Below are positions 1 through 55,309 of a stretch of 55,309 nucleotides of DNA, piece after piece. Below the pieces are notes generated by a model that ran no database searches, was not told where the DNA came from, and worked only from the letters and a program-made list of their open reading frames with translations. How positions within the stretch are numbered: position 1 is the first letter of the stretch; each line of letters starts with the position of its first letter. A program made the translations under genes and the position numbers. Source of the DNA: Brasilonema sp. CT11 (lineage in GTDB: Bacteria; Cyanobacteriota; Cyanobacteriia; Cyanobacteriales; Nostocaceae); the NCBI RefSeq assembly GCF_017982655.1, contig NZ_JABXYX010000046.1, positions 1-55,309 of the forward strand. The letters run 5' to 3'.

Positions 1-121
1 TTTGCACCGTGCTTCACTACTATCAATCACTGTTGCACGAGGCGGCAGAAGCCTCTTCGTGCATTCCACTTATTAATACTTATCTACTATAAATAGCGCT
101 CGCATTGTGCCAGTTGCGTAA

Positions 122-844
122 GTCCTGGATTATTTGGCAACAAGTGAAGGAACGAAGCTACCTTCATTGAAGTCGTTCAGAAAATCTGAAAAACGTCTAG
201 CTAAAGTATCACAACGCAAGGAAAACAAGAAAAAGGGCAGCAAGGCGAGACGTAAACTTGCCAAGCGCCAAGGACGCGAACATCAACGCATTGCTAGAGC
301 AAGGAAAGATCATGCGTTTAAAACTGCTCATGCGTTGGTACAAACGGGAAAGAAGGTTTTCGTCCATGAAGACTTAAACTTAAAAGCGCTGTCAAAGCGC
401 AACAAAGCAAAACAAGATGAGGGGGGTAAATTTTTACCCAATCGTCAGTCAGCCAAATCGGGACTAAACAAGTCCTGGGGGGACGCTGCGTTTGGACAGT
501 TTTTTACAATCCTAGAATACATAGCCGGGAAAGCTGGGTCTAGGGTCATCGCAGTAAATCCTGCATACACATCTCAATTACTGGCGTATCGTGACCAGAT
601 AGTCTTCACTGACTGCGATATGCGCTCTTACTGGGATGTCGAACATTCGTTTAACGTTGACCGTGATATAAATGCGGGAATCAATATTAAGCGCGTGGGG
701 CTGGGACTTTTCCCCACGTTAAAACGCCGTAAAGGGAATCCGGTAGTGGGTGACTCTACTACCAATAGTACCTCGAAGGAAGTTCTGGCAGTGTTGAAAA
801 ACGTGCCGGAAGCCTACACCGTAGCTGTACTCAGGTCGGTGTAG
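122..844 (+). pseudogene. tnpB: TnpB-like RNA-guided nuclease (IS200/IS605 family), N-terminally truncated
   Basis: The protein matches the C-terminal part of the cyanobacterial TnpB variant. It begins inside the RuvC-I region (LATSEG after a lost catalytic Asp block), continues through a basic helix, then the RuvC-II segment (VHEDLNLKAL) and the RuvC-III segment (DRDINAGINIK). An in-frame TAA at 119-121 closes the frame upstream, and only about 240 of the usual roughly 400 residues remain, so the N-terminal domain and the first RuvC Asp are missing. The zinc-finger CxxC pairs found in many TnpBs are also absent, but I recall this being common in this cyanobacterial subgroup. A TTG at 134 is the first possible start. 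No TnpA transposase is adjacent. A decayed, non-autonomous insertion is the best reading. Confidence 0.75.
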
Positions 845-849
845 GTAGT

Positions 850-896
850 TCACTCTTGGAGAATCCCGGCACCTTTAGCGTGGTGGGAGTGTCAAT
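850..896 (+). mobile_element. Right end of the IS605-type element / likely 3' end of its omega-RNA
   Basis: Directly after the tnpB stop there is an imperfect hairpin: CCCGGCAC, then TTTAGC, then GTGGTGGG, followed by AGTGTCAA. This pattern is typical of right ends of cyanobacterial IS605-type elements and of the omega-RNA scaffold that overlaps the end of tnpB. The bases TCA at 892-894 are also the stop codon of the photoreceptor gene on the other strand. The exact cleavage point cannot be fixed from one copy. Confidence 0.5.
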
Positions 897-3828
897 CAGC
901 ATCCTCCTGTAGATTTTGTGCGAGTGTTGACAGCTTGTCTAAAGACTTAGCTACTCCCATGACTTGTTCCGAAGTCTTGCTGGCAATACTGACTACTTCT
1001 AGAATAGATTGGCTTGCTAAGGTTGAAGTTTTTGCTTGGACAGGAGCAGTCTGGACAAGCTCCTCGACCAGTTTTTTCATTTGCTCACTGATCATAACAA
1101 TCTGATTGAACTTCTCCTGGGTTTCCTGCGCCAATCTAATCCCGCTCATCGCCTGTTCTGCCCCGTATTCCATAACAGCAACAACTTCATTAGCTTGTGT
1201 CTGAATTTCTGGAACGAGTAATTGTACTTCTGCAATACTCGCCTCTAATTGATGCACTTGAGAAAGTGCTTGGTCAGCGAGCCAAGCAAATTGTTGACCA
1301 GTTTCTGGGGTGCGACTTGCTTCAAGTACTGTATTCATAGCTTGGAGCTTTATTTGAAATGCTATATTACTAATGAGGCTCACGAGCTGGGAGAACTTTT
1401 GAAAAGGTTGGTCTAGACGCTCGACCTTCTCGACAGCTTCCATAACCTTTACTTGGACATCACACAAGTTTTCTAAAATCGGGTCTATCGACGAATGTCC
1501 ATCGTGTACTGCCTGAGTGAGCTGCTGCTCTTGGAGTTCTGCTTGTTGAGCACAAATCAGCATTTCCATAGCCCAATCAACTAACGCTTGAATTTGATTG
1601 TAGGCACCTGTAAGGGACTCCACCTGGCTAAGAGCCTCTGTTGAAAGGGTTTGGACAGCTGTTTCACTACCTCTAAGCAATTCAAATACCTGACGCTGGA
1701 GTGCTTCTTTTTGTTCACGCTGCTCGTCAGAGGTCGCTTCAGCAGATTGGTACGCCTGCTCTACCCGGTATAGGAGTCTGGCATGGTCGAGAGCAAATCC
1801 CACCTGCGTAGCTATTTGGGTGAATAAATCAATTTCATACTGCTGCCAATCACGAGGTCCTGAACACTGATGCGCAATCAATAAGCCAAATAACTGGTCA
1901 TCTTTGAGAATGGGCGCAACCAAATTTGCCTTAACAGCAAAGGGTTCTAGTTGGCTAATGTGACAAGTAGTCAAACCAGCTTCATAAATGTTATTGGTGG
2001 CTTGAACTCTACCAAATCGGTACTTTTCCACATAGCCCTCAGCAAAGCAGGGGTCTTTGATTTTGGCTCGCAACGCTTTGGGAAAACCTGGAAGCACTGA
2101 TTCTGCAATCACAGTTCCATACCAATTGCTGTCAAACCCATAAACCAGTACTCGGTCAGCGCTCATTGCTTTGCGGGTTTTTTCAACAGTGGTTTTGAGG
2201 ACATCCTCTTCGTTGAGTGATTCCCGAATGGAACGGATCATGTCCGCAAGCAATTGAGTTTGCACTCCTTCAGCATCGATTCGTTGAACAAGTCTAGCAT
2301 GGTCGAGAGCAAATCCCACCTGCGTAGCTATCTGGGTGAACAAATCGATTTCATACTGCTGCCAATCACGAGGTCCTGAGCACTGATGTGCAATTAATAA
2401 GCCAAATAGCTGGTTATCTTTGAGAATGGACGCAACCAAATTTGCCCTGACAGCAAAGGGTTCGAGTTGGCTAATGTGACAAGTAGTCAAACCAGCTTCA
2501 TAAATGTTATTGGTGGCTTGAACTCGACCAGCTTGGTACTTTTCCACATAGCCCTCAACAAAGCAGGGGTCTTTGATTTTGGCTCGCAACGCTTTGGGTA
2601 AACCTGGAAGCACTGATTCTGCAACCACAGTTCCATACCAGTTGCTGTCAAACCCATAAACCAGCACTCGGTCAGCGCTCAGTACTTTACGGGTTTCTTC
2701 AACGGTAGCTTTTAGGACATCCTCTTCGTTGAGCGATTCTCGAATGCGGCGGGTAATATTTATAAATGCTTGAGCTTGATCGGCTTTTGTATCTATCCGT
2801 TCTAAGAGCTTAAGGTAGTCAAGAGCAAATCCCACTTGTGCCGCTATTTGAGCAAACAAATCAATCTCATACTGCTGCCATGTACGGGGTTCAAAGCACT
2901 GATGTGCAATCAATAAGCCGAATAGCTGGTCGTTTTTGAGAATGGGTGCGATTAGATTGGACTTAACAGCAAATCGCTCTAGCAACCCAATATGACAATC
3001 AGTGAGATTAGCTTGATAGATATCATCAATAGCACGAACACGACCATTTCGATATTGTTCGACATACCCTGTTTGGAAACAGGGGTCCGAGATGGTAGTC
3101 CATAGGATTTTTGGCAACTCAGGTGCTGCAGATTCTTCTACTAAAGTTCCATCCAAGTTAGAATCAAAACGAAAGATGGCAACGCGGTCAATTCTTAGAG
3201 CCTTGCGAACTTCTTCTACAGTGGTTCGCAAAACATCTTCTTGAGTGAGCGATGTGCGAATACGGCGGCTAATGTTGTGAAACACCTGGGAGCGTTCGGC
3301 TTCGGCTTCTTGTTTCCAGAGTAAATCCGGAAGCTGTTCTTTGACGAAGTTGATGTTTGTCTCTAAGACAGCCAGTTCATCTTTGCTGACGATGGAGGTG
3401 GCAGAATCCGCGCTTTCTCGACGTAATCTATTCACCATAGTGGTAGAGACTGCAGCAGCATTCAGCACTGGGCGAATGGCGCAAATCCCTAAAATTACAG
3501 CGATCGCACCTGCCAATACTGCCGTCACCCCCGTTTCAATTAACAGCAGTGATAGCAGTCTGTGTAGTCCAAGTTCCGCTTCTGCCAGACTTGTGGTATC
3601 TGCTTGTCTTGCTTGGGAAATCTGTTTGGCTGTCAACTGGCTACCAAAGTAGTAAGTAGTTGTCCCTACTGTCAGCACAGGGAGCATACTAACAAGCATA
3701 GCCCAAGCTATTGTCTTGGTTTTCAAACTCCATTCCTGTGGCCTGTGCTTCGGATCAGCAGACTCTTGAAGCCCTTTTGACTGATTCAACTGTTGCTCGG
3801 CTCGCTTTTGAGAAGAAGGCTGAGTCAT
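892..3828 (-). CDS. PixJ-type membrane photoreceptor/chemoreceptor with three DXCF-type cyanobacteriochrome GAF domains
   Basis: A 978-residue protein. Two membrane segments lie near residues 39-62 and 90-122, followed by a HAMP-like linker. Three very similar GAF domains start near 190, 360 and 530. Each carries a DPCF motif and, 28 residues later, a Cys-His pair: C250/C278, C422/C450 and C594/C622. This is the dual-cysteine arrangement of DXCF cyanobacteriochromes, which hold phycocyanobilin or phycoviolobilin and usually sense blue/green light. The C-terminal third is helical, with a diverged chemoreceptor tip near 818-860 (NIAFQIKLQAMNTVLEASR, GQQFAWLADQ), as in PixJ-like phototaxis receptors. 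The stop codon lies in the right end of the adjacent IS, so the last residues may be altered. No CheA or CheW gene is nearby. Confidence 0.8.
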   Translation of the reverse strand: MTQPSSQKRAEQQLNQSKGLQESADPKHRPQEWSLKTKTIAWAMLVSMLPVLTVGTTTYYFGSQLTAKQISQARQADTTSLAEAELGLHRLLSLLLIETGVTAVLAGAIAVILGICAIRPVLNAAAVSTTMVNRLRRESADSATSIVSKDELAVLETNINFVKEQLPDLLWKQEAEAERSQVFHNISRRIRTSLTQEDVLRTTVEEVRKALRIDRVAIFRFDSNLDGTLVEESAAPELPKILWTTISDPCFQTGYVEQYRNGRVRAIDDIYQANLTDCHIGLLERFAVKSNLIAPILKNDQLFGLLIAHQCFEPRTWQQYEIDLFAQIAAQVGFALDYLKLLERIDTKADQAQAFINITRRIRESLNEEDVLKATVEETRKVLSADRVLVYGFDSNWYGTVVAESVLPGLPKALRAKIKDPCFVEGYVEKYQAGRVQATNNIYEAGLTTCHISQLEPFAVRANLVASILKDNQLFGLLIAHQCSGPRDWQQYEIDLFTQIATQVGFALDHARLVQRIDAEGVQTQLLADMIRSIRESLNEEDVLKTTVEKTRKAMSADRVLVYGFDSNWYGTVIAESVLPGFPKALRAKIKDPCFAEGYVEKYRFGRVQATNNIYEAGLTTCHISQLEPFAVKANLVAPILKDDQLFGLLIAHQCSGPRDWQQYEIDLFTQIATQVGFALDHARLLYRVEQAYQSAEATSDEQREQKEALQRQVFELLRGSETAVQTLSTEALSQVESLTGAYNQIQALVDWAMEMLICAQQAELQEQQLTQAVHDGHSSIDPILENLCDVQVKVMEAVEKVERLDQPFQKFSQLVSLISNIAFQIKLQAMNTVLEASRTPETGQQFAWLADQALSQVHQLEASIAEVQLLVPEIQTQANEVVAVMEYGAEQAMSGIRLAQETQEKFNQIVMISEQMKKLVEELVQTAPVQAKTSTLASQSILEVVSIASKTSEQVMGVAKSLDKLSTLAQNLQEDAD

Positions 3829-4481
3829 AGAAAAAATCTACTTTTGCTGCAAAAATTTATTGAGGACATAGGTGTTAGTTGCGATATTGACTTCCCCAAC
3901 TGGGGAGGTAGGGTAATGCACCTTTAGGATTACTGCTGTTAACAATTAGGGGTGTAAGGGTGAAATTAATGGCGGCACCAAACCCGCTACGTTATTGTTG
4001 ACCACTGTATCAAACATGAGGTGAGGGCGGTGAGTATTCTTTTGGCTCTGTTTGCTGGGTGTACAATAAGTACATTTTCAAAGTCCCTCCTAAACCCCAA
4101 CAAAATCTGCACCTTTGCACCCGCGCGTTTTGGTAAAAGGTAGATTTAAACAGTCGCAACCTTCTCCTGACTTTATCTGGGGCTTTTGTGTAAGAGTGGG
4201 CGCTACCATAAGTATCGGTAAAATTTAGAATTCGGTACAACAAGCGGCAAAGTAACCCTAAAAGTTTGGCATAGTTTGCTTTTCACTCCTTAGGCTTTCT
4301 GCCTCTCCTCAAGGATTTGATGTTGCGAGTTAAGAATTTTTATGTATTTAGTATTTTATGCTATTAGAGTATAATATCTTATCGATTGATTCAAGTGAAT
4401 GATATAAATTTGTCAATTTTTTTGTCCATTTTTTAGGTGCGGCAAGTAGCTAGATAAAACGCTGGTTTTGGGGGTAGCTAA
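3829..4481. other. Intergenic region of about 650 bases
   Basis: This stretch separates the photoreceptor gene from the end of the DISARM locus. A small palindrome (CTTCCCCAACTGGGGAGG) lies near 3890-3907 and could sit in the 5' region of the photoreceptor transcript. From about 4320 to 4430 the sequence is very AT-rich. A 77-codon frame at 4010-4243 on the minus strand shows no recognisable features. A drmC (phospholipase D-like) gene, which would follow drmB in complete class 1 DISARM loci, is not here. Confidence 0.5.
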
Positions 4482-6398
4482 TTAACTAGTCACAAAGTCA
4501 TCGGCAAAAATATCATCTGGAAAGAATGCAGCGTCTAATTCTTCAACCGTGTTTAGCACGAGCGCACGATCAAGAAATTCGTTGCGGCGTTCGCAGGATG
4601 TTTCAGCAATTAACAAACACCCGTGGCACGCAGAACCGTGCAGAAAGCGTTCTTCGCGGGGGTTCTCCGGTTCGTGTTGAGCACAAACCGGGTCGTTCGA
4701 GCAAAGCCTTCCTAACGCCAGGGCTTTTCCGAGATGGTAATCAATGCGTGTACCAACTTCTACTAAGCCGCCCAAAGTCCCTTCTGAACCAGAAGAACCT
4801 GTATAAAGTAGAATTCCATACCCAGAATCGCTTGCATAAATACGTTCACGGATGGCACTGGCAGCATAGCCGCATTCAAGAGACACTGCCGTAATCAACA
4901 AGTGAGATAGCGAGTGTAGCATGACGTATTTGACACCTGGAAATGCGGCTTTATCCCGAGGAATTCCTTTACTATCAAGCCATTTGAGAAAACCACGGTT
5001 TAAATCTTCGGCTCGCTTTTTCACCGTATCGCGCTTGAACCATTCGTCCATAACTTGCTTATGAAACGAGATAAAAACACCTTCGCCTTTATTCTCAATT
5101 GCAGGTATCCAGTTCGTTTCAAAATCAAGGGCGGCGCGACGGACATTAATCGCTAATTCGTCGATTTCACCCTCAATATTTGGCATTGCAGCTTCAAAGC
5201 GAGTAAAACCAGTTAGGGCTATGACTTCGCGCAGGCGATGGACTAGCACCACGTGATCGATATATGGTAGGAATGCGGGATTGAAGTTATTTTTATCAAG
5301 ATTACGTACAGATGCATAAAAATCTTGGTTTGAGGATTCTTTGCCCACCTCTTCGGAACAGCAAAGTAATGCTTCAATTTCTACTTGTTTGATACTTTTG
5401 GTTTGACTTGCTTGTCCGTTTTGACGGCGTTGAATTTCTGCCCAGACAGTTTGGGCATCAAATTTGGCTAAGTCTGCAAATTTGGTTTTTCTGAGTTCTT
5501 TTTTGATTTCACCAACGTCTTCTGCATATTGCAAGTCTTCTTCGTAATAACGATCAACGACTTTTTTCAATAGGGCATCCGCATCAGGAATTGAAATCAC
5601 ACTGAGGGTTTGGGTAAAATAGGCGTTGCTGGCAGAACGTATTAAGAGGCGGTTGTATTCTGGCTCGTTTGTTGTGACAATGTTACCCGACTGATCTATT
5701 GCACAAGCCCAACAATCTTCCTTTCCTTTTGATCCCAGCCAAGGGCGAGAACCTTGACACTTTCCTAAAACTTTGGAATTCGGAACTTTTGCTTTGGACA
5801 AAGGACGGCGAACTTTGCAAGCTTCACAACGGATGAAGATTTCTTCAAAGTCGTTACCTGAACCGCCTTCATCAAGCCAGAGTTGTTGTCCTCGGCGGCA
5901 AGTGGTTTTAGAATCATTGTGTGCATAGGCGTACCAGTCAATATCGCTTAAGTGTCCGTTAACGCAAGCTTGGACAAAGCGTACTGGTACTGCTGAGGTA
6001 CGTTTCCCTTCAAATGTCAATTTTTCTTGAACGGCACGCCAATTGACAAGGGGACGGGTGCGATAATTTTTACCATTGAACGGAATCGTGCGGTCAACTT
6101 GGGCAACAAACCAAGTTGGGAAAATAAATGCACTGACACCATTGGGAGGAGTGTTGAGGTCAGAAGTTTCTCGCGGTGGGCTAAAGAGTTTAATATCCTC
6201 TACTTTGAGCATTTCACAAATTTTATTTCTCAGGCGGTCTTCTCGGATGTATTGGCGATCGCCCTTCCAATAACTCAGCCCTCCAATCACAACAGAGTGG
6301 TCAGGTAAATCGACCATCGCCCCTGGACCATACGTAGATAAAAGCTGGCTTTGACGAATTTCTGCTAGTGGTGTCTGTCTCTTTTTTGACTTTTTCAT
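4482..6398 (-). CDS. drmB: DrmB, DUF1998-domain protein of a DISARM locus
   Basis: A 638-residue protein. The N-terminus (RQSQLLSTYGPGAMVDLPD) and the C-terminal DUF1998 region are typical of DrmB. Near residues 530-610 there is HSLSHLLI, SGSEGTLGGL, and then a cysteine set ending in GSACHGCLL and ETSCERR that probably binds zinc. More cysteines lie in the middle (residues about 155-245). In DISARM, DrmA and DrmB form the core complex that recognises and blocks incoming phage DNA. The chosen ATG at 6398 overlaps the drmA stop by four bases (ATGA), so the two genes are translationally coupled. The frame has no interruption, in contrast to drmMI and drmD. No drmC follows. Confidence 0.85.
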   Translation of the reverse strand: MKKSKKRQTPLAEIRQSQLLSTYGPGAMVDLPDHSVVIGGLSYWKGDRQYIREDRLRNKICEMLKVEDIKLFSPPRETSDLNTPPNGVSAFIFPTWFVAQVDRTIPFNGKNYRTRPLVNWRAVQEKLTFEGKRTSAVPVRFVQACVNGHLSDIDWYAYAHNDSKTTCRRGQQLWLDEGGSGNDFEEIFIRCEACKVRRPLSKAKVPNSKVLGKCQGSRPWLGSKGKEDCWACAIDQSGNIVTTNEPEYNRLLIRSASNAYFTQTLSVISIPDADALLKKVVDRYYEEDLQYAEDVGEIKKELRKTKFADLAKFDAQTVWAEIQRRQNGQASQTKSIKQVEIEALLCCSEEVGKESSNQDFYASVRNLDKNNFNPAFLPYIDHVVLVHRLREVIALTGFTRFEAAMPNIEGEIDELAINVRRAALDFETNWIPAIENKGEGVFISFHKQVMDEWFKRDTVKKRAEDLNRGFLKWLDSKGIPRDKAAFPGVKYVMLHSLSHLLITAVSLECGYAASAIRERIYASDSGYGILLYTGSSGSEGTLGGLVEVGTRIDYHLGKALALGRLCSNDPVCAQHEPENPREERFLHGSACHGCLLIAETSCERRNEFLDRALVLNTVEELDAAFFPDDIFADDFVTS

Positions 6399-9300
6399 GC
6401 CTCTTCCTCGACTTCTAATCCACCAGGATCGCATACCAAAAGCTTCACAACTGGCTCAACATCACGCAAGCTACGCTGTGCTTTAAACTTTTGTTCGTCA
6501 GTCGATTTCTTATCGACTTCCGGATCAAGCGCATCAAGGAGTAAAGGAGGTGCCATTTCAATTTCGTTGGGTTGATATTGCAAACGTTGGTCACGTAGGG
6601 CAATTTGTTCCCAAGTATCAAGCAAGTTTATCACTTCTTTGCGAATTTCTTGACGCAAAGCGTCGGCGGCGTCAGTTTTTAAATCGGGGTTATGCATTTG
6701 CGCACGCTTGGATATGGCATCTATGGCGAATTCCAATTTGCTACGATATTGCTTAACTTGGGCTGCACCCAAAGGTGCTGTCATATCTGAAATACCCAAG
6801 CTTGCTAATGCAACAGTTACTCCTGCCAAACCTCTATCAATCGCACGGGGTGAAAAGGGAGTGACGCTGGTTGCTTCTACGGCGCGGTAGAAGGTATCAT
6901 GCCAGATTTGGAAGCGTTCGTAGTGCGACCTATCTCGTGGACGATGGATGTTCAGCAGTGTTACCACCAATCCTGGTTTCGTTGCATCGCGTCCAACACG
7001 GCTGGTGGCTTGGATGTATTCAGCAGCGGTTTTCGGTTGTCCCAACACAACCATTAAACCCAAGCGCGTGATGTCCAAACCTACGGAAATCATATTTGTT
7101 GCTAATGCCACATCAACGCTTTCTTTTTCATTGTAGGCTAAAGCCAAACGACGCTTGGTATTGGCGACTTTGTTCGTGCTGACACGAGATGTTAATTCTT
7201 CGGGTTCGTCATCGATTTTACGGTTAGCAAACAAGCCTGTGGTTTCTTGATATCTGCGTTTGTCCCCGTTCCCATACTGCGTCAGGCGCGAGTTGACTTC
7301 ATCTTCTACCAAGCGACGGCTACCACCTAACTCACGCAGGGAATTAAAATAACCCAAAAGTGTCATGTAAGGGTCCGCAGGATTATTGATGTTTTTATCT
7401 CCTCCTGCTTCTTCCCAAGCTTTTTGTGCTGCCCCTAGTAACGCCAAGTATGTTCGCAATAAGACAACTTTTAAGCTGCGTCCTTGGGCGGCGACACCGA
7501 CATAGAGGCGACCGGGAGATTGATTCGTGAAGATGGTTTTGGCAAAAAATGAGTCGTGGCGACCAGGACCTGGTGCGGGGAAAATATCAACTTGGGTGCG
7601 TCCAAATAATGCTTTGATTTGGCGATCGGCGCGGCGGACGGTTGCAGTGGAGGCAACGATTTTCGGGCGGATGGTTTTATCGTTGTTGGTGACGCTGCAT
7701 AAAGCATCAATTGCAGTTTCGTACAGCCCTACCATCGTTCCCAGTGGTCCGGAAATCAGGTGCAATTCGTCCTGAATAACTAAGTCGGGTGGGGGTAGTC
7801 TTTTTTCGAGTTGGCGACCTTTAATTTTTGTATCACCACTTCCATTTCCATAGAATCCGTCTCGGTCGTCGTAGTGCGTCACCTTACCAAAAAGCGCTCC
7901 CGTTTGACCAACCCAGGGTAAATTGGCAAATTTGTCAACTGTCGCAATGATGAAACAGGGTAATCTGCGATATATCTGCTCATCGACTGCAATTAACGGC
8001 AGATAACTGTTTTTTCTAAAAACACACGCTGGTTTGCCATCCGCACGTTTCTTACTGCCAACACAGATTAATCGCAAGTCAGTAGGTGTATCGGGATTTG
8101 GTAACAACTGAAACGAGTTAGGTGTTAACTCTGCACCACACCAAGGACAGCGTTCGAGGGGGACTGGCTTGGGTTTGGCTTTGTCATCGCGTTGGTAAGC
8201 ATGAGTACGGGCGTGGGCTGAATTTTCATCCTTGTCGCGTTTGCTACCCATTTTATTCGGTGTGGCGCTTTGCCCGACCCAAAGCCCAATTTCAAAGGGG
8301 TGGTTCCCAAGTTTGGGGTTATGTTGACGTTGAAGTTCCAAAGCACAGATGAGGGTTGCAGCGCGTTCGAGTTGATCAAGGGTGAGGAGGCGGAGGGTGT
8401 AGCGCATCAGGACGCTGACACCTGCAGAGTAAATGCTGGGGTCTCGCAGACGGCGTAAGACAAGGGTAAATGCGGCTAAACCCAGGTATGCTTCGGTTTT
8501 CCCGCCACCTGTGGGGAAGAAGAGTAAATCGACAATTTCCCGATCAGAATTTTCGGGGTTAGTAATGCTAACGAGATTTAAGAGTAAAAATGCTAACTGA
8601 AACGGTCGCCATTTGGGGGGTGGAAAGTCTTCGGGTGAGATGTTGTTGGTATCGTGGGTGAGGCGTTGTCTGCGGGCGATCGCAATAACACGGTTAGCAA
8701 TTTGAAACGCCTCAAAAACCAATGGATCATCCAGTGCTTGGAGTCCTGCGGCGATGCGCTCGCATATTTTTCTCGCACGGTTCAACAAGTCAGTTGCGAC
8801 TCTGGCTTGTTGCGGATCGCTTGGGGCTGCGGCTTGTTGGTCGATAATCCATTGAGTATAACTCGTCACCATTGGATTCACCATCCGGCGAACAGTTTGC
8901 GCGTCCGGTGCATCCGCCAGTGCTTCCATTGAAAGTTCTAACCCTGGGATGTCAGCTGGTTCGACTCTGGGAACTTCGGCTTGTGGTATCCAAGTTGTGG
9001 AGATTTCCTGACATTTGTTATCAGAGTGAATAGCGATTGCGGAGACATTATGACCGACGGCGAATTCGCAGTCATTGCGGTATTGTAAACTAGCGACAGC
9101 TTCGTCCCAATCTGAACTATTCTGTCCGCGTAAGTCAGGACGAGGAACAAAGCCGTTGGTGGTACGGATGTTGAGACTGGCTTGGAAAGCAAAACTGGAA
9201 TCTCGTTTTTTATTAGGGTTATGAGTGCGATAGTTAACTATAAATACAGAAACCGAACGGGTTCCCTTGGGGAGATTCACAGAACGTACTGCCCGACAGG

Positions 9301-9835
9301 AAACAAACAACTGCAACCCACTACCACCAGGAACATCTAGCTGTTTTTTCTGCTTATCTTTAGGTAAGATAATGTGTACATCCACGGCTTGGGGGATGCG
9401 TTCCCATAACTCAGTTGTTTGTTCCGACTCGTCCTCAGTTTTTGTACTCTGTAATTCAGTTTCGCCAGCTTTAGGAAGGTAGTCGCCCCAATTCACCGTC
9501 ACATCTAACTCTTTAGTCTCTAATGAGATGAGAAAGCTTAAGCCAATCGAAGAAGGAAAAAGTGCTTTTCTTGCCGAAGCAGTTTCCGGGGCAACAGCAT
9601 CATCGGCTACATCGGTGTTACTAATTTGGACAATCTCATCATTGCTTGTGTCATCAGAACGTACTTCAGGCGGTGCACCAAAAGGTACCAGAAAGCCAGT
9701 GAGATACCACTTAGAAGGTGGCTGCGTCAGGACTTCGCGAGCGTAGGTGGTATCATTGGGTGTTGGTCCTACTAAGTCAAGTTGCAGGGCATTTGTTATG
9801 TGCGATCGCACTTCGGCTGGAGTAGTGGCTGGCAT
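6395..9835 (-). CDS. drmA: DrmA, superfamily 2 helicase of a DISARM locus
   Basis: A protein of about 1146 residues. The helicase core shows Walker A (FFPTGGGKTEAY, near residue 440), a DExH-like box (VIQDELHLISG, near 687), motif III (VASTATVRR), motif V (NMISVGLDITRL) and motif VI (QATSRVGRD, near 945). Between motifs I and II is a Cys-rich insert (CPWCGAEL), likely a zinc site. The start at 9835 (MPATTPAEVRSHI) fits the family better than an in-frame upstream start at 9874. DrmA with DrmB forms the DNA-binding core of the anti-phage DISARM system. The frame is intact. Upstream on the opposite strand lie xisH-xisI, which separate drmA from the broken drmMI and probably from the original operon promoter. 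Confidence 0.87.
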   Translation of the reverse strand: MPATTPAEVRSHITNALQLDLVGPTPNDTTYAREVLTQPPSKWYLTGFLVPFGAPPEVRSDDTSNDEIVQISNTDVADDAVAPETASARKALFPSSIGLSFLISLETKELDVTVNWGDYLPKAGETELQSTKTEDESEQTTELWERIPQAVDVHIILPKDKQKKQLDVPGGSGLQLFVSCRAVRSVNLPKGTRSVSVFIVNYRTHNPNKKRDSSFAFQASLNIRTTNGFVPRPDLRGQNSSDWDEAVASLQYRNDCEFAVGHNVSAIAIHSDNKCQEISTTWIPQAEVPRVEPADIPGLELSMEALADAPDAQTVRRMVNPMVTSYTQWIIDQQAAAPSDPQQARVATDLLNRARKICERIAAGLQALDDPLVFEAFQIANRVIAIARRQRLTHDTNNISPEDFPPPKWRPFQLAFLLLNLVSITNPENSDREIVDLLFFPTGGGKTEAYLGLAAFTLVLRRLRDPSIYSAGVSVLMRYTLRLLTLDQLERAATLICALELQRQHNPKLGNHPFEIGLWVGQSATPNKMGSKRDKDENSAHARTHAYQRDDKAKPKPVPLERCPWCGAELTPNSFQLLPNPDTPTDLRLICVGSKKRADGKPACVFRKNSYLPLIAVDEQIYRRLPCFIIATVDKFANLPWVGQTGALFGKVTHYDDRDGFYGNGSGDTKIKGRQLEKRLPPPDLVIQDELHLISGPLGTMVGLYETAIDALCSVTNNDKTIRPKIVASTATVRRADRQIKALFGRTQVDIFPAPGPGRHDSFFAKTIFTNQSPGRLYVGVAAQGRSLKVVLLRTYLALLGAAQKAWEEAGGDKNINNPADPYMTLLGYFNSLRELGGSRRLVEDEVNSRLTQYGNGDKRRYQETTGLFANRKIDDEPEELTSRVSTNKVANTKRRLALAYNEKESVDVALATNMISVGLDITRLGLMVVLGQPKTAAEYIQATSRVGRDATKPGLVVTLLNIHRPRDRSHYERFQIWHDTFYRAVEATSVTPFSPRAIDRGLAGVTVALASLGISDMTAPLGAAQVKQYRSKLEFAIDAISKRAQMHNPDLKTDAADALRQEIRKEVINLLDTWEQIALRDQRLQYQPNEIEMAPPLLLDALDPEVDKKSTDEQKFKAQRSLRDVEPVVKLLVCDPGGLEVEEEA

Positions 9836-10032
9836 GGTGTATCGCCGTTTACTAAAAGTACTGCAAGCAATCAACTGTATATATTATGTTGACGAAAGTT
9901 TTGTCAAGTGTCAATTCATAACTTGGAAAATTAATAGATAAGCGTCAGCTAATTAAGCGTGTCAGGTAGCACGGCTTAAGAAGGTGGATAATATTATAGA
10001 TAGAATCCCCAAACAGAGCGAACAAATATGTT

Positions 10033-10449
10033 ATGTCAGCTAAAGATAAATTTCACGACGTTGTTAAGTTGGGCTTACAAAAGGATGGGTGGACTATTAC
10101 AGATGACCCTTTGCGTATAGAGTGGGGTTTGGTTGAATTATATATTGATTTAGGAGCAGAAAAGATTATTGCGGCGGAAAAAGAAGGATACAAAATAGCT
10201 GTAGAGGTTAAGAGTTTTCTTGGTCAATCGACTATTTCAGAATTTCATACCGCACTAGGACAGTTTATTAACTATCGTTTGGCACTTTCGCAAGAACAAC
10301 CAGAACGCATTTTATATTTAGCAGTTCCTTCTGACACCTATGAAACTTTTTTTAAGTTACCATTTCCTCAGACGATAATTCAACAATATCAATTACGTTT
10401 GCTAATTTATGATATCGAAAATGAGGTGATTGTCAGATGGCTAACCTAG
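10033..10449 (+). CDS. xisH: XisH family protein (fdxN-element excision controlling factor)
   Basis: A full-length XisH of 138 residues: MSAKDKFHDVVK at the start, then EWGLVELYIDLGAEKIIAAE, then a VEVKSF motif near residue 58 that resembles the E-x-K of PD-(D/E)XK nucleases, ending in the typical IVRWLT. In Anabaena, XisH and XisI are needed with the recombinase XisF to excise the fdxN element. The wider biochemical role of the family is not settled. The gene overlaps xisI by 13 bases, the usual arrangement. No XisF-type recombinase lies in the window, so this is an orphan pair that has inserted between drmA and drmMI. Confidence 0.9.
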   Translation: MSAKDKFHDVVKLGLQKDGWTITDDPLRIEWGLVELYIDLGAEKIIAAEKEGYKIAVEVKSFLGQSTISEFHTALGQFINYRLALSQEQPERILYLAVPSDTYETFFKLPFPQTIIQQYQLRLLIYDIENEVIVRWLT

Positions 10450-10772
10450 AGGGATATAGAAATTACATTAAACAGTTACTCACAGCATATAGCCAGTATG
10501 AAAAATCCGATAGTAAAGTGGAAGCGCAGACAATATTTGATACTGAACACGACCACTATCAATTAGTCTATGTGGGTTGGGAAAACAAGCGGCGCGTGTA
10601 TGGTTGTGTCTTACATTTAGATATTAAGAATGGGAAAATTTGGATTCAGCATAATGGTACAGAGGCTAACATTGCTGATGAATTAGTGGCGTTAGGCGTT
10701 GCCAAGCAAGATATTGTCTTAGGATTTCACGCGCCTTACAAAAGGCAGTTTACTGATTTTGCTGTGGGTTGA
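10437..10772 (+). CDS. xisI: XisI family protein (fdxN-element excision controlling factor)
   Basis: A full-length XisI of 111 residues, with the family signatures FDTEHDHYQLVYVGWENKRR, HLDIKNGKIWIQ and LGFHAPYKRQFTDFAVG. XisI always travels with XisH. Here its ATG lies inside the 3' end of xisH with a 13-base overlap, so the two are co-translated. A second xisI with the same spacing is at 26532, but there the xisH partner is mostly lost. Function outside the Anabaena fdxN element is unknown; the many copies in cyanobacterial genomes suggest a mobile or addiction-like module, which is inference. Confidence 0.9.
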   Translation: MANLEGYRNYIKQLLTAYSQYEKSDSKVEAQTIFDTEHDHYQLVYVGWENKRRVYGCVLHLDIKNGKIWIQHNGTEANIADELVALGVAKQDIVLGFHAPYKRQFTDFAVG

Positions 10773-10786
10773 GCGAGGTGTTTGTG

Positions 10787-10856
10787 ATTTTTCTGGCGGT
10801 TCTTTGGCGTCGAGATAAATAACTATAACAACATCACCTTTTACAAATCCTGCCAT
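10787..10856 (-). pseudogene. Remnant of a MazF/PemK-type toxin start
   Basis: Starting at an ATG that overlaps the end of the DUF2281 antitoxin frame, the minus strand reads MAGFVKGDVVIV. This resembles the first residues of PemK/MazF toxins that often follow DUF2281 antitoxins. After about 12 residues the similarity stops and the following sequence does not look like the toxin. Only a short stump remains. Confidence 0.4.
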
Positions 10857-11038
10857 GCAGCATCTTCGTCTGGTCTTAACCAATCTTTTTGTAGTGATGA
10901 TTCACTCATAATAGTGATTTCTCTTATGTTCAGTTGCTGGTTTTTCGCCTGGAGAAACTGAACGAAATCTAATATTTCCTGTAACAAAGGTTCAGGTAAT
11001 TTTTCTAGTTCTTGTGTAATCTGTTCTTTAATTGTCAT
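10841..11038 (-). CDS. DUF2281-family antitoxin-like protein
   Basis: A 65-residue protein that reads MTIKEQITQELEKLPEP at the start, has a short amphipathic helix (LLQEILDFVQFLQAK) and ends in KDWLRPDEDAAWQDL. This is the pattern of DUF2281 proteins, small antitoxins that pair with PemK/MazF or PIN toxins. A weak purine-rich site (GGGGAG) lies just upstream of the ATG. The expected toxin partner directly downstream is reduced to a stump, so this appears to be an orphan antitoxin. Confidence 0.7.
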   Translation of the reverse strand: MTIKEQITQELEKLPEPLLQEILDFVQFLQAKNQQLNIREITIMSESSLQKDWLRPDEDAAWQDL

Positions 11039-11080
11039 TGTCTCCCCTTGTAAGTAGAACGACTTAAATAATTCACGCTA

Positions 11081-11133
11081 TGTCATTGCGAATGAAACGA
11101 AGTGTAATGAAGTGTAATGAAGCAATCGCATGG
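11081..11133. repeat. Dispersed GTCATTGCGA...GAAGCAATCGC repeat
   Basis: A copy of a dispersed repeat that begins GTCATTGCGA and ends GAAGCAATCGC, with internal GAAGTGTAAT duplications. Related copies lie near 38850-38952, 39078-39168 and 41950-42092. They sit between genes and are typical of filamentous cyanobacterial genomes. Confidence 0.7.
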
Positions 11134-12938
11134 GTTTCACTGATGTTACATTCTGTTACATAGTTTGATTTATTCCCACCGACTTACTTATTCAGGTAAT
11201 TTCAATTAATATTACTCCACATTACACCCCGGTATTATTGGCGAATCTTTAACAAGCTTTTGAGATTTGGTTTTATTTGTTTTGTTTTTCGCACCCTTCG
11301 CCTTCGCTTTCTTCTGCGCCGCCTTACCGCCAAGAATTTCCGCTTCCGCCCGTTTTTGGTTAAGGTCAAGCAGGCGTGCTAAAACTTCATCATGCACTTC
11401 TTCCGTCCAACGGTAGCGCCAAGGTTTTTTCCGCTGTCTACTACTCCCCTCTCCTTCATAAGCAGAGGCGTTGGGGGTAAGGTCTTCTTCGTCGTCGTAG
11501 TCTAGTAAGAAGGTGCAGTCGGTAGGAATGTCACTCCAGCCGTAAGCATCGAGGACGGCTTTATCCATTGCGGCTTTGTGTATCACGAATTGGCTTAACC
11601 TTTTCCTCAACAATCTCCATCAAATCAGGATACAACCTCGCCTCATCCTCACTCATCTCCCCAAAATTAATAACATAACGACGATGCGCGTGAGTTGGAC
11701 TGCTGTTAACCTCTTCACCCCCAATGTAAGGAAAAATCCTCTCTGCATTTTTTGAATCTTTCTCAATCAAGCGGTGCATTTCTGCAATGGGTGTCGCCTC
11801 TGGATTAGTATCATCAAACGTGAAACCCATACCCAAAACATAGCTTCCAATAAAGCTTTTCTCAGCATTCGCCAGCAACACCGCCGGATTTTCATTTCCC
11901 CCCGCATGAAACAAAAACGCAGAAATTCGGGGAACCTCTCGCCCATTCAACAGCTTTGTCTGTTTATAATTTCCCTGAAATATATTAACGACGCTTACAA
12001 CAACTGCTGCTAGTCCGGGCCATTTCAACCGTTTTTGAGCATTGTAAATTGTTCCCCCTTGCTGACAAATCCAACGCAATCCGGTGCTGCGAGTATCACC
12101 CTGTGCAATAGTATTTGTCGCAATTAACCCAAGCGTCCCACCCTGACGCAAAATCTCAAAAGCACGACGGAAGAAAAACGCCACAATATCAGAATTACCG
12201 TGAGATTCTGGGTAAACTTCCTTTAACCAATCTTGATAACCAGGTGCATGGGCGTTAATTGTGGTATTCTTTCCTGCAAACGGCGGATTCCCCACAATCG
12301 CATCAAACCCCGGATTATTATTTCTATCATCCCTATCAAACACCTCTGGAAACTCAATATCCCAGTTAAATAGAATAATCCCGCGTTCCCCACTCCGCAA
12401 CTTACTCGCAATTTCCTGTAAACCCTCAGCATCAGCTTGGTGATACCGCCAATTTCTCACCAATTCTCCAATCTCTTTTTCTCTCTCTTCCCGCTGCTTC
12501 TTATTACTTCCCTCAAAGAACGCCGCAATTCTCACATCTCCTATTAACCGCGCCTCGTGCAATTCTTGCTCTATTTTATATAGATAATTCCGCTTTTGGT
12601 CATCATCAGCATCACTGCGGGTATCCAACGCTTGAATTTCCGTCCGATAAGAACGCGCACGTTCAAGTTGTTGTTTCAACAGTGCTAACAACGGCAAATC
12701 ATAAGCCGCATCTTTCCCAAAGGAACCAATTTCCTCTTTCCTCAACCCTACCAGCGAATCTCCACACTTGAGTGCATGATCCAAAAATGTAAACGGTAAA
12801 TCTTTCGCCAGCGTCACTAACCATAAAGATAATTTCGCCAAATTCACCGCAAACGGGTTTTTATCCACTCCATACAAACACCGCTGCGCGACGAGACGAC
12901 GCGCGAGAAGGAGGGGTTCGTCTGGGCTATGATTGATA

Positions 12939-13018
12939 ATTGTCGCATTTTCGTTGCGATCAGTATTAATTATCGCATTCCTGTTGCGATCGGTATTAAT
13001 TATCGCATTTCCATCACG
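12939..13018. repeat. 30-bp tandem repeat inside the drmMI remnant
   Basis: Two full units and a partial third of a 30-base repeat (ATTATCGCATTCC...CGGTATTA) start at 12939, 12969 and 12999. On the minus strand they encode the 10-residue units NAIINTDRNR and NAIINTDRNE in frame. A second set with 30-base spacing, encoding RLEMSDDVQT and RLEMSDHVHI, lies near 13142-13205. Both fall in the same loop of the methyltransferase, so this loop has expanded by repeat insertion without a frameshift. Confidence 0.75.
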
Positions 13019-13603
13019 TCCACCAGGAAATGAATTTCCTGGCTCATAATCCAAGTCCTCTTTAGAGGACTGATTGGAATTTGAGCTTTGTTCAGTCCGT
13101 TGAAACGGACTTTGGTTATGAGACTGGGAATTTATTCCCAGGCGGATGTGGACATGATCACTCATTTCCAGGCGCGTTTGGACATCATCGCTCATTTCCA
13201 GGCGGGTATCGTTTCTCTCCCGTTCCCAAGCTTCCACCAATTTCTCTGCCAACTGACGACAAGTCTCTACCAAAAACGCACCGGAACCCATCGCCAAGTC
13301 ACAAACTTTCAACGATAAAATTTGCTCAGCGGTGGGACGTTCTCCCAAAGCTTCCAATACCGGACGCAGCGTCGTTTCCACAATTGGCTTGGTGAGGGAA
13401 CGGGGTGTGTAGTGAGAACCAGAACGCCTGCGTTCTTCTCCTGGCTGCAAGTACAGCGAACCCACAGGTAAAATATTCGGTGTTTGTCGCGACACCTTTC
13501 GACCTAGCGCCGCCACCACATCTTCTAATGTCTGTGCTGCTTTTAATTCCTTGAGGGCATTTCCGGAAATTTCACAGTTTGCCCATTCTTTTAATAGTTT
13601 AGG

Positions 13604-13638
13604 GCGATACGCGAAGCGTCAAGCCTCCGGCTTATCGC
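13604..13638 (-). repeat. 35-bp palindromic repeat that supplies a stop codon to drmMI
   Basis: A 35-base palindrome, GCGATAAGCC...GTATCGC on the minus strand. A near-identical copy lies at 15243-15277. It is inserted in frame within drmMI, and its GCTTGACGC part reads as GCT TGA CGC, giving a stop. Downstream codons continue in the same frame. Confidence 0.8.
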
Positions 13639-14572
13639 CAGATTTCGCTGCCAAAATTGCTGCCACATCCACCACCACCGTTGTGGAAACCTTTGACCCC
13701 TTGGGCTTGCTGTAAACTCCAATACTCGGACTTTTCGCTTGTTCCACAGCAAAACCCATGATGCCTTCATACACCGAGCCAATTTGCTCCACATCCAGCG
13801 CCCGATAAGAAAGCCGTTCACCTTCTAAAATCAGTAGCTTTTCTAACAGCCGATACACCACACCATCAGGAATTCGCGGTGGTTGAATAACTTGCCCTTT
13901 AACAAATTTACTTCCTCGTGGGCGACCTTCCAAAAACGCGTACTCATCCGGGTCAAAAAGCTGACCATGCCGTGCTGGTAAATACTCTGGCGTTTGCCCA
14001 CCGCCGTCATAAACCAAGCGAAACAAACTCAACAGCCACGCCCAAGCCCCATAACGTTGATCCATTGTGTCCGGGTAATTTCCTGCATCTTCCCGTAGCC
14101 GTTCATACAACCCAGACACAGAATAGTTACGCTGGTAAATGTCGTCTGGCGGCATTAATCCTTCTCATACTCTGTGAATGCTTCAATTAAGTTAGAGTTA
14201 TCCCAATTTAATACTTGTACCACGAAAGAAAGAAAATTTGCAATCCTACCATCCTCATCAACCACAGCCAGCAGCGATTGTTGCAAATCCACCACATTGC
14301 GATTCACCACCGCCTGCGCCTTCACCAACGCAGGAGGAGACACGACCAACCCTACTGGTTGGAGAAAACCCAACCACTCTCTATGTCTTGTGATTTCTGG
14401 GTCGATTGCCATTGTCTCTCCTCAGTCTCCTTTAATTTAATCTCTCAAATCAAGTATCTTTGATGACTAAGCTTATTTTCTACTTTATAACTTTCATCAG
14501 ATCGTGTTCGGGTGCTGCAACACAAAGTATAGTGTGGAGTCTAGACATAGTTTTAAAATAGAGGAAAGCTAA

Positions 14573-14905
14573 TTGATTCTGTTGCTACGCGATCGCGCCA
14601 CAAGAGAGCAAATCGACCAAATGCTGGAACAGCATAAGTTTTATATCAAAACTGCAGTTGATGTTGAGCGCCGAGTTCTCGCTGGAGGGGGTGATATGCA
14701 TTATGACTGCGAACAGATATTGCTAGATGATGGTAGCACTCAAGAAAATATCTGGGGTGCAAGCTTTATGCCTGTGAATCCGAAAATTACTTACGACTCG
14801 ATTGTTAATCTTCGTCCTCGTCAAAATCGTTCAATGGAAATACTAGACCCTAATATTAGAGAAAGAGTTGCTCAAATCATTATCGAGTTTTTAGGAAAAT
14901 TATGA
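14573..14905 (+). CDS. DUF5674 family protein
   Basis: A 110-residue protein that begins LILLLRDRATREQIDQML with a TTG start preceded by GAGGAAAG. It contains VERRVLAGGGDMHYDCEQILLDDGS, then NIWGASFMPVN, then NLRPRQNRSMEILDPNIRERV, which are the conserved blocks of DUF5674. The family has no established function; it is small, soluble and often next to a small helical protein gene, as here. The stop overlaps the next start by four bases (ATGA), so the two are expressed together. The pair lies between the drmMI and drmD remnants on the opposite strand. Confidence 0.75.
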   Translation: MILLLRDRATREQIDQMLEQHKFYIKTAVDVERRVLAGGGDMHYDCEQILLDDGSTQENIWGASFMPVNPKITYDSIVNLRPRQNRSMEILDPNIRERVAQIIIEFLGKL

Positions 14906-15249
14906 CAGACTTTAGCTTAAAGAAACAAAGCTTTGTAAAAAATGATATTCCTAATCGCCTACATAAGTTGGCGGATAATTTATCTCAGATTAAAAACTTA
15001 TGTGCTGAGGAATCGCATCAGGAATCGATACTCAATCTTGCCAAAGAAAGTAGGTATTTTATTGAGTGGACTGTTCCAGACATGGTACAGGTAGATATTG
15101 ATCAAGCAGCAGAATTGGTTGATTTAGGGCGTGTTTTGACACGTTGGCTGTTTAATTGGGAAAAAATTTGGTCTGATTCCAAAGAAAAAACGAAAATCAC
15201 CCAACAAGCCGAAGACTGGTTAAAAAGAGTTTTAGAAATATCGCGATAA
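14902..15249 (+). CDS. Small helical protein of unknown function, partner of the DUF5674 gene
   Basis: A 115-residue, mostly alpha-helical protein (MTDFSLKKQSFVKNDIPN at the start, EDWLKRVLEISR at the end). I do not recognise the family. It has no membrane segment, no cysteine cluster and no nucleotide-binding motif. The four-base ATGA overlap with the DUF5674 gene implies coupled translation, and the arrangement resembles toxin-antitoxin pairs, but that is only a guess from gene layout. Its last codons and stop (CGCGATAAG) run into the palindromic repeat at 15243, so the original C-terminus may have been replaced. Confidence 0.6.
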   Translation: MTDFSLKKQSFVKNDIPNRLHKLADNLSQIKNLCAEESHQESILNLAKESRYFIEWTVPDMVQVDIDQAAELVDLGRVLTRWLFNWEKIWSDSKEKTKITQQAEDWLKRVLEISR

Positions 15250-15277
15250 GCCGGAGGCTTGACGCTACGCGTATCGC
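15243..15277 (+). repeat. Second copy of the 35-bp palindromic repeat
   Basis: The copy reads GCGATAAGCC...CTACGCGTATCGC and differs from the minus-strand reading of the copy at 13604-13638 at one position (TACGCG against TTCGCG). It overlaps the 3' end of the preceding gene and supplies its TAA stop. Confidence 0.8.
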
Positions 15278-15322
15278 AATCTGAATCAATTATTGTATAG
15301 CTAGCTTTCTTGGAGGAATCAA

Positions 15323-15940
15323 ATGAGCCGCCAACCATTGCTAGACCCAAATCGCTCGTATACTTTTAGTAATTATTTTGAATAGGGATTTGCAATTGAT
15401 GATTTAGTTGCAGAGTTTGGCTACTCATTCGAGCGGAAATTTCTCCATTTGCCGCAATATTCCGGTACACTAGACCGATTGCTTGATTTCAAACAACGAA
15501 TTGAAGAAGTTTTACCATATGTAGATTTGGAAAACGAAGCTACGCGACGAGAGATACTTATTGCGCCAGTTGTTACCGAATTAATCCACTATTCCCGTGC
15601 AAAATTGCGGATTGAATACAACATCAAAGTTGATAATCGACTTTAAGGTAATTTGGATTATTACCTACGAACACAGAGCAATTTAATTGTGATTGAAGCC
15701 AAGCAAGCAGATATAAATAGGGGATTTACACAACTGGCGACTGAGATGATAGCCCTTGATAGGTGGACTGATTCCAATCAACCAGAAATATTGGGAGCAG
15801 TAACAACTGGTAACATTTGGCAATTTGGTATATTGTACCGACAGGCGCAGCGTATTGAGCAAGCAATCAACCTTTACCGAGTCACCGAAGAATTGGAAGT
15901 GGTAGTCAGGATTTTACTAGCTGCACTCGTGAGTCTTTGA
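15323..15940 (+). pseudogene. Cyanobacterial family with a possible PD-(D/E)XK fold, interrupted by two in-frame stops
   Basis: Read as one frame, this encodes about 205 residues: MSRQPLLDPNRSYTFSNYF, stop (TAG, 15383), GFAIDDLVAEFGYSFERKF ... EYNIKVDNRL, stop (TAA, 15644), GNLDYYLRTQSNLIVIEAKQAD ... up to VRILLAALVSL. It matches a common cyanobacterial family that I recall as about 200 residues long and without experimental function; VIEAKQAD could be a nuclease-like E-x-K. There is a good ribosome site (GGAGG, 15312). Both interruptions are single-codon changes (Leu to TAG, and Gln CAA to TAA, would explain them) with no frameshift. Confidence 0.75.
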
Positions 15941-15951
15941 TTCAAACAGTG

Positions 15952-16062
15952 AACAGTTATCAGTTATCAGTTATCAGCTAGGAAACGGACTCGTCCACCC
16001 CTTGTTTACTGTTTACTGTTTACTGTTCACTGTTCCCTGTTCACTGTTAAGCGTTCCCTGCT
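15952..16062. repeat. Short tandemly repeated repetitive (STRR) block
   Basis: Runs of degenerate 7-base units such as GTTATCA, GTTTACT and GTTCACT, ending in GTTAAGCGTTCCCTGC. Similar STRR blocks lie at 34125-34330, 46258-46425 and 51262-51310. The GTTAAGCGTTCCCTGC module is shared with 19224-19239. Confidence 0.8.
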
Positions 16063-16069
16063 ATAAAAA

Positions 16070-17345
16070 CTAACCACTCACCGGATACAAATAAACAATA
16101 CCCACTGGTTCAACCCGCACCGCCTTCACTTCATAAGTTGCTTCAATTCGTGCAGGTTCGCGCACCAATTCTTCCGTTAACATACTCAGCCGCTTATTCC
16201 AGTGACGACGATCTGCTTCTATCTGGCGTTGTTCCTCATCCGAAAACAATTTTAGCTGCAAAACTTGAGTTTCTTGCTGGCGCTTGAGAATGCGTGATCG
16301 CTGTAGTTTTCTATCAATTCGCCCGTTACGCTGTTCCATGCGGCTGGGGTTCCAAGGTACGTCAAAGTGGAACAAGTCAGCACAGTTATTTTGCAGGTTG
16401 ACTCCCTCCCGCGCTGCGTCGGTGGCGATGAGGATACGCAGGGGATGGCGCGATGGATCGGTGTTAAAAGCTAATTTGATGGCTTCTCGTCGTTCTTCCC
16501 CCATTCCACCGTGAAATACATCGATGCGTTCATCTTCGCGATCTGAATCTGCAATCAATGCTTCTAATTGCTGTTGTAAGTAGCGTTTTGTGTCTGTATC
16601 TTCAGTAAATATAATGACTCTTCTATCTGTCCAAGTCGCTCCAGGCTTACCCAAATCCGGACAAAGATTTGCACGAATCCACTTTTGGAGTTCTTGAATA
16701 CGTGGGTCTGGCTGATAACGAAATGCATTTGCTACTTCGGTCATTTCCTCCAGCAATTCAAGATCACGGGCTGTGAGCCCAGTCTTGTCAGGTTGCAGCC
16801 GCCATTTGGGCATTTTCTTCTGCCTGCACTTCATCTTCAACAAGTTCAGCACGTTCGTCGTCAGCGCCAGGAGGTTCAAAAAGCAGCGGTAAAGTTTGTG
16901 ACAACTTACCGCTCGTACGAATCGGGGAGGCTTGCTTTTCTATTGCAGCGCGATGTACCTTCAAAGTCCGAGCAAATGCCTCAATAGAAGAAAGCAGGCG
17001 TTTTTGCAAAGAGGTGAGCACAAGCATCGCTGATGTTTGCGTTAACTTAGATGCATCTTTGAGGCGTTCTTCGCGCGATCGCCTATACTCTTGTAACAAT
17101 CGCGACAACTTTAACTCTGGCGCATCCTCAGGCAACTTGCCGATGACGATGGGTATAACTTGACGTTGTGGAAAATCTTCTCCAATTTCCCGTAAATCCC
17201 GTTTCAATCGCCGCACCATCACAGTATCCAGTAGTTTTGGGCTGCGGACTGGGACTCCTCGACAAAACCGCTGGGGATCAAGAATTTCTAGCAAAGCGGC
17301 AAAGCTGTTAGAGTGACCATTGTGGGCGTGTTTCAGCCAAATCAG
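16070..17345 (-). pseudogene. drmD: DrmD, SNF2-type helicase of class 1 DISARM (truncated and frameshifted)
   Basis: Only the C-terminal half of a SNF2 helicase is left. The minus strand first reads HNGHSNSFAALLEILDPQRF, which is motif III and just after (normally ATPHNGHSNSF). It continues to 16788, where the frame breaks around 16790-16810. The next frame runs from 16879 to 16070 and contains motif V (ILIATDAAREGVNLQ) and motif VI (NPSRMEQRNGRIDR). The Walker A and DEAH parts are missing entirely; upstream of motif III the sequence runs into unrelated DNA ending at the next gene. The position before drmMI on the same strand fits the class 1 gene order drmD-drmMI-drmA-drmB. Confidence 0.8.
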
Positions 17346-17377
17346 TGATTCAGTATGACAATCACAAGAATTGGTAG

Positions 17378-19135
17378 TTATTGCTGTAGTGCATGAGTAA
17401 TACAGTCTGCTTCCAACACAACCATACTCTCAGTCTCGAACACAGAACAGCGTTTTGTTAGCATTACAAGTGCCGGAACTGTTCCCTGTTCCAAGCTGTT
17501 TAAAGCCTCTGTAAACGCTGGCTGAAAACTTCTAAGCCAGCTTTTGCCGCTCAGATAATCAGGTGTAAACGCTGCGCGGTCCAACAGCCAGAAAGTTATC
17601 CCATACTTCTGAATCAACTGTCGTGCTGCGAATTTGTTCTGACTGTACTGAGCATGAATCAAATCAATGCTTCGTTGGTGAATCTGGCGGTAGTAGCCTA
17701 GATGGAAAGGAAGTGCGTATTCTTTAGCGACTAAAATAGATCGTTGGGCAAACGTCGGGATATTATTAGCTTCATCAGACAGGGTAGCAATAAGAATGTT
17801 TTTCGGTTGCCTCTGAAAAAATTTATACAAAGAAGACTCGTTAGACACTCTATAATTCGTTCTTGGAAAGCCATTTGAAAAATTAGGGTATAGTACGAGC
17901 GTTGCTGCTAATGTTACCATTAATATGAGTATCCAGAATCTTTTTCTTCGCAGACTCGATTCTGTCATTTTCTCACAAGCCCGAAAGAGTGCATCCAGTA
18001 TTAGGGTTAACATTATTCCAGCAGCAAGCGCCATGACAATTCGCAAAGTATGACTTGTATATCGGGTAGGAAAAAATAGTTTTAGTAGCAAAGCATGAGA
18101 TGCAAAAAATAGACATAAGGATACCAACACGATTTGAGATAAAACTGCAACCTCGCTTTTGACTTGCTTAACCAATGGAAAGCAAGACACATTTTGCAGC
18201 ACTATTGGCAACAACAACCCAACCCAAATCAAAGGAGGTAATAACGGGGGTATTACACCACTATGTTGTCCAATTAGCCAAAAACTCCAAAAGTTGTCGT
18301 CAAAAAAAGGATGTCGTCCTCCCGACCAGAACTCCGGCATTGCTCTGGCTTGTGTAGCGGTGACAAGTGGACTAAACTTAGAGGAAGCTAAGGCATAAGG
18401 CAGAATTGCGAGAAAGCCTAGCCCCAAAGCAGCTACACACAACAATAAGCTACTGTGCTTCTGCTTAAGCCAGGGTGACCAATACTTCCAGTTCCATAAT
18501 CGTAGGAACAAAATTCCTTCTGAAATAAATATAAATACAGGATAAATAAGTCCTTGCAGAACGAGTGTTACGCACACGCCTAGCCAAGATGTACGTAGCA
18601 TATAGTACAAAAAGGCTAAAAACAATGGATATACAAAAGATCTCGGTGTGGCAGAAACCAAGTCATCCTGAAACCAAAGACTTTGATTTAGGAGAAATGT
18701 AGCAATAAATCCAGCCATGGGCACTGGAAAAATCTGGAGGCAAACGCCAAAACAGTAGGCGGTGGCAATTAAGCTCAATATGATTGGTAAGATTTTACTG
18801 AGTAAAAGTGGATTAATATCTAGATTTGCCATCAACTGGTAAACAGTAGCAAATCCAGGCGGTGTGATGGATTTAAAGTAATCTGCAATCAAATCATGAG
18901 GCAGTAGTTCTGGATCTATAAACCGCTGCATCCAAAACACATACTCCCGCGCATCATCCTGGACAACGTATTCATTTTTGAGAGCTTTCAGAAGCCCTAA
19001 AATACCATAAAAAAATGCAAACGATAGGCTCAGACCAAACCAAAATATAACTGACGTAGAGGTTCTCAAGTGTTCAGAAGCAGATAATTTGTCTATCGGA
19101 GCAGTAAAAAATCTATGCAGACGTGAGACTAGCAT
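17378..19135 (-). CDS. Multi-spanning membrane protein, GT-C-type glycosyltransferase-like
   Basis: A 585-residue protein with about ten or more hydrophobic segments and a soluble C-terminal domain of about 170 residues. The first loop after the first membrane helix holds QDDAREYVFWMQRF, an acidic pair where GT-C glycosyltransferases (PMT/ArnT type) place their catalytic Asp residues. The family is common in cyanobacteria and not characterised, so a sugar transfer role at the periplasmic face is inference. The gene follows directly on the drmD remnant, and its 3' end is only about 30 bases from it. Confidence 0.6.
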   Translation of the reverse strand: MLVSRLHRFFTAPIDKLSASEHLRTSTSVIFWFGLSLSFAFFYGILGLLKALKNEYVVQDDAREYVFWMQRFIDPELLPHDLIADYFKSITPPGFATVYQLMANLDINPLLLSKILPIILSLIATAYCFGVCLQIFPVPMAGFIATFLLNQSLWFQDDLVSATPRSFVYPLFLAFLYYMLRTSWLGVCVTLVLQGLIYPVFIFISEGILFLRLWNWKYWSPWLKQKHSSLLLCVAALGLGFLAILPYALASSKFSPLVTATQARAMPEFWSGGRHPFFDDNFWSFWLIGQHSGVIPPLLPPLIWVGLLLPIVLQNVSCFPLVKQVKSEVAVLSQIVLVSLCLFFASHALLLKLFFPTRYTSHTLRIVMALAAGIMLTLILDALFRACEKMTESSLRRKRFWILILMVTLAATLVLYPNFSNGFPRTNYRVSNESSLYKFFQRQPKNILIATLSDEANNIPTFAQRSILVAKEYALPFHLGYYRQIHQRSIDLIHAQYSQNKFAARQLIQKYGITFWLLDRAAFTPDYLSGKSWLRSFQPAFTEALNSLEQGTVPALVMLTKRCSVFETESMVVLEADCITHALQQ

Positions 19136-19179
19136 TATCTGTTTCTTATCGTTTCAAGAAGTGTTTTAGCAAAAGTATA

Positions 19180-19239
19180 GCAGGGAACGCTTAACGCTTA
19201 ACGCTTAACAGACTTTCAAGTCTGTTAAGCGTTCCCTGC
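19180..19239. repeat. Perfect nested inverted repeat upstream of the GT-C-like gene
   Basis: GCAGGGAACGCTTAAC at 19180-19195 is the exact reverse complement of GTTAAGCGTTCCCTGC at 19224-19239. Inside it, ACAGACTT and AAGTCTGT form a second hairpin. It may act as a terminator-like or mobile miniature element. The outer arm is the same module that ends several STRR blocks in this window. Confidence 0.8.
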
Positions 19240-19301
19240 TATATAAACACCGAAAATACCGGACTTCTAGACTAGGAATTTACTCATCCTAATGACACTA
19301 T

Positions 19302-20090
19302 TCAACCGTTCAAAAGCTGAGTACGCGAGCTTTTGACAAAAATGAGTAACACAAGAACAGCCGCACATACCAAAGCCAGTATTCTCAAAGTAGGGTTGTT
19401 CCACTGTTTGAGAGCAATCGCAATCATTGCCCAAAGCATGACTCCTGTGTAAGCTACGTCTCGGCACTGAACAGCTATGAATATAGCAAGTGCTGCTGCA
19501 ACTAGCAACATAAGAACTGTCCAAACTTCAGCAGAAATCCCCCAGCCGTTCCAGCCCACAAAAGACAGGGCACAAGCGACATTAACTATCGTTGCGACAC
19601 TAATCCACGCTAAATAAATACTGATAGGAAAGTGGACGCACCATTTTTTTATACGAGATACAGAATTTGTCCCAATTCCTAATCTTATATATATAACAAT
19701 CAGAGGCAGTAAAATTCCCAGCATAGCTACAACGGAAAGTGAAAAAAGCCGGGAAAGGAACAGATAAACCCAGATAATTTGAGCAAAGCAAGCAACTACT
19801 AGCAAGTAACCTGTTTTACGTAAATCTATATCATGTCGCTGGTTTGGCAAAACTTGGTAGATTCCGAGAGCAAATAGACCAAGATAAATCAATCCCCAAA
19901 TTGCAAAGGCGTAATTAGCGGGAATAATTAATACGTTCTTGAACAGAGTGTTAGAAATTTCACCAATGCTGAGTCCGTTTAACGGAAAGATGTTCGACAA
20001 AACGTTAACTACAAAAGCGCCAACCATCGCAGCCAGGGTAGCAAGCTGTCGCAGAAAATCTTGATGATCGCTAGAATTAGACTGCTGCAT
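19302..20090 (-). CDS. Tryptophan-rich sensory protein (TspO/MBR-like)
   Basis: A 262-residue membrane protein with about seven to eight hydrophobic helices. It contains PANYAFAIWGLIYLGL and WISVATIVNVA, which match the larger bacterial relatives of TspO/MBR. TspO proteins bind tetrapyrroles or related ligands in membranes; this extended subgroup has no proven ligand. The gene stands alone, on the same strand as its neighbours, with more than 150 bases on each side. No regulatory site is obvious. Confidence 0.7.
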   Translation of the reverse strand: MQQSNSSDHQDFLRQLATLAAMVGAFVVNVLSNIFPLNGLSIGEISNTLFKNVLIIPANYAFAIWGLIYLGLFALGIYQVLPNQRHDIDLRKTGYLLVVACFAQIIWVYLFLSRLFSLSVVAMLGILLPLIVIYIRLGIGTNSVSRIKKWCVHFPISIYLAWISVATIVNVACALSFVGWNGWGISAEVWTVLMLLVAAALAIFIAVQCRDVAYTGVMLWAMIAIALKQWNNPTLRILALVCAAVLVLLIFVKSSRTQLLNG

Positions 20091-20245
20091 AGGTCAGATG
20101 GCACCATTTATAGAGGACAACTCATCTCTATTGTGCTTCGTAATCTATCTCCTTGTAGGATTGTTTCATCAGCCAAAAGACATCTCCAAAAATGAGTCCC
20201 GAACCCTGATGAAACTGTGGTTAATTTTTGGAGACTTTTATCTTA

Positions 20246-21217
20246 CTACTGACCAACAAAAACTTGTGGTTCCAAAGGCACAGATTGCCCATTTATTGTT
20301 AGTGTTGTCGCTTCTACAGTCTGCCGAGAATCATTCCGAGTCCCAAATCCCTCCGCTTGGACTTTGTCTCCCACATTCGCTATGCTCTGTAGCTGCTGGC
20401 TCGCATGGGGTGGAAACCTCACAACAGCGCCATTAGAAAGGACAACACCATTAACATTTCCTCGGTGTCCCACCAACCAGTTTTGAGCAGTTCCTTCTAC
20501 AGATACATTATCGTAGTTGCCAGAGTTGGGCGGTTGAGGGAGTATTGGAGAAGTCTGTGGCATCAAAGTCTGCCCTGTTTGAGGATTGGTAATGCTTCTT
20601 GCTCTGATTTCCTGACCAAAGCGGCTGGGAAAACCGGAAGTCCCTGAAATAGAGATTTGAGTTCCTGGGGAAACTGTCGCCATCAAACTATCTCCCACAA
20701 AGGGAGGAAATTTTACCTGTAACCCATTGTTGAGTAACAGTCCATCTGCCTTCCCTTCACGATTAAAAAGATACTGTTGCACTTCTCCTGTTGCATTTGT
20801 TATGTGTTGCCTGTGATGCCTCATATGTCGGAAATGCTGTGATTGAAATTGATTTTGGTCTTCACCCCTCCAAAAACGAGCAGTGTGGAAACGATGTTCT
20901 GGGGAACGCCTAGCGTGCGTAAACTGACCAGCGATCATGTTGTAAACCAATACACCTAAAAGCATCAGTGCGGCTCCAACACTACCACTAATGAGAATTA
21001 ACTTTAATTTTTGTTGTCGTTCGCGAGCTTGGATTTGGTTTGCTTTAACTTGCTGTACAGCTCGTAGAATGAACTCTGAAGGAATTTCTACTTCCCCCCC
21101 AGCCTGTATCATTTCTTCCAAGGAATAATCCTGAGTTTGTTGCGTGTGTGACTGAGCAGCAAGCGCAAAAACATCCGCCGCAATGTCTTTAGAAATGCGA
21201 AGTTTTGAATTATTCAT
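20246..21217 (-). CDS. Single-pass membrane protein with two similar OB-like repeats, function unknown
   Basis: A 323-residue protein. The first 75 residues are cytoplasmic (ISKDIAADVFALAAQ; EEMIQAGGEVEIP), followed by one membrane helix (LILISGSVGAALMLLGVLVY, about 78-97), then a His/Arg-rich linker, then two related segments: GEVQQYLFNREGKADGLLL and GTAQNWLVGHRGNVNGVVL, each followed by VKFPP or VRFPP and a G-x-x-I/V repeat. The repeated pattern suggests two small beta-barrel domains outside the membrane. I do not recognise a named family. It is divergent to the tetR-dev operon. Confidence 0.6.
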   Translation of the reverse strand: MNNSKLRISKDIAADVFALAAQSHTQQTQDYSLEEMIQAGGEVEIPSEFILRAVQQVKANQIQARERQQKLKLILISGSVGAALMLLGVLVYNMIAGQFTHARRSPEHRFHTARFWRGEDQNQFQSQHFRHMRHHRQHITNATGEVQQYLFNREGKADGLLLNNGLQVKFPPFVGDSLMATVSPGTQISISGTSGFPSRFGQEIRARSITNPQTGQTLMPQTSPILPQPPNSGNYDNVSVEGTAQNWLVGHRGNVNGVVLSNGAVVRFPPHASQQLQSIANVGDKVQAEGFGTRNDSRQTVEATTLTINGQSVPLEPQVFVGQ

Positions 21218-21517
21218 GATAATAACTGAATTTGATGGACTAGTTTGATGGGTCGCTCAATCTGGATTCTGTGAGATTAGAATCGGTCTGTACTCAATGT
21301 TCTTATATTAAAAGTTAGAAATGTCACCCAAATGAGACAAAAGTCACGCTTCAACTATTACCAAAGTCATAAATTTGGCTCTAACTTGAAAAAGGGGTGT
21401 AAGGGTGTAGGGGAAAGACATTTTCATGTTTGGTGGTGAAAATTTTTTCATTGGGGCTGCCTTCTTCCTCAAGTCTAAAGCTTGACAAGCCAGAACCAAT
21501 GAGAGTATTCTTTAAAT

Positions 21518-21535
21518 GTAACAAACATTCGATAT
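21518..21535 (+). promoter_or_regulatory. Candidate TetR operator in front of tetR
   Basis: The 18 bases GTAACAAACATTCGATAT end five bases before the tetR start. They match 14 of 18 positions of the reverse complement of the 18-base palindromic site in front of devC (23453-23470). Position and similarity suggest autoregulation. Confidence 0.45.
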
Positions 21536-21540
21536 AAAAA

Positions 21541-22134
21541 ATGCCAAAGATTGTTGACCATGACCAATACCGCAAAGAACTCCTAAGTAAGTGCTTTGAT
21601 TTGTTCGCACAAAAAGGCTACTCAGCAATTACCATGCGCCAAATTGCTGAAGGTTTAAATGTTTCTACCGGGACACTATATCACTACTTCCCCAGTAAAC
21701 AGGTGTTATTTGAGCAATTACTGGAAGATGTATGTGAGCAAGATATATTGATGGCGCAAGCTGAATTGGAAGGAATACAAACTTTACAAGAACGGCTAGA
21801 AATATTAGGGAAATTTTTGGCTAAAAACGAAGATTATTACATTAAGTGGATTTATTTACAGGTTGATTTTTGTCAGCATCAAGACTCGAAGGATATGCAG
21901 GATGGTATTGCGTTTAAACGTACAGTACAGCGGTATGAGCAGGCAATTCATGATACTTTGGGGATTCAAGACCCCGTAATAATTTGGTTTATTTTTAGTC
22001 TGGTTGATGGCTTAATGGTTGAGCGACTTATGAAGAATAAAGCGGTTTCTATTACCGAACAATTTTCTTTATTAAGCAAGATGCTAACGGCATATTTAGA
22101 AAAAAAATTATCGAATCAAACTTCTAACGGCTAA
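21541..22134 (+). CDS. TetR family transcriptional regulator of the dev-type exporter operon
   Basis: A 197-residue TetR regulator. The N-terminal helix-turn-helix is typical: KCFDLFAQKGYSAITMRQIA, then GLNVSTGTLYHYFPSKQVLF. The C-terminal ligand domain is not specific. The gene lies 15 bases before devB and is read in the same direction, so it very probably controls the exporter genes and itself. A matching motif directly before its ATG and before devC supports this. Confidence 0.88.
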   Translation: MPKIVDHDQYRKELLSKCFDLFAQKGYSAITMRQIAEGLNVSTGTLYHYFPSKQVLFEQLLEDVCEQDILMAQAELEGIQTLQERLEILGKFLAKNEDYYIKWIYLQVDFCQHQDSKDMQDGIAFKRTVQRYEQAIHDTLGIQDPVIIWFIFSLVDGLMVERLMKNKAVSITEQFSLLSKMLTAYLEKKLSNQTSNG

Positions 22135-22149
22135 TTGCAGAGGAAGAAT

Positions 22150-23433
22150 ATGACTTTTAAAGTATTATCAAAACCCACAAATCGATGGTTAATTGGACTC
22201 ATGGTTGGTGCAACAGCCATCACAGGTGGAATTGTTTCTTATGGTATTTCTCAGTATGGAACCGTCAGTCAAAAACCTGCGCCTGTGGAAACAGTTCCTC
22301 CAGTCAAAAAAGTGACAGCATTAGGACGACTCGAACCAGAAGCCGAGGTGATTAAACTGTCTGCACCTTTGGCGTTGGATGGCGATCGCATCACTCAACT
22401 ACTCGTCAAAGAAGGCGAACAAGTCAAAGCCGGACAAGTTATAGCAATTCTCGATTCACGAGATAAATTACAAGACTCCCTCAAACAAGCGCAAGAGCAA
22501 GTTAACGTAGCTCAAGCGAAACTCACCCAGGTTAAAGCAGGCGCGAAATCTGGAGAAATCGTTGCTCAAAAAGCAACCATTGAACGCTTGCAAGCGCAGT
22601 TACAAGGTGATAGACTTTTTCAACAAGAAACAATCGCCCGACTACAAGCGCAATGGGAAGGCGACAGGACAGCGCAAGAAGCAACTATTCGGAAAATTCA
22701 GGCAGAACTCAGCAATGCTCAAGCTGAGTATCAGCGCTATCAGCAGTTATATAAAGAAGGAGCAATTTCAAGTTCCTTATTTGATAGTAAGCGCTTAAGT
22801 TTAGAAACCGCACAACAGCAACTCAACGAAGCCAAAGCAATTCTCAACAGAATCAACGCCACTGGTAGCAAACAAGTTCGTGAAGCGAAAGTAGCGCTGC
22901 AAAGAATTAACGCGACTGGTGTCAAACAAATTAGGGAAGCTGACGCCACCCTCAATAAGATTGTTGAAGTTCGTCCTGTGGATGTGCAAGCAGCGCAAGC
23001 GGAAGTTGATAATGCTGTCGCAGCTGTCAAACGCGCCCAAACTGAGTTGAAACAAGCTTACATCAAAGCACCAACAGCAGGACAGATACTCAAAATCCAT
23101 ACACGAGTTGGAGAAAAGATGAGTGACTCTGGCATTCTGGATTTAGCACAAACGAACCAAATGGTTGCTGTCGCAGAAGTTTATCAATCCGATATTGGTA
23201 AAGTGAAAACCGGACAAAAGGCAATTGTAACAGGTCAAGCTTTCAACACAGAACTGCGGGGAGTTGTTTCGCTGGTTGGCTTGCAAGTTAATCAACAAAA
23301 AGTTTTCAGCAACCAGCCCGGAGAAAATCTAGATAAGCGAGTTATTGAAGTGAAGGTTCGCCTCACACCAGAAGATAGCAAGCGAGTTGCAGGTTTAACT
23401 AACTTGCAAGTTCAGACACAAATTGAATTATAA
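22150..23433 (+). CDS. devB: DevB-type membrane fusion protein of an ABC exporter (HlyD family)
   Basis: A protein of about 427 residues. One membrane helix near the N-terminus is followed by a lipoyl-like half (LDGDRITQLLVKEGEQVKAGQVIAILDSR), a long coiled coil from about 90 to 285, the second lipoyl half (AYIKAPTAGQILKI) and a beta-barrel domain. ATG at 22150 has a GAGGAAG site and is preferred over an upstream TTG. In Anabaena, DevBCA with TolC exports heterocyst glycolipids; cyanobacteria have several paralogous sets, so the substrate here is open. It is followed by devC, an unrelated methyltransferase gene and devA. Confidence 0.88.
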   Translation: MTFKVLSKPTNRWLIGLMVGATAITGGIVSYGISQYGTVSQKPAPVETVPPVKKVTALGRLEPEAEVIKLSAPLALDGDRITQLLVKEGEQVKAGQVIAILDSRDKLQDSLKQAQEQVNVAQAKLTQVKAGAKSGEIVAQKATIERLQAQLQGDRLFQQETIARLQAQWEGDRTAQEATIRKIQAELSNAQAEYQRYQQLYKEGAISSSLFDSKRLSLETAQQQLNEAKAILNRINATGSKQVREAKVALQRINATGVKQIREADATLNKIVEVRPVDVQAAQAEVDNAVAAVKRAQTELKQAYIKAPTAGQILKIHTRVGEKMSDSGILDLAQTNQMVAVAEVYQSDIGKVKTGQKAIVTGQAFNTELRGVVSLVGLQVNQQKVFSNQPGENLDKRVIEVKVRLTPEDSKRVAGLTNLQVQTQIEL

Positions 23434-23452
23434 ATTTTCTTTAGCAGTAAAT

Positions 23453-23470
23453 ATAACGGATGTTCGTTAT
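23453..23470 (+). promoter_or_regulatory. Palindromic candidate operator in front of devC
   Basis: ATAACGGATGTTCGTTAT has 6-base inverted arms (ATAACG and CGTTAT) separated by 6 bases, lies between devB and devC, and resembles the motif before tetR. It is a likely binding site for the TetR protein encoded at 21541. Confidence 0.5.
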
Positions 23471-23500
23471 AGATTCGTCGCTCAGAAGGAGTTTTTTAAA

Positions 23501-24667
23501 ATGTTTGGTAAATGGCTTCGTAGAACGCCGCTAGCATTGCGACAAGTGATGAAAGAAAAAACTCGTCTGGCGGTAGCAGTGGCAGGTATTGCTTTTGCAG
23601 ATATGCTGATATTTGTGCAAATGGGCTTTCAAGATGCACTCTTTGACAGCGCCACAAAGCCTCATCACCTACTTGAGGCAGATTTGGTGATGACGAATCC
23701 TCAACTCCAAACCCTTTTTTCAGTTAAAAGCTTTTCTCGTGAACGACTTTATCAAGCATTGAGTCATGAAGGCGTTCAGTCGGTGAGTTCTGTTTACATC
23801 AGTTTGGGACAGTGGAAAAATCCAGAAACTCGGATTAACCGTTCCATTTTGATTTGGGGAGTCTCTCCAGAAGCCCCAGGCTTGAATTTGCCAGAGGTGA
23901 AGCAAAATGCAACACAATTACAACTCTTGAATAGAGTATTGTTTGATCGTGCTGGACGTCCGGAGTACGGGGCTGTTGCTGATGCTGTGCAAAAGCATGG
24001 AACACTGGAAGCAGAACTCAATCGCCAGAATGTTCAAGTCACCGGACTGTTTACTATTGGTAGTTCATTTGCTGCTGATGGTAACGTCATCACGAGTGAT
24101 TCAACATTTCTGAAATTGTTTCCCGAACGTCAACCAAATCAGATAGAAGTCGGTTTGATTAAGCTTAAACCTGGTTTTAATCCGACTCAAGTTGAAAAAC
24201 AGCTTGCTAAAGAATTATCACCAGATGTACGAGTTTTAACACTAGAAGGTTTTGCGGGGGTGGAAAAGCACTACTGGGAAAGCCAAGGGACGATTGGATT
24301 TATTTTTGGACTGGGTGTGGTTGTGGGGTTTATTGTGGGAATCGTGATTGTGTACCAGATTCTTTACAGTGATGTTTCCGACCATTTACCAGAGTATGCC
24401 ACGTTGAAGGCAATGGGGTATAGCGACGGCTATCTTTTGGGTGTTTTGTTTCAAGAAGCGTTACTTTTGGCAGCATTGGGTTATGTGCCTGGATTTTTGA
24501 TTGCGATCGCACTCTACCAAGTGACATATGCAGCAACTTTGCTACCTATTGCCATGACACTAACTCGTGCAATAACTGTGTTTATCATAACGATAGTCAT
24601 GTGTACCTTTTCTGGGGCAGTGGCGATGCGGAAGTTACAATCTGCAGATCCGGCAGATGTGTTTTAG
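23501..24667 (+). CDS. devC: DevC-type ABC exporter permease
   Basis: A permease of about 388 residues. The start at ATG 23501 follows AAGGAG at the right distance and gives the family length; an in-frame upstream start would add 26 residues with no match. The protein has one N-terminal membrane segment, a large periplasmic domain, and three helices near the C-terminus (IGFIFGLGVVVGFIVGIVIV; EALLLAALGYVPGFLIAIAL; AITVFIITIVMCTFSGAVAM). It ends in AMRKLQSADPADVF, as is usual for DevC/MacB-type permeases. It works with the DevA ATPase and the DevB adaptor. Confidence 0.9.
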   Translation: MFGKWLRRTPLALRQVMKEKTRLAVAVAGIAFADMLIFVQMGFQDALFDSATKPHHLLEADLVMTNPQLQTLFSVKSFSRERLYQALSHEGVQSVSSVYISLGQWKNPETRINRSILIWGVSPEAPGLNLPEVKQNATQLQLLNRVLFDRAGRPEYGAVADAVQKHGTLEAELNRQNVQVTGLFTIGSSFAADGNVITSDSTFLKLFPERQPNQIEVGLIKLKPGFNPTQVEKQLAKELSPDVRVLTLEGFAGVEKHYWESQGTIGFIFGLGVVVGFIVGIVIVYQILYSDVSDHLPEYATLKAMGYSDGYLLGVLFQEALLLAALGYVPGFLIAIALYQVTYAATLLPIAMTLTRAITVFIITIVMCTFSGAVAMRKLQSADPADVF

Positions 24668-24705
24668 TAGGTAAGTGATCACAGAAATGTCCTGGGAGTA
24701 CATCA

Positions 24706-25536
24706 ATGGCAAATGACTCAACAAATGCATGGAACAATGAAACTCGTGATGCGTGGAATACCAACGCTAGTGTGTGGGACGCCCGCATGGGTGATGACGG
24801 AAACGACTTTCATCAAGTGCTGATTCGTCCTGCAATGGAGAGACTGCTGGAGATAAAACCGGGTAGCCGCATTTTGGACATAGGCTGTGGAACTGGGCTG
24901 ACAACTCGCAGATTAGCTAGCTTGGGCGCACATGTCGTCGGAATAGATTTTGCCGAACAGATGATTACTTGTGCCCGCAAAAGAACTCAACAGCATGAAA
25001 CATCAATTGAGTATTACGTTCTCGACGCCACCGATGAGACAGCTTTACTTGGGTTGGGAGAACGTTCCTTTGATGCTGCTGTATCCGCAATGGTACTTAT
25101 GGACATGGCAGAAATTGACCCTCTGTTACGGGCACTCACAAAGTTGTTGCGTCCCGGAGGCTGCTTTATCTTTGCTGTGATGCATCCTTGCTTTAATAGT
25201 ACACATACCAGTATGGCTGCAGAAGTTAATGATTGCGAAGGTCAACTGGTGACAGAATACTCAGTCAAAGTATCTGGATACTTACAACCCAGCACCACAA
25301 AAGGATTAGCACTTGAAAATCAACCAAAACCGCAATTGTACTTCCATCGACCATTGCACATTCTGTTAGGTGCAGCATTCCGTGTTGGGTTTGTACTTGA
25401 TGGTTTGGAAGAACCTGCTTTTCCTGCTGACGATTCTTCTAATAGTCGTTTTTACAGTTGGTCTAATTTTACTGAAATTCCACCTGCGCTTGTTGCCAGG
25501 TTGAGATTTTCGGAGAAATTATTAAGCACATCTTAG
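24706..25536 (+). CDS. Class I SAM-dependent methyltransferase inserted in the dev-type operon
   Basis: A 276-residue methyltransferase: motif I RILDIGCGTGLTTRRLA near residue 55, acidic end of the second strand VVGIDFAEQMI, and motif post-II FDAAVSAMVLMDMAE, then LLRPGGCFIFAVMHPCF. A GGGAG ribosome site lies ahead of the start. The gene sits between devC and devA and is read with them (38 bases to either side), unlike standard devBCA operons, which have no gene here. It may modify the exported compound, but its substrate cannot be told from the sequence. Confidence 0.8.
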   Translation: MANDSTNAWNNETRDAWNTNASVWDARMGDDGNDFHQVLIRPAMERLLEIKPGSRILDIGCGTGLTTRRLASLGAHVVGIDFAEQMITCARKRTQQHETSIEYYVLDATDETALLGLGERSFDAAVSAMVLMDMAEIDPLLRALTKLLRPGGCFIFAVMHPCFNSTHTSMAAEVNDCEGQLVTEYSVKVSGYLQPSTTKGLALENQPKPQLYFHRPLHILLGAAFRVGFVLDGLEEPAFPADDSSNSRFYSWSNFTEIPPALVARLRFSEKLLSTS

Positions 25537-25574
25537 GCAGTTAGTCAATAATATTCACCTATAAAAATAAGACT

Positions 25575-26324
25575 ATGAAAAAAATAGATTCTTCTCATAA
25601 CCCAATGTCCATAGTAACAACTGAACCCGTCATCTCTGCCCAAAAACTCAATCATTACTTTCGTGAAGGTACGCTTCGCAAACAAGCGTTATTTGATATC
25701 AATTTAGATATTTACTCTGGCGATATTATCATTATGACTGGACCTTCAGGTTCAGGAAAAACAACTTTGTTAACTCTTATGGGAGGACTACGTTCTGCCC
25801 AAGAAGGAAGTTTAAAAATTCTCGGACAAGAAATGTGTAGTGCGAGTAAGAAGCAGCTGCGAGACGTTCGCCGTCAAATTGGTTATATTTTCCAAGCGCA
25901 TAACCTGATGACATTTCTAACAACTAGAGAAAATGTGCGGATGTCGTTAGAATTGCATGATGAGTTTTTAAATCAGGATATGGATGCTAAAGCTATTACC
26001 ATGTTGGAGAGTGTGGGTTTGGGAAATCGTGCAGATTACTATCCAGACAGTTTATCAGGTGGACAAAAGCAAAGAGTGGCGATCGCCCGCGCCCTCATCA
26101 GTCAACCAAAAATAGTTCTAGCAGATGAACCCACAGCAGCACTCGACAAGAAATCTGGGCGTGATGTCGTGGAATTGATGCAGAAGCTAGCGAAAGAACA
26201 AGGCTGTACAATTTTGCTAGTGACTCATGATAACCGTATTCTTGATATAGCCGATCGCATCATTTATATGGAAGATGGTCATCTTATCAGCGATGGCGTA
26301 GATGCTGTAGCGAAAGTCGGTTAA
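25575..26324 (+). CDS. devA: DevA-type ABC exporter ATP-binding protein
   Basis: A 249-residue ABC ATPase with Walker A (GPSGSGKTTLL), Q-loop region (YIFQAHNL), signature (LSGGQKQRVAIARAL), Walker B (IVLADEPTAALD) and H-loop (LLVTHD). The N-terminus HYFREGTLRKQALFDINLDI matches DevA proteins. It powers the DevB-DevC exporter. It is the last gene of the tetR-devB-devC-methyltransferase-devA run. No clear terminator follows, only a repeat rich in CGCAGAGA. Confidence 0.9.
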   Translation: MKKIDSSHNPMSIVTTEPVISAQKLNHYFREGTLRKQALFDINLDIYSGDIIIMTGPSGSGKTTLLTLMGGLRSAQEGSLKILGQEMCSASKKQLRDVRRQIGYIFQAHNLMTFLTTRENVRMSLELHDEFLNQDMDAKAITMLESVGLGNRADYYPDSLSGGQKQRVAIARALISQPKIVLADEPTAALDKKSGRDVVELMQKLAKEQGCTILLVTHDNRILDIADRIIYMEDGHLISDGVDAVAKVG

Positions 26325-26436
26325 TTACTTCTTTTGTGCCAAAAAATTAGCGATTTTAAAACCGCAGAGAGCGAATTTGCGGTGTGGATGTTCCTCCCGC
26401 AAAGTTCGCGGTGGGCGCAGAGAACGCAGAGAAAAT

Positions 26437-26544
26437 ATGTTTTTGTTCGAGGAACCAATTGGTAAACTTTTAATAGAGAGTGAAAATCTCTATCTAGTCG
26501 TGTTCAATCCTGACAGTGAGACGATTGTGCAATGGATACCTTAG
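26437..26544 (+). pseudogene. xisH: C-terminal remnant of XisH
   Basis: Only about 35 codons remain: MFLFEEPIGKLLIES, then YLVVFNPDSETIVQWIP. They match the C-terminal end of XisH, including the IVQWI(P) ending, and overlap the following xisI by 13 bases exactly as in the intact pair at 10033-10772. The rest of the gene has been replaced by a CGCAGAGA-type repeat. Confidence 0.75.
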
Positions 26545-26867
26545 ATACTTATCGACGCATTATTAAAGATGTATTAGTTCCATATACACAGATTCCTTAC
26601 TCGCACGGAGATATTCAGTGTAAAACAGTCTTCGATAGTGAAAATGATAGCTATTTACTCATTACTTTAGGATGGGATGGTGTTAAGCGGATTCACGGTT
26701 GCTTAGTCCACATTGATATTATTGATGGTAAGGTTTGGGTGCAACGGGACGATACAGAGGATGGCGTTACTTATGAATTAGTAGCTGCAGGAATTCCCAA
26801 AGATAGGATTGTATTAGGATTTCATCCAGCGAATGTTCGTCCTCATACAGGATATGCAGTTGCTTAA
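26532..26867 (+). CDS. xisI: XisI family protein, second copy
   Basis: A full-length XisI of 111 residues with VFDSENDSYLLITLGWDGVKR, HIDIIDGKVWVQRDDTEDG and LGFHPANVRPHTGYAVA. It is clearly related to the copy at 10437 but diverged. Its partner xisH is reduced to the last 35 codons, so this XisI is probably an orphan. The closing bases (CATACAGGATATGCAGTTGC...) recur as a 25-base identical fragment near 29628, after the kinase genes. Confidence 0.88.
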   Translation: MDTLDTYRRIIKDVLVPYTQIPYSHGDIQCKTVFDSENDSYLLITLGWDGVKRIHGCLVHIDIIDGKVWVQRDDTEDGVTYELVAAGIPKDRIVLGFHPANVRPHTGYAVA

Positions 26868-26964
26868 GGCTACGGTTGAAGGTTAGGTTGTTCCAAAATT
26901 GACAAATTTCTGATCCCTGGATATCTGTGCCAAAATAAATTCAAACTTTTGTGACTATCAACCA

Positions 26965-28011
26965 ATGACGTGGGCACGAGGACAGAAATTACACCGCGAT
27001 AAGTACGAAATAAAACGAGAGTTAGGAAGGGGACGGATTGGCATTACTTATCTTGCCACAAATAGAGATGGAAAAGAAACTGTTATTAAAACACTGAATC
27101 CTAATTTACTCAACCAACTTCCTCTCAAAGACCGTAATTACTTAGAATCAGGGTTTCTAGATGAAGCCCCTAAACTCGCAAGATGTCAACATCCCAATAT
27201 TGTCCTTATGATAGAGTCCTTCAAGGAAGGGGACTTACCATGCATAGTCATGGAGTATATTCAAGGAGATAATTTAGCAAAACTTGTCAAATCCCGAGGA
27301 TTTTTTCCACAAAAAGAAGCCCTCGGTTACATTCAGCAAATTGGACAAGCACTAATCGAAGTTCATAAACAAGGATTCTTGCATCGGGATATCAAACCAG
27401 AAAATATCATGGTGCGGGCAGGTACGTATCAAGCTCTTTTGATAGACTTTGACTTAGCGAGAGGATTTGACAGTCCGTTGACAAGTCGCGGTGCTAGAGT
27501 TGACGGATTTACACCGATTGAACTGTACTCCAACTCCACCAGACAGCAAACGCGACGCGGTGGTTGGACGGATATTTATTCTCTTGCTGCAACTTTATAT
27601 GTGTTATTGACAGGACAACAGCCAGTTAGTGCGATAGACAGGAAAGACCAAAATAAAAGATTAACTGAACCCAAAGAATTAAACAACAAAATTAGCGATC
27701 GCATCAACAATGCCATAATCCACGGAATGCAACTAGAACCAGAACAACGTCCCCAGACAGTAGAGGACTGGTTGAAAGAATTGGGGTTGCAAACAGAAGG
27801 TTTTTCTCTCCCGAAACTACTTTGGATAAAACCTCTGTGGGCACGGATAATAGGGATTTTGACTGTGTTGGGGTTATTGGCAGGAATAATATCAGGATTA
27901 GACGCCACTATAAATTTGCGGGATAAATTGTTTCCAAAACCATCAGCTACACCCACCAGTTCCACAACACAAGACACGACACCATCTTCCAGTCTTCCGC
28001 AAAAAAAGTGA
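26965..28011 (+). CDS. Membrane-anchored Ser/Thr protein kinase with a DFD motif
   Basis: A 348-residue protein kinase. The N-terminal kinase domain has a glycine-rich loop (GRGRIGITYLA), Lys42 in VIKTL, and a catalytic loop HRDIKPEN at 140-147. The metal-binding motif is DFD (161-163) in place of DFG. Near residue 290 there is one membrane helix (IIGILTVLGLLAGIISG), followed by a short Ser/Thr/Pro-rich tail outside. No sensor domain is seen. The next gene encodes a second kinase in the same direction, about 190 bases on. Confidence 0.85.
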   Translation: MTWARGQKLHRDKYEIKRELGRGRIGITYLATNRDGKETVIKTLNPNLLNQLPLKDRNYLESGFLDEAPKLARCQHPNIVLMIESFKEGDLPCIVMEYIQGDNLAKLVKSRGFFPQKEALGYIQQIGQALIEVHKQGFLHRDIKPENIMVRAGTYQALLIDFDLARGFDSPLTSRGARVDGFTPIELYSNSTRQQTRRGGWTDIYSLAATLYVLLTGQQPVSAIDRKDQNKRLTEPKELNNKISDRINNAIIHGMQLEPEQRPQTVEDWLKELGLQTEGFSLPKLLWIKPLWARIIGILTVLGLLAGIISGLDATINLRDKLFPKPSATPTSSTTQDTTPSSSLPQKK

Positions 28012-28200
28012 CAAAATTTTGCTTTTCTGACTGATAACAACTAATACCAAAAGAAAGATAGGAAATCGCCAAAGCATCAATGCTTGCGGATGTACCCTGA
28101 TACATTGCGTAGTTCTAAGTACTTATGGCAAACCGTAGCACCTGCCACACCCGCAAAAGGCGTGTCAAAATCAATAATAGTTAACGACAAACCTTTAATT

Positions 28201-29595
28201 ATGTACTGGGGCGAGGGGCAACTCATACACAACGGCAAATACAAGATAGAAAAACAGTTGGGCGGCGGCGGCTTTGCTCTCACCTACCAAGCAATACATA
28301 CTCAGCTTAATCGCCGAGTCGTCATAAAAACACCAAATTTAAGTGTCCAAAACGATCCAGACTATCCCAAGTATCTTAAACGCTTTGAAAAAGAAGCACA
28401 AATGCTGGGAGAATGTTGTGCAGACTCCCATCCTCATATTGTGCAAGTCTTCGACTTCTTTGAGGAAGATGGTCGTTCTTGTCTGGTAATGCAATATATA
28501 CCAGGCGAGAGTTTGTGGCAGTTTGTACAAAGTCGAGGGGCATTACCAGAAACTCAAGCTGTTAAATACATCCGACAAATAGGATCAGCCTTGGTGGAAG
28601 TACATAAAAAAAGTATTTTTCATCTCGATGTCACCCCTCCCAATATTATGCTCAGTTTTGAGCCACGGGTTCCTAACTCTGACAAAGCGGTGCTGATTGA
28701 CTTTGGTATTGCTGGGGATATGTCTCCACCTAGTACACTTTCCAGATCTTTTGGTAACAAGGCGTTTGCGCCTTATGAATTAGTCCGTAAAGGTATTCGT
28801 CACCCAACAGTGGATGTGTATTGTTTGGCTGCGTCCCTGTATTATGCTGTAACTGGGCAACGCCCCACCAATTCCTTTGACCGCAAGTTTGATAACGAGG
28901 AATTAGTACCACCCCAGCAACTCGTCCCCAGTCTCAGCAATGGTGTTAATCAGGTAATTCTGCAAGGCATGGCGTTAGAGGCAAAAGACCGTCCTCAAAC
29001 GATGCAGGAGTGGTTAAACTTATTGGGTTCCCAGCAAGCGGTTATCTCTAATAAATTAAGTTCAGATATGGGGATTTACCGTAAGCTGGAGAAGCTACTC
29101 AAAGCCAGGCTGTGGCAAGAAGCAGATGAGGAAACTACTAGACTGATGCTGAAAGTAGCTGGTCGAGAAAAGGATGGCTGGCTTGATGTTGAATCTATTA
29201 ACAACTTTCCCTGCACAGACTTAAGCACCATTGACAAACTTTGGGTAAAATACAGCAATGCGCATTTCGGCTTTAGCGTACAAAAGCGCATTTGGCAGGA
29301 AGTTCGTGGTAAACCTGATATTGATATGAAAATTTATATCAATTTTTGTGAGTGCGTCGGATGGTATAGAAACTCTGGTTGGTTGAATTATGATGAACTT
29401 ACCTTCAATGCTAAATCTCCTGTAGGTCATCTTCCAGGAGGATTACTGATCTGGTTATGGATAAGTTTTGAAGTAGGAATAGAAGTAGGAACAACAGAAA
29501 CAAAGTGGTGGAATATTATATCTTCTCTGTCATCAAGACTTGCAAAGTGTAACATTCAGTGCGATTGGTTGGGTAGAAACCTTTTCAAGGGATGA
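28201..29595 (+). CDS. Ser/Thr protein kinase fused to a GUN4 domain, unusual catalytic loop
   Basis: A protein of about 464 residues from ATG 28201 (MYWGEGQLIHNGKYKI, the family's usual start; an in-frame earlier start adds 39 poor residues). Residues 13-275 form a kinase domain: GGGGFALTYQA, Lys43, DFG at 167-169. The catalytic loop reads HLDVTPPN (141-148) in place of HRDxKPxN, so Arg and the catalytic-loop Lys are lost while Asp143 and Asn148 stay. From about 290 to 425 follows a GUN4 domain (LEKLLKARLWQEADEET; NFPCTDLSTIDKLW; AHFGFSVQKRIW). GUN4 binds porphyrins and stimulates Mg-chelatase. A ChlH-type gene lies 700 bases downstream on the other strand. Confidence 0.87.
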   Translation: MYWGEGQLIHNGKYKIEKQLGGGGFALTYQAIHTQLNRRVVIKTPNLSVQNDPDYPKYLKRFEKEAQMLGECCADSHPHIVQVFDFFEEDGRSCLVMQYIPGESLWQFVQSRGALPETQAVKYIRQIGSALVEVHKKSIFHLDVTPPNIMLSFEPRVPNSDKAVLIDFGIAGDMSPPSTLSRSFGNKAFAPYELVRKGIRHPTVDVYCLAASLYYAVTGQRPTNSFDRKFDNEELVPPQQLVPSLSNGVNQVILQGMALEAKDRPQTMQEWLNLLGSQQAVISNKLSSDMGIYRKLEKLLKARLWQEADEETTRLMLKVAGREKDGWLDVESINNFPCTDLSTIDKLWVKYSNAHFGFSVQKRIWQEVRGKPDIDMKIYINFCECVGWYRNSGWLNYDELTFNAKSPVGHLPGGLLIWLWISFEVGIEVGTTETKWWNIISSLSSRLAKCNIQCDWLGRNLFKG

Positions 29596-29627
29596 TATGG
29601 ATGGTGACTAGCTCAATCCCTTTCCGC

Positions 29628-29652
29628 CCGATACAGGATATGCAGTTGCTTA
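29628..29652 (+). repeat. Fragment identical to the 3' end of xisI
   Basis: The 25 bases around ATACAGGATATGCAGTTGC up to TTAAG repeat the last codons of the xisI gene at 26532-26867. They lie just after the GUN4-kinase gene. The rest of the surrounding sequence is not similar, so this is a small leftover of a duplicated or deleted xisI copy. Confidence 0.6.
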
Positions 29653-29775
29653 AGGCAACTTCTGTGCCATTTTTGAATTTAGTAAAAGTTACTTAGCATC
29701 TGACTAGATATTACGCGATGGCTCCCAATCTATCTTTAATAGTTAAGTCATTCAACTTACCAACCATCAATATTG

Positions 29776-29961
29776 CTAGGGTGGAGGTATCTCCAAATCT
29801 TTACAAATTTTCACAGCCAAAATATCAACTATCTCGGTATGTCTTGGAACTGCTGATGTTCTATTGTTTGATGGATTGTAGTAAATGGTGTGTTTTCCAC
29901 CCTCTCGAAGCAAAAGACAACCGTTAGCTTCCAGATGGCGAATCAGTTCTCGTCTTTTCAC
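29776..29961 (-). CDS. hicA: HicA-type mRNA interferase toxin
   Basis: A 61-residue HicA: MKRRELIRHLEANGCLLLREGG, then KHTIYYNP with the catalytic His, then AVPRHTEIVDILAVKICKDLEIP. HicA toxins cut mRNA with a double-stranded RNA-binding-like fold. The start overlaps the hicB stop by four bases on the minus strand, so the antitoxin is made first from the same message. Length and key residues are normal, so the toxin is probably active. Confidence 0.87.
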   Translation of the reverse strand: MKRRELIRHLEANGCLLLREGGKHTIYYNPSNNRTSAVPRHTEIVDILAVKICKDLEIPPP

Positions 29962-30182
29962 GATATTTTTACTGTAATCTTTTCACGCACAACATCTTTA
30001 CCTGAGAGTTTTTGCTCTGCCAATTCCCGATTTGAGATTAAAATTAGCTCAATGACTTCCCGCAGGCTTTCCCTTGCTTCTTCCAAAGTTCTTTCTTGGA
30101 CATTTGCGCCAGATAACTCTTGGACGTAGCCAATATACCAGTCATCGACTTTTTCAAATATTGCAGTGAAAGAGTTTTCCAT
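29958..30182 (-). CDS. hicB: HicB-type antitoxin
   Basis: A 74-residue HicB: FTAIFEKVDDWYIGYVQELSGANVQ, then TLEEARESLREVIELILI, the partial RNase H-like fold of the family. This short form lacks a C-terminal DNA-binding domain. It lies directly before hicA and neutralises it. The pair fills the gap between the GUN4 kinase and the chelatase gene, read towards the kinase. Confidence 0.87.
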   Translation of the reverse strand: MENSFTAIFEKVDDWYIGYVQELSGANVQERTLEEARESLREVIELILISNRELAEQKLSGKDVVREKITVKIS

Positions 30183-30288
30183 ATAATTTGCTGTCTGGCT
30201 CCGAAAGTGTAATCATTTGAAGACATAATAGCCTCAAAAGAGGTGAGTTTGCGTGATGCCCTACTCTCGGCTAATCCACACTACCAGT

Positions 30289-33200
30289 CTAAACCGTCAC
30301 CCCTTCCAATTCCTCATCCGTCAACTCATACAACTCCCGTAACTTCTGCAACTTATCCTCACCAGCTTCCCAAAAACCGCGCCCATGCGCTTCTAACATC
30401 CTGCCCACAAGATTACGGAAAGCTTCCGGATTCGCCTTCCGCAACTTCTGGGCCATCTCTGCATCTAAAGCATAAGTATCAGCAGCTTGGTCATATACCC
30501 AATTATCAGTAAAATCCGCAGTACCGCCCCAACCTATCAACGCCGTCATGCGTTGAGAAATCTCATAAGCACCACCCGAACCCTGATTCGCCATCGCTTC
30601 CGCCCATTTAGGATTCAGCAACTTGCTGCGATACTCCATCCGCAACAAATCATCCAAATTTCGGGGAGTCGTATCCTTCGAGAAACTTTCCACAAAACTA
30701 GTAGTCACTTTTTTCCCGCGTTGTTTTTCCGCCGCTTTCTTCAAACCACCAGTATTGGCATAATATTCTTGAATATCAGTCAAACCGTATTCGACAGAAT
30801 CAATTTCTTGGACAATGCGATCGCTTGTTTGCAAAAGTTGAGTTAGTACTTCTGGTCTAGCTTGACCTTTATCTTGTCTACCATAACTAAACACATTGCG
30901 ACCTTGCCAAGTATCCCCCAACTCATCCCCAGATTCCCAATTACTATCAACCACTCGGTCATTCACCAAAGAACCAAAATCACCCGCAGGATTAGAAAAC
31001 AACCTCGCCGAAACATTTTCTACCCCTTGCGCCTTCAAAGCCAAAGCATGTTTCCTAATAAAATTCTGGTCCTGGGGTTCATCAGCCTCAGCCGCCCGCC
31101 CAAACAAATCATCCAGCAACTCAATAACATTCACAAAACTATCTCGGAAAATCCCCGACAAATTCCCCAACACATCAATCCGGGGATGTCCCACCTCAGC
31201 CAAAGGCTTCAACTCATAACGAACAATTCGCCCCGTCCCCTCCTTCACAGCTTCCGCACCAACCAACTCCAACAGAATACCAAGAGATTCCCCCTTAGTT
31301 TTAATCGCATCCAAACCCCATAACATCACCGCCACAGTCTCCGGATACGTCCCATTCTCTTCCAGATGCTGCGCAATAATCTTTTGACCAATTTCCCGTC
31401 CCCGTGCATACGCCGCAGGCGAAGGCATACGATAAGGATCTAAAGCATGAATATTTCTCCCCGTAGGCAAAACACCCACACCATCCCGCAACAAATCACC
31501 ACCAGGCGCAGGCGGAATATACTCCCCATTCAAACCCCGCACCAGATTCGTCAACTCATCAGTCGTTTGCATCAACAACTCTCTAATTCTCTTCTCCTCT
31601 TCCTCTTCCTCTCTGTGTTCTCTGCGCCTCTGCGGTTCGTTTCCAAAATAAGCCTCCAAATACCCCGCCAACTCCTCCTCACTTGGCTTTTCCCCCAAAA
31701 CATGCAACCCAGAAGAAAACAGCCGATTCTCCAAAACCTGCAAATACTCGTATAACTTCACAAGATAATCATCAAAAGCATGACCACTAAACATCCGAAC
31801 ATTCTCAGGCGTAAACCCAATCCCCAACCGCCTCGCATCCTCAAACGGACAATCAGCATCCAAACCAGTATCCACAATCTTCTTACAAATCGCTTCCTTG
31901 AGGGCATAATTCTTCTGCGGATCTTCTCGATACTCCGCAATCAAATCCCGCAACGTCACCAACTCCTTATACAAACCCGCACGCCCATAAGGCGGTACAT
32001 TGTGAGAAATCAACACCCCATAACCGCGACGCTTCGCCAACATAGACTCCGAAGGATTATTCGCCGCATATATATATAGATTAGGCAAATCTCCCAACAA
32101 AATATCAGACCAAGAATAACCCGTATTCCCCAAAGGAGAACCAGGCAACCATTCTACAGTCCCGTGCATCCCAAAGTGAACCACAGCATCAGCTGCAAAT
32201 TCATTTTGCAACCATTTGTAAAAAGCAGCGTACTGCGGATGAGGAGTTAAATCCCGTTCAAACATCAACCGCATCGGATCACCTTGTAATCCCAATGGTG
32301 GTTGTACACCTATCCAAACATTTCCAACCTCAACACCGCCAATATTAAACTCATCGCCATAAGTTTTAATCCCAGTACCTGTGAGAGATTTCCATTGTTT
32401 TTCAATGCGGGATGTGCGGAGGTATCCTAGCCATTTTTCCAAGGTGCGGACATTAACTGATGAGGGAACAATATTTTCTTCATCTTGCTTATCTTCCCCT
32501 GAAAGTTCATCCGCTTCTTTAACTTTGCGAATCAACTCTTCTCCATCTTCTGGTAAATCTCCAACTGTATAACCTTGGTCTTTCAATGCTTGAAGAAACT
32601 TCAGTAAACTTCTTGGTACATTTAACAACGCAGCTGTTCCCACAGCACCGTAACCAGGCGGGAACCCATACAAAATAATTGCAATCTTTCGTTCCGAGAC
32701 AGGTTTTTGTCGCAAAGCAACCCAATTTTTCACTCTCCCAATTAACCGCTGTACCCGTTCGGGAACCAGATAAATTTCTTCTCCTACCAAACCACCAAGG
32801 GGAACGGTGTCGATCGCCCCATCCAATTCTGGTAAAGCATATAAAACAACACTTTGCAATCCTCCAATACCTTGGCGCGTCCAAGAATAAATATCTTGAA
32901 TCAGCAATGGTGCGGCGACAATGTATGGTATGTTCTTAGCAGTAAGGATGCGTTTTGCTACCTCAACTTGTCTTCCTGCTTCCATTGAACCTGCCGGACC
33001 ACCGACAAGAGGAAAGCCAATCGTTGAGACAATGGCGTCAACCTTGACTGCTTCTTGAGAAAGCGAGGCAATTTCTACGTTTCCTTGTTGTCTTTGCCCT
33101 TGTTCGTAATCGGTTGTCATCCAATCACGTACTGCGACATGACCTTCTACACCATTAATAAAGATGGGTAATGGTATCAAACCAGCTTCTTCAAAATTGC

Positions 33201-34050
33201 GAATGAGTTGGGGTATGTAAGGTTGTTTAGTGATGACGTGCTTGCGATAGAGGAGAATTCCGACTACTGGCTTTTGGATTTTAGATCCCCCCAACCCCCC
33301 TTTCAAATTAGATCCCCCCAACCCCCCTTGAAAAGGGGGGCTAATATTCTCCTGTTTATAAGCAGGGCGAGGAGGAATCTGTTGATACCATTCCAGATAT
33401 GCCCGTGGTGATTCAAAAAATCCTTGATAGTCGGGATGTAACAACCCCATATTCGGGGTTTCGACTGGCGGGGGAATTTCGCCCACCTTGAGACTTAAAT
33501 ATTTTTCTGCCAATGTCCAGAATAAAGCAGCAACGTTTTCTGGTCCACCAGCATTCCAGTAACCATATATAATTAGCCAGTTGCGTAAGTCTTGTACTTT
33601 TTGCCCTGGCACATATTTCAATAGCTTTGGTCCTACTTTTAAAAAGCTAATATAACCCGCGAGTTTATCTTCCTCTCGTCCGTTGCTGAATTTATCCAAG
33701 ATGAATTTTACTGGTTTGGGCATTCCTTTGGGTTTATCGCCAATGGCGAAAGCGCCCAACTTGGTTAAACTCAGCAATTCCAAAGCGGACTCAAACACGA
33801 GGCGGATGGGGATATGGGAGATGCAATCGCGCAACCACAACACCTGATCATAGTCAAACAGCAAACTGCCAAAAAACACATCAGCATCTTTTAGTGCTGC
33901 TTCTACTTCAGCGCGTTTGGTGGTGATGTCGCGATCGCTAAACACGCTAATATCCAACTCACTGACACGAGAAGTCGCCAAAAAAGCTGCCTTCCGATAC
34001 AAGTCGGCGTTGAATGATTCAAACCCAGCAATTAAGACGATACGTTTCAT
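30289..34050 (-). CDS. Mg-chelatase subunit H-type protein (ChlH/BchH/CobN family)
   Basis: A 1253-residue protein. The N-terminus (MKRIVLIAGFESFNADLYRKA) and the segments NWLIIYGYWNAGGPENVAALFWTLA, MHGTVEWLPGSPLGNTG and VMLWGLDAIKTKGESLG match ChlH/BchH. These are the porphyrin-binding subunits that insert Mg into protoporphyrin IX with ChlI and ChlD. Canonical ChlH is about 1330 residues and begins differently, so this is probably the second cyanobacterial paralogue; a CobN-like cobalt role cannot be excluded. Residues about 236-256 (SPPFQGGLGGSNLKGGLGG) are encoded by an inserted genomic repeat. The promoter side holds a STRR block. Confidence 0.75.
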   Translation of the reverse strand: MKRIVLIAGFESFNADLYRKAAFLATSRVSELDISVFSDRDITTKRAEVEAALKDADVFFGSLLFDYDQVLWLRDCISHIPIRLVFESALELLSLTKLGAFAIGDKPKGMPKPVKFILDKFSNGREEDKLAGYISFLKVGPKLLKYVPGQKVQDLRNWLIIYGYWNAGGPENVAALFWTLAEKYLSLKVGEIPPPVETPNMGLLHPDYQGFFESPRAYLEWYQQIPPRPAYKQENISPPFQGGLGGSNLKGGLGGSKIQKPVVGILLYRKHVITKQPYIPQLIRNFEEAGLIPLPIFINGVEGHVAVRDWMTTDYEQGQRQQGNVEIASLSQEAVKVDAIVSTIGFPLVGGPAGSMEAGRQVEVAKRILTAKNIPYIVAAPLLIQDIYSWTRQGIGGLQSVVLYALPELDGAIDTVPLGGLVGEEIYLVPERVQRLIGRVKNWVALRQKPVSERKIAIILYGFPPGYGAVGTAALLNVPRSLLKFLQALKDQGYTVGDLPEDGEELIRKVKEADELSGEDKQDEENIVPSSVNVRTLEKWLGYLRTSRIEKQWKSLTGTGIKTYGDEFNIGGVEVGNVWIGVQPPLGLQGDPMRLMFERDLTPHPQYAAFYKWLQNEFAADAVVHFGMHGTVEWLPGSPLGNTGYSWSDILLGDLPNLYIYAANNPSESMLAKRRGYGVLISHNVPPYGRAGLYKELVTLRDLIAEYREDPQKNYALKEAICKKIVDTGLDADCPFEDARRLGIGFTPENVRMFSGHAFDDYLVKLYEYLQVLENRLFSSGLHVLGEKPSEEELAGYLEAYFGNEPQRRREHREEEEEEKRIRELLMQTTDELTNLVRGLNGEYIPPAPGGDLLRDGVGVLPTGRNIHALDPYRMPSPAAYARGREIGQKIIAQHLEENGTYPETVAVMLWGLDAIKTKGESLGILLELVGAEAVKEGTGRIVRYELKPLAEVGHPRIDVLGNLSGIFRDSFVNVIELLDDLFGRAAEADEPQDQNFIRKHALALKAQGVENVSARLFSNPAGDFGSLVNDRVVDSNWESGDELGDTWQGRNVFSYGRQDKGQARPEVLTQLLQTSDRIVQEIDSVEYGLTDIQEYYANTGGLKKAAEKQRGKKVTTSFVESFSKDTTPRNLDDLLRMEYRSKLLNPKWAEAMANQGSGGAYEISQRMTALIGWGGTADFTDNWVYDQAADTYALDAEMAQKLRKANPEAFRNLVGRMLEAHGRGFWEAGEDKLQKLRELYELTDEELEGVTV
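33284..33349. repeat. GATCCCCCCAACCCCCC repeat inserted in frame in the chelatase gene
   Basis: Two copies of a GATCCCCCCAACCCCCCTT unit, followed by GAAAAGGGGGGCT, form a palindromic repeat. It adds about 21 residues (Gly- and Pro-rich) without breaking the reading frame. Relatives of the repeat lie at 37387-37512 and 43833-43870. Confidence 0.8.
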
Positions 34051-34124
34051 GTGTTGAGATAGAAAGCTAATGGTTTTCTATCTCTATATTGTGACCGATA
34101 ATTCCGAACAGCGTACAAGCGCCC

Positions 34125-34330
34125 AACAGTTATCAGTTATCAGTGAGCCAGCGCTGCAGGAGGGTCTCCCAACCTAGGCGACTGCGTTAGCGCAGCGGAA
34201 CCGGAGGTTCTCCCCGAAGGGTTATCAGGTAGGAAACGGACTCGTCCACCCCCTGCTCCCTGTGCTCCCTGCTCCCTGCTCTCTGTTCCCTGTGCTCCCT
34301 GCTCCCTGCTCCCTGCTCCCTGTTAAGCGT
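34125..34330. repeat. STRR block with GTTATCA and GCTCCCT units
   Basis: It starts with GTTATCAGTTATCAGTGAG, includes a palindromic middle (GACTGCGTTAGCGCAGC), and ends in many 7-base units such as GCTCCCT and GTTCCCT followed by GTTAAGCGTTCAC. It separates the chelatase gene's start from the CHAD gene's end. Confidence 0.8.
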
Positions 34331-35299
34331 TCACACCGGATGTAGTATTGTTGTATGAAATCTTTGTCTTGTCTGGACTTTCAGATACTGCTGCTGTAAA
34401 GGCTGCCATTGCTGCCATAATTTGTAACGATTTTGGGCGAACATTGAAGCAAGAGTCGGCAGTTGAGAATCTATTTCTGAGTTAAACACATCTGCAAGCC
34501 AGTCAGCTAAGACTGCGCTATCTTGCATTGATCCCAATATCTCTTGGAGATTTTTCACTTCTGCAATACAATTGGTATAAGACTTGCTATATAAATCAGA
34601 AAATAACTCCATCTGGTAGCGCAGACGTTTGGCTTGTTTGCGTAAGCTGTGAAGAATTTCCCCATTGGTTGCTAATTCTTGCTCTACTCTTTGGGGTTCC
34701 CAGTCTCTACAAATAACAATCTCCCCTCCCTTTACTTCGGTTCCAATAAGCCAACCTGGATGCAGTAAAAATGTACTAACTTCCGGCAAAAGTAAATCTG
34801 GTAGCACTTGCTGAATTGGCAAATATGCTATTGGTTGATAGGATGGCTCCTCTAACCACTCATTCAATTTCTGTTTAAGAGACTTGTAAGGATCATTCTT
34901 GAATGTTGATTTGACATCTGCCACAGCCTCTTCACGTTGTTTGCTTAAAGCTTCCATTGCTGTTTGCAGCGTTCGCTGTTCTTTGCGGGGTAAATCTGAT
35001 TGCTCAAGATTTTCCAAACTTTCTTTTAGCACGTCTAAATCCCGCAAATTACCCAGACGACGCGCAATTTTGCCGATATTTTTATCACTAGCTGGCTTTG
35101 GCAAATCCACAGCCGGGGAAAACCTTGTTACAGCTGTGCGTAGGCGACGCATCCCAACTCGCATCTGATGCAATGCTTCTGGATCTTTATCTTTCTTGAC
35201 TTCTGTTTCCCACTTTAAGGTTTTTTTACTATGTTTTTCAATTGCTGAGTAAGCATAGTTTCCGAGAGTTTCGACTTCTGATTTTATAGCTAATGTCAT
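34331..35299 (-). CDS. CHAD domain protein
   Basis: A helical protein of about 322 residues from ATG 35299. The CHAD core shows the conserved His/Arg set: EALHQMRVGMRRLRTAVTRF, then IARRLGNLRDLDVLKE, then LRKQAKRLRYQMELF. CHAD domains bind inorganic polyphosphate through these positive residues and often follow CYTH phosphatases, which is not the case here. An in-frame start at 35377 adds 26 residues (rich in Lys and Arg) that do not match the family, so the later ATG is preferred. It stands alone, facing away from the DUF3616 gene. Confidence 0.85.
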   Translation of the reverse strand: MTLAIKSEVETLGNYAYSAIEKHSKKTLKWETEVKKDKDPEALHQMRVGMRRLRTAVTRFSPAVDLPKPASDKNIGKIARRLGNLRDLDVLKESLENLEQSDLPRKEQRTLQTAMEALSKQREEAVADVKSTFKNDPYKSLKQKLNEWLEEPSYQPIAYLPIQQVLPDLLLPEVSTFLLHPGWLIGTEVKGGEIVICRDWEPQRVEQELATNGEILHSLRKQAKRLRYQMELFSDLYSKSYTNCIAEVKNLQEILGSMQDSAVLADWLADVFNSEIDSQLPTLASMFAQNRYKLWQQWQPLQQQYLKVQTRQRFHTTILHPV

Positions 35300-35523
35300 A
35301 CGTCTTGATACACATCTTGAATGAAAGTACTTAACTGGCTGACGTGATTGAATGGTAGCATTTTTTTTCTTTCTCATCTATGTTTTGTAAAGTTTTTATT
35401 CGCAAATATTTTGTAGAATTTTGTTGTCAGAAGTTAGTTGTCGTCATTTTTTTAAATAGAAACACTGAACAAAACGTTATATCAATAACACGTTAGAATA
35501 AAAAAACATCGGGAGTATATACA

Positions 35524-36591
35524 ATGGACTATTCACATCGAATCAATCAAGTTTTACTAACTTTTGCTGATGGTTTTAAAGAATATCGTAACGACCTTTC
35601 GGCAATCCTACTAACCCCTGAGAAGCACTTATGGTTGGGTTCGGATGAAACCTCAACTATTGAACGGCTATCTTTTGTAGATACAGAAAACTTTGCCGAA
35701 CATAAACAATTTCACGTCACAAGCTTTATCAGCTTACCTGCACCAGAAGAAGAGGAAATTGATATTGAAGGTTTGGCATATACTGATTATTATCTATGGT
35801 TAATTGGTTCTCACAGCTATAAACGTAAAAAACCGAAACCGGAATTTTCGGATGAGAAAAATATTAAAAGACTCGCCAAAATAGCATCAGAACCAAATCG
35901 TTATATTATAGGACGTATTCCACTGGTGGATGGTGAATTATTATCATCATGTCAACATCCAAAAAATCCTAACGTACAATTAAGTGCTGCCAAACTTGAG
36001 GTAACCCAACAAGGTAACTTACTCATGGAAGCTTTAGCAGATGATCCACACTTGGGCTTTTTTGTGAAAGCAGCAATTCCAGGTAAGGATAATGGTTTTG
36101 ATATAGAAGGAATAGCCGTTTGTAAAAACAGAATTTTTCTAGGTTTGCGTGGACCTGTATTACGAGGTTGGGCTATCATTCTGGAAATAGAGTTAGAAAA
36201 CTCAGGTTCAGGACTTCTGAGATTGAAGAATATTACGGCTGATGGCAAGGGATACAAGAAGCATTTTCTCTTCTTGAATGGTTTAGGAATTCGAGATTTA
36301 TGCTTAGAAAGTGAAGACTTGTTAATTTTAGCAGGACCAACAATGGATTTGGATGGTCCTGTGCAAGTTTATCGTCTGAAGAATGGCGCTGATTTACAAG
36401 AAAATATTCTCAATTATCCAGAGTTTGTCCTTGATATCCCATATGGAAATAGAGACGAACACGCGGAGGGAATAACTTTATTTCATGATATAGCTGGGGT
36501 ACCTTCACTACTAACAGTTTATGATTCTCCGGCAAAGAATAGGTTGGTAGGAGATGGTGGTGTACTGGCTGATGTTTTTAAACTGAATTGA
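35524..36591 (+). CDS. DUF3616 domain protein
   Basis: A 355-residue protein of the DUF3616 family, a probable beta-propeller: SAILLTPEKHLWLGSDETS, EIDIEGLAYTDYYLWLIGSHS, GFDIEGIAVCKNRIFLGLRGP and HAEGITLF. The repeated D-I-E-G-(L/I)-A blocks recall phytase/esterase-like propellers that bind metal ions, but no reaction has been shown. There is no signal peptide. A GGGAG ribosome site lies ahead of the ATG. A terminator that works in both directions follows. Confidence 0.82.
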   Translation: MDYSHRINQVLLTFADGFKEYRNDLSAILLTPEKHLWLGSDETSTIERLSFVDTENFAEHKQFHVTSFISLPAPEEEEIDIEGLAYTDYYLWLIGSHSYKRKKPKPEFSDEKNIKRLAKIASEPNRYIIGRIPLVDGELLSSCQHPKNPNVQLSAAKLEVTQQGNLLMEALADDPHLGFFVKAAIPGKDNGFDIEGIAVCKNRIFLGLRGPVLRGWAIILEIELENSGSGLLRLKNITADGKGYKKHFLFLNGLGIRDLCLESEDLLILAGPTMDLDGPVQVYRLKNGADLQENILNYPEFVLDIPYGNRDEHAEGITLFHDIAGVPSLLTVYDSPAKNRLVGDGGVLADVFKLN

Positions 36592-36596
36592 AAAAT

Positions 36597-36630
36597 AGAG
36601 CAAGACTGTTCCCAGTCTCGCTCTGTTTTT
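36597..36630. terminator. Bidirectional rho-independent terminator
   Basis: A hairpin with arms AGAGC-A-AGACTG and CAGTCT-C-GCTCT around a 4-base loop, followed by GTTTTT on the plus strand and by ATTTTT on the minus strand. It lies between the convergent DUF3616 and flavodoxin-like genes. Confidence 0.85.
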
Positions 36631-36638
36631 ATTAAAGT

Positions 36639-37229
36639 CTAGTTAACCCAACGTTTTGTTACCTCTGCAATGCGTTGTCCAAAGCGTTCTGAGGTGAGGC
36701 GATCGCCTGGATCTATTTCTGCTTCCTTACCGCTCATATCAAGTGGAACATAACCCATGACGCCTAAATATGCACCGAGTCGGTTAATTCCATCATCCTT
36801 ACCGAACAAAAAGCTTGACAAGTCTCCCACGTTTACCCAAATCATACCGTGTTGAGCCGCGTTTGTTGCTAAATATAGCAGTGTTCCTTGCTTATCGCCA
36901 CTGGGAGAGCTAGAGTGCGTAAACCCTGCAGCGATTTTATCTTTCCATCCGTGTTGAAACCAAATTCCGCTACCTGCATCAATAAACGCTTTAAACTGAG
37001 CTGCAACACCACCCATGTAAGTAGGTGAACCAAACACAATTGCATCAGCATTATTAAGCTTTTCTATTGTTGCATCATCCTTCCAACGACCATTTACAAT
37101 TTGCTCGCCAACAATCCGCAAAACCTCAACAGTGGTACCTTCAACTTTGCTTGCACCTTCAGCAATAGCTTGAGCCATAAGGTGAGTATGACCAGCACCG
37201 GAAAAGTAGACAATTGCTACAGTGGGCAT
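36639..37229 (-). CDS. Flavodoxin-like / NAD(P)H:quinone oxidoreductase family protein (WrbA-like)
   Basis: A 196-residue flavoprotein. The N-terminus has the phosphate-binding loop YFSGAGHTHLMAQA, followed by DAIVFGSPTYMGGVAAQFKAFID for the flavin ring, and SSSPSGDKQGTLLYLATNAAQHGMIW, as in WrbA-like FMN reductases. These proteins transfer electrons to quinones or act in redox protection. The gene is monocistronic, with its end at the shared terminator. Confidence 0.8.
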   Translation of the reverse strand: MPTVAIVYFSGAGHTHLMAQAIAEGASKVEGTTVEVLRIVGEQIVNGRWKDDATIEKLNNADAIVFGSPTYMGGVAAQFKAFIDAGSGIWFQHGWKDKIAAGFTHSSSPSGDKQGTLLYLATNAAQHGMIWVNVGDLSSFLFGKDDGINRLGAYLGVMGYVPLDMSGKEAEIDPGDRLTSERFGQRIAEVTKRWVN

Positions 37230-37386
37230 GGGAAACCTGCTTAATTATTTTATGTCAAATGACGCCAGTCATATCATAGAGATTCTTTGTCAAAAAGTGA
37301 AGTCGCTTTCTTTGCAACAGATACTTCACCCGCGCTACTACTTCATACATCAATACGATTCGGTTAGCTTGTTTTTCTCAAGGGTG

Positions 37387-37512
37387 ATCCCCCCAACCCA
37401 CGCCAGGTGCTACAACGGGGGGAACCCCCGCAACGCACTGGCTCCCCTTAAAAAGGGGGGCTTCTAACCCTCTTTTACCCCCTTTTTAAGGGGGTCGCCG
37501 CAGGCGGGGGGA
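37387..37512. repeat. Large GATCCCCCC-type palindromic repeat
   Basis: It starts with GATCCCCCCAACCCACGCC, goes through CCCCTTAAAAAGGGGGG and CCCCCTTTTTAAGGGGG, and ends with GGCGGGGGGATC. Inner parts are palindromes of 14-18 bases. It belongs to the same repeat group as the insertion in the chelatase gene. Confidence 0.75.
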
Positions 37513-37527
37513 TCTTATCCGAACCCT

Positions 37528-37606
37528 ATTTCTTCATACATTTGTTGAAATTGCCTGCACGGGACGGAAATACACTGTTTGCAGACAATCCAGCGCGATC
37601 GCGTAG
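37528..37606 (-). pseudogene. Decayed 3' fragment of a NIL-domain ferredoxin gene
   Basis: On the minus strand the sequence reads CGATCGCGCTGGATTGTCTGC and continues closely parallel to the end of the ferredoxin gene at 44162-44566 (CGATCGCGCTGCATTGTCTGC). One cluster cysteine codon is changed to Trp, and a small deletion shifts the frame after VCKQCIS. Only the last 25 or so codons are present. Confidence 0.65.
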
Positions 37607-37678
37607 CGGCTCCCTGCTGGAGCATCGCCTAAATCGCCAAAATCTATCTGTTGCTTCTTTACCCCTGACACCGTTGGT

Positions 37679-38773
37679 TCAGTCCAATGGTGTGTAAATA
37701 TCTTCCGAGTTAGGATTGAGATAGGGACGCTCTATGTCAAGCCCCAACCGCTCAAAGTGTTGGATAATATATTTCATCCGAGCATCTGAAGATTCATCAC
37801 CGTTTTGATGAGCTTCAAGCATTGCATTGGCAACAATTTCGCAGCGGTTTTCTCCAAACTGTTGTTGATTTACAAACTTGAGTTCAGAAGCAGGAAATTC
37901 GGCTAACCCAATACCAGGTGCGAGTACCTTGGTAAATATCGGAACCTGCTCCCGAAAATCAGATTTATTTTCTGCATAAATCGTCTGTAAGACTGGTAAA
38001 AGAATTTCTTTGTATCGGTAAGACTCATCTGGATTATAAGAAAACTTGAGAAATCCTGAGTTATACAACCTGTAGTTCAAAGGGTTGTGTAATACCTCGA
38101 AGGCGAAGGGGACTTTAAGTTCATTCAATTTTGTCGTTAAATATTTCATAGCCCAAACAGCAGCTTCCGGACTGAAGTTGAAGTAAACAACTATTCCCTC
38201 ACTGTGAAATTTCATAGGCGGTAAACCACCTACACCATCGCCATTTGCTCTATACCTATTTCCATTAATAAAGCTAGAAGGTAACAATACTGCTACTGGA
38301 TCGTTTACAGTAGCTGATTGCAAGGATAATGGAAGATGACGTTCTCGCTGGATGTGTTGAATGAAAGTATCAAATTCTGCGGCTAGACTACCATCAGCTT
38401 CCTGTCTAAGGATGTGGTATCCTGGGTGAAAAAAACCTCTCCCATGATTGTTTTCGTCCAGTTTTTCATAAAAATCCCAGTTTATTTCTCTGGAATCTAT
38501 TTCTTGTAGAATTTGTTCGTTCGTCTTAATTCCTGGGCTGACTTCTGTTGTACGCGAACCTTCAAAGTAAATGCTACATATAAATTTTAATAACTGAGAA
38601 TTTAAATATTTATACTGGATATCCTGAGGCATTTTTTGTAGTTGTGCCACAGTAGCAGCAGGAGTTTCTATAGGAGGATAGTCAGAATGACTGATGCGTA
38701 ATTCGGAGAACTCTATTTGAATGTTGTCAGCAATATCGTGTAAAGTCTCCTCTAAATTAGGTGGTAATTGCAT
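37679..38773 (-). CDS. HopA1-family lyase, LxmY/TvaD-like (copy A)
   Basis: A 364-residue protein of the HopA1 effector family. Shared with copy B at 40780 are YFNFSPEAA, PFAFEVLHNPLNYRLYNSG, PIFTKVLAPGIGLAEFP and FGENRCEIVANAMLEA. In class V lanthipeptide and thioamitide pathways such proteins remove phosphate from phospho-Ser/Thr of a precursor peptide, giving dehydroamino acids, together with an APH-type kinase. Here the kinase (39200) and the precursor (40501) lie upstream on the same strand, with two repeat blocks in between. It is probably soluble; no signal or membrane segment is seen. An effector role, as in Pseudomonas HopA1, is less likely given the neighbours. Confidence 0.75.
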   Translation of the reverse strand: MQLPPNLEETLHDIADNIQIEFSELRISHSDYPPIETPAATVAQLQKMPQDIQYKYLNSQLLKFICSIYFEGSRTTEVSPGIKTNEQILQEIDSREINWDFYEKLDENNHGRGFFHPGYHILRQEADGSLAAEFDTFIQHIQRERHLPLSLQSATVNDPVAVLLPSSFINGNRYRANGDGVGGLPPMKFHSEGIVVYFNFSPEAAVWAMKYLTTKLNELKVPFAFEVLHNPLNYRLYNSGFLKFSYNPDESYRYKEILLPVLQTIYAENKSDFREQVPIFTKVLAPGIGLAEFPASELKFVNQQQFGENRCEIVANAMLEAHQNGDESSDARMKYIIQHFERLGLDIERPYLNPNSEDIYTPLD

Positions 38774-39199
38774 GATAGATTCTCTTACATTTTGTTATTG
38801 ACACAGTATTGAATCAGGGAGTTTTTCAATTTTGCAAAAATATGTTTGTCATTCTGAGCGTAACGAAGTGAAGCGAAGAATCTCGCAAGATGCTTCACTA
38901 CGCTACCCTTCGGGAAGCCGCCTTCGGCGTCTACGCTTCGTTCAGCATGACAGTAAACTTACACATTTGGGATACTCCCATCTTGCTCCCTATTTTATTA
39001 CCAAAGCGGGCAAGATGCCCGCACTACGAAATAAAATCAATTTAGGGAGCATCCTAATGCAGGCAAAAACGTGTTTGTCATTGCGAACAGAGCGAAGCGG
39101 AGTGAAGCAATCGCAAAGTCTAGATGCTGCGATTGCTTCGCTCCATTTCATTACGCTCGCAATGACAAAAGATGTTTTTACACATTTGGGATGCTCCCG
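38774..39199. repeat. Intergenic region with two GTCATT...GAAGC repeats and a GGGAGC-type inverted pair
   Basis: No gene is visible in these 426 bases. Dispersed repeats lie at about 38850-38952 and 39078-39168 (GTCATTGCGAACAGAGCGAA and CATTACGCTCGCAATGAC form inverted ends of the second). The words ACACATTTGGGATACTCCC (38960) and ACACATTTGGGATGCTCCC (39180) bracket the second repeat as near-identical copies. The block separates the two genes of pair A. Confidence 0.7.
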
Positions 39200-40345
39200 T
39201 TAAATTGACAGAAACTTCTCTGGCTTACACAGTAATTGTGTAGCAATGAAAAAATATAGCTCCTGATGATTTAAAGCCATCTCTGGCTGAAGTTGAAATT
39301 CTGCTAGGAGTTGATAAATCAAACCAAGTCCAGCAAACTGAACAACCCGCTTGAGAAATTCTGGATAATCTTCTAAAATATTTGGATAAGCATTAATATA
39401 AGCTTTTGTGATGGCTACAATTGAAGGACGAACAACTCCTAGAGGGATTGTGGCTAGCTGTATAGATTTTTTAATATCAATAGCAGGATGTACAATCATA
39501 CTATTGAGCCAGAAGAGAAAATAGCCAAGAATTGCTTTTCCTAAATCGCAAGCTGGATCGCCCCAACTACATGCTTCCCAATCAATCATCTTAATTAGGC
39601 TTTTATCACAATCCGGAATTTCCAATTCTAACTTCTCCCAATGTCTAGGTATGAAAATTTTCTGAAATTGAATATTATTGTGTGTTAAACAGCAGTGGCG
39701 ATGATTCAACACCAACTCTGTAACAATTTCCCTCACAACTTCAGATTGTTGAAAAATACCAATAATTCTCCAGGAAACAGCTTGAGTCTTCTTTAAACTC
39801 TCAGGTTCAATTCGGCTAACAAGATATTCAGAAAGATAATCAGGATAAGGAAGTTGGTAGTTAAGTTTAGATTCTTCCAATTTAGTCAAAAAAGTGTCGC
39901 ACCCCTGACAATTTATCGTCTGTGAATGTAGTTTTGCTAAAGTCGTTCCTACCAACTCTGCAAGCGCTATTGGGAAAGCTTCCTGATTTTCATAAAAACT
40001 TTGTAAGGTAATATAATCATTTGGGCATTTGTATATTAGTATCGAATTGCTGTCATCAAAATGCAGGACTTCTGGAATTAATGATGAAGCAGAATCTAAA
40101 TCTTTGTGAGACTGCAAAAAATTATCAAGCTTCCACTCTTTAGAAATTCTAACATCGTGATCGAGACTTCTATAATCAGGTGTCTGCTTAATAAATAGCT
40201 TCTCCTGCTTTTGAGGAATATCGATTACCCAAGAAAAAGTCTTGCTATTAACGTCAACTTTCAGATAGTCTAAGTCGTCTTTTTGAAATATAGCAGCATC
40301 AATTAAGTAATCAAATAAGTTTTTATAGTTAAGTGTGATAGCCAC
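39200..40345 (-). CDS. APH-type kinase, LxmK/TvaC-like (copy A), with degenerate catalytic loop
   Basis: A protein of about 381 residues of the aminoglycoside phosphotransferase fold. A GTG start at 40345 (VAITLNYKNLFDYL) aligns with the start of copy B (MTFVLSSQNIFNYL) and follows AAAGAAG; the upstream ATG at 40414 lies in a hairpin and is less likely. The Lys for ATP is in KLFIKQ, and the DFG-like IDWEACSWGDPACDLGK is kept. The catalytic loop reads HNNIQFQK (222-229) where copy B has HNDLKLNN: the base Asp is Asn and the metal-binding Asn is Gln. It is therefore probably inactive as a kinase or has a changed role. Confidence 0.75.
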   Translation of the reverse strand: MAITLNYKNLFDYLIDAAIFQKDDLDYLKVDVNSKTFSWVIDIPQKQEKLFIKQTPDYRSLDHDVRISKEWKLDNFLQSHKDLDSASSLIPEVLHFDDSNSILIYKCPNDYITLQSFYENQEAFPIALAELVGTTLAKLHSQTINCQGCDTFLTKLEESKLNYQLPYPDYLSEYLVSRIEPESLKKTQAVSWRIIGIFQQSEVVREIVTELVLNHRHCCLTHNNIQFQKIFIPRHWEKLELEIPDCDKSLIKMIDWEACSWGDPACDLGKAILGYFLFWLNSMIVHPAIDIKKSIQLATIPLGVVRPSIVAITKAYINAYPNILEDYPEFLKRVVQFAGLGLIYQLLAEFQLQPEMALNHQELYFFIATQLLCKPEKFLSI

Positions 40346-40410
40346 AAAAAGCTTCTTTATTCTTATCAGACGAGTGTGTTTTCTGGACTTGGTGAGTTGA
40401 ATTAAATAAA

Positions 40411-40440
40411 TCATAGAGTGGAGGTTAGCCCACTCTATGA
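40411..40440 (-). terminator. Hairpin between the precursor gene and kinase A
   Basis: A perfect 11-base stem, TCATAGAGTGG and CCACTCTATGA, with an 8-base loop, followed on the minus strand by TTTATTTA. It is a weak or partial terminator. In RiPP operons such sites let the precursor be made in excess over the enzymes; that role here is inference. Confidence 0.55.
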
Positions 40441-40500
40441 TTTAACTAGAGAAAATTAGTTTTCTGTTCCAAGTGTTAAGCTTTGGACAAGCAATTAAGG

Positions 40501-40695
40501 TTAATTACACAAAAGTAAGCTTATGTGGCTGGGACCACGAGTAAGATCGACTCCTCCTGTTACTTGAACTAATTCACTATCAGTCAGTTCATTCAATAAG
40601 TCTTCAGAATCGGCAAACAAGTCAGTTCCGGCGACTGGGACATCATTGACATCATTCTTGATGTTATTTGTGATGTTCTTATCTGTATTTTTCAT
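40501..40695 (-). CDS. RiPP precursor peptide with double-Gly leader, lanthipeptide-like core
   Basis: A 64-residue peptide from ATG 40695 (an in-frame TTG at 40737 would add 14). The acidic leader of 48 residues ends in LLNELTDSELVQVTGG, the classic ELxxVxGG leader pattern of double-glycine precursors. The core after GG is VDLTRGPSHISLLLCN, with one Thr, two Ser and one Cys near the end. Ser59 and Cys63 could form a five-residue ring after dehydration; Ser56 or Thr52 could give larger ones. The gene lies between two HopA1-plus-kinase pairs on the same strand and is followed by a hairpin. No C39 peptidase or exporter gene is adjacent. Confidence 0.7.
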   Translation of the reverse strand: MKNTDKNITNNIKNDVNDVPVAGTDLFADSEDLLNELTDSELVQVTGGVDLTRGPSHISLLLCN

Positions 40696-40779
40696 GAGTT
40701 GAGTGTTTTTTAATGTGTTCTTAATTACTATTATCAAATCCTTTATACAAAGTATTTATACCATAAGGAGTAAATTCCG

Positions 40780-41901
40780 TCACAAGTTCAACGGCGTATA
40801 TATGTCAACAGAGTTAGCATTGAGGTAGGAACGCAGCAATTCAACTCCCACTTGTGAGAATTGCTTGAGGATAAAAGTCATCCGCCCCTGGGGGGAGTTA
40901 TCAAGCGAGTGCCAAGCTTCCAACAAACCATTGGCAATAATTTGGCAGCGGTTCATCCCAAAGCTTTCTTGTTCTGCAAATTTTTGGTCTGGTTCCTCTG
41001 CTAAACCAAGCCCTGGTGCCAGGAACTTGGTGAAGAGGGGGATATCTGTGTGAAAATGCGCTTTTGTTTGTGCGTAGACACTCTCAAGCACCTGCCGGAC
41101 GGCTTCATAATTACTCTTCTCGAAATACAGGACTCCTGAGTCATAGCGCTTGTAATCACCTGGGTTGTATAGCACTTTAAAAGTAAAGGGAATTGAGATA
41201 TCGTTTAACTCGCGCGTCAGACTGTCCATAACCGCTGCTGCACCTTCTGGGCTGAAATTGAAGTAAATTCGCACGATTTCTGGCTGGCGGTTTGGATGAG
41301 TATAACTTCGTGGTCCTGCATTGCTCACTGCCATGTAGAACCCGCTTTGCACAAAATTTTTCGGCATTCGGATAGCTACCAACTCACCTACAGCGGCAGA
41401 TTGTTCGGCGAGTTGCAGATGCTTCTCTGGTTCAATGTATAAAGTTAAACCGCCCTTGGTTACAGCAAGAGTGCCATCACTTTCTTGCCTCACCACACAC
41501 CAACCTGAGTCAAAATAGCCGCTGCCTTGATTGGACGAGTGCAACCGTTCGTAAAATGCTATATCTACTCCAAGGCGGGTGTTATTTTCTAAATCCTGCT
41601 GGAGTGCCAAATTATCTGAATCGGCATTTGGTGCGAAAGCTGCTCCCATAGAACCGTTGTAATAGATACCGTAGAGAAACGATCGCAGTTGCAAGCTAAA
41701 ATACTTCTTCTGAATCTCCGCAGGCATTTGCTGGAAGCGGGTGACTACCTCATCTGGTAATTCCCAAGGTTTGTAATTTGGATGGCTAATAGAGAAGTTG
41801 GAGTGGATTTGCACATTGCTGACGATATCTTGCAAAGTATCCAGCAGTTGTTGTGAAGCAGAATCTGGCTGTTGAGTTTGAGAAGAATTTTCTAGTTGCA
41901 T
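40780..41901 (-). CDS. HopA1-family lyase, LxmY/TvaD-like (copy B)
   Basis: A 373-residue HopA1-family protein. Conserved parts are SGYFDSGWCVVRQESDGTLAV, IYFNFSPEGAAAVMDSLT, PFTFKVLYNPGDYKRYDSG, PLFTKFLAPGLGLAEEPD and SFGMNRCQIIANGLLEAW. Family function: elimination of phosphate from phospho-Ser/Thr in the precursor, in concert with an LxmK-type kinase (here 42264). It ends 84 bases before the precursor start at 40695, so precursor and enzyme pair B can share a message. The first 30 bases of the gene are part of a 49-base direct repeat with a second copy at 42125-42173. Confidence 0.78.
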   Translation of the reverse strand: MQLENSSQTQQPDSASQQLLDTLQDIVSNVQIHSNFSISHPNYKPWELPDEVVTRFQQMPAEIQKKYFSLQLRSFLYGIYYNGSMGAAFAPNADSDNLALQQDLENNTRLGVDIAFYERLHSSNQGSGYFDSGWCVVRQESDGTLAVTKGGLTLYIEPEKHLQLAEQSAAVGELVAIRMPKNFVQSGFYMAVSNAGPRSYTHPNRQPEIVRIYFNFSPEGAAAVMDSLTRELNDISIPFTFKVLYNPGDYKRYDSGVLYFEKSNYEAVRQVLESVYAQTKAHFHTDIPLFTKFLAPGLGLAEEPDQKFAEQESFGMNRCQIIANGLLEAWHSLDNSPQGRMTFILKQFSQVGVELLRSYLNANSVDIYTPLNL

Positions 41902-42173
41902 ATTGTTTCGTCGCGATTAAGTAGGTGGGCGGGAAAATTTATCGGTGTGTCATTGCGAGCGAAGCGAAGCAATCCCAGTCATTGCGAACGAAGCGAAGCA
42001 ATCCCAGTCATTACGAACGAAGCGACAGCGTAGTGAAGCAATCCCAGCCCTTGCGATTGCTTCGCTCCACTCTGTTCCGCTCGCAATGACAATTCATAAC
42101 TTGGGTTTGATATAAATTACACATTTGAGTTTGAGAAGAATTTTCTAGTTGCATATAGTTTCGTCGCGATTAA
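41872..42173. repeat. 49-bp direct repeat flanking a GAAGCAATCCCAGTC tandem repeat
   Basis: Bases 41872-41920 and 42125-42173 are identical except for one base (GCATATTG against GCATATAG). Between them lie three units of about 32 bases starting CATTGCGAACGAAGCG or similar and ending GCAATCCCAGT, then an inverted end (GCTCGCAATGACA). The first copy spans the start codon of copy B of the HopA1 gene, so the 5' end of this gene has been duplicated around a repeat insertion. Confidence 0.8.
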
Positions 42174-42263
42174 ATATCAATCTGGGAGCATTCCAAATGC
42201 AAAAAGACCTGGCGATTATAAATCGCGGCTACACAGACAAAGCCTGCCTCCGCAGGCTAAAGA

Positions 42264-43484
42264 TTAGTCCGCGAAGGCGGACTTCGTTTGTGTAGCCCCA
42301 GACTTCCAGTCTGAGGGCAATTTAGTCCCAAACTGAGTGAGTTCTGTCGCTGCAGTTCCGAAAACAGTCGCTAAGGATTGTTCCGGACGACATAACAAAC
42401 TCTTGGCAACCTGAAGCATACAAATCCCTTTGTTGCCAAAAGATTTTTCGTACTGAATCATTGCTTGAATTTGTTGAATTAATGCTAAACCAGCAAATTG
42501 CACGACTCGCAGCAAAAAATTGGGGCGATGCTCTAAAATCTCCGGAAAGTTATCGAAATAAGCGCTAGTCAAAGCAGCAATGGAAGGTTGAAGCTGTTCT
42601 AGGGGTGTCATAGCCAGACGCAGAGATTCTTCGATAGTTAGAGACTTACTAATGACTAAGCTACTCAGCCAGATTTGCAGGTAGCTGGCAATCAGCGTTC
42701 CTAAATCAAAGGCAGGATCTCCCCAAGAAGAACGCTCCCAATCAATCAGCCGTACAATGTTGGGAGTTTCTTGCTGCCATTCTTGCTCCCAATTATTGTG
42801 TAGGAGAATGTTGTTGAGTTTGAGATCGTTGTGAGTCAGGCAACAGGGTTGGAAAGTATCGGCAAGTTCTCTCATTGCTTGCCCTAAGCTTTCGTATCGC
42901 TGATAAAGCTTAAAGAATTTCAGCCCATCAGCAGGAACTATACCAAAAATTTCTGGTCCAATCCGTTCTATACTACGAATCCAGTTAGGTACATGAGCAG
43001 GGCTGAGATTATTAGGTTTTGCCGAGAAGAATTCCTGATACTCTTGGCGGTTGAAAGTGGCTCGATGGATGGTGGCGAGAATGGTGGCGATCGCCTCGCC
43101 AATTTGAGTTGGGAAAACATTCTCGTTCCCGTAGAAATTTGCTAAATCCCGATAGTCATCCAAGTAGCTGAAAACAATGATAGAATGTTGCGCCTCAAAA
43201 TGAAGCGCCTCTGGCATCCAAGCTCGAAGGTAGCTAAGTTCTGAAAATGTTTGTAAAAACTCTTGAATTCGCCATTCACTCAAAAACTCGCCCGCTGTTT
43301 TGCCTTCTTGATTGTGTCGTTCTTGCTTAATCAGTAGTTTCCGACTTTCTGGCAAAGTCAGTAATAAGTTAAAGTTTTTTGCTCTTATCGGTTTAACTTG
43401 ATACAGATCTGACTCCAACTGAGTACAGAGTCTATGCTCAACTAAGTAGTTGAAAATATTCTGAGAACTTAATACAAATGTCAT
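42264..43484 (-). CDS. APH-type kinase, LxmK/TvaC-like (copy B), catalytic residues intact
   Basis: A protein of about 406 residues from ATG 43484 (MTFVLSSQNIFNYL); the frame extends upstream to 43595, but that part is repeat-derived. Features of the aminoglycoside phosphotransferase fold: LLIKQ with the ATP-binding Lys, the catalytic loop HNDLKLNN at 218-225 with base Asp220, and metal-binding Asp248 in IDWERSSWGDPAFDLG. In class V lanthipeptide and thioamitide biosynthesis this kinase phosphorylates Ser/Thr of the precursor so that the HopA1 partner (40780) can eliminate it. The C-terminal tail comes from CTGGAAGT-type repeat DNA and may not belong to the original protein. Confidence 0.78.
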   Translation of the reverse strand: MTFVLSSQNIFNYLVEHRLCTQLESDLYQVKPIRAKNFNLLLTLPESRKLLIKQERHNQEGKTAGEFLSEWRIQEFLQTFSELSYLRAWMPEALHFEAQHSIIVFSYLDDYRDLANFYGNENVFPTQIGEAIATILATIHRATFNRQEYQEFFSAKPNNLSPAHVPNWIRSIERIGPEIFGIVPADGLKFFKLYQRYESLGQAMRELADTFQPCCLTHNDLKLNNILLHNNWEQEWQQETPNIVRLIDWERSSWGDPAFDLGTLIASYLQIWLSSLVISKSLTIEESLRLAMTPLEQLQPSIAALTSAYFDNFPEILEHRPNFLLRVVQFAGLALIQQIQAMIQYEKSFGNKGICMLQVAKSLLCRPEQSLATVFGTAATELTQFGTKLPSDWKSGATQTKSAFAD

Positions 43485-44161
43485 AAACCATCGTCGTTTG
43501 ATATATCGATCCTGCTGGCTTTGAGGAATTGCCCAACTTCTCCTCTTACACTTGCCCAAGCGACTAGAAGTCGCGGCTACACAGGCAAAACCCACCTGCG
43601 TGGGTTTAAAACACCTGATTTTTTGTTAGTCCGCGCAGGCGGTGAGACAGCGCTGCAGGAGGGTTTCCCTCCGTAGGCGACTGCGAACCCGAAGGGACTT
43701 TGTTTGTGTAGTAGCGACTTCTAGTCGCCCAATACTTTTCAAACATCCTCTTACAGCGTATCATTTTTTGCTAATGTCTCTAGCGCTAATACCGTTACAA
43801 GCTTGCGGAATCGGAAAAACTTTATCGTACATTAAAGGGGGGTTAGATCCCCTTTCAAGGGTAGGTTTTTTGGAATCTCGAAAATAGTTGAGAAAATTCT
43901 CAGGTATTTAACGTAGTTTGGTCGTTTCAGGATTTAAGGGTCGGCTGAAATCGTCAAAAAATGACCAAATCCAAAATACCTACCTTTGTAAGGGTTAGAT
44001 CCCTACGTCTACACGTAGCACGCCAGATGTCTCAAGTCGGGAAACCCGCCCACGACACTGGCTCCTCAGTTTTTGTTGGGTATTTCAACCCCAACTCAAA
44101 CTGTCTTTAATTTTGAATTTTGAATTTTGAATTTTGAATTGTTAACTGCCCTGTGCCTTCT
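43485..44161. other. Repeat-rich intergenic region with a nested inverted-repeat element
   Basis: No convincing gene. 43560-43740 holds palindromic repeats (GACTAGAAGTCGCGGCTACAC and its inverse TGTGTAGTAGCGACTTCTAGTC bracket the block). 43833-43870 has a GGGGTTAGATCCCC-type palindrome. 43902-43981 holds three nested inverted pairs: AGGTATTT/AAATACCT, TTTGGTC/GACCAAA and TTTCAG/CTGAAA. 44110-44143 repeats TTTTGAATT four to five times. Confidence 0.65.
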
Positions 44162-44566
44162 TCATAAATTAGTCGAAATTGCCTGCACCGGACAAGTGGG
44201 AATACATTGTTCGCAGACAATGCAGCGCGATCGCGTAAACGTCAGTTTATAACTTTCGGGATCAAGATTGAGAGCTTGTGTTGGGCAAACTCCTGTACAC
44301 AAGCCACAGTGGACGCAGGAATCTTCATCAATGGTGATTTCTCCTAAAGCTTGAGATACAGTGATGTTTTGCGATCGCATCCACTCAATCGCTGCATCCA
44401 ATTCATCAATATCTCCCGAGAGTTCCACCACCAGTTTACCGATTTGATTTGGTGCAACCTGAGCGCGAATAATATTTGCAGCAACGTTAAAATCTCTTGC
44501 CAATCGATAAGTGACTGGCATTTGGACGACACGTTTGGGAAAAGTCAGTGTGACTCGTTTTTTCAC
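44162..44566 (-). CDS. NIL-domain protein with two [4Fe-4S] clusters (ferredoxin-like)
   Basis: A 134-residue protein. Residues 1-75 form a NIL domain (VTLTFPKRVVQMPVTYRLARDF; AIEWMRSQNITV), a ligand-binding fold also found in methionine transporters. The C-terminal half has two cluster motifs, CVHCGLCTGVCP and CIVCEQCIPTCP. Such proteins are common in cyanobacteria and may serve in sulfur-amino-acid metabolism or as electron carriers; the role is not settled. A decayed fragment of a paralogue is at 37528-37606. Confidence 0.85.
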   Translation of the reverse strand: MKKRVTLTFPKRVVQMPVTYRLARDFNVAANIIRAQVAPNQIGKLVVELSGDIDELDAAIEWMRSQNITVSQALGEITIDEDSCVHCGLCTGVCPTQALNLDPESYKLTFTRSRCIVCEQCIPTCPVQAISTNL

Positions 44567-44654
44567 TTAGACCTCCGTAGGAGTGTGGAAGCCCTGCGTT
44601 TTTAAACCAGGGAGGAAACACGACTCAGGCAGTTTTAACTGCCGTCCAAATATC

Positions 44655-45929
44655 TTAGAACGCATACGAATAACCATCCTTTTTATGAATTGATGTGCAA
44701 AACTTGTGACTAATGCCAGCGACGCGACCCGTCTTAGTCGCAATATCAAAGCTGCCAGTTTTACGGCACAGTACGCGACCAGCATAGTGACCTATTTTCT
44801 TCCCAGAAGTGACTACGACTTTGGCGATATCGCCAGTTCTAAAACCGAAATGAACTTGTTTTCGCTCTCTGTGTCGAATCGGAAAACCGTATTTATCAGT
44901 ACCGCACATCTGGCGGGTTCCCCAACCAGTAGACTTGATACGCAATGGTTGTTGAGTCAATAGATTTAGCTTTTCGACCTCCCCAACACAAGCTGCATCA
45001 ACCCAATGAGACTTAGGCAACTCAAGCCTGGTTCGGTTGTATTTAGTTTGTCCGCCTGTACTCGTAAGCGTGGGTAAAATATTTTTTAAAGTGCGCAACA
45101 GCGCCCAACGAGTTGCATTGACTGCGGCGGCATCTTTCAATGACTGTTTAGCTTGGCACTTTATTTTTTCTAGTCTAAGCACGTCTTTCTTAAGGAACTC
45201 ATCTATAGATTTAGTTCCTTTTTTGATGTTGCATCGCTCACAAGACAAGGTTAAGTTCGATACTCTGTTACTACCTCCTTTCGCTCTGGAATGAATATGT
45301 TCTATTTGGAGTGGTGTATCTCCTATGTCACAATAAGCACATTTATCTCCCCATTTCTCCAGGAGATATTGACGTACTTCATACCCAGCAAGCTCACCTT
45401 GCTGATATTCAACACCGCTAACTTCTGGATTCTGCATTTTTTGAGTATCGAACTTAACTAACTCCATTGCGATGGATGTGATGGGTGCATAACGACAAAG
45501 CCTTTTCACCCAAGTTTCAACCGTGAGGACACGATGCATCAATGATGGGGCTAACCATCCTTCTATCCGTTTACGGTTATCAAAACGTGGTTGACGATAA
45601 CGGGTTTTACGCTTTCTACGACTACGACGCAACGAGCGTCTTGATTCCAAAGAGTCCTTGATCTGCCATCCCCTGTGTTCTAATTCCGCCGCCCAGATGG
45701 CATCGTCTCCATCTAAAACTGCAATTCCAGTAAACTTAGAACCTGGATCTAGCTTGATGGTTAATGGTCTTGGTGCTGGCGCTGGAACTGCGTGTTTAAG
45801 AATGACTGTGAACGGATACATTCTAAAGATCGCTGCTTTTTGCTTGGTTAGCAATTCTCTAGCTCGTGCCGGAGAAATTGGATTGAGAGGTTGTTTGTTG
45901 GTGTCTATAACAAATACAAAATTTTGCAT
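44655..45929 (-). CDS. iscB: IscB RNA-guided nuclease (RuvC with HNH insertion)
   Basis: A 424-residue IscB. Order of parts: N-terminal PLMP-type domain (QPLNPISPARARELL), RuvC-I with Asp61 (IKLDPGSKFTGIAVL), Arg-rich bridge helix (RRSLRRSRRKRKTRYRQPRF), RuvC-II with Glu156 (IAMELVKFD), HNH domain with C197/C200, IEHIH at 209-213 and C230/C233, RuvC-III with His308 and Asp311 (HWVDAACVG), and a C-terminal target-adjacent-motif domain. All catalytic residues are present, so the enzyme should be able to cut DNA with its omega-RNA. IscB is the ancestor-like relative of Cas9, carried by IS200/IS605-type (ISC) elements. No TnpA is nearby. Confidence 0.92.
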   Translation of the reverse strand: MQNFVFVIDTNKQPLNPISPARARELLTKQKAAIFRMYPFTVILKHAVPAPAPRPLTIKLDPGSKFTGIAVLDGDDAIWAAELEHRGWQIKDSLESRRSLRRSRRKRKTRYRQPRFDNRKRIEGWLAPSLMHRVLTVETWVKRLCRYAPITSIAMELVKFDTQKMQNPEVSGVEYQQGELAGYEVRQYLLEKWGDKCAYCDIGDTPLQIEHIHSRAKGGSNRVSNLTLSCERCNIKKGTKSIDEFLKKDVLRLEKIKCQAKQSLKDAAAVNATRWALLRTLKNILPTLTSTGGQTKYNRTRLELPKSHWVDAACVGEVEKLNLLTQQPLRIKSTGWGTRQMCGTDKYGFPIRHRERKQVHFGFRTGDIAKVVVTSGKKIGHYAGRVLCRKTGSFDIATKTGRVAGISHKFCTSIHKKDGYSYAF

Positions 45930-46165
45930 TGCTGCACTCCTGCGAGTAATGTTTGCTTCGACAAAGTTTAGGGTCGGTACTATCCAAACGACACTGGTTT
46001 AACCCATAAGCCTTGTTTAATCGTTCGGTTCTAGGGTTCAGAACTAGCAAGCATCCTGAAGTAGGTCTTTAACTCTTGCCCTAAACGGAGTACGTGAAGT
46101 ACTAAGTCTGGTCAACTAGGGCTTCCAGCAGGAAGCCCCCAACTTGAAGTCGGGGGTCGTTGACA
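45930..46165 (-). ncRNA. Probable omega-RNA and left end of the ISC element
   Basis: The 236 bases upstream of iscB are non-coding and rich in hairpins. On the minus strand they begin CGACCCCCGACTTCAAG and TTGGGGG (stem), continue with GGCTTCCTGCTGGAAGCCC (stem) and AGTACTTCACGTACT (stem), and run to just before the iscB start. In ISC elements the omega-RNA scaffold is encoded here, with its guide coming from the DNA just outside the left end, here about 46160-46185. Borders are approximate. Confidence 0.6.
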
Positions 46166-46440
46166 GTTTCATTTCGGGAGTTTCCCAAGCATTTGGGGAT
46201 ACATCCATATTTTATATCCGTGGTTTTACGAATTCACAGGAATGCCCAACGGAAATCACTGTTAAGCGTTCCCTATTCCCTGTTAAGAGCGATGCACTGA
46301 GCTTGCGTTACCCTGAGCTTTGTCGTTCGCGTAGCGAGTCCGTTCGGCGAAGCCGTGCCGCAGGCTCAGGACTCAGGGTCAAAGTGTTCCCTGTTCACTG
46401 TTCACTGTTAAGCGTTCCCGATCAGATAGGATTGCTATAG
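46166..46440. repeat. Repeat-rich intergenic region
   Basis: Contains GTTAAGCGTTCCCTATTCCC modules, a palindromic CGCGTAGCGAGTCCGTTCGGCG-type repeat (46329-46350) and a STRR end (TTCACTGTTCACTGTTAAGCG). No gene is visible. The promoter of txlA should lie in the last 60 bases before 46471, where TATAGT occurs at 46436-46441. Confidence 0.6.
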
Positions 46441-46470
46441 TACTTAATAAGTTTTAATAAAACTATATTT

Positions 46471-47061
46471 ATGAGTAACGATTCACCTGTTCATTCTCCA
46501 GAAACATCAGAATCCAAGTTTGGGACGCGCTTGAGGAATTTCTTAATCGCAATCGTGGCGATCGCCCTCAGCGTTGCCTTAATTTTGGGGCTGAGAACTG
46601 AGACAACCTCTGCAACTTTGTCTCAGCTAGATAAGCAGTCTACACCTTTTGATGTTGCTTTAACCAATGGTAAGCCATCGTTTGTGGAGTTTTATGCAGA
46701 TTGGTGTACTGTTTGCCAAAAAATGGCACCAGATATCGGGAAACTAGAACAGCAGTATGCTGGCAAGGTAAATTTTGTCATGCTGAATGTGGATAATACC
46801 AAGTGGCTGCCAGAGATGTTGAAATATCGGGTGGATGGCATTCCCCATTTTGTGTATATGAATCAGAAAGGGGAGGCGATCGCCCAAGCCATTGGTGATC
46901 AACCCCGCACTATTATGTCAAGTAACTTAGAAGCCTTAATTGCTGCTTCGCCTTTGCCTTATGCTCAAGCAAACGGCAGAGTTTCGCAATTTAATGCACC
47001 AGTCGCACCAACAAATAGTCAGGATGATCCCCGCAGTCATGGCGCTCAAGTGGCGAATTAA
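46471..47061 (+). CDS. txlA: TxlA/HCF164-type thioredoxin-like protein, membrane anchored
   Basis: A 196-residue protein. One N-terminal membrane helix (FLIAIVAIALSVALILGL, about 25-42) is followed by a thioredoxin domain with the redox motif WCTVC, EFYADWC, and the cis-Pro loop VDGIPHFVYM. This is the cyanobacterial TxlA, related to plant HCF164, which carries reducing power to the lumen or periplasm for cytochrome assembly. The C-terminal tail is disordered (NSQDDPRSHG). A strong terminator follows at 47094. Confidence 0.88.
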   Translation: MSNDSPVHSPETSESKFGTRLRNFLIAIVAIALSVALILGLRTETTSATLSQLDKQSTPFDVALTNGKPSFVEFYADWCTVCQKMAPDIGKLEQQYAGKVNFVMLNVDNTKWLPEMLKYRVDGIPHFVYMNQKGEAIAQAIGDQPRTIMSSNLEALIAASPLPYAQANGRVSQFNAPVAPTNSQDDPRSHGAQVAN

Positions 47062-47093
47062 AAGATTCGCAAATACCCACAAGCTATAAGTAC

Positions 47094-47115
47094 AAAGCCC
47101 GTGTGGGCGGGCTTT
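47094..47115. terminator. Terminator between txlA and a convergent gene
   Basis: A perfect 8-base stem, AAAGCCCG and CGGGCTTT, with a 6-base loop, followed by ATGTTTT. It lies between convergent genes and touches the stop of the gene at 47114, so it probably serves both. Confidence 0.8.
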
Positions 47116-47356
47116 ATGTTTTAACCTGATCCTCATATGATTCCAAAATCCCACTACGGATCATAAGCTGAGGCCAAATTATCAAAAAGAAACCCATCCA
47201 CGTCAGTACAGGCACACAGACAAGAATAGTTAACCAAACTGTCTTAAATATCACCCAGCTACCACCCATCAGCGTGATACCTGTGAGAAGAATAGACCAA
47301 GGCTGACACCACCACGGTTTGTATTTCCAAGGACTGAGAGGCTTTTGTTCAGACAT
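47114..47356 (-). CDS. Small membrane protein, DUF6737-like
   Basis: An 80-residue protein with PWKYKPWWCQPWSILLTGI at the start and two membrane helices (SILLTGITLMGGSWVIF; LTILVCVPVLTWMGFFLII). This Trp-rich small protein is found throughout cyanobacteria, and I recall it as DUF6737; its function is unknown. Length and order of helices are normal. It converges on txlA with a shared terminator. Confidence 0.7.
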   Translation of the reverse strand: MSEQKPLSPWKYKPWWCQPWSILLTGITLMGGSWVIFKTVWLTILVCVPVLTWMGFFLIIWPQLMIRSGILESYEDQVKT

Positions 47357-47467
47357 TTGTTTGACAGCGAATTTGCAAATATTCCTTCAATTATCACCAA
47401 ATATCTTAACTAATCTTAATTTATGTGTTGATTTTACAAAGATTTCATGCGTTCTGTTAAACCGCTC

Positions 47468-47860
47468 TCAATCAGGGCTGAACTGCAACGCTTGGTAGAT
47501 AGCTTCAGGATTGGCAGCAATAACCTTGAGGTAAGCCTTTGCTGTCTGATCCGGTTCGCTGCGTCCTTGCTCCCAGTCCCGCAAAGTGCCAAGCGGAATA
47601 TGGTAACGCGCTGCAAATTCCTCCTGTGTCAATTTCAACGCGCGACGCATGGTTTTAACGCGGGGAACACGTCTGGCGTTGCGTAATTCAGCTTCTGTCA
47701 TAGGGCGAGCATCAGGATCACTAAGAGCCGCAGCGTGAATTTCTTCTTCGGTCATGGGACGCATAGGCTGTTCTGGGAACGGTCGCTCGCTGCCGTCAGG
47801 CAATACCTCAACCACCGTCCCATCCTTGCGCATTCTCGCGGTAATAGTCGTTTCGTTCAT
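47468..47860 (-). CDS. BrnA-type antitoxin with XRE-like helix-turn-helix
   Basis: A 130-residue protein. The N-terminal half is variable (RMRKDGTVVEVLPDGSERPF; MTEEEIHAAALSDPDARPMTEAELRNARRVPRV). The C-terminal half is a helix-turn-helix: TMRRALKLTQEEFAARYHIPLGTLRDWEQGRSEPDQTAKAYL. This composition is typical of antitoxins that follow BrnT. The gene overlaps the end of the brnT gene by about 53 bases; a later Met (47833) would reduce the overlap. It should neutralise BrnT and repress the pair. Confidence 0.8.
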   Translation of the reverse strand: MNETTITARMRKDGTVVEVLPDGSERPFPEQPMRPMTEEEIHAAALSDPDARPMTEAELRNARRVPRVKTMRRALKLTQEEFAARYHIPLGTLRDWEQGRSEPDQTAKAYLKVIAANPEAIYQALQFSPD

Positions 47861-48113
47861 GCTTTTGTGCCTTTCTGGCTGATATTAACCGAATACGCTC
47901 TCCCCGTTCGGTATAGGTTACATGAAGCAGTACCCCGTCACACATACCAATCAGGTTGATACGCTCTTCTCCATAATTTTCACGCTCATCAAAGCGTTCT
48001 ATGGCAAAGTGATCGTCAAACGCTCTGATTGCCTTAGGAAAGCTGACACCATGCTTTTGCCAATTGGCAATTGCTTTGTCATTATCCCATTCAAAGTTCT
48101 GTGCATCATTCAT
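47808..48113 (-). CDS. brnT: BrnT-type ribonuclease toxin
   Basis: A 101-residue BrnT: FEWDNDKAIANWQKHGVSFPKAIRAFDD, then GEERINLIGMCDGVLLHVTYTERGERIRLISARKAQKHERNDYY. These include the W-x-x-x-K-A-x-x-N-x-x-K-H-G and R-x-I-S-A-R-x-A blocks of the family, which has an RNase-like (RelE-type) fold. The gene is the first of the pair with the antitoxin at 47468. It is close to the cytosine methyltransferase gene on the same strand, with about 100 bases between. Confidence 0.87.
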   Translation of the reverse strand: MNDAQNFEWDNDKAIANWQKHGVSFPKAIRAFDDHFAIERFDERENYGEERINLIGMCDGVLLHVTYTERGERIRLISARKAQKHERNDYYRENAQGWDGG

Positions 48114-48213
48114 AATATACGGGTTACCAGTAGTATTGTCAATTGTCTACTGCTAACGAAGCGTTATGGCAAATTTGACACAGTAACAGGGAGGAGCATT
48201 CCAGAGAGAGCGG

Positions 48214-49158
48214 TTACACGAGATAATCTCTAACACTTCCAGCTAGATGAAATGCAAATAATGGTGGTACTGCATTACCCACTTGATTAAAACAACTTGT
48301 TTGTGTTCCTACAAATTCAAACCAATCTGGAAAGCTTTGTAATCTAGCAGCTTCTGTTATGAACAAACGTCGCCGCCTACCACATGGTAGTTTAATTCTG
48401 TGCATATCACCTGTTGCACCAGCTAAGTTTCTACAGGTCAAAGTTCTTGCTGGTTTATCTAAATGAAGATCGCGGGGATGTTTGCAAAAGGATGCTTTTT
48501 CATATTTTGCGACATATTCATCCATGCTAGGCGTAAGAAACTTCGATTCTTCTGGAGCCAAGAAAGCAAGTTCTCCTAAAGCTTCGCCAGCACTAACTTT
48601 TTTCTCGAATAGTTTAGGAAATTTGAAGTTTCCTTTGTGTCCCACTACTATAAGACGTTCTCGATTTTGAGGGACACCAAAGTCAACTGCATTTAATAAT
48701 TTCCATTCTACTATAAATCCTAAATCCTGTAATGCTTGAACAATTTCGTCTAAATACCACTTGTTTTTATAGAGAAGCCCACGAACATTTTCAAACAACC
48801 AAATTTCTGGACAAAGCCTCTTGACTGCACTCAGAAAAATTGGAAATCCGTCGCGTGAGTCTTGTAAACCTTTTTGTTTTCCTCCCACACTGAAAGGCTG
48901 GCAAGGTGGTCCACCTATGAGTACTTTGGCAGATGGTAATTCTGTCTGGTGTGTGAGAATAACCTGAGTACAGTTTCCCTTTAAGTTTTTTCTATACGTA
49001 ACACAAGAATCAGCATCCATTTCAAACCCGTGAGTTGCAAATCCCTGTGCTTCAAATCCAACAGATAAACCGCCACAGCCAGCAAATAAGTCTACCACAA
49101 GTGGACTACGGGAAAATGCAGGTTTGAGTACATGATTGATCTTGTCTACGTAGTTCAT
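48214..49158 (-). CDS. DNA cytosine-C5 methyltransferase, solitary
   Basis: A 314-residue C5 methyltransferase: motif I VVDLFAGCGGLSVGFEAQGF, motif IV with catalytic Cys86 (GGPPCQPFS), motif VI ENVRGLL, motif VIII PQNRERL, and motif X FNQVGNAVPP. The target-recognition part between VIII and IX holds about 90 residues. No restriction enzyme is next to it; the neighbours are brnTA and murG. Many cyanobacteria methylate CGATCG with solitary enzymes, but the target of this one cannot be read from the sequence. The gene runs in the same direction as murG, 50 bases after it. Confidence 0.9.
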   Translation of the reverse strand: MNYVDKINHVLKPAFSRSPLVVDLFAGCGGLSVGFEAQGFATHGFEMDADSCVTYRKNLKGNCTQVILTHQTELPSAKVLIGGPPCQPFSVGGKQKGLQDSRDGFPIFLSAVKRLCPEIWLFENVRGLLYKNKWYLDEIVQALQDLGFIVEWKLLNAVDFGVPQNRERLIVVGHKGNFKFPKLFEKKVSAGEALGELAFLAPEESKFLTPSMDEYVAKYEKASFCKHPRDLHLDKPARTLTCRNLAGATGDMHRIKLPCGRRRRLFITEAARLQSFPDWFEFVGTQTSCFNQVGNAVPPLFAFHLAGSVRDYLV

Positions 49159-49208
49159 CGTGAGTTAGGTAACTTATCTGTTGGTCTTTGGCGTTTATGT
49201 CGTATTTT

Positions 49209-50285
49209 TTACCTTTCCACCACCTCACGCACTAGCTGTGCTAATTTTTCCGCACTATCAGGAGTTGCGATCGCCTTCGCAGCCTCTCCCATCTTTCGCA
49301 ATTCTTCTGGATGTTGCAACAAATTCAAAACCTGAGTTTGCAAAACCTCAGCCGTCAACTCTGATTGTTTAAACAGACTCGCCGCACCAACTGAAGTAAA
49401 AACTTTTGCATTGTAAGTTTGATGGTCTTCTGCTGCAAATGGGTACGGAATCAAAATTGCTGGTGTTCCGCACACAGCCATCTCCGTTAAACTACCTGCT
49501 CCAGAACGAGTAATTGCTAAATTTGCTCGTCGCAGTAACGCAGCCATATTATTATAAAATGGTAAGCAAATATACTGAGGATGTTTCAAAGTGTTAGCCT
49601 CAGGATCATTATCACCTGTCAAATGCACAACCCAAGCACCAGCATCAAACCAAGCATTGGCAGACTGTCGCACCAGTTTATTGATAGCAACTGCTCCCTG
49701 GCTACCACCAAAGACAACGATCACAGGAACGTCTTTTGGAATAGGCAGATCCAAAGATGCTTCAATTTCTTCTGACAAAAATTGAGAACGCACCGGAGTA
49801 CTGGTGTAAATTGTTTTCACACGAGGCAAATACTCAGAAGCGGCTTCAAAACCCACCGCCACAGCACTACACCAAGGTCCTAAAAAGCGAGTCACTTTAC
49901 CTGGTAAAGCGTTAGCTTCGTGGAGAATAACAGGTAAACCCAAGGAACGGGCTGCAATAACAGCAGGTCCAGCAATGTAGCCTCCTGTGGTGAACACTCC
50001 TTGAAAGTTTCCTTGTCGTAAAAGTTTCCTGACCTCTAAAATTGAACCAATCAGTTTTCCCAAAACGCGAAGTGAAGAAATTCCAAAACCTTGCTGAAAA
50101 CCTTCAACTGCAATAGTATTCAATCGATACTGTTTGGGAACAAGCTGAGTTTCTAATCGATTGGGGACACCAAGCCATTCGATTTGATAATCGCTTAAGT
50201 GTTCAGCTAGTGCGATCGCCGGAAACACGTGTCCGCCCGTTCCACTAGCAGCTATTAGTAACCGTATAGGAGTTTCTACCATCAC
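49209..50285 (-). CDS. murG: UDP-N-acetylglucosamine transferase MurG (peptidoglycan synthesis)
   Basis: A 358-residue MurG: GTGGHVFPAIALAEHL for the lipid/phosphate-binding loop, TTGGYIAGPAVIAARSLGLPVILHEANALPG, VFGGSQGAVAINK, and ITRSGAGSLTEMAVCGTPAILIPYP for the nucleotide sugar. It adds N-acetylglucosamine to lipid I at the inner face of the membrane to form lipid II. Length is normal. It is core metabolism and not linked to the cluster genes around it. Confidence 0.93.
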   Translation of the reverse strand: MMVETPIRLLIAASGTGGHVFPAIALAEHLSDYQIEWLGVPNRLETQLVPKQYRLNTIAVEGFQQGFGISSLRVLGKLIGSILEVRKLLRQGNFQGVFTTGGYIAGPAVIAARSLGLPVILHEANALPGKVTRFLGPWCSAVAVGFEAASEYLPRVKTIYTSTPVRSQFLSEEIEASLDLPIPKDVPVIVVFGGSQGAVAINKLVRQSANAWFDAGAWVVHLTGDNDPEANTLKHPQYICLPFYNNMAALLRRANLAITRSGAGSLTEMAVCGTPAILIPYPFAAEDHQTYNAKVFTSVGAASLFKQSELTAEVLQTQVLNLLQHPEELRKMGEAAKAIATPDSAEKLAQLVREVVER

Positions 50286-50380
50286 CCTCCACCCTGTTAG
50301 CGCTTAGCTTAACCTAAAATAAAACAATTTCCACTTCCTTGTGTCGTCAAGTTGCCATTTACTTTTTTACTACTTAACTC

Positions 50381-51241
50381 ATGCCAAATTTTGCTTCCTT
50401 TTTACACCAACGTCAAACAATGTTGCAAACTACTCGCTTACTAGTTTTTTCTTTGCTTACACTAAGTTTATTAACGAGTTGGAAAACTGCTCAAGCCAGT
50501 ACACCACAGCAGTTGGTACAAGCTGGGCAACCCCTCCAACCCAGTAGCGCCTCTCAAAATGCACCCTCTCAAGTCAAAAACTTATTGGCGCAAATTGATG
50601 CAGCCGCAAGTCAGAAGAATATCAAAGGCGTCATGCAGTTCTATAGTCCCAATTTCGTTCATGGAGATGGCTTAACTCGTCAGAATATGGAGAAAGCTTT
50701 AGCTGCATTTTGGCAGCGATACCCCCAATTGAAATATACTACCCAAGTAGAATCTTGGAAATCTCAAGGTAATGGTATTGTCGCCGAAACAGTGACTAAT
50801 ATAACTGGTGTTCCCTCTAACAGGAGTGCAAACGCGGCATTCAATGCGACAATTAGGTCGCGCCAGCAGATAGCAGGAGGCAAAATTACCCGCCAAGACA
50901 TTTTGGCTGAACGCACTCAATTGACTTCCGGTGCTAAGCCACCTAAAGTAGATTTCAAGTTACCACAGCAGGTAAAAGTTGGTCAGCAGTTTAACGTTGA
51001 CGCGATTGTCCAAGAACCTCTTGGTGATGACTATCTATTAGGAACAGCGTTGGAAGAACCTATTAAACCAGAGAAATTGCTGACTGCCACACCTGTGGAT
51101 TTAGAATTACTCTCATCTGGCGGAATTTTTAAAGTTGGACGCGCACCATCTGTGCCTGGTAGTCAATGGGTTTCTGCTGTGATCATGCGCGGAGATGGCA
51201 TGGTGATGATTACTCAGCGCATACAGGTTGTGAAAAACTAA
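50381..51241 (+). CDS. Secreted NTF2/SnoaL-like protein
   Basis: A 286-residue protein. The N-terminus has a signal-type segment (LLVFSLLTLSLLTSWKTAQAS; about 21-41), so it is probably exported. ATG at 50420 is an alternative start that keeps the signal. Residues about 60-160 look like an NTF2/SnoaL fold (IDAAASQKNIKGVMQFYSPNFVHGDGLTRQNMEKALAAFWQRYP). The C-terminal part is a second domain (VDFKLPQQVKVGQQFNVDAIVQEPLGDDYLLG). It has no named function. It leads a run of four genes (SDR, ICMT-like, P450) in the same direction. Confidence 0.7.
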   Translation: MPNFASFLHQRQTMLQTTRLLVFSLLTLSLLTSWKTAQASTPQQLVQAGQPLQPSSASQNAPSQVKNLLAQIDAAASQKNIKGVMQFYSPNFVHGDGLTRQNMEKALAAFWQRYPQLKYTTQVESWKSQGNGIVAETVTNITGVPSNRSANAAFNATIRSRQQIAGGKITRQDILAERTQLTSGAKPPKVDFKLPQQVKVGQQFNVDAIVQEPLGDDYLLGTALEEPIKPEKLLTATPVDLELLSSGGIFKVGRAPSVPGSQWVSAVIMRGDGMVMITQRIQVVKN

Positions 51242-51312
51242 TTATCTAAATTATTTAGTCATTGGTCATTTACTAATGACTAATGACTCATAACTGATAA
51301 CTGATAACTAAA

Positions 51313-52092
51313 ATGCTTTCTGTTCAAAACCAAATTGTTTTAATAACTGGTGCAAGCAGCGGTATCGGTGCTGCTTGTGCCAAAGTATTTGCAAATGCAG
51401 GTGCAAAACTTATTTTAGCCGCACGACGGTTGGAGCGGTTGCAGGAGTTAGCAGATGAAGTCAGCAAAAACTTTACAACTGACGTTCACTTGGTACAACT
51501 GAATGTGCGCGATCGCACTGCTGTAGAATCTGCTATCTCAACCCTACCCCCCTCCTGGTCTGAGATTGATATTTTAATCAACAACGCTGGTCTGAGTCGC
51601 GGTTTAGACAAACTCCACGAAGGTGACTTCCAAGACTGGGAAGAAATGATTGATACCAATATCAAGGGTTTGCTGTACCTAACGCGCTATGTTGTGCCTG
51701 GAATGGTGAAACGCGATCGCGGTCATGTCGTCAACATTGGTTCCATCGCCGGACATCAGACATATCCCAGTGGTAACGTCTATTGTGGCACCAAAGCTGC
51801 TGTCAGAGCTATTTCCGAAGGTTTAAAACAAGACCTGTTAGGAACCCCTATCCGCGTCAGTTCTGTTGACCCTGGTATGGTGGAAACAGAATTTAGCGAT
51901 GTACGTTTTCACGGCGATAGCGATCGCGCCAACAAAGTTTACCAAGGAGTCAAGCCTCTGACTCCAGATGATGTTGCTGATGTCGTCTTTTTCTGCGTTA
52001 CGCGACCAAGCCATGTAAATATCAACGAAGTTGTCCTTATGCCAGTTGATCAGGCTAGCGCTACCCTGGTTAATAGGCGAAGTTCAAATTAA
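51313..52092 (+). CDS. Short-chain dehydrogenase/reductase
   Basis: A 259-residue SDR with TGASSGIG (NAD(P) binding), NNAG, a catalytic Ser in VNIGSIAG, and YCGTKAA (Y-x-x-x-K). Sequence style is close to the YdfG-type reductases for 3-hydroxy acids (VEFSDVRFHGD region reads VETEFSDVRF). It oxidises or reduces an alcohol/ketone with NADP; the substrate cannot be told. The 70 bases before it hold a short GATAACT repeat. Confidence 0.88.
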   Translation: MLSVQNQIVLITGASSGIGAACAKVFANAGAKLILAARRLERLQELADEVSKNFTTDVHLVQLNVRDRTAVESAISTLPPSWSEIDILINNAGLSRGLDKLHEGDFQDWEEMIDTNIKGLLYLTRYVVPGMVKRDRGHVVNIGSIAGHQTYPSGNVYCGTKAAVRAISEGLKQDLLGTPIRVSSVDPGMVETEFSDVRFHGDSDRANKVYQGVKPLTPDDVADVVFFCVTRPSHVNINEVVLMPVDQASATLVNRRSSN

Positions 52093-52123
52093 GAGATATA
52101 AGAAGTGTTAATTGGGTAAACTC

Positions 52124-52738
52124 ATGCATAACACTACCAAAGAAGAAAAAATTGGGCTAATAGCACTCACAGCGATTAATGTAGCAAAAGTTTTCTCAAT
52201 TGCCTGCTTGGTCGGTTTTATTGTTGTCTTTGGTATCCAAGACTGGAGACAGGTCATCTATCTTTGTCTACACATTAGCTATCTCTTATGGTGGCTGGTG
52301 GAACAGTGGTTTTTCCCCCTGCGGCGAGAACAGATATTTAATCAACCTGTAGGTGTTGGTGAACTCATATTTGGGCTGTTGTTCACCGGAGCGTTTTACG
52401 TTCTGCCGGGATATCTGGCGTTTACCAACTCCATTCCTTTATCAATGACAGCGGCAGTTGTAGCACTGCCTCTCTACATTTTTGGTCGTCTGGTAAATGA
52501 CTGTGCCGATGTGCAACAAATGACAGCAAAGCAGAATATAAATTATTTGGGTGATTGGCTACGGTATCTGAGTTTTGCCGTTCTAGCAGGTTCACTTTGG
52601 GCTTATTTGGTTCCTGGCGCAATAGCCCTCGTCTACTTCCAGCGTATCTCTCAAAAAGAACAAGCAATGTCAGCAAAGTATCCAGACTATGCTGAGTACC
52701 GCCAATCTACCGCCCGCTTGATTCCGTTTGTTTGGTGA
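52124..52738 (+). CDS. Membrane protein of the ICMT/DUF1295-like methyltransferase group
   Basis: A protein of about 204 residues (ATG 52124; a TTG at 52112 is in frame). There are about five to six membrane helices. The end, RISQKEQAMSAKYPDYAEYRQSTARLIPFVW, is the conserved C-terminal motif of isoprenylcysteine carboxyl methyltransferase-like and steroid-reductase-like proteins. The N-terminal part is a poor match to any named family. It lies 47 bases before the P450 gene, so the two may work on one lipid or terpene, which is inference. Confidence 0.65.
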   Translation: MHNTTKEEKIGLIALTAINVAKVFSIACLVGFIVVFGIQDWRQVIYLCLHISYLLWWLVEQWFFPLRREQIFNQPVGVGELIFGLLFTGAFYVLPGYLAFTNSIPLSMTAAVVALPLYIFGRLVNDCADVQQMTAKQNINYLGDWLRYLSFAVLAGSLWAYLVPGAIALVYFQRISQKEQAMSAKYPDYAEYRQSTARLIPFVW

Positions 52739-52784
52739 AGCTGAAGTTATTGATCACGTTTGTTGAGTTGAGTTTGGTAAGGCT

Positions 52785-54200
52785 ATGCAGAACACTACTA
52801 GTACTCAAGAGGTACTTGTACTAGAGGATGGACAAGCACCTCCTCCAGGTACTACCACTCCACCACGAAAGCCAAGGTGGTATGACACGTTTACTTACAT
52901 AGGGAATCCCGATCAGTTTTGCCGCAAAAATCTGAAAGAGTATGGTCCTATCTTCAACACAGGTGTCTTTGGTGGCACAACCATTTTTGTCGGCTGTGCT
53001 AGAGCGATTCAAATGGCATTTAATGGGGACTTGAAATATACAGAGATTGCATTGCCAGAAACCACAATGGATATGTTCGGCGAGTACAGTCTGTTCCAGC
53101 GCCCTGACTTGCATCGCCAACGCAAAAGTTCACTGCGTCCTGGGCTTACTGGACATGCACTTGATGGATATATCCCCCACATAAATAACACAATTACGCA
53201 TGGCATCGAAGGTTGGATTACCCCCAGCCAAATGGCGCTTTACCCTGCAGTAGAGAAGATCTGCTTTGATGTACTCACCCCTCTGCTGCTGGGAGTCAGC
53301 TTGGATGATTCAAATCCAGACACTTTTGCACAGCTACCTGTGTCCTCCAAAGCAGAGCTAAAAGCTTTGTACAAGACATTTTTTGATGGCTTTTATGGCT
53401 TGTCCAAGTGGAAGTCCCCCTTAACAACCTACGGTCGAGGACTCAAGGCACGCGGTGCGCTGCTCGATTTCATGCGTGCAGTGGTGAAAAGGCGACGGAC
53501 AGAAGGCAAAGCGATGAACGCCACGGCGGACTTTCTATCTATGATGCTAGTTAGTCAGGAGGAAAATCCAGATGGGATATTTAGTGATACCTTGGTTGAG
53601 AACCAGTGCCTGCTACAGTTATGGGCGTCACACTACGAAATCTCTGGACTGATATCTTCGCTCATATACCAGCTAGGACAGCATCCGCAAGTGATGCAGC
53701 GGCTACAGGAGGAACAGGCAGAGGTGGTAGGTACACAGAGCAATGTCAGCATACTCTCACCCGAGCTTTTGAAGCAGATGGTATTCCTAGAGGCGACTAT
53801 CAAAGAGACACTGCGCACGCTACCTCCCAGTTCCACTGCTAACCGCCGACTCACCAAGTCTGTTGTGCTGGATGGTGTGCTGTATGAAAAGGGCTGTGTC
53901 CTGATTGCAGAGCCACGAATCGCGCACACCATGCCAGAATACTTTCACGAACCAGAGAGATTTGCTCCAGAGCGCTTTCTGCCCGAGCGCGGGGAGGGAA
54001 AGATGTATGAGTTCATCCCGTTTGGGGGCGGTGTACACGCATGCCTGGGGGCACAGATGGCTATGCTGGTCACTAAGGTGTTCGCATCTCATATCCTACG
54101 TATGTTTGACTGGAACTCAACCGGCAAAGCAAAGTTTGTCCAGTTTCCGCTCAAGAAGATCAAGGATGATTACCAAATTAACATTGCACGCCAAGAATAA
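52785..54200 (+). CDS. Cytochrome P450 with a non-canonical I-helix
   Basis: A 471-residue P450. The heme loop is FIPFGGGVHACLGAQMA with Cys near residue 419; ExxR is in KETLR near 339; PERFLPER is the meander part. It has no membrane anchor, as is usual for bacterial P450s, and resembles the CYP120-type group. The I-helix oxygen-activation motif, usually (A/G)Gx(D/E)T, reads ASHYEIS (about 280-286): the acidic residue stays but Thr is replaced by Ile. The gene ends the 50.4-54.2 kb run and is followed by a terminator. Confidence 0.88.
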   Translation: MQNTTSTQEVLVLEDGQAPPPGTTTPPRKPRWYDTFTYIGNPDQFCRKNLKEYGPIFNTGVFGGTTIFVGCARAIQMAFNGDLKYTEIALPETTMDMFGEYSLFQRPDLHRQRKSSLRPGLTGHALDGYIPHINNTITHGIEGWITPSQMALYPAVEKICFDVLTPLLLGVSLDDSNPDTFAQLPVSSKAELKALYKTFFDGFYGLSKWKSPLTTYGRGLKARGALLDFMRAVVKRRRTEGKAMNATADFLSMMLVSQEENPDGIFSDTLVENQCLLQLWASHYEISGLISSLIYQLGQHPQVMQRLQEEQAEVVGTQSNVSILSPELLKQMVFLEATIKETLRTLPPSSTANRRLTKSVVLDGVLYEKGCVLIAEPRIAHTMPEYFHEPERFAPERFLPERGEGKMYEFIPFGGGVHACLGAQMAMLVTKVFASHILRMFDWNSTGKAKFVQFPLKKIKDDYQINIARQE

Positions 54201-54300
54201 TCATGGTGCCACATTGTATGGTGCCGAGGGAAATTGTTAAACAATCCTCTAGCAATATAGCAGAAGAGTTTATCATCTATCCAAAGATATATTTTTTAAG

Positions 54301-54331
54301 TCGCTGACATTTTCCGGCAGCGATTTTTTTT
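54301..54331 (+). terminator. Rho-independent terminator after the P450 gene
   Basis: Stem TCGCTG and CAGCGA with an 11-base loop, followed by eight T residues. Confidence 0.8.
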
Positions 54332-54593
54332 GCAAAATTAATGACCACAGCTGCTGTGGCATTATCACATATTCGGCAGTCTAATCAATGCGATCGCCGA
54401 GATCTAAAAAACTTACCCTCCACTCTTTTGCTATGGAGCTTCAAGAACACGCAATAAATCATCGACCATTCCATTCTTAAAGTGTTGATGCAACGGAGGT
54501 TGAGCCTGTTCGCAACAGTTCACTCGACGACATCAAAAGCGTTTCATTTAGAAAAATTTGACAAAAAACATAAAAACTGTCAACATACATTCT
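54332..54593. other. Intergenic region with candidate TetR operator
   Basis: No gene visible. TTGACA at 54558-54563 and TGTCAA at 54578-54583 form inverted arms, and TGTCAA recurs at 54595-54600 over the start codon of tetR. This is a good candidate for an autoregulatory site, and TTGACA may double as the -35 box. Confidence 0.45.
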
Positions 54594-55127
54594 ATGTCAA
54601 CACGATCTAAACAAGCGGCTGCGGAGCGCCGGGCGAGCATTTTGCAAGCGGCGCGCTGGTGTTTCCTCAATTTCGGCTACGGCAAAACATCGCTTGACGA
54701 CATTGCGAAGCGTGCGAATATCTCACGCACGCTTATCTATCGAATGTTCAAGGATAAGGAAGGCATTTTCATTGGTGTCTTCGAGGATTGGCTTGAGGCG
54801 CGTTATCCGACGGCTCAGCAAGCCGCTATTGGTGCGGGAAGCAAGTTCGAGCGCCTTTTCAAGGTGTGCGAGGTGATGCTGCTTGAACCGTGGGTCGAAA
54901 TGGCGGGCGCGCCTATGGCGGCCGAGTTCTACGACGTGTGTGCGCGCCTCGATCCTGACGTCGAGGCGAGATATCAAAACGTGATGCTAGAAAGCGTTCA
55001 AACAATCTTGGAGGACAAGGATTTGGCTGAATTGTTTCTACTCGCCATCGACGGTCTCCAAGGGGACATGCCAACGCCAGCGGTGCTGAAGCGTCGGGTG
55101 GAACTGCTAGTTAAACGCTTTGTTTAA
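54594..55127 (+). CDS. TetR/AcrR family regulator, GC-rich
   Basis: A protein of about 177 residues from ATG 54594 (MSTRSKQAAAERRASILQAA). The helix-turn-helix reads CFLNFGYGKTSLDDIAKRANISRTLIYRMFKDKEGIF. The C-terminal ligand domain is not specific. Base composition is visibly richer in G and C than the rest of the window (for example GCGGAGCGCCGGGCGAGC near 54620). An aldo/keto reductase gene follows after 56 bases and is a likely target. Confidence 0.87.
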   Translation: MSTRSKQAAAERRASILQAARWCFLNFGYGKTSLDDIAKRANISRTLIYRMFKDKEGIFIGVFEDWLEARYPTAQQAAIGAGSKFERLFKVCEVMLLEPWVEMAGAPMAAEFYDVCARLDPDVEARYQNVMLESVQTILEDKDLAELFLLAIDGLQGDMPTPAVLKRRVELLVKRFV

Positions 55128-55183
55128 CCGATTGGCATCCATAGGAAATGAATGAACCACAACAAATCGCATAGAAGGACATC

Positions 55184-55309
55184 ATGAAATACTATTTACT
55201 CGGAAAAAGCGGGCTGCGGGTTTCGGAACTCGCTCTCGGAACGATGACATTCGGAACGGATTGGGGATGGGGTGCCGCGCCCGATGAAGCGCGCAACATG
55301 CTGGATATG
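55184..55309 (+). CDS. Aldo/keto reductase, 5' part (cut by the window end)
   Basis: The first 42 codons are present: MKYYLLGKSGLRVSELALG, TMTFGTDWGWGA and the following PDEARNML. This is the start of an aldo/keto reductase barrel (first strand and the G-T-M-x-F-G motif). GAAGGA lies at the right distance ahead. The gene probably forms a unit with the GC-rich tetR gene before it; such pairs are common for redox or stress-linked reductases. Confidence 0.88.
   Translation, partial: MKYYLLGKSGLRVSELALGTMTFGTDWGWGAAPDEARNMLDM

What the first reader, a model, noticed from the sequence alone, without database searches (positions are those of the whole stretch)
37679..43484. Cyanobacterial RiPP cluster with two HopA1-plus-kinase pairs around one precursor: a class V lanthipeptide-like system
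Seen: on one strand, kinase B (42264) - HopA1 B (40780) - GG-leader peptide (40501) - kinase A (39200) - HopA1 A (37679). Known: APH-type kinase plus HopA1 lyase is the split Ser/Thr dehydratase of class V lanthipeptides (LxmK/LxmY) and thioamitides (TvaC/TvaD). Inference: the core is phosphorylated, dehydrated and possibly closed with Cys. No LanC-like cyclase, LanD-type decarboxylase, YcaO, protease or exporter is next to it, and I see no LxmX homologue, so the pathway differs from the actinobacterial ones.
Basis: partly seen in the sequence, partly recalled or inferred. Interest (0 to 1): 0.92.

Follow-up and report, generated by a model that had tools for sequence, protein, structure and literature searches.

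The report
Dehydratase pair beside its dead twin
In some filamentous cyanobacteria a gene pair predicted to remove water from serine and threonine in a small peptide sits beside a duplicate of itself that has lost its catalytic residues, and this 'dead' pair goes with peptides that contain cysteine, which suggests that it was re-used to close sulfur rings.

Summary
The five genes are real and in order: kinase B, HopA1 B, GG-leader peptide, kinase A, HopA1 A. Reading both pairs as dehydratases is only half right. Pair B keeps the catalytic residues checked of class V kinase/lyase dehydratases. Pair A has lost key ones on both sides: the kinase Asp in 17 of 17 A-type kinases, CaoY-Arg187 and Tyr236 in 18 of 18 A-type HopA1s. 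Each A protein forms one clade; the two are inherited together, are under purifying selection and gained conserved residues. A-type HopA1s were confirmed in 15 of 217 family genomes (a lower bound) and one Moorena contig. Beside them the peptide core has Cys in 17 of 17 loci, against 9 of 49 single-pair loci (not kinship-corrected). In the window's orthologue group 11 of 11 Cys lie in SxxSxxxC, the class III labionin motif. Best reading: pair B dehydrates; pair A is a pseudokinase/pseudolyase module re-used to guide Cys ring closure, functionally like the kinase-fold cyclase LanX but independently derived. The chemistry is inferred. Cyanobacterial kinase/HopA1 loci are already known; ten paper searches listed nothing I recognised as describing the dead second pair.

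The parts
42264..43484 (-). kinase B: APH-fold peptide kinase, checked residues intact (beta3 Lys, HND-LKLNN loop, IDWE)
40780..41901 (-). HopA1 B: phospho-Ser/Thr lyase with R211, K242, R252, Y259 (= CaoY R187, K219, R229, Y236) intact
40501..40737 (-). precursor peptide (TTG start 40737 or ATG 40695); leader ends ...LTDSELVQVTGG, core VDLTRGPSHISLLLCN
40507..40530 (-). SxxSxxxC motif (SHISLLLC) in the core, the labionin-type motif
   Evidence: motif definition PMC11251773 (passages)
39200..40414 (-). kinase A: pseudokinase (probable start GTG 40345); H245-N246-N247 in place of HND, loop Asn replaced by Lys
39674..39682 (-). degenerate catalytic loop of kinase A (codons for H-N-N)
37679..38773 (-). 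HopA1 A: pseudolyase; V195, E226, K243 where HopA1 B has R, K, Y; has His229 and His322 where HopA1 B types have Tyr and Trp

Best explanation
The locus makes a ribosomal peptide with a sulfur ring. The leader docks on the kinases. Kinase B phosphorylates core Ser/Thr and HopA1 B eliminates the phosphate, giving Dha/Dhb (inferred from the CaoK/CaoY and LxmK/LxmY systems). The Cys then adds to a Dha in the S-x-x-S-x-x-x-C unit, giving lanthionine, or by a second enolate addition labionin. Pair A is a duplicated kinase/lyase pair whose two catalytic sites were lost and whose pockets were rebuilt. It is most likely used as a heterodimeric cyclase, or cyclisation guide, that holds the leader with the kept C-lobe and positions Cys and Dha. 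The GG leader would be removed and the product exported by a C39-ABC transporter encoded elsewhere in the genome. Shown by computation: residue loss, single origin, co-inheritance, constraint, association with Cys cores, motif. Inferred: every chemical step.
For: Kinase Asp lost in 17 of 17 A-type and 0 of 102 other kinases; HopA1 R187 and Y236 lost in 18 of 18 A-type, while 70 of the 122 HopA1s examined keep R, K, R, Y. A kinases form one clade (SH-aLRT 99) and A HopA1s one clade (100). Co-inheritance of kinase A and HopA1 A: distance correlation r 0.96 over 17 loci, 0 of 2000 permutations as high. Purifying selection much as in pair B: median dN/dS 0.327 (kinase A) and 0.306 (HopA1 A), 0.240 and 0.335 for B, 6-7 loci each. 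Residues conserved in A: kinase His309-Pro310 16 of 17, Cys172 14 of 17; HopA1 His229 14 of 18, His322 14 of 18. Two A kinases (L006, L121) lack most of the N-lobe. Cys in core: 17 of 17 double loci with a leader peptide against 9 of 49 single. Window-group Cys in SxxSxxxC 11 of 11, shuffled mean 0.16. No other ORF family of 90 aa or more was found in more than 3 of 19 double records and absent from the rest. Structure models match LxmK and LxmY best. Precedent: RosX, a kinase-fold protein without kinase residues, is an AviMeCys cyclase (PMC12291118).
Against: No chemistry was tested. Lanthionine formation in rosin is substrate-controlled and only accelerated by RosK-RosY (PMC12291118 abstract), so a dedicated Lan cyclase may not be needed. 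9 of 49 single-pair loci also have Cys cores without an A pair. The Cys/A-pair link is not significant once only independent tree pairs are counted (3 pairs, on average 2.1 in favour, 0 against). Labionin-type spacing is not universal: 7 of 28 Cys in the double loci outside the window group, 0 of 10 in the C348 type. Five of 18 A HopA1s still have Lys at the K219 position, 15 of 17 A kinases keep the beta3 Lys and 11 of 17 the metal-site Asp. His229 is not unique to A: 11 of 34 HopA1s of the third group have it too. The gained residues were not placed in a modelled active site. An exporter acting in trans is assumed.
Confidence: 0.5

Rival explanations
1. Pair A is a non-catalytic partner of pair B. 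It binds the leader or the B heterodimer, tunes processivity or protects dehydrated intermediates; rings close by themselves in the B complex.
For: The C-lobe, which binds the leader in the CaoK model (PMC9486802), is kept better between A and B than the N-lobe (identity 0.38 against 0.29), though the C-lobe is also the better kept part among B kinases (0.62 against 0.56). Substrate-controlled Lan formation is reported for rosins (PMC12291118 abstract).
Against: HopA1 A and HopA1 B histories do not agree once near-copies are reduced (r 0.13, 533 of 2000 permutations as high, 9 loci; with all 14 loci r 0.69, 0 of 2000), and one locus (L137) has an A pair and a Cys peptide with no B pair in the 19.5 kb fetched, which is odd for a subunit of B. 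New conserved residues hint at chemistry.
Confidence: 0.27
2. Both pairs are active dehydratases with different substrate sites.
For: Both members of pair A keep the folds; beta3 Lys is kept in 15 of 17 A kinases and the metal-site Asp in 11 of 17.
Against: Catalytic Asp lost in 17 of 17, R187 and Y236 equivalents lost in 18 of 18, K219 lost in 13 of 18; K219A abolished and R187A nearly abolished elimination by CaoY (PMC9486802). Two A kinases lack most of the N-lobe.
Confidence: 0.05
3. Pair A carries out another reaction on Cys-containing products, such as a non-thioether crosslink, epimerisation or self-protection, rather than Lan/labionin closure.
For: Core sequences of the A-linked peptides differ widely (SxxSxxxC, TxxxTC, SxxC, CCC), so one ring type need not fit all.
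Against: The 19 cores all have Ser or Thr upstream of a Cys, the usual substrate of thioether closure; the adjacent dehydratase would supply the acceptor.
Confidence: 0.13
4. Pair A is a decaying duplicate without function.
For: Catalytic residues are lost.
Against: dN/dS about 0.3, open frames in 18 HopA1 A and 17 kinase A copies, single origin, newly conserved residues.
Confidence: 0.02

Closest known systems
Class Va lanthipeptides (lexapeptide LxmK/Y/X/D, cacaoidin, rosin) and thioamitides/kintamdin (TvaE, KinH)
   Same: split kinase plus HopA1 lyase; a second, catalytically dead kinase-fold protein linked to ring closure (RosX, TvaE, KinH)
   Different: here the dead kinase is closest to the cyanobacterial LanK itself and is paired with a dead HopA1; no LanD at the locus; the Cys is C-terminal in only 1 of the 19 double-locus cores, so AviCys is unlikely; TvaE (PDB 8jsu, a LanX) is not found by sequence at E up to 10 and is rank 50 by fold, where LxmK is rank 1
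HopA1/phosphotransferase Family 1A of cyanobacteria (PMC8153245) and 'type-B' LanA (PMC9486802)
   Same: same kind of locus: cyanobacterial K/Y pair, GG leader, variable cores
   Different: the passages I read mention neither a second pair, nor catalytic loss, nor the link with Cys; Family 1A is described as having no conserved Ser, Thr or Cys in the core
Class III lanthipeptides (LanKC; labyrinthopeptin type)
   Same: labionin motif SxxSx(2-5)C; kinase plus phospho-lyase chemistry
   Different: no LanKC; kinase and lyase are separate proteins and no LanC-like match lies on this contig
Class Vb (LanK/LanY plus LanC)
   Same: kinase and lyase
   Different: no LanC at the locus; the genome's only LANC_like match lies on another contig inside a 1122-aa frame, LanM-like by size

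Membership tests
class V lanthipeptides | stand-alone LanK (PF01636) and LanY (PF17914) | tested here: met
   pair B: 44 bits (cut-off 23.2) and 203 bits (cut-off 22.7)
class V lanthipeptides | catalytic residues of LanY (CaoY R187, K219, R229, Y236) and kinase HxD | tested here: met
   met by pair B, not by pair A
class V lanthipeptides | NCBIfam LxmK equivalog NF038156 above cut-off 315 | tested here: not met
   81.2 and 63.5 bits
class V lanthipeptides | lanthionine or methyllanthionine in the product | not testable with these tools
   needs mass spectrometry
class Va | LanD decarboxylase (PF02441) in the cluster and C-terminal Cys | tested here: not met
   PF02441 in three places, none on this contig; the window's Cys is followed by Asn
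LanX (RosX/TvaE) cyclases | kinase fold without the catalytic Asp | tested here: met
   but beta3 Lys and, in 11 of 17, the metal-site Asp remain, which RosX has lost (PMC12291118)
LanX (RosX/TvaE) cyclases | sequence relation to known LanX | tested here: not met
   profile of 17 A kinases against PDB sequences lists 7 chains at E up to 10 (best PsiK, E 0.00044; LxmK E 1.5) and no TvaE; best NCBIfam hit is LxmK; whether NCBIfam holds a LanX model was not checked
LanX (RosX/TvaE) cyclases | RosX Glu220, His269, Asp272 | not tested
   RosX sequence was not at hand
class Vb | LanC cyclase in the cluster | tested here: not met
class III | labionin motif SxxSx(2-5)C | tested here: met
class III | LanKC three-domain synthetase | tested here: not met
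   no LANC_like match on this contig; kinase and lyase are separate ORFs
cyanobacterial HopA1 Family 1A | GG leader family beside a K/Y pair | tested here: inconclusive
   one leader family in 67 of 74 double and single locus records, but the published Family 1A logo was not available

The most novel reading that the evidence does not exclude
A kinase/lyase dehydratase pair was duplicated once in cyanobacteria and both dead copies together became a new heterodimeric, metal-free thioether or labionin cyclase: a second and independent turn of a kinase fold into a cyclase, and the first with a lyase fold as partner. It makes labionin-type rings outside class III.
Probability: 0.35. Interest if true: 0.92.

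Novelty: new variant of a known kind. Interest (0 to 1): 0.8.

Why it matters
How class V-type systems close rings without LanC is an open question, answered so far for AviMeCys by the pseudokinase RosX. A whole dead dehydratase pair that travels with Cys-containing cores, with natural Cys-free relatives as controls, makes the question directly testable. It would also show how an enzyme pair is recycled for a different step on the same leader peptide, and labionin motifs would extend beyond LanKC enzymes.

Tried and rejected
Both pairs as dehydratases: rejected on residues. AviCys as in class Va: judged unlikely for lack of LanD at the locus and because Cys is rarely C-terminal. LanC in trans: the one LANC_like match lies in a 1122-aa frame on contig C81, which also has the genome's only YcaO match and one of its C39 matches; unlikely but not excluded. 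Kinase A as a true LanX homologue: not supported by sequence. The FMN-reductase-like ORF 36639-37229 as LanD: it matches PF03358, no PF02441, and its family recurs only in 3 of 19 double records, those that share this chromosomal place. Independent-pairs test of Cys against A pair: only 3 usable pairs, not significant.

Limits of the counts. In G445 only HopA1 A is seen, at a contig end, so full A pairs are in 14. Two identical duplicate contigs (G406 C312, G372 C164) were left out. L122 is the other half of the L121 locus and was moved by hand from single to double after (10 of 50 became 9 of 49). L146, with a kinase only, fell into the third group by default there (35 records, 34 HopA1s). 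In one search locus L096 was counted as Cys-free although one of its leader peptides has a Cys; it lies in the other large clade, so the in-clade count (15 of 15 against 8 of 21) is unaffected. One search left out the L096 core too. Rows L114 and L115 were dropped before the trees; L113 (fused, 819 aa) fell outside the length limits. Fisher values are not corrected for kinship. The named-genome scan largely re-finds the same genomes under names and is not independent support; Moorena and a Microcoleus MAG contig are the new ones.
Full report
What is there. On the minus strand of the window lie kinase B (42264-43484), HopA1 B (40780-41901), a GG-leader peptide (40501-40737), kinase A (39200-40414) and HopA1 A (37679-38773), with Pfam support for HopA1 in both and for APH in kinase B; kinase A is just under the APH cut-off but hits the LxmK model. 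The genome is held as G000. A second genome of the same genus (G311) has a contig of 118,218 bases, the length of JAHHGV010000028.1 of Brasilonema angustatum HA4187-MV1, with the same precursor, so the genus is probably Brasilonema. The genome has three HopA1 loci: the window; a second double locus on C348 with ThiF, luciferase-like, PpiC, HlyD and C39-ABC genes; and a single pair on C93 beside chorismate-binding, MenC-type, AMP-binding and 4HBT thioesterase genes, that is menaquinone-type neighbours.

Catalytic residues. PMC9486802 (two of three parts of its results section) reports that CaoY K219A loses elimination, R187A nearly so, and R229Q is inefficient. The LxmY alignment places these residues on HopA1 B R211, K242, R252 and Y259. 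Across 122 HopA1s and 119 kinases, in 109 locus records, there are three states. Seventy HopA1s have R, K, R, Y. Thirty-four of a separate clade have Q, E or H for K219, with R187 kept in 30, beside kinases that keep the catalytic Asp. Eighteen A-type HopA1s have lost R187 and Y236 (18 of 18) and K219 (13 of 18). The catalytic Asp of the kinase is missing in 17 of 17 A-type kinases and present in the other 102. The distant pairs L114 and L115 have the intact state, so loss is most simply derived. Two A kinases lack most of the N-lobe.

Not decay. A kinases form one clade (SH-aLRT 99) and A HopA1s one clade (100). The two A proteins share a history (r 0.96 over 17 loci). HopA1 A and HopA1 B agree with r 0.69 over all 14 loci (0 of 2000 as high), but with only one window-group locus kept r is 0.13 (9 loci, 533 of 2000 as high), so the A pair seems to combine with different B pairs. 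dN/dS (Nei-Gojobori, 6-7 close loci) is about 0.3 for both A genes, much as for pair B. Residues conserved in A: kinase His309-Pro310 (16 of 17), Cys172 (14 of 17); HopA1 His229 and His322 (14 of 18 each), Lys/Arg243 (16 of 18); His229 also occurs in 11 of 34 of the third group.

Link with cysteine. With a leader profile built from 13 seeds, leader peptides were found in 17 of 18 double, 50 of 56 single and 0 of 35 third-group locus records. After moving L122, which is half of a double locus, Cys is in a core in 17 of 17 double against 9 of 49 single loci (one-sided Fisher 1.2e-9, not corrected for kinship). Inside the clade of B pairs that holds all double loci with a B row it is 15 of 15 against 8 of 21 (p 8.8e-5). 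A stricter test on independent tree pairs had only 3 pairs, on average 2.1 in favour and none against, and is not significant. Of the 31 leader peptides in double loci 25 have Cys; the 6 without lie outside the stretch between the pairs. Most single loci carry Cys-free cores such as TLTKLAEAFV..AKSFS, where a thioether within the peptide is impossible.

The labionin motif. The orthologue group of the window (7 loci with precursors; in the eighth, G445, the contig ends) has 11 Cys, all in S-x-x-S-x-x-x-C, although the rest of the core changes; shuffling the cores gives 0.16 on average and never 11 in 20,000. S-x-x-S-x(2-5)-C is the motif of class III synthetases, which make labionin or lanthionine from it (PMC11251773, passages); almost all labionin peptides come from class III LanKC (PMC10604976, passages). 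In the other double loci 7 of 28 Cys are of that type (shuffled mean 0.89, 0 of 20,000 as high), none of 10 in the C348 type. In nine Cys cores of single loci it is 0 of 17, where chance would give 0.22, so that absence says little.

Neighbours and spread. PpiC, C39-ABC, HlyD and HTH families are each shared by 10 of 19 double locus records and many single ones, but are not in the 20 kb of the window compared. The only ORF families of 90 aa or more seen in double loci alone (at least 3 loci) are the 3-of-19 flanks of the window's chromosomal place, which leaves pair A as the only shared cyclase candidate. A-type HopA1s were confirmed in 15 of 217 genomes of the family. In named records A-type proteins occur in 18 of 62 loci (19 flagged; L200 set aside because its kinase is intact), among them Rhizonema, Nostoc, Scytonema, Roholtiella, Komarekiella, Calothrix, Mastigocoleus and one Moorena MAG contig with a five-Cys core; most are the same genomes as above.

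Structure. AlphaFold models (kinase A mean pLDDT 81.7, HopA1 A 89.0) match LxmK (9dk1_A, E 8.9e-12) and LxmY (9dk2_B, E 1.1e-15) best; TvaE, a LanX, is rank 50 for kinase A.

How it may work and what is known. Pair B would dehydrate as CaoK/CaoY does. RosX shows that a kinase fold without kinase residues can be a cyclase (PMC12291118: abstract, introduction and RosX section), and KinH and TvaE are inactive kinase homologues in related pathways (PMC9415263, passages). Pair A is most simply the cyanobacterial answer to the same need, made anew from the dehydratase itself. Cyanobacterial kinase/HopA1 loci with GG leaders were reported before (Family 1A, PMC8153245, passages; 'type-B' LanA, PMC9486802; PMC7794033, passages). 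The ten paper searches listed nothing that I recognised as describing a dead second pair; passages of PMC12141560, PMC12599244 and PMC13060819 did not either. Supplements and most subscription journals were not seen.

Noticed in passing
L007 (own genome C93) and 33 further HopA1s: A separate HopA1 clade (SH-aLRT 100) has an intact kinase but Gln/Glu/His for the lyase Lys (CaoY K219), no leader peptide in the stretch examined (0 of 35 records), and in L007 menaquinone-type neighbours: perhaps a kinase with a dead lyase partner that phosphorylates without elimination.
   Followed up: partly
single-pair loci, e.g. L068, L074, L091: Arrays of up to 9 leader peptides, most with Cys-free cores of conserved pattern (xLTKLAEAFVxVYAIxHVTxLAKSFS), beside an intact dehydratase pair: products could carry Dha/Dhb but no internal thioether.
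   Followed up: partly
window 41872-41923 and 42125-42176: A 52-nt direct repeat (96% identical) covers the start of HopA1 B and flanks a run of 29-nt repeats, as if an insertion had duplicated the 5' end of the gene.
   Followed up: partly
L142, L052, L076, L082, L090, L098, L148: Nif11-type leader peptides (name recalled) with LYGV/MYGV repeats lie near K/Y pairs, in L142 with a radical SAM/SPASM protein; spliceotide-like (recalled).
   Followed up: partly
L137 (G361 C265) 13173-14168: A 331-aa TENA/haem-oxygenase-like ORF lies just upstream of the Cys peptide next to kinase A; no B pair in the 19.5 kb fetched.
   Followed up: partly
L133 (G418), L125 (G314): HopA1 B is split into two frames in L133, and kinase and HopA1 are fragmented in L125; loss or assembly error not resolved.
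   Followed up: no
G000 contig C81: The genome's only LANC_like match (1122-aa frame), its only YcaO match and one C39 match lie on this one contig: probably another RiPP region.
   Followed up: no
window 44655-45929 and 47468-48113: RRXRR plus HNH endonuclease ORF (PF14239) next to the cluster, and a BrnT-type toxin gene with an HTH gene further on.
   Followed up: no
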